Part shown: positions 1-12,184 of the stretch, piece after piece
How positions within the stretch are numbered: position 1 is the stretch's first letter
How the letters are laid out: each line of letters begins with the position of its first letter
Assembly: GCA_026770575.1 (NCBI GenBank)
Contig: MU657178.1
Span: 345,186 to 357,369 of the forward strand
Direction: 5' to 3'
Source of the DNA: Pelagophyceae sp. CCMP2097
Lineage: Eukaryota > Sar > Pelagophyceae
DNA: 12,184 nucleotides
Made by a program: the position numbers and the translations under genes
Notes under the pieces: generated by a model
Told to the model about the DNA's origin: nothing
The model's input: only the letters and a program-made list of their open reading frames with translations
Databases searched by the model: none

Positions 1-835
1 CAATGTAAAACTATCGCTGAAAAATAATCGGCGAAAAAAAAAAAAAAAAACTTGGAATCTGTACACGCGACATACGCAGCGGCGCGAACGAGCCGGTAAG
101 TTCAATCATGGCAACCAACGAACAAAAATATACCAGTCTGAAAAGTTCTTTTGACAGTTACGAACCAAAAAATCATTAAATAGTAATAGCAGCCGGCCCC
201 TACGGGGCCCTGAACAAACAAACGTTCTCTCAAGTTGAAAAATCCTTAGATAGTAATAGGCGCCGGCCCCTGCGGGGCCCTTTCGATCAAAACGGTTGGA
301 TCTAATCCAGGCATCGTTAAGAGACTTTTGCAAACGTCCCCTCGGAGCTTCTCGTCCGACAGCCTCGGCAGCCCCGTAGGGCGGCCTAGACGGTCAGAGC
401 CCCGCAGCAGGCGTATCGCTGCCCTTGCTTGTTTGAGATCCACCCTTCCACTCGTAATCGAAACGTGCATAGAAGGAAATACTTATTTTAGGCGCAAGCC
501 CATAATGGTGAAGCGCCCTTTGCCCGCGTCGTGGAGAGAGCGCCCCCCGGGGCGTCGCATGCCCGAACCGGATCCGTCGAGAGCGGACGCCATATTTTGT
601 ACTTTGAATTCGACCTCGCACTTACGACGAAGCGTCCCTACGGGGCGGCGCGGGCGACGGGCGCCCCACGGGGTGACGCGCTTGTGACGAATGCGGTTAT
701 GAGCGACGTTATTCGGAGCCGCCGATGGGGGGTCGAGGAGGAGCGTACGGGAGGGAGGGGGTTAGCTTCAAGGAAGTGTGGCAGTGTTCATTCTATATTG
801 AGGGGCGCCAGCGAGGGTTTCAACGTGTACCCCGG
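1..835. other. Non-coding left flank, no gene recognised
   Basis: An A-run lies near 35-50. Short open frames here lack codon structure or recognisable motifs. The visible structure is the 70-bp direct repeat at 141-281 and several copies of CCCTACGGGG-like palindromes between 195 and 675. Confidence 0.6.
141..281. repeat. 70-bp direct repeat, two copies, each with a GC hairpin
   Basis: The word TAGTAATAG occurs at 181 and 251, and GCCGGCCCC at 193 and 263, an exact 70-base offset. Each copy carries a six-base-pair stem with a three-base loop, GGCCCCTACGGGGCC at 195-209 and GGCCCCTGCGGGGCC at 265-279. The upstream part (TTCTYT, then an A-rich stretch and TTA) is less conserved. Confidence 0.8.
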
Positions 836-840
836 GGAAG

Positions 841-884
841 GCTTACGCGACGCGTGTCGTGGACGAGCAGGGCATGGACGAGCA
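841..884 (+). repeat. Dispersed repeat G, left copy
   Basis: GGCTTACGCGACGCGT at 840-855 followed by TCGTGGACGAGCAGGGC. The same sequence occurs twice in tandem on the other strand at 11759-11871. An internal direct repeat GGACGAGCAG is separated by five bases. Confidence 0.85.
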
Positions 885-955
885 GTGACAATGAGGGCTT
901 CAAAGATTGGGGAGGTGGCAGACCCTTCCGCCGGGCCATTTGCGGATCGAGGCGC

Positions 956-1014
956 CTCGGGGTCCGGGGCTTGTCGAAGCCCCGGATCCGGACCCGCAGA
1001 CCCTTTGTCGAGCC
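956..1014 (+). repeat. Dispersed repeat H, left copy, with perfect hairpin
   Basis: Contains TCCGGGGCTT, loop GTCG, AAGCCCCGGA at 963-986: a perfect 10-bp stem with a 4-base loop. It overlaps the palindrome CCGGATCCGG. It ends in CCCTTTGTCGAGCC. A second, degraded copy lies at 6181-6240 just downstream of the AMT stop codon. Confidence 0.8.
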
Positions 1015-1935
1015 TGCTGACAAGAGCTACAGAGTCGAGGTCCATTTGACGAGGGCCCCGCGACACGTTGCCCGGAACGAGGTTCCCGTCACAAGGTCCC
1101 TCAGCGGCCTGTGACGAGGCCCCTTTAACAGGGCCCTGTGACGAGGTCCCTATTGACGAGGGCCCTGTGACGCGGTCCTTGGGAAGGCCCTTTGAAAATG
1201 TCCCTATCAGACAAGGTCCCTCTGACGGCGTCCCTCTGGCAAGAGTTCCAGAGTCGAGGCCCCTGTGACGAGGGCCCCGTGGCAAGGTCTTTGGACAGGC
1301 CATATGAATAGATCGCTATAAGACAAGGTCCCTTTGACGGCGACACTCTAGCAAGAGTTCCAGAGTCGAGGACACTGTGAAGAGGGTCCGTCACGGGGGC
1401 CCTGTGGCAAATGTCCCTGTTCCCGTAAAAGTCCCAGTGATGAGGGCCCTATGAAAAGGTCCCAGTGGCGAGGTCCCTCTGACTCGGTCCCTCTGGCAAG
1501 AGATCTCGAGGTCCCCGTGACGAGAGCCCGTGGGGTAAGTGGGGTCCCTATGACAAAGGTCCCGTTGACCAGGTCCACATGACAAGATCGCCTTGACAAG
1601 GTCCCTGCGTTGAGTTTCCCGTGACGAGGGCCCCGCGACACGTTTCCCGGAACGAGGTTCCCGTCACAAGGTCCCTGTGACGAGGTCCCTCTAACAGAGC
1701 CCTGTGACGCGGTCCTTGGGAAGGCCCTTTGAAGAGGTCCCTATCAGACAAGGTCCCTTTGACGGCTTCCCTCTTGCAAGAGCTCCAGAGTCGAGGTCCC
1801 TTTGACGAGGGCCCCGTGGCAAGGTCCTTGAACAGGTCCTCTGAAGAGGTCCCTATCAGACAATGCCCCTTTGACGGTGTCCCCCTGGCAGAGTCAAGGT
1901 CCCCGTGACACGGTCCTTGGGAAGGCCCTTTGTTG
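1015..1935 (+). repeat. Array A: degenerate ~14-bp tandem units (GTGACGAGGTCCCT-like)
   Basis: Units such as GTGACGAGGTCCCT recur with variable length, together with a longer phrase, GGCAAGAGTTCCAGAGTCGA, near 1020, 1250, 1345 and 1775. Nothing protein-coding is supported: the open frames give low-complexity Gly/Pro/Arg/Ser-rich peptides and shift with each unit. Confidence 0.85.
1048..1835 (+). repeat. Segmental duplication within array A (offset 575 bp)
   Basis: The run beginning GACGAGGGCCCCGCGACACG at 1048 recurs at 1623, and similarity continues for over 200 bases to about 1290 and 1835. The second copy lacks about 30 bases, roughly two units, near the position equivalent to 1125-1165. 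Confidence 0.8.
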
Positions 1936-2190
1936 ATCATGGAGTTTTATATATAGGAATTCCTATATATATTATTTTAATAAGAATTCTATTGAGCTAT
2001 TGAGGGATCGACGAACGTTTGTCGTCGTCGTCGAATCTCTGAGTAAAAAGCAAAAAAAGCAGCCTCAGTGGAGTGCATAATAGAAGAAGAAGAAGAAAAG
2101 TGTGCATTACTAGGAATTCCTAGTACTAGGAAGGATTCCTACTACAATTGTAGTAGGAATTCCTAAAAATCGGGGTCGTAGAAGGATTAG
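1936..2190. other. AT-rich island of nested palindromes and microsatellites
   Basis: A perfect 24-bp palindrome centred on GGAATTCC occupies 1948-1971. ACTAGGAATTCCTAGT is a perfect palindrome at 2109-2124. CCTACTACAATTGTAGTAGG is another near 2138-2157, itself flanked by inverted GGAATTCC-like arms. Microsatellites GTC (about 2019-2033) and AGA (about 2083-2097) lie between. The base composition differs sharply from the GC-rich arrays on both sides. No gene seen. Confidence 0.8.
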
Positions 2191-2203
2191 TGTACAAGGG
2201 GCC

Positions 2204-2333
2204 TTAGGCGGTCTCGGCCTTCCCGACGATGTAGCTCGGCTCCTGCGCGGCCTCGGTAATGCAGTAAATTAGCCATTTTCAGCACGCCAAAAAGCACCGA
2301 AGTCTTCCCGCCCACCCAGCAGGCAATGGTGCC
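2204..2333 (-). pseudogene. Truncated, frameshifted 3' end of a second AMT copy
   Basis: Minus-strand codons give GTIACWVGGKTSVLFGVL then KMANLL, matching AMT residues 417-441. After a frame change they give CITEAAQEPSYIVGKAETA and TAA (2206-2204), matching the AMT C-terminus. Compared with exon 4, 56 nt are missing (equivalent to 6376-6431), with an AG dinucleotide at both ends of the missing piece. The loss removes the conserved tail RVSEE to SKHGG and breaks the frame. Similarity stops abruptly at 2333, where the 13-bp array begins. About 12 bp of 3' flank (GTGTACAAGGG) are also shared. Many differences are in third codon positions, suggesting the copy derives from a once-functional paralogue. 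Confidence 0.9.
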
Positions 2334-2560
2334 TCGAGATGGCCCCTTTCGATGGCCATTCGACACGGCGCCTTGAGACGGCCCCTCGAGACGGCACCTC
2401 GAAATGGCGCCTCAGAAGACTCTCTCCAGCCCCTCGAGACGGCCCACTTGAAGACGGCCATTCGAAAAGGCCCCTCGAGACGGCTTCTCGAGACGGCCTC
2501 TTGAGACGGCCCCTTTCGACGGTCGTTTGAAACGACTCCTTGAGACGGCCCCTGTAGAGG
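2334..2560 (+). repeat. Array B1: 13-bp units (GCCCCTCGAGACG)
   Basis: GCGCCTTGAGACG, GCCCCTCGAGACG and GCACCTCGAAATG follow one another at exactly 13 bases near 2370-2410, with variants across the block. It begins directly at the end of the AMT pseudogene. Confidence 0.85.
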
Positions 2561-2775
2561 ATCGGACGGTCTCTCGGACGGTCGCTTGGGCGGTCCCTTT
2601 GACAATTCCTTCGGACACTTCCTTTGAGGGTCCCTCGACGGGCCCTCTGCGACGGTCGCTTTGACTGCGGTTTCTTGACGGTCCCTTGGACAGTCACTCG
2701 GCTGCCGGTCCCTCGACTGCGGCCCCTCTGCGATGTTTCCTGGACAGTCCCTTGGAGTCGCCGCGGCGGCCCGGT
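2560..2775 (+). repeat. Array C1: 12-bp units with conserved inner block
   Basis: CGGACGGTCCCT-type units, including the phrase TTTGAGGGTCCCTCGACGGG (2622-2641) and a conserved ~55-bp block around 2697-2750 (GGCTGCCGGTCCCTCGACTG and following). Similar blocks occur in C2 and C3. Confidence 0.8.
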
Positions 2776-3090
2776 CTCTTGCAAGGAGCCCTGCGTGGGG
2801 CTTAAGAGTGGCCTTGAACAATGCCTCGCAAGTGATTGCGCAGAGACCGTGCAAGTGACCGCGAAAGAGGCCTTGCACTGGCAGGGGCCCGTCCTGAGGG
2901 CTCTTCAAGGGCCTTTCAAAGAGCCCTTGCAAGCGACCGCGCAGAGGCCGTGTAAGTGGCCACAAAAGAGGCCTTGCAGGGGCCCGTCCGGAGGGCTCCT
3001 CAAGAGCCCTTGAAAGAGGCCTTGTAAGCGACGTGCAGAGGCAGGGCAAGTGGCCGCGAAAAAAGGCCTCACAGGGGCCCGCACTGTCGA
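2776..3090 (+). repeat. D/E block 1: ~100-bp tandem units (AGAGGCCTTGCA-rich)
   Basis: Starts with a short D phrase (TTGCAAGGAGCCCTGCGTG). The phrase GGCCTTGCA...GGGGCCC recurs near 2869, 2971 and 3065, so the period is about 100 bases. Inner words are AAGTGGCCGC, AAGCGACCG and CAGAGGCCGTG. Confidence 0.75.
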
Positions 3091-3098
3091 ACATGGTG

Positions 3099-3298
3099 GC
3101 GGGAGCAGGGACGGTGTCTTCGGGTTCCAATTTGTGCCACGCCCTCGGGATGCGGGTTTTTCAAACGTCCAAGCCCGTCTTTTCGGGTCGGGTTCGGGTT
3201 TGTGCCATGGCCAGACCCGCGGGTCGGCGGGTCGGCGGAAACGCGGGCAAACACGACCCGCGGTTTTCGGGCAAACCCGAACCCGTCCCTGCTCCTGC
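3099..3298 (+). mobile_element. F1: ~200-bp element with terminal inverted repeats
   Basis: Left end GCGGGAGCAGGGACG (3099-3113) and right end CGTCCCTGCTCCTGC (3284-3298) are inverted copies with one mismatch in 15. The interior is itself an imperfect palindrome: CGGGTTCGGGTTTGTGCC-like words in the left half, GGCAAACCCGAACCC-like words in the right. No coding capacity. It resembles a non-autonomous DNA element (MITE-like). No clear target duplication was seen, so the mobile-element call is inference. Confidence 0.6.
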
Positions 3299-3400
3299 TT
3301 GGACGGTCACTCGACTGCCAGCCCCTCGACTGCACCCCCTCTATGCTGTTCCCTTGACAGTCGCTCGGACAGCCGCTTGACCGGTCGCTCGGGCGGGCCC
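3299..3400 (+). repeat. Array C2 (short)
   Basis: Contains the conserved block GGACGGTCACTCGACTGCCA with CCCCTCGACTGCACCCCCTC, then 12-bp units. It joins F1 directly to the next E block. Confidence 0.7.
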
Positions 3401-3700
3401 TTAAAAGAGGCCTTGCAAGCGACTTGTGCAAATGCCTTGTAAGTGGCCGCAAAAGAGGCCTTACAGGGGCTCGCCCGGAGAGCTTTTCAAGGGCCCTTGA
3501 AAGAGGCCGCACAAGAGGCCTTGTTAGTGACCGTGCAGAGGCCGTGCAAGTGGCCGCTAAAGAGGCATCTGGAAGGGCCTGCCCGGAGAGCTTTCAAGGG
3601 CCCTTGAAAGAGGCCTCGCAAGCGACCGCGCGGAGGCCGTGCAAGTAAACCGCCAAAGAGGCCTTGCAGGAGTCCGACTGTTAAACATCCGGTGGCGGCG
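3400..3700 (+). repeat. E block 2: ~100-bp tandem units
   Basis: GGCCTTACAGGGGCTCGCC at about 3451 and related phrases near 3564 and 3660 repeat at roughly 100 bases, with GAGAGCTTTTCAAGGGCCCT following. Same family as 2776-3090. Confidence 0.75.
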
Positions 3701-3713
3701 CCGTACAGCCACT

Positions 3714-3943
3714 GGCAGGAGCAGGGACGGTGTATTCGGGTCGGGTCGGTTTGCTCAATTTGTGCCGACCCAAAAGGCCGCGGGTTTGTCGAGATACCAA
3801 AACCGTCTTCCCGAGATACCAAAACCGCGGGTTCGGGTTCGGGCCACGGCCAAACCCACTCAAAGACGGGTCGGCCAAAATGCCGCGCAAACCTGGCAAA
3901 CCCGACCCGCGGGTTTCACCGTCGCCTCAGCAACGCTGCTCCT
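3714..3943 (+). mobile_element. F2: TIR element copy
   Basis: Left end GCAGGAGCAGGGACGG at 3715-3730. The right end is recognisable as CCGTCGC...GCTGCTCCT with about 10 extra bases inserted. Shares GCTCAATTTGTGCCGACCCA with F5. The sequence before it, AAACAT...GGTGGC, matches the left flank of F1. Confidence 0.6.
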
Positions 3944-3949
3944 CTCTCC

Positions 3950-4260
3950 GGTTTCTCGAGACGGCCCCTTTCGACGGCCCCTTTCGACGGCCCCTTTCGA
4001 CGGTCCCTGGAGACGACCCCTGGAGACGGCCCCTTTAGACAGCCATTCGAAACGGCGCCTTGAGATGGCCCCTTTTGACGGTCCCTGGAGATGACCCCTG
4101 GAGACGGCCCCTTTCGACGGCCATTTGAAACGGCGCCTCGAGACGCCCCTTTCGGCGGCCATTCGATACGGCGCCTTTTAAACGGCCCCTCGAGAAGGTG
4201 CCTCGAAATGACCCTTGGAGACGGCCATTCGAAACGACTATTCGAAACGGCCCCTCGCAC
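3950..4260 (+). repeat. Array B2: 13-bp units
   Basis: Three near-identical 13-base units ACGGCCCCTTTCG stand at 3961-4000, followed by variants such as CGAAACGGCGCCTTGAG. Similar in composition to B1. Confidence 0.85.
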
Positions 4261-5370
4261 AGTCGCTTGGGCGGTCCCTTGTTCCTTTGTACAGTTCCTT
4301 TGAGGGTCCCTCGACGGGCCCTCTGCGACGGTCGCTTCGACGGCGTTTTTTCGGCGGCTTGGACGGCTGCCGGCCCCTCGACTGCAGCCCCTCTGCGACG
4401 CCCCCTGGACGGACCCTCGGACAGTCGCTCTGACGGTCGCTCGGGCGGTCGCTCTGACAGTCGCTCGGGCGGTCCCTCGGACGACCCCTCGACGGTCCCT
4501 CGGACGATCCCTTGAACAGTTCCTTTGGACAGTTCTTTTGGACAGTTCCATTGGAGGGCCCCTTGGAGGGTCCCTCGACGGCTCCAGAGACGGTCCCTCT
4601 GCGACGGTCCCGTGGACGGTCCATAGGACGGTCATTTGGACGGCCGCTCGACTGTGGCCCCTCTGCGACGTCCCGCGGATGGACCCTCGGACGAACTCTG
4701 CGGCGGTCCCTTGGGCGATCCTTTAGACAGTTCCTTTGGACGGTTCTATTAGGGGCCCCTTGGAGGGTCCCTCAACGGTCCCTCGACGGTCCCTCTGCGA
4801 CGGTCCCGTGGACGGTCCCTCAGACGGTCGTTTGGATGGTCCCTCGAACGGTCCATCTGACGGTCCCTTAGGCGGACCTTTGGACACTTCCTTTGGACAC
4901 TTCCTTTGGACTGTTCCTTGGACGGCCCCTTGGGCGGTCCCTCGGACGGTCCCTCTACGACGGTTCAGTGGACGGTCCCTTTGGCAGTCCCTTGGGCGGT
5001 CCCTCGTCAGTCCCTCGTCGGTCCCTTTGTGGCAATCCCGCATAGGGTCCCTCGGACTGTTCCTTGGACGGTCGCTATGCTGCCGTCTCCTCGACTGGGA
5101 CCCCTCTGCGTCCCTCTGGGCGATCCCTCGGATGGGCCCTCGGACGGTCGCTTGGATGGTCCCTCCGACGCTCCCCTGGATGGTCGCTTGGGCGGTCCCT
5201 TAAGCGGTCCTTTTGGATAGTTCCTTTGAGGGTCCCTCGACGGGCCCTCTGTGACCGTCGCTTTGACGGCGGCCCCTCGGCGGTCCCTTGGACGGTCACT
5301 CGGCCCCTCGACTGCGGCCTTTCTGCTACGTCCCCTGGGCAGGCCCTCGTACGGTCGCTTGGACGGGCCC
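4260..5370 (+). repeat. Array C3: long 12-bp array (~1.1 kb)
   Basis: GGACGGTCCCTC units at 12 bases, clearest at 4425-4500 and 4780-5035. The phrase TTTGAGGGTCCCTCGACGGG occurs near 4303 and 5223. The conserved block with CCCCTCGACTGCRGCCCCTC lies near 4375, 4650, 5092 and 5307. Because 12 is a multiple of 3, long open frames of repeating tetrapeptides arise on both strands; they carry no recognisable domain. Confidence 0.85.
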
Positions 5371-5555
5371 TCTATCAAACCATATGGCATCCGGTGCGAT
5401 GAACGGTGGAAGGGACCCCGTAAGGGCCCGAACACGCGTCTCTGACAAGGAACCCTGCGTGCGGGCTTGATAAGGCCCTTCAAAGAGGCCTCGCATGTGA
5501 CCGTGCAGAGGCCTTGACCGCCAAAGAGGCCTTGCGGGGACCCGTCCGGAGTGCT
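5371..5555 (+). repeat. D/E block 3 (plus orientation)
   Basis: Begins ATCAAACCATATGGCATCC (5376-5394), then GGGACCCCGTAAGGGCCC, CTGACAAGGAACCCTGCGTG, GCTTGATAAGGCCC and AAAGAGGCCTCGCA. Nearly the same sequence occurs as reverse complement at 9372-9506. Confidence 0.85.
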
Positions 5556-5725
5556 TTCCAATTTGTACCAAAGGGTCGCGGGTTTGTCGAGCGACGAAAC
5601 CCGTCTACTCGGGTCAGGTTCGGGTCACGGCAAGACCCGCGGGTCGACAGGTAGGCCAAAACGCACAAAAGCGGCAAACCCGACCCGCAGGTTTGGGGGC
5701 AAACTGGAACCCGTCGCTGCTCCTG
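5556..5725 (+). mobile_element. F3: TIR element copy, left end missing
   Basis: Matches F1 from CCAATTTGT onward (GCGGGTTTGTCGAG, AACCCGTC, CGGGTTC, GACCCGCGGGTCG). The right terminal repeat ACCCGTCGCTGCTCCTG (5709-5725) is present. The first about 25 bases, including the left terminal repeat, are absent. Confidence 0.6.
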
Positions 5726-5734
5726 GGCCATTGC

Positions 5735-6110
5735 TTTTGACGGGACCTCAGAGGCTCTGCAGGGTCCCTTGCAGAGGCCTCTTTGAAGGGCCCTCGCAAG
5801 CTGTCACGCCCATCAAGCCCCCACGCACAGTTCCTTGCAAGGGCGCCCTGACAGGATCCTCATCGCAAAGGGCCTTGACCCTCCCGAGGGCCCTCTCTGC
5901 ACGGGCCCTCGTGCGGTCCGAGGGCGGGCCTTGTAGCAATATACGTCCCTCTCGCCTTGCAAGGCCTCGGGGTTCCCTGCGAGACCCTCGCACGGGGCCT
6001 CTTGGGCCCTGCCGAGGCCCCAGGGCGGTCCGTTCCAAGACTTGACGGCCCCTCCTATTGCGCCCCTCCCTCGCACGGGCCCTGGGCAACCCTCCTGTAC
6101 GGTCCCCTGC
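5735..6110 (-). repeat. Inverted E/D block and degenerate GGGCCCT-rich array
   Basis: CAGAGGCCTCTTTGAAGGGC (5773-5792), CATCAAGCCCCCACGCACAG (5811-5830) and TTCCTTGCAAGGGC are reverse complements of the E and D phrases at 5430-5510, so F3 lies between inverted E/D blocks. From about 5870 to 6110 a degenerate array of CCCTCGCACGGGCCCT-like words follows. No gene seen. Confidence 0.65.
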
Positions 6111-6180
6111 GAGGCCGTGTGCACGGCGACTCCTGGAAATGGCGGTTTTGGTTGAGGCGGGGGCCCGAAAGAGAGCGGCG

Positions 6181-6240
6181 GTCTCGGGGTTTGGGGCTTG
6201 TCGAAGACCCCCGGACCCGCGGCCCCTTTGTCGAGCCAGA
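6181..6240 (+). repeat. Dispersed repeat H, right copy
   Basis: TCTCGGGGTTTGGGGCTTGT and CGGACCCGCGGCCCCTTTGT, then CGAGCCAGAGTC, match 956-1014. The hairpin arms have decayed. It lies about 75 bases beyond the AMT stop, in or next to the 3' untranslated region. Confidence 0.75.
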
Positions 6241-6314
6241 GTCAAAAGCAAAGATGTGTACATTAGGAACTCGTCTAAATTGTGTCGAGGTCAGTGTACA
6301 AGGGACGTGCGGCC

Positions 6315-7355
6315 TTAAGCGGTTTCAGCCTTCCCGACGATGTACCCCGGCTCCTGCGTGGCTTCCGGGATGCAGCCGCCGTGCTTGGAGTCGTCCATGC
6401 CCATGTCTTCGACCTCTTCCGAGACGCGTAGTAAATTCGCCATTTTCAAAACGCCAAACAGACAAGAAGTCGTCCCCCCAACCCAGCAGGCAATCGTCCC
6501 GATGCACCCTAAAGCGGCGACCATGCTCCCGCCGTCGCCGCCGAAAAAAAGGCCGGCACAGTCGTCCTTGCGGGCCGAGTTGTACGACATTTCATAGTAA
6601 TAAGGGGTCGCGAAAAATGCCGCGGCAAGGACACCCCACATGCCGCAGACGCCGTGCACCGCAACGGCGTCGACGACGTCGTCGACGCCTAAGAGCTTGA
6701 CGACTTTGGATCCAGCGATGAAAATGGGGCCCGCTAAGAGGCCGATAATAAACGCCCCCAGATGATTGCAAGACGAACAAGGAGAAGTGATCGAGACTAA
6801 CCCAGCCAAGATGCCGTTGTTCACCAGCGAAGGGTCAATAATGTGCGTTTGGAGGTATCCAAAAGCCGTGCAAGAAAGGCATGACGTCCCCGCTGCTATG
6901 GTAGTCGTCATCACCACATGCCCCGCCGCAGCCCCTAAACCACCGGTGATTTGGAGCGTCGAAGCCGCGTTGAAGCCGTACCAGCCCGTCCACAGAATGA
7001 ACACACCCAGAGCTTGATACACCGGATTGCCATAAGGAAGAACATATCCAGGATCCCACCGACCCTTGCGCGGCCCGACGAACAACGCAGCTACAAAAGC
7101 GGCGCACCCGCCGGTCATGTGCACCGTCCCGGAACCGGCGAAGTCGATAACGCCGCATCCACCGACTAAGCGGTTGTCCCTGAATGCGGAAAACTTACCA
7201 TCCCCCCACATCATGTGTACGACCGGCGGGTAGATAAACCCGGACAGCGCCACGGCATAGCAGATGTACGCCGTAAAACTACAGCGTTCGGCGACGGCGC
7301 CGGAGACGATGGTGGCAGCGGCGCCGGCGAAGGTGAAACCGAAGAACCAGGACGC
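6315..7355 (-). CDS. AMT: AMT exon 4 (terminal exon, 1041 nt)
   Basis: Starts after CTATAG| (AG at 7357-7356) with codons for ASWFFGF and ends at TAA, 6317-6315. Encodes residues 132-477: the signature Asp and both pore histidines, most of the transmembrane helices, and the cytosolic tail. The frame is open well beyond the first in-frame Met or GTG, and similarity to AMT extends upstream to the acceptor, so no start codon is needed here. Ser454 in DDSKHGG occupies the place of the regulatory Thr of plant AMT1 proteins (Thr460 of Arabidopsis AMT1;1). This alignment was made by eye. Confidence 0.95.
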   Translation of the reverse strand, partial: ASWFFGFTFAGAAATIVSGAVAERCSFTAYICYAVALSGFIYPPVVHMMWGDGKFSAFRDNRLVGGCGVIDFAGSGTVHMTGGCAAFVAALFVGPRKGRWDPGYVLPYGNPVYQALGVFILWTGWYGFNAASTLQITGGLGAAAGHVVMTTTIAAGTSCLSCTAFGYLQTHIIDPSLVNNGILAGLVSITSPCSSCNHLGAFIIGLLAGPIFIAGSKVVKLLGVDDVVDAVAVHGVCGMWGVLAAAFFATPYYYEMSYNSARKDDCAGLFFGGDGGSMVAALGCIGTIACWVGGTTSCLFGVLKMANLLRVSEEVEDMGMDDSKHGGCIPEATQEPGYIVGKAETA

Positions 7356-10300
7356 CTATAGGTTTTATTACTATAGGTTAAACTATGAGGCATGAGGGTG
7401 TTTATTTATATCCCGGCAAGAGAAAACTGGAGAGGTGATGAACTATAGTTACTATAGAACATAGACCCCCCCGGACAACAGCCCCACCCACGGTGGATCA
7501 TACGCAAGCAACGTAAGAACAATGGAACACCCCACCCCCGCCAGGAGCAGGAACGGTGTCTTCGGGTCGGATCGGGTTTTCAATTTGTGCCGCACCCTCG
7601 GGTATCGGGTTGGTCGAGCGACCAAACCCGTCTTCGAGAGGTCGGGTTCGGGTTCGGGCCACGGCCAAATCGACAAGACTTTTCAAAGGGCCGTCGAAAG
7701 AGGCCGCCGAGACGGTGCCGTCTCTCAGGACCGTCTCGAGTGGCCCTCGAAAAAGGCAGTCTGAAGGCGCCGTCCCGAGGCACCGCCTTGGGGCATCTTC
7801 TCGACGGGCCTCCCTGAGGGGCCGTCTCACAAGGCCGTCTCGAGGGGCTTTTCGAGGGGTTCACTCGAGAGGCTCTTTCGAGGCGCCGTCGAGACGGCGC
7901 CGTCTCAAGGTGCCTTCTCGAGAGGGTGTCAAGGCCCTTGCGAGGAGCTTAGAAGGGGCCCTGTAAGGACCCGAACAGGGGTCTCTTGCAAGTCACAATG
8001 TGTGGGGGCTTTTCAAGGGTCCTTGAAAGAGGCCTCGCAGCTTAAACGGGTCCGGGTTCGCCCTGAAGACCCGTGGGTCGGGTTCGCCGGGTTTGTGCGT
8101 TTTGGCCTTCGCCGTCATAGAGCGGGTCTGGCCGTGGCCCGAACCTGACCTCTCGAAGGCGGGTTTGATCGCCCGGTAAACCCGCGACCCTTTGGGTTCG
8201 GCACAGATTGAGCAACCAGACCCGCCATTGCACGGCCTCTGTGCGGTCACTTGCACTGGCAAGGCCTCTTTGAAGGTCCCTTGAAAAGCCCTCCGGATGG
8301 GCCGCTGCACGGCCTCTTTCAATTGGATCGCACAGCTCCGAACCACACGTCTTTCGAGCGGCGCCCTCCGAAAGGCGCCCGCGCAGCGGATCGGGCCTCG
8401 GGAGCCACGGTCCACGCGACGTTTAGATGGGCCGAATGGTCGTCTCGAAAGGCCGTTTGAAGGGACCGTTTCGAAGGGCCGGCGAGAGTGGCCTTCTTGA
8501 AGGGCTGACTCGACGGGCCCTCCAATGGCGCCGTTTTGTGGCGTCGTCTCAAGGCGCCGTTTCGAGATGCCTTCACAAGGGGCTTTTTCGAGGCACCGTC
8601 TTATGCGCCGTCTCGAGCGGCCGTCTTGAGACGCCGTTTCGAAGGGCCGCCTCAAGGAACCCTCTCGAGGGGGTTGTCCAAAAGCATCGTTTCGAGGGGC
8701 CGTCTCGAGGGACCGTCTAAAGGGTCCATTTTGAGGGACCCTCTCGTAAGGCTGGCGAGAGGGGCCGTCTCGAGGGACTGTCTCGTAATGCCGTCTGACA
8801 GAGAGGTCGTTTCGAGGGGCCCTTCGAGAAGCCGTCGAGCAAGGCCTTTTCGAGGGGCGTTCAGGGGACCTTGAAAGAGGCCTTGCAAGCGACCACACAG
8901 AGGCCGGGCAAGCGACTTCCAAAGTAGCTCTTCGGACGGACTCCTGCTAGGCCTCTTTGGCAGCTACTTGCAAGGCCTCTTTCAAGGGCCTTTGAAAAGC
9001 TCTCCTTGGCGGCCCCTGCAGACTCCTTGGCGGGCCCCTGCAGAGGCCTCTTTGGCAGCCACGAGGCCTCGGGATGGTCCGTTGGACGGTCCGTCCCTTT
9101 CTGGGCACAAGGCTCCGAAGTACGGGTTTCGCACGTGCAAGGCCGAGACAGACGCACCAGGAGCTTAAATGGGTTCTTGCAAAGGGAACCCGCAGGTCGG
9201 GTTTGGCGGGTTTGTGCGTCGTGGCTGACTCGTCTTTGAGTGGGCCAGGCCGCGGCACAAACCCGACCCGCGAAGACGGGTTTGACAAACCCGCGACCCG
9301 AGGGTTCGGCACAAATTGAAAAGCTCTGCGGACAGGCCCCTGCAAGGTCTTTTTGGCGTTCACTCACCAGGCCTCTGCACGGTCACTTGCAAGGCCTCTT
9401 TGAAGAGCCTTATCAAGCCCCCACACAGGGTTCCTTGCCAAAGACGCGCGTTCGGGCCCCTATGGGGTCCCTTCATCCTTGCTCGCATGGGATGCCATAT
9501 GGTTTGATAGCGGTGTGAGAGCCCGTCCAAGTGACCGTCCGAGGACCCGTCCATGTGACGTCGCAGAGGGGCCGCAGTCGAGGGGCCGGCAGCCGAGTGA
9601 CCGTCCAAAGGACCGCCCAAGCTACCGTCCGAAGGGCCATCCAAACGACCGCCCGAGGGACCGTCGCAGAGGATAGACCCGTCGAGGGGCCACAGGTCCG
9701 TCCGAGGCTCCGCCCCGCGGGACGTCGCAGAGGGGCCGCAGTCGAGCGGCCGTCCAAACGGCCGCCCCATGGACCGTCCACAGGACCGTCCAAGGGACCC
9801 TACAATGGACTGTCCAAAGGAACTGTCCAAAGGACCGCCCAAGGGATCGTCCGAGGGACCGTCGAGGGACCATTCGTCGGACCGTCCGTGGGACCGACCG
9901 AGCGTCCGAGGGACTGTCCGAGGGCCCATCCAGGGGACGTCGCAGAGGGGCTGCAGTCGAGGGGCCGGCAGCCGAGCGACCGTCCAAGGGACCGTCGAGA
10001 AACCGCCAATAAAAGCGACCGTCACTGAGGGCCCGTCCAAAGAACGATCCACATGAATTGTCCAAGGGACCGTCAAAGCGACCGTCCGAGGGACCGACCG
10101 AGCCTCTCGAGGGGCCGTCTCAAAGCGCCGTTTCGAATGGCCGTCGAAAGGGGTTGTCTCGAGGGGTCGTCTCGAGGGGCCGTTTCGAATGGCCGTCTCG
10201 ACGCGCCGATTCGAGGGTCGTCTCGAGAAGCCGGGGATGAGCAGGGAAGGCTTCGGGTTTACCCTTCAACCCGTGGGTCGCGTTTGCCGCGTTTAGGCCG

Positions 10301-10991
10301 ACCCGTATACCCGCGGGTCTGGCCAAAACCCGAACCCGACCCTTCGAAGACGGTATCTCGACAAACACGCCGAGGGTGCGGCACAAACCCGATTCGACCC
10401 GAAAACACCGTTTAAGCACCCGGTCAAAAAGTAAACACGTACCTCCGCGTGCCCCTTGAGTGACGTGGCGCCGACGCTGAGGAATGACTGGTCTCCCGCG
10501 AAGCCGTTTTCGCCAGTCGAGCCAAAGTCGTCGCCGCCGCCCGCCGCTAAAGCGTTGCCCGTGGCCCACCACGTCAGCGAAGCGATTGCCGCGTCGAAAA
10601 AGTTCTTCACGAGGATGTTCTTCGTGTTCTTCTTGTGCACCGTGCCGACCTCGAGCATGGCGAAGCCGGCCTGCATCCAGAAGACGAGGACGCCTGTGAA
10701 GCGGGCGTCTGGGGCCACATGATATGACATTCCAATGGGCGCTCAGACTCTTGCGTTGGGTATAGGGGCGAAAGGCTCATCAATAGGACGGACCTCCAAA
10801 AATGAGCCAAAAGGAGTCCATGTCCGATGCAAAGTTCTCGTCCAACCTGTGTACTCCGCGTCTGCAATAGTCTTCCCCGGGATGTAAACCCTCGAGCCTC
10901 ACCGGCGTTGATGCTGCAGGTCAGCGCCCATGGCGTCCATCTGCGCCTGCAGACCGACGATCAAAGCCTCGAGGTCCGCGTTGGACGCCAT
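6315..10991 (-). CDS. AMT: Ammonium transporter, AMT family, four exons (477 aa deduced)
   Basis: Spliced gene: exons 10991-10903, 10846-10794, 10693-10443 and 7355-6315, joined at GT-AG borders with phases that fit (2, 1, 0), giving 477 residues, a normal AMT length. AMT proteins are trimeric membrane channels or transporters that take up ammonium. Visible in the sequence: the segment around residues 42-64 (SFWLIFGG, then VLVFWMQAGFAMLEVG); TIVSGAVAERC near residue 150; the signature DFAGSGTVHMTGG, with Asp202 and His210 spaced like Asp160 and His168 of E. coli AmtB; WYGFNAAST near 256-264; and VDAVAVHGVCG with His365 in the place of the second pore histidine. The C-terminal cytosolic tail contains MGMDDSKHGG. 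The start has A at -3 and G at +4. No signal peptide is evident; the first 30 residues are polar to amphipathic. One oddity is FFGFTF near residue 135, where most relatives have Gln in place of the first Gly. Family assignment is sure; the exact start is less so. Confidence 0.93.
7542..7669 (+). mobile_element. F4: TIR element copy, right half missing
   Basis: Left end CCAGGAGCAGGAACGG at 7541-7556, then TGTCTTCGGGTCGG, ATTTGTGCCGCACCCTCGGG and GGTTCGGGCCACGGCCAAA. Similarity stops near 7669, where 13-bp-type repeats begin. It lies near the 3' end of AMT intron 3, antisense to the gene. Confidence 0.6.
7690..7935 (-). repeat. Array B3: 13-bp units, reverse orientation
   Basis: GCCGTCTCGAGGGGC and CGCCGTCTCAAGG-type words are the reverse complement of the B consensus, with more length variation than B1 and B2. 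Lies in AMT intron 3. Confidence 0.75.
7936..8038 (+). repeat. D/E block 4
   Basis: GGGGCCCTGTAAGGACCCGA, GGGTCTCTTGCAAGTC and GTGTGGGGGCTTTTCAAGG match the D consensus in the plus orientation. It directly abuts F5. Confidence 0.7.
8040..8224 (-). mobile_element. F5: TIR element copy, reverse orientation
   Basis: The reverse complement reads TTGCTCAATCTGTGCCGAAC, CGCGGGTTTACCGGGCGATC and GGTTCGGGCCACGGCCAGAC, closest to F2. The terminal repeats are altered: the 3' end is replaced by a TTTAAGC-type sequence shared with F6. Confidence 0.55.
8225..8330 (-). repeat. E block, reverse orientation
   Basis: GCACGGCCTCTGTGCGGTCA, CTTGCACTGGCAAGGCCTCT and TTGAAAAGCCCTCCGGATGG are the reverse complement of E words at 2860-3010. 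Confidence 0.7.
8331..8435. other. Unassigned intronic stretch
   Basis: About 100 bases between an E block and array B4, without a clear match to the other repeat classes. No coding signal recognised. Confidence 0.4.
8436..8870 (-). repeat. Array B4: 13-bp units, reverse orientation
   Basis: GTCTCGAGGGGCC-like units with many variants, e.g. CGCCGTTTCGAGATGCC, GGCCGTCTCGAGGGACC and GTCTCGAGGGACTG. The longest B array in the window, inside AMT intron 3. Confidence 0.8.
8871..9065. repeat. Head-to-head E blocks
   Basis: Plus-oriented E (GAAAGAGGCCTTGCAAGCGA, 8874-8893) turns near 8930 into minus-oriented E (AGGCCTCTTTGGCAGCTACT, then CTTTCAAGGGCC). This makes an inverted repeat of roughly 60 bases per side, followed by two copies of CTTGGCGG(G)CCCCTGCAGA. 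Confidence 0.7.
9156..9320 (-). mobile_element. F6: TIR element copy, reverse orientation
   Basis: CAGGTCGGGTTTGGCGGGTT, GGCCGCGGCACAAACCCGAC and GTTCGGCACAAATTGAAAAG are the reverse complement of F words. One end reads CCAGGAGCTTAAATGGGTT, related to the F terminal repeat CAGGAGCAG. Confidence 0.55.
9321..9515 (-). repeat. D/E block 5, reverse complement of 5371-5555
   Basis: Includes AGGCCTCTTTGAAGAGCCTT, ATCAAGCCCCCACACAGGGT, GGGCCCCTATGGGGTCCCTT and GGATGCCATATGGTTTGATA-type sequence (near 9488-9507), all reverse complements of the plus-strand D block. Confidence 0.85.
9516..10095 (-). repeat. Array C4: 12-bp units, reverse orientation (~0.58 kb)
   Basis: GAGGGACCGTCC units (reverse complement of GGACGGTCCCTC). 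The conserved block CGCAGAGGGGCCGCAGTCGA stands near 9564 and 9729, with a close variant near 9940. It is about half the length of C3. Confidence 0.85.
10096..10234 (-). repeat. Array B5: 13-bp units, reverse orientation
   Basis: CTCGAGGGGCCGTCTCAAAG, CGCCGTTTCGAATGGCC and GTCGTCTCGAGGGGCC units. Occupies the mirror position of B2 relative to C and F. Confidence 0.8.
10235..10410 (-). mobile_element. F7: TIR element copy next to the intron 3 donor
   Basis: The reverse complement starts ACGGTGTTTTCGGGTCGA, continues ATCGGGTTTGTGCCGCACCC and ends CCCGAAGCCTTCCCTGCTCA. So the right terminal repeat is present in degraded form, while the left lacks GGAGCAG. In sense with the AMT transcript and about 30 bases inside the intron. 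Confidence 0.6.
10443..10693 (-). CDS. AMT: AMT exon 3 (251 nt)
   Basis: Begins after acceptor TTCACAG| and ends at GCGGAG|GTACGT (donor at 10442-10441). Encodes residues 49-131, including VLVFWMQAGFAMLEVG, NTKNILVKNFFDAAIASL and TWWATGNALA, all typical of the first two AMT transmembrane segments. A Gly/Asp-rich loop follows and ends KGHAE. The phase-0 end fits the phase-0 start of exon 4. Reading on past the donor gives residues unrelated to AMT, within the repeat-filled intron. Confidence 0.92.
10794..10846 (-). CDS. AMT: AMT exon 2 (53 nt micro-exon)
   Basis: A 53-nt exon between acceptor ACACAG| (10848-10847) and donor GGAG|GTCCGT (10793-10792). It encodes LDENFASDMDSFWLIFG plus split codons at both ends. 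The residues SFWLIFG run directly into the VLVFWMQAGFAMLEVG of exon 3, which is the usual beginning of the first AMT transmembrane segment. Introns 1 and 2 are then 56 and 100 nt. The join to exon 3 rests on this protein continuity; an in-frame TGA lies upstream of exon 3 in the unspliced sequence. Confidence 0.85.
10903..10991 (-). CDS. AMT: AMT exon 1 (start exon, 89 nt)
   Basis: ATG at 10991-10989 opens MASNADLEALIVGLQAQM and continues to residue 29, plus two bases of codon 30. The reading frame meets TGA directly after the proposed splice point, so splicing is required. The donor is CG|GTGAGG at 10902. The start context AGTATGG is favourable for eukaryotic initiation. The exon encodes only the hydrophilic N-terminal leader, so similarity alone cannot confirm it. 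The choice rests on phase: it leaves two bases, which match the single leading base of exon 2. Confidence 0.75.
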
Positions 10992-10999
10992 ACTTGGCG

Positions 11000-11600
11000 G
11001 AGAACCGGGGGTTTGGCCTAGAGGGCGAGGCGTCGGGCTGGGGCGGCTTCAGGCGGCGACGTTTCGAAACGAATGGGGGCAGCGCTGCAGGGGGCTTTGC
11101 GGTTGACGAAAGGGCCCCCGCCGGCGGGGCGCGCGCGCGGCGGGGGCGCACCCGGCTCTCTGGGAAACTGTTGGTCCACGGAATGTACGGAATGTTGCTA
11201 TTTCGATTCAACTTGACTCTATTGCAGTTCAACATGGGGCTAGCAGGTGGCGAAAGTTTGATTCGGCCAGGATGCGGCCAGTCAATCCTGAACCGGGCCG
11301 CGGTGGTGCTCCGGCGAAGACCGCGGCCGGAGGCGGAGCTGGAGCGTATTTAAACGCATTCCGTATTCATGTATCGATACCGGGAAAGCAACTCCTCCTG
11401 TCCTGCTGCGCCCCGGGTGCCAAGGGTGTGGGGGGCGCCGCGGGGGCGCGCCGGGCCCTCTGCTCCGCGCCGCGGGCCTGCGCCGCCGAGCCACGGGTCA
11501 CGACGTCTCGTCTTCGGCAGTCAACCAATAGGAAAGCTTCTCTAAACGAAAATGTGCAAGACTTAGTTTCGTAACTGTGACGCTAGGATGCGGGTTTTCT
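11000..11600 (-). promoter_or_regulatory. Probable AMT upstream region (weak signals)
   Basis: This DNA precedes the proposed AMT start on the minus strand. It contains ATTGG at 11529-11525 (a CCAAT-type box read in the gene direction) and a TTTAAATA stretch at 11354-11347, about 360 bases upstream of the ATG, inside the near-palindrome GCGTATTTAAACGC. Two very GC-rich patches lie at 11100-11160, with a CGCGCGCG run and arms that could pair, and at 11400-11490. These are sequence matches only; no transcription start can be fixed. No convincing gene is seen in this stretch on either strand. Confidence 0.3.
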
Positions 11601-11758
11601 AGCGCAGGCGGAAACCTCTATCTTTAAATTCCGTTGGCTCGGTGCGGTGACACGGTACGGTGGCTTGGACAAAACATAGGCGACGCGGGTTTCCTTCGGC
11701 GTCAGTGTGATATAGGCGACCTAGCGGAAACTGAAGTTGCCCTGAAAAAAATCCTCCT

Positions 11759-11871
11759 TGCTCGTCCACGCCCTGCTCTTCCACGACACGCGTCGCGTAA
11801 GCCATCCCCCTCCGCAAATCTTCCATTGCTCGTCCACGCCCTGCTCTTCCACGATACGCGTCGCGTAAGCC
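11759..11871 (-). repeat. Two tandem copies of dispersed repeat G (offset 68 bp)
   Basis: TGCTCGTCCACGCCCTGCTC at 11759 and again at 11827, each continuing TTCCACGAYACGCGTCGCGT to TAAGCC, separated by 23 unrelated bases. They are the reverse complement of the left copy at 841-884. The 68-base offset breaks any shared reading frame. Confidence 0.85.
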
Positions 11872-11940
11872 ACCCTTCGCTTGCGAGTGCGTTCGTTGCG
11901 TGTGCTCAAAGGTATTAGGTCTATTGCGTCTACTAACAGC

Positions 11941-11992
11941 GTGTGTAAAATGGTTTTACACGAGGTCGCCGGTTCGAGCCCGGCTTTGCGTA
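11941..11992 (+). other. tRNA 3'-half-like sequence 1 (T arm, box B)
   Basis: GCCGG-TTCGAGC-CCGGC at 11968-11984 is a perfect 5-bp T arm with the box B motif GGTTCGAGCCC, preceded by AGGTC as in a variable loop. Upstream, CGTGTGTAAAA and TTTTACACG can pair as a hairpin (11940-11962). TTTGCGT follows as a possible acceptor strand. A weak acceptor partner, GCTCAAA at 11904, would leave one mismatch, but there is no D arm with GG or recognisable anticodon loop, so this is not called a tRNA gene. Confidence 0.45.
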
Positions 11993-12032
11993 TAAAAATA
12001 ATTCGAAAAAATGTCAGCAAGTGAAATGAATG

Positions 12033-12064
12033 TACGCCGGTTCAAATCCGGGTCTGGGTGCCAA
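12033..12064 (+). other. tRNA 3'-end-like sequence 2 ending in CCA
   Basis: GCCGGTTCAAATCCGGG (T-arm-like, one closing mismatch; box B GGTTCAAATCC) followed by TCTGGGT and GCCA, which looks like an acceptor strand, discriminator and encoded CCA. No ACCCAGA-like 5' acceptor strand, D arm or anticodon arm is found upstream. Confidence 0.4.
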
Positions 12065-12184
12065 AAAAACTCAATAGGAATTGGATGTTTTTATATGCAC
12101 TTTTCTTAACTGGCTCCTGGCACTGGGACCGGAATTCCCTTTTGCCAGGGCATACGTCAGTGGCAGATGGTGTCATATTTTCAT

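Follow-up and report, generated by a model that had tools for sequence, protein, structure and literature searches.

The window analysed here, a stretch of 12,184 bp from the genome of the Arctic alga Pelagophyceae sp. CCMP2097, carries short tandem repeats of three unit lengths with one shared motif, both in intergenic DNA and inside a gene, which raises the question of whether these arrays arose where they stand or were brought there. A preliminary description had distinguished them as arrays A, B and C, with periods of 14, 13 and 12 bp, and had proposed either one ancestral unit that diversified by changing its spacer length or selection on a binding site spaced at set helical intervals. 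From the analysis below, the 12- and 13-base repeats appear to be carried as passengers by a jumping gene, and not to be satellites in their own right.

Units of the arrays and their common anchor

The three periods were recovered by Tandem Repeats Finder, by self-identity and as the modal spacing of units, in agreement with the preliminary description. Self-identity was 0.45 at lag 14 for array A (1015-1935), 0.51-0.64 at lag 13 for array B and 0.45-0.52 at lag 12 for array C, against a baseline mean of 0.26-0.29 across lags 5-30. Array B occupies 2325-2556 and 3950-4258 on the forward strand and 7680-7930, 8425-8865 and 10103-10232 on the reverse strand, and array C occupies 2557-2770 and 4259-5380 on the forward strand and 9515-10102 on the reverse strand; that both families also lie on the reverse strand, in the window's right half, corrects the earlier picture. 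The families had also been described as lying in separate blocks, which is the case for A, whereas B runs straight into C within one composite element.

Consensus units were derived from window and genome arrays pooled, the collection having been started from seeds of the A, B and C forms, and were GGTCCCTGTGACaA for A (115 units, modal spacing 14), GGCCCCTCGAGAC for B (424 units, modal spacing 13) and GGTCCCTtGGAC for C (300 units, modal spacing 12). The GGYCCCT anchor described earlier is present in all three, and the common part is wider than this heptamer, being followed by GAC in each. Between the consensuses of B and C, the alignment has a single mismatch and a single gap (P=0.002 in a comparison with letter shuffles), and A is less similar (P=0.018 with C and 0.06 with B in the same kind of comparison, with alternative A and C consensuses giving 0.013 and 0.038 in place of these values). 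Together with the adjoining of B and C in one element, in an order that recurs elsewhere, this sequence comparison supports a shared ancestry of B and C via a small change of unit length, as the proposal of a single ancestral unit would have it; for A, shared ancestry with the other two is suggestive only.

Array A is a separate minisatellite, weakly related to B and C, and is not composite cargo in the places seen. It contains duplications of 112 bp and longer, A-like arrays occur at loci L004, L015, L042 and L044, and its likeness to those at L015 and L042 does not extend past the array. When the anchor was searched for beyond the window, in sampled stretches of the genome, its GGYCC core proved enriched at periods of 11-14, yet not peculiar to A, B and C: it was present in 24 of 43 arrays of period 11-14 (6.7 expected), in 8 of 38 arrays of period 15-20 (9.5 expected) and in 14 of 47 arrays of period 21-30 (13.5 expected). 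In the same stretches the full GGYCCCT was found in five arrays of period 11-14 (0.4 expected) and in six of period 21-30 (0.8 expected), where some double units were counted. In 15 sampled stretches, blocks of the window types accounted for 3.4% of the bases other than N, a share that carries the uncertainty of this sampling, and repeats are put at 27% of this alga's genome in the genome paper as summarised (PMC9756366).

The composite, its ends and its class

Two more families were observed in the same composite as B and C, namely D, a fourth and degenerate family with units of ~12/24 bp, and E, a dispersed palindromic element (Table 1).

Table 1. Mapped features of the window, in window coordinates.
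Feature	Positions	Strand	Remarks
Array A, 14-bp units GGTCCCTGTGACaA	1015-1935	+	Outside composite
Remnant of a second ammonium-transporter C-terminus	2190-2331	-	Broken off at start of array B; blastn 2189-2264 vs 6293-6375, 79.5%; remaining extent by eye
Composite 1, array B (13 bp)	2332-2556	+	Left E missing
Composite 1, array C (12 bp)	2557-2770	+	One ~220-bp module
Composite 1, block D	2771-3085	+	Degenerate ~12/24-bp units; ~95-bp higher-order repeat
Composite 1, E	3100-3297	+	Right end CCGTCCCTGCTCCTG intact, left end CGGGAGCAGGGACGG; fold far above shuffles
Composite 2, left-truncated	3298-3676	+	C 3298-3395, D 3396-3676
Composite 3, E-B-C-D-E	3716-5725	+	E 3716-3945, B 3946-4258, C 4259-5380, D 5400-5554, E 5555-5725
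Ammonium transporter gene (PF00909)	6315-10991	-	Last exon 7355-6315; pre-intron exon ends 10443; start codon 10991
GT...AG intron, 3,087 bp	7356-10442	-	Mostly composite material
Left half of E	7542-7675	+	Outer end CAGGAGCAGGAACGG; inward from intron acceptor side
B and D	7676-8035	-	B 7676-7930, D 7931-8035
E	8040-8222	-	Variant end CCGTTTAAGC
D, B and D	8223-9070	-	D 8223-8330, B 8425-8865, D 8866-9070
E	9120-9322	-	Altered right end
D and C	9323-10102	-	D 9323-9475, C 9510-10102
Array B (13 bp)	10103-10232	-	
Left E of intron composite	10233-10417	-	Variant outer end GCTTAAACGG; 25 bp inside donor site

E alone is a miniature element of ~200-218 bp with inverted ends CAGGAGCAGGGACGG...CCGTCCCTGCTCCTG, and it has the attributes of a MITE in being short, non-coding, TIR-bounded and multi-copy. 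The hAT TIR consensus starts with CAG and ends with CTG, and the ends of E are short TIRs of the hAT kind. The TIR 15-mer has 158 exact sites (73 forward and 85 reverse), both exact core TIRs are present in seven E copies, and one copy folds far better than its shuffles (z=-4.7). A solo E at L049 has flanking 8-mers that match at seven of eight positions, and the E at L048 has, in place of 8 bp, a direct repeat of 38 bp on its two sides (34/38 identical). In the genome, no E was recovered whose two ends are both the exact variant GCTTAAACGG, and this variant end lacks an explanation under a composite-transposon model, against which it is counted.

The order E-B-C-D-E was read in a single orientation at L001, L004, L007 and L015, inside larger clusters at L041, L042 and in the window, and also at L043, L069 and L070, and nearly all of the sequence of two complete composites consists of E, B, C and D. 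L044 deviates with E-D-B-D-E, and C is absent from L027 and from part of L042. The E|B junction recurs between loci, consecutive composites in L041 share an E, a landmark within C repeats at 226, 224 and 224 bp in L001, and the flanks of different copies are unrelated, starting at the TIRs. For 15 of the 20 array pairs compared, agreement in the order of units within arrays was above that of every one of 100 unit shuffles, with z values of 14-50 for C and for B of the wB4 type; the B array at 8425-8865 has the unit order of L027, L041 and L042, and no common order was found between wB1 and wB2 (z=-0.5). Because unit order is largely inherited between loci, copying acted on the arrays as blocks.

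Among 100 listed TIR sites, neighbours 0.5-2.5 kb apart faced inward in eight of ten cases, the same way in two and outward in none (strand-shuffle test, P=0.00035), and these eight inward pairs lie 1.2-2.4 kb apart. Their adjacent 8-mers match at 8, 6, 3, 6, 6, 8, 4 and 0 of 8 positions, a total reached by 12 of 40,320 permutations, and the 56 cross-pairs have a mean of 2.32 and a maximum of 6, which one cross-pair attains. Target-site duplications of 8 bp, as made by hAT elements, were thus found in five of the eight pairs (8/8 in two and 6/8 in three), the two 8/8 copies being L069 and L070, which read E-B-C-D-E from end to end. The other three pairs have no duplication (C15:268804 with 3/8, L001 with 4/8 and L043 with 0/8), the 8-mers of the further composites L004 and L044 match at 2/8 each, and three inward pairs more than 3.7 kb apart have matches of 2, 4 and 1. 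In the window, every composite is truncated or nested, and a clean duplication was seen at none of them; beside composite 3, the 8-mers match at 6/8 only with one extra G after the right end and otherwise at 4/8 (by eye).

In complete copies, intact terminal repeats of E, in inverted orientation, form the outer ends. The terminal TG is retained in 0 of 13 inner right ends and in 12 of 13 outer right ends, including that of L007, which matches at only 7/12 bases. CA is retained in three of 13 inner left ends, and outer left ends were scored intact in seven of 13 left Es, a set that includes tandem and truncated copies and in which the intact end at 3716 is not among the seven. The duplications in five of the eight inward pairs, of which two were read throughout, therefore indicate movement of the intervening DNA by the outer ends, the defining property of a macrotransposon, as do the orientation of the TIRs and the damage to inner ends.

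hAT dimerisation domains above cut-off were found at nine places in this genome and in none of 14 control genomes. Of these hAT-domain loci, those on contigs C7 and C11 were covered by the list of TIR sites, and no exact TIR on it lies close to them; neither a transposase linked to E nor an autonomous partner was found. Four longer ORFs across two complete composites matched no Pfam family at an E-value of 0.1, and scans of the window with Rfam (gathering thresholds) and for tRNAs returned nothing. Helitrons, which are not known to have a target-site duplication or a TIR, are excluded by the TIRs and 8-bp duplications of E. Classical satellite DNA, with long homogenised arrays, was rejected on account of the short, decayed arrays and their inherited unit order.

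Proposed origin and competing explanations

It is highly probable that B and C are the internal cargo of a composite non-autonomous hAT-type DNA transposon (macrotransposon), typically E-B-C-D-E, and transposition of this composite explains the dispersal of the two arrays. The arrays would have arisen before dispersal via tandem duplication, including that of ~224-bp multi-unit modules, and mutation would since have degraded them. The two outer ends only would be cut, by a hAT-type transposase provided in trans, and the whole cassette would therefore move as one piece; the autonomous partner would be expected to carry CAGGAGCAGG ends. Several insertions and rearrangements may have filled the ammonium-transporter intron and the intergenic array blocks. 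There is perhaps an even chance that the composite is, more broadly, a stable multi-copy eukaryotic counterpart of bacterial composite transposons, in which a pair of miniature hAT elements, their inner ends dead, holds 13-bp, 12-bp and D-type minisatellites together as a single mobile unit, and through which the genome, introns included, was seeded with the 11-14 bp GGYCC superfamily.

Spread of the cassette by segmental duplication, or by ectopic recombination between E copies, is unlikely as a replacement for transposition, given unrelated flanks that start at the TIRs and matches at 6-8 of 8 bases in five of eight pairs. Such events probably contribute locally to clusters, and the consecutive composites in L041, the truncated composites in the window and the five composites named above that have no duplication are in keeping with them. 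Independent minisatellites formed by local slippage or unequal exchange, with an unrelated E inserted nearby by chance, would account for the GGYCC arrays of period 11-14 that also occur away from E and for array lengths that vary between copies. For B and C, the recurrent E-B-C-D-E order and E|B junction, the inherited unit order and the 8-bp duplications round whole composites speak against this explanation, which is very improbable overall; for A, which is not cargo in the places seen, it may hold.

The E copies of a composite do form direct terminal repeats, neighbouring composites in L041 have an E in common and the two E copies of L069 are the most alike left-right pair (0.92), all of which would suit an LTR-type element (TRIM) with E as the long terminal repeat round a non-coding interior. 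This was rejected, and has next to no likelihood, as the average likeness of E pairs within 11 composites, L069 being the one exception, is about that of E copies from different composites (0.823 vs 0.812), and the ends are CA...TG inverted repeats with duplications of 8 bp. The earlier suggestion of a selected protein-binding site at fixed spacings is not supported and is most improbable: the anchor is slightly better conserved than the spacer (79-83% vs 66-76%, computed from the collected units) and other 11-14 bp arrays also carry the GGYCC core, but in some families the neighbouring GAC is about equally conserved, none of the 12-14 bp periods is a multiple of the helical turn, the arrays have decayed and unit order is inherited in most tested pairs. 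Folding of four array stretches likewise gave no excess over shuffles (z=+1.7, +1.2, +0.9 and -0.6), and folding of the arrays as hairpins was rejected on these four.

The interrupted gene and related systems

Composite pieces fill most of the ammonium-transporter intron and much of the intergenic DNA of the window. Two paralogues of the gene on contig C28 are uninterrupted, E sits in an intron of the C61 paralogue, and C51 has the same intron position without E (by eye). In the window intron, the splice sites are 25 bp and 186 bp away from E. Transposon-like introners are known from pelagophytes, including one Aureococcus family with 8-bp duplications, as outlined in PMC9860276, and the intron lengths of Pelagomonas peak at ~210 bp on the account in PMC9481584. 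Unlike the introners of Aureococcus and other algae, E is inside introns without defining their ends, and it was rejected as an introner because the intron ends are outside E in both genes compared, the window gene and the C61 paralogue.

The composite resembles the Ac/Ds macrotransposons of maize (hAT), in which, as summarised in PMC9910405, DNA lying between two nearby copies is mobilised by their ends and 8-bp target-site duplications arise, in that paired element ends bracket mobile DNA. It differs in that the flanking elements are miniature (~200-218 bp) with mostly damaged inner ends, and in that the cargo is minisatellite DNA in many copies of one design. Small DNA transposons with tandem arrays can seed satellites, as sketched for Xstir and miDNA4 of Xenopus (PMC12628747) and Tetris of Drosophila virilis (PMC4079207); in those accounts the arrays lie inside one element or its TIRs, whereas here the arrays, which differ in unit length, lie between two E copies and usually follow one order. 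Helitrons that carry repeat arrays at their centre, described in PMC12628747 as having conserved ends and a satellite-like middle, share this layout with the composite. E has TIRs and 8-bp duplications, which Helitrons are not known to have. By title and abstract, nothing of this form was found among the papers searched on repeats in CCMP2097 or pelagophytes, MITE or hAT elements with internal minisatellites, macrotransposons, introners or eukaryotic MITE composites.

The proposed origin turns an unexplained satellite pattern into a mobile-element model that can be tested, and it shows a route for minisatellites of different unit length to spread as a package into genes. Multi-copy composites held together by damage to their inner ends would exemplify macrotransposition in nature beyond maize. 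When an ORF spanning the arrays was used as a protein query, two matches were obtained among 1147 candidates, both in JGI records, P0121 and P0122, on contigs of 999 and 1239 bp; by eye, their translations resemble this same composite, which therefore probably also occurs in environmental sequence.

Repeat units and their shared core

Tandem Repeats Finder, self-identity and unit spacing all bore out the periods of 14, 13 and 12 bp put forward for arrays A, B and C in the preliminary description, with spacing confirmed over 115, 424 and 300 units, respectively, from the window and genome arrays, gathered for spacing and consensus from seeds already of A, B or C form. The consensus units, GGTCCCTGTGACaA (A), GGCCCCTCGAGAC (B) and GGTCCCTtGGAC (C), contain the GGYCCCT anchor described as common to all three, and the shared part also takes in the GAC 3' of it. 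In shuffle tests, consensus similarity was clearest for B-C (P=0.002), followed by A-C (P=0.018) and A-B (P=0.06).

The anchor was surveyed across 15 stretches whose positions were set to round coordinates, 116,227 non-N bases in all. At period 11-14, GGYCC occurred in 24 of 43 arrays, against 6.7 expected from letter shuffles, compared with 8 of 38 at period 15-20 (9.5 expected) and 14 of 47 at period 21-30 (13.5 expected), on contigs drawn from those with B-type 20-mer search matches, and hence possibly biased toward repeats. Arrays with the full GGYCCCT numbered 5 (0.4 expected), 0 (0.7) and 6 (0.8) in the same classes, in the last of which the same arrays are partly counted as double units. 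Window-type blocks made up 3.4% of these bases and were present in 5 of the 14 stretches having more than 1 kb of sequence.

Block order and growth of the arrays

Sampled loci, the small part of the genome on which the comparisons rest, were annotated using as labels the window's arrays, its degenerate repeat block D and the palindromic dispersed element E (~200-218 bp, with inverted terminal repeats). Eight of them (L001-L008, with L005 falling within L041) were picked via an exact B-type 20-mer with 375 sites, and this part of the sample is thus selected for B. The order E-B-C-D-E, in a single orientation, was found at L001, L004, L007, L015, L043, L069 and L070; at L041 it was followed by an additional B-C-D, and at L042 it adjoined a form without C, also seen at L027. 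One locus, L044, deviated (E-D-B-D-E). The E|B junction CTGCTCCTATCTCCGGCTCCTCGAGACGG, with variants, recurred across loci. B and C are therefore parts of one composite rather than families of their own. Array A lies outside it wherever it was seen; what it shares with L015 and L042 ends at the array boundary. Array A may nonetheless be weakly linked to B and C through the common core and a weak consensus similarity.

Features in and around the repeat blocks of the window
Feature	Position	Strand	Length	Remark
C-terminal remnant, second ammonium-transporter copy	2190-2331			ends where 13-bp array B starts; extent by eye
Left-truncated composite, B-C-D-E	starts block 2332-5725, ends 3297
Second truncated composite, C-D	within block 2332-5725
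Fuller composite	3716 to 5725
GT...AG intron of ammonium transporter	10442-7356	minus	3,087 bp

When 20 array pairs were aligned against 100 whole-unit shuffles each, 15 beat all shuffles. Over the whole set, z was 14-24 for B arrays of the wB4 type, 17-50 for C and 4-10 for A; the remaining B pairs gave 2.2-6.3, except that wB1 against wB2 gave -0.5. As unit order is kept in most pairs, the arrays were largely duplicated between loci as blocks. Long C arrays expanded by modules; in that of L001 a landmark is spaced at 226, 224 and 224 bp.

One E copy folded into a long hairpin (z -4.7), and four array stretches folded no better than shuffles. An LTR-like origin of E, although the two copies of L069 are 0.92 alike, is opposed by an average identity across 11 composites that is no higher within a composite (0.823) than to other E copies (0.812).

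Ends and flanking duplications

The E-end 15-mer CAGGAGCAGGGACGG occurred 73 times forward and 85 times in reverse. Among 100 sites listed, 10 neighbour pairs lay 0.5-2.5 kb apart, 8 inward, 2 same-way and 0 outward, the inward excess comparing with a strand-shuffle mean of 2.5 (P=0.00035). Flanking 8-mers of these eight inward pairs matched at 8, 6, 3, 6, 6, 8, 4 and 0 of 8 positions, against a mean of 2.32 and maximum of 6 in 56 cross-pairs, and the observed total was reached in 12 of 40,320 permutations; three inward pairs more than 3.7 kb apart matched at 2, 4 and 1. Two complete composites read end to end were flanked on both sides (8/8) by GCGTCGAC (L069, with a long C) and CCCCGAGC (L070), and a solo E at L049 matched at 7/8. 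Of the eight pairs, those at L001, L043 and C15:268804 (on the window's contig) showed no duplication, nor did L004 and L044 (2/8 each); these composites may be chimeric or old. Another solo E (L048) lies between 38-bp direct repeats, 34/38 identical, in place of 8 bp.

Consensus hAT ends are CAG...CTG. The 8-bp duplications and CAG...CTG ends of E suggest a hAT type; no transposase was tied to E, and hAT dimerisation domains were found at 9 places in this genome versus 0 of 14 control genomes.

The terminal TG was kept at the inner right end of 0 of 13 left E copies versus the outer end of 12 of 13 right copies (L007, among the 12, being a poor match), part of the copies having been selected by exact-TIR search, which inflates outer-end scores and leaves the inner TG count unaffected. 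CA with at least 9/12 matches was kept at 3 of 13 inner left ends versus 7 of 13 outer left ends, an undercount by one intact end missed in scoring, the others being mostly tandem, truncated or variant copies. With inner ends mostly damaged, it would be the outer ends alone that serve a putative transposase.

Transporter gene and other repeats

The window spans C15:345186-357369 of a 66 Mb assembly in which a protein assigned to Pelagophyceae sp. CCMP2097 is matched at 100% identity, making this Arctic alga its most likely source; the published assembly is 62% GC with 27% repeats (PMC9756366). The window's minus strand encodes an ammonium transporter, with PF00909 matches to two pieces (1.3e-67 and 1.5e-12); two close paralogues on contig C28 read open without interruption. 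Repeat invasion, or events in its wake, may have destroyed the second copy, of which the remnant is left. Several pieces of the composite lie in the transporter intron, on the same strand as the gene, and E ends at 10417 and 7542 face inward from its two sides. A paralogue on contig C61 carries a solo E within an intron whose position is shared, by eye, with a C51 paralogue lacking E; at C61, E thus sits in the intron without defining it. This solo E (L032) has variant ends and is closely flanked by ATTGGCCGTAT and ATTGTCCGTAT, one on either side.

A dispersed repeat at 11873-12184, extending by eye beyond the window end, is 92-94% identical to L018:3612-3931 and L010:4794-5060; an exact 29-mer from it occurred only twice. 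It is possibly a SINE, given two GGTTCRANNCC motifs that resemble tRNA B boxes; ARAGORN found no tRNA in it. A sequence of ~50-60 bp (GCTTACGCGACGCGTGTCGTGGACGAGCAG...) at 834-884 is inverted relative to copies at 11759-11809 and 11816-11875 (93-94% alike). The stretch 1945-2170, which separates array A from the transporter remnant, is AT-rich with nested GGAATTCC palindromes (by eye), perhaps another miniature element. A block GGGGCTTGTCGAAG.CCC...CCCTTTGTCGAGCC, read partly by eye, is common to 956-1014, before array A, and about 6183-6240, where it closes the degenerate repeat region 5736-6250, and may represent the terminus of an additional family of elements.
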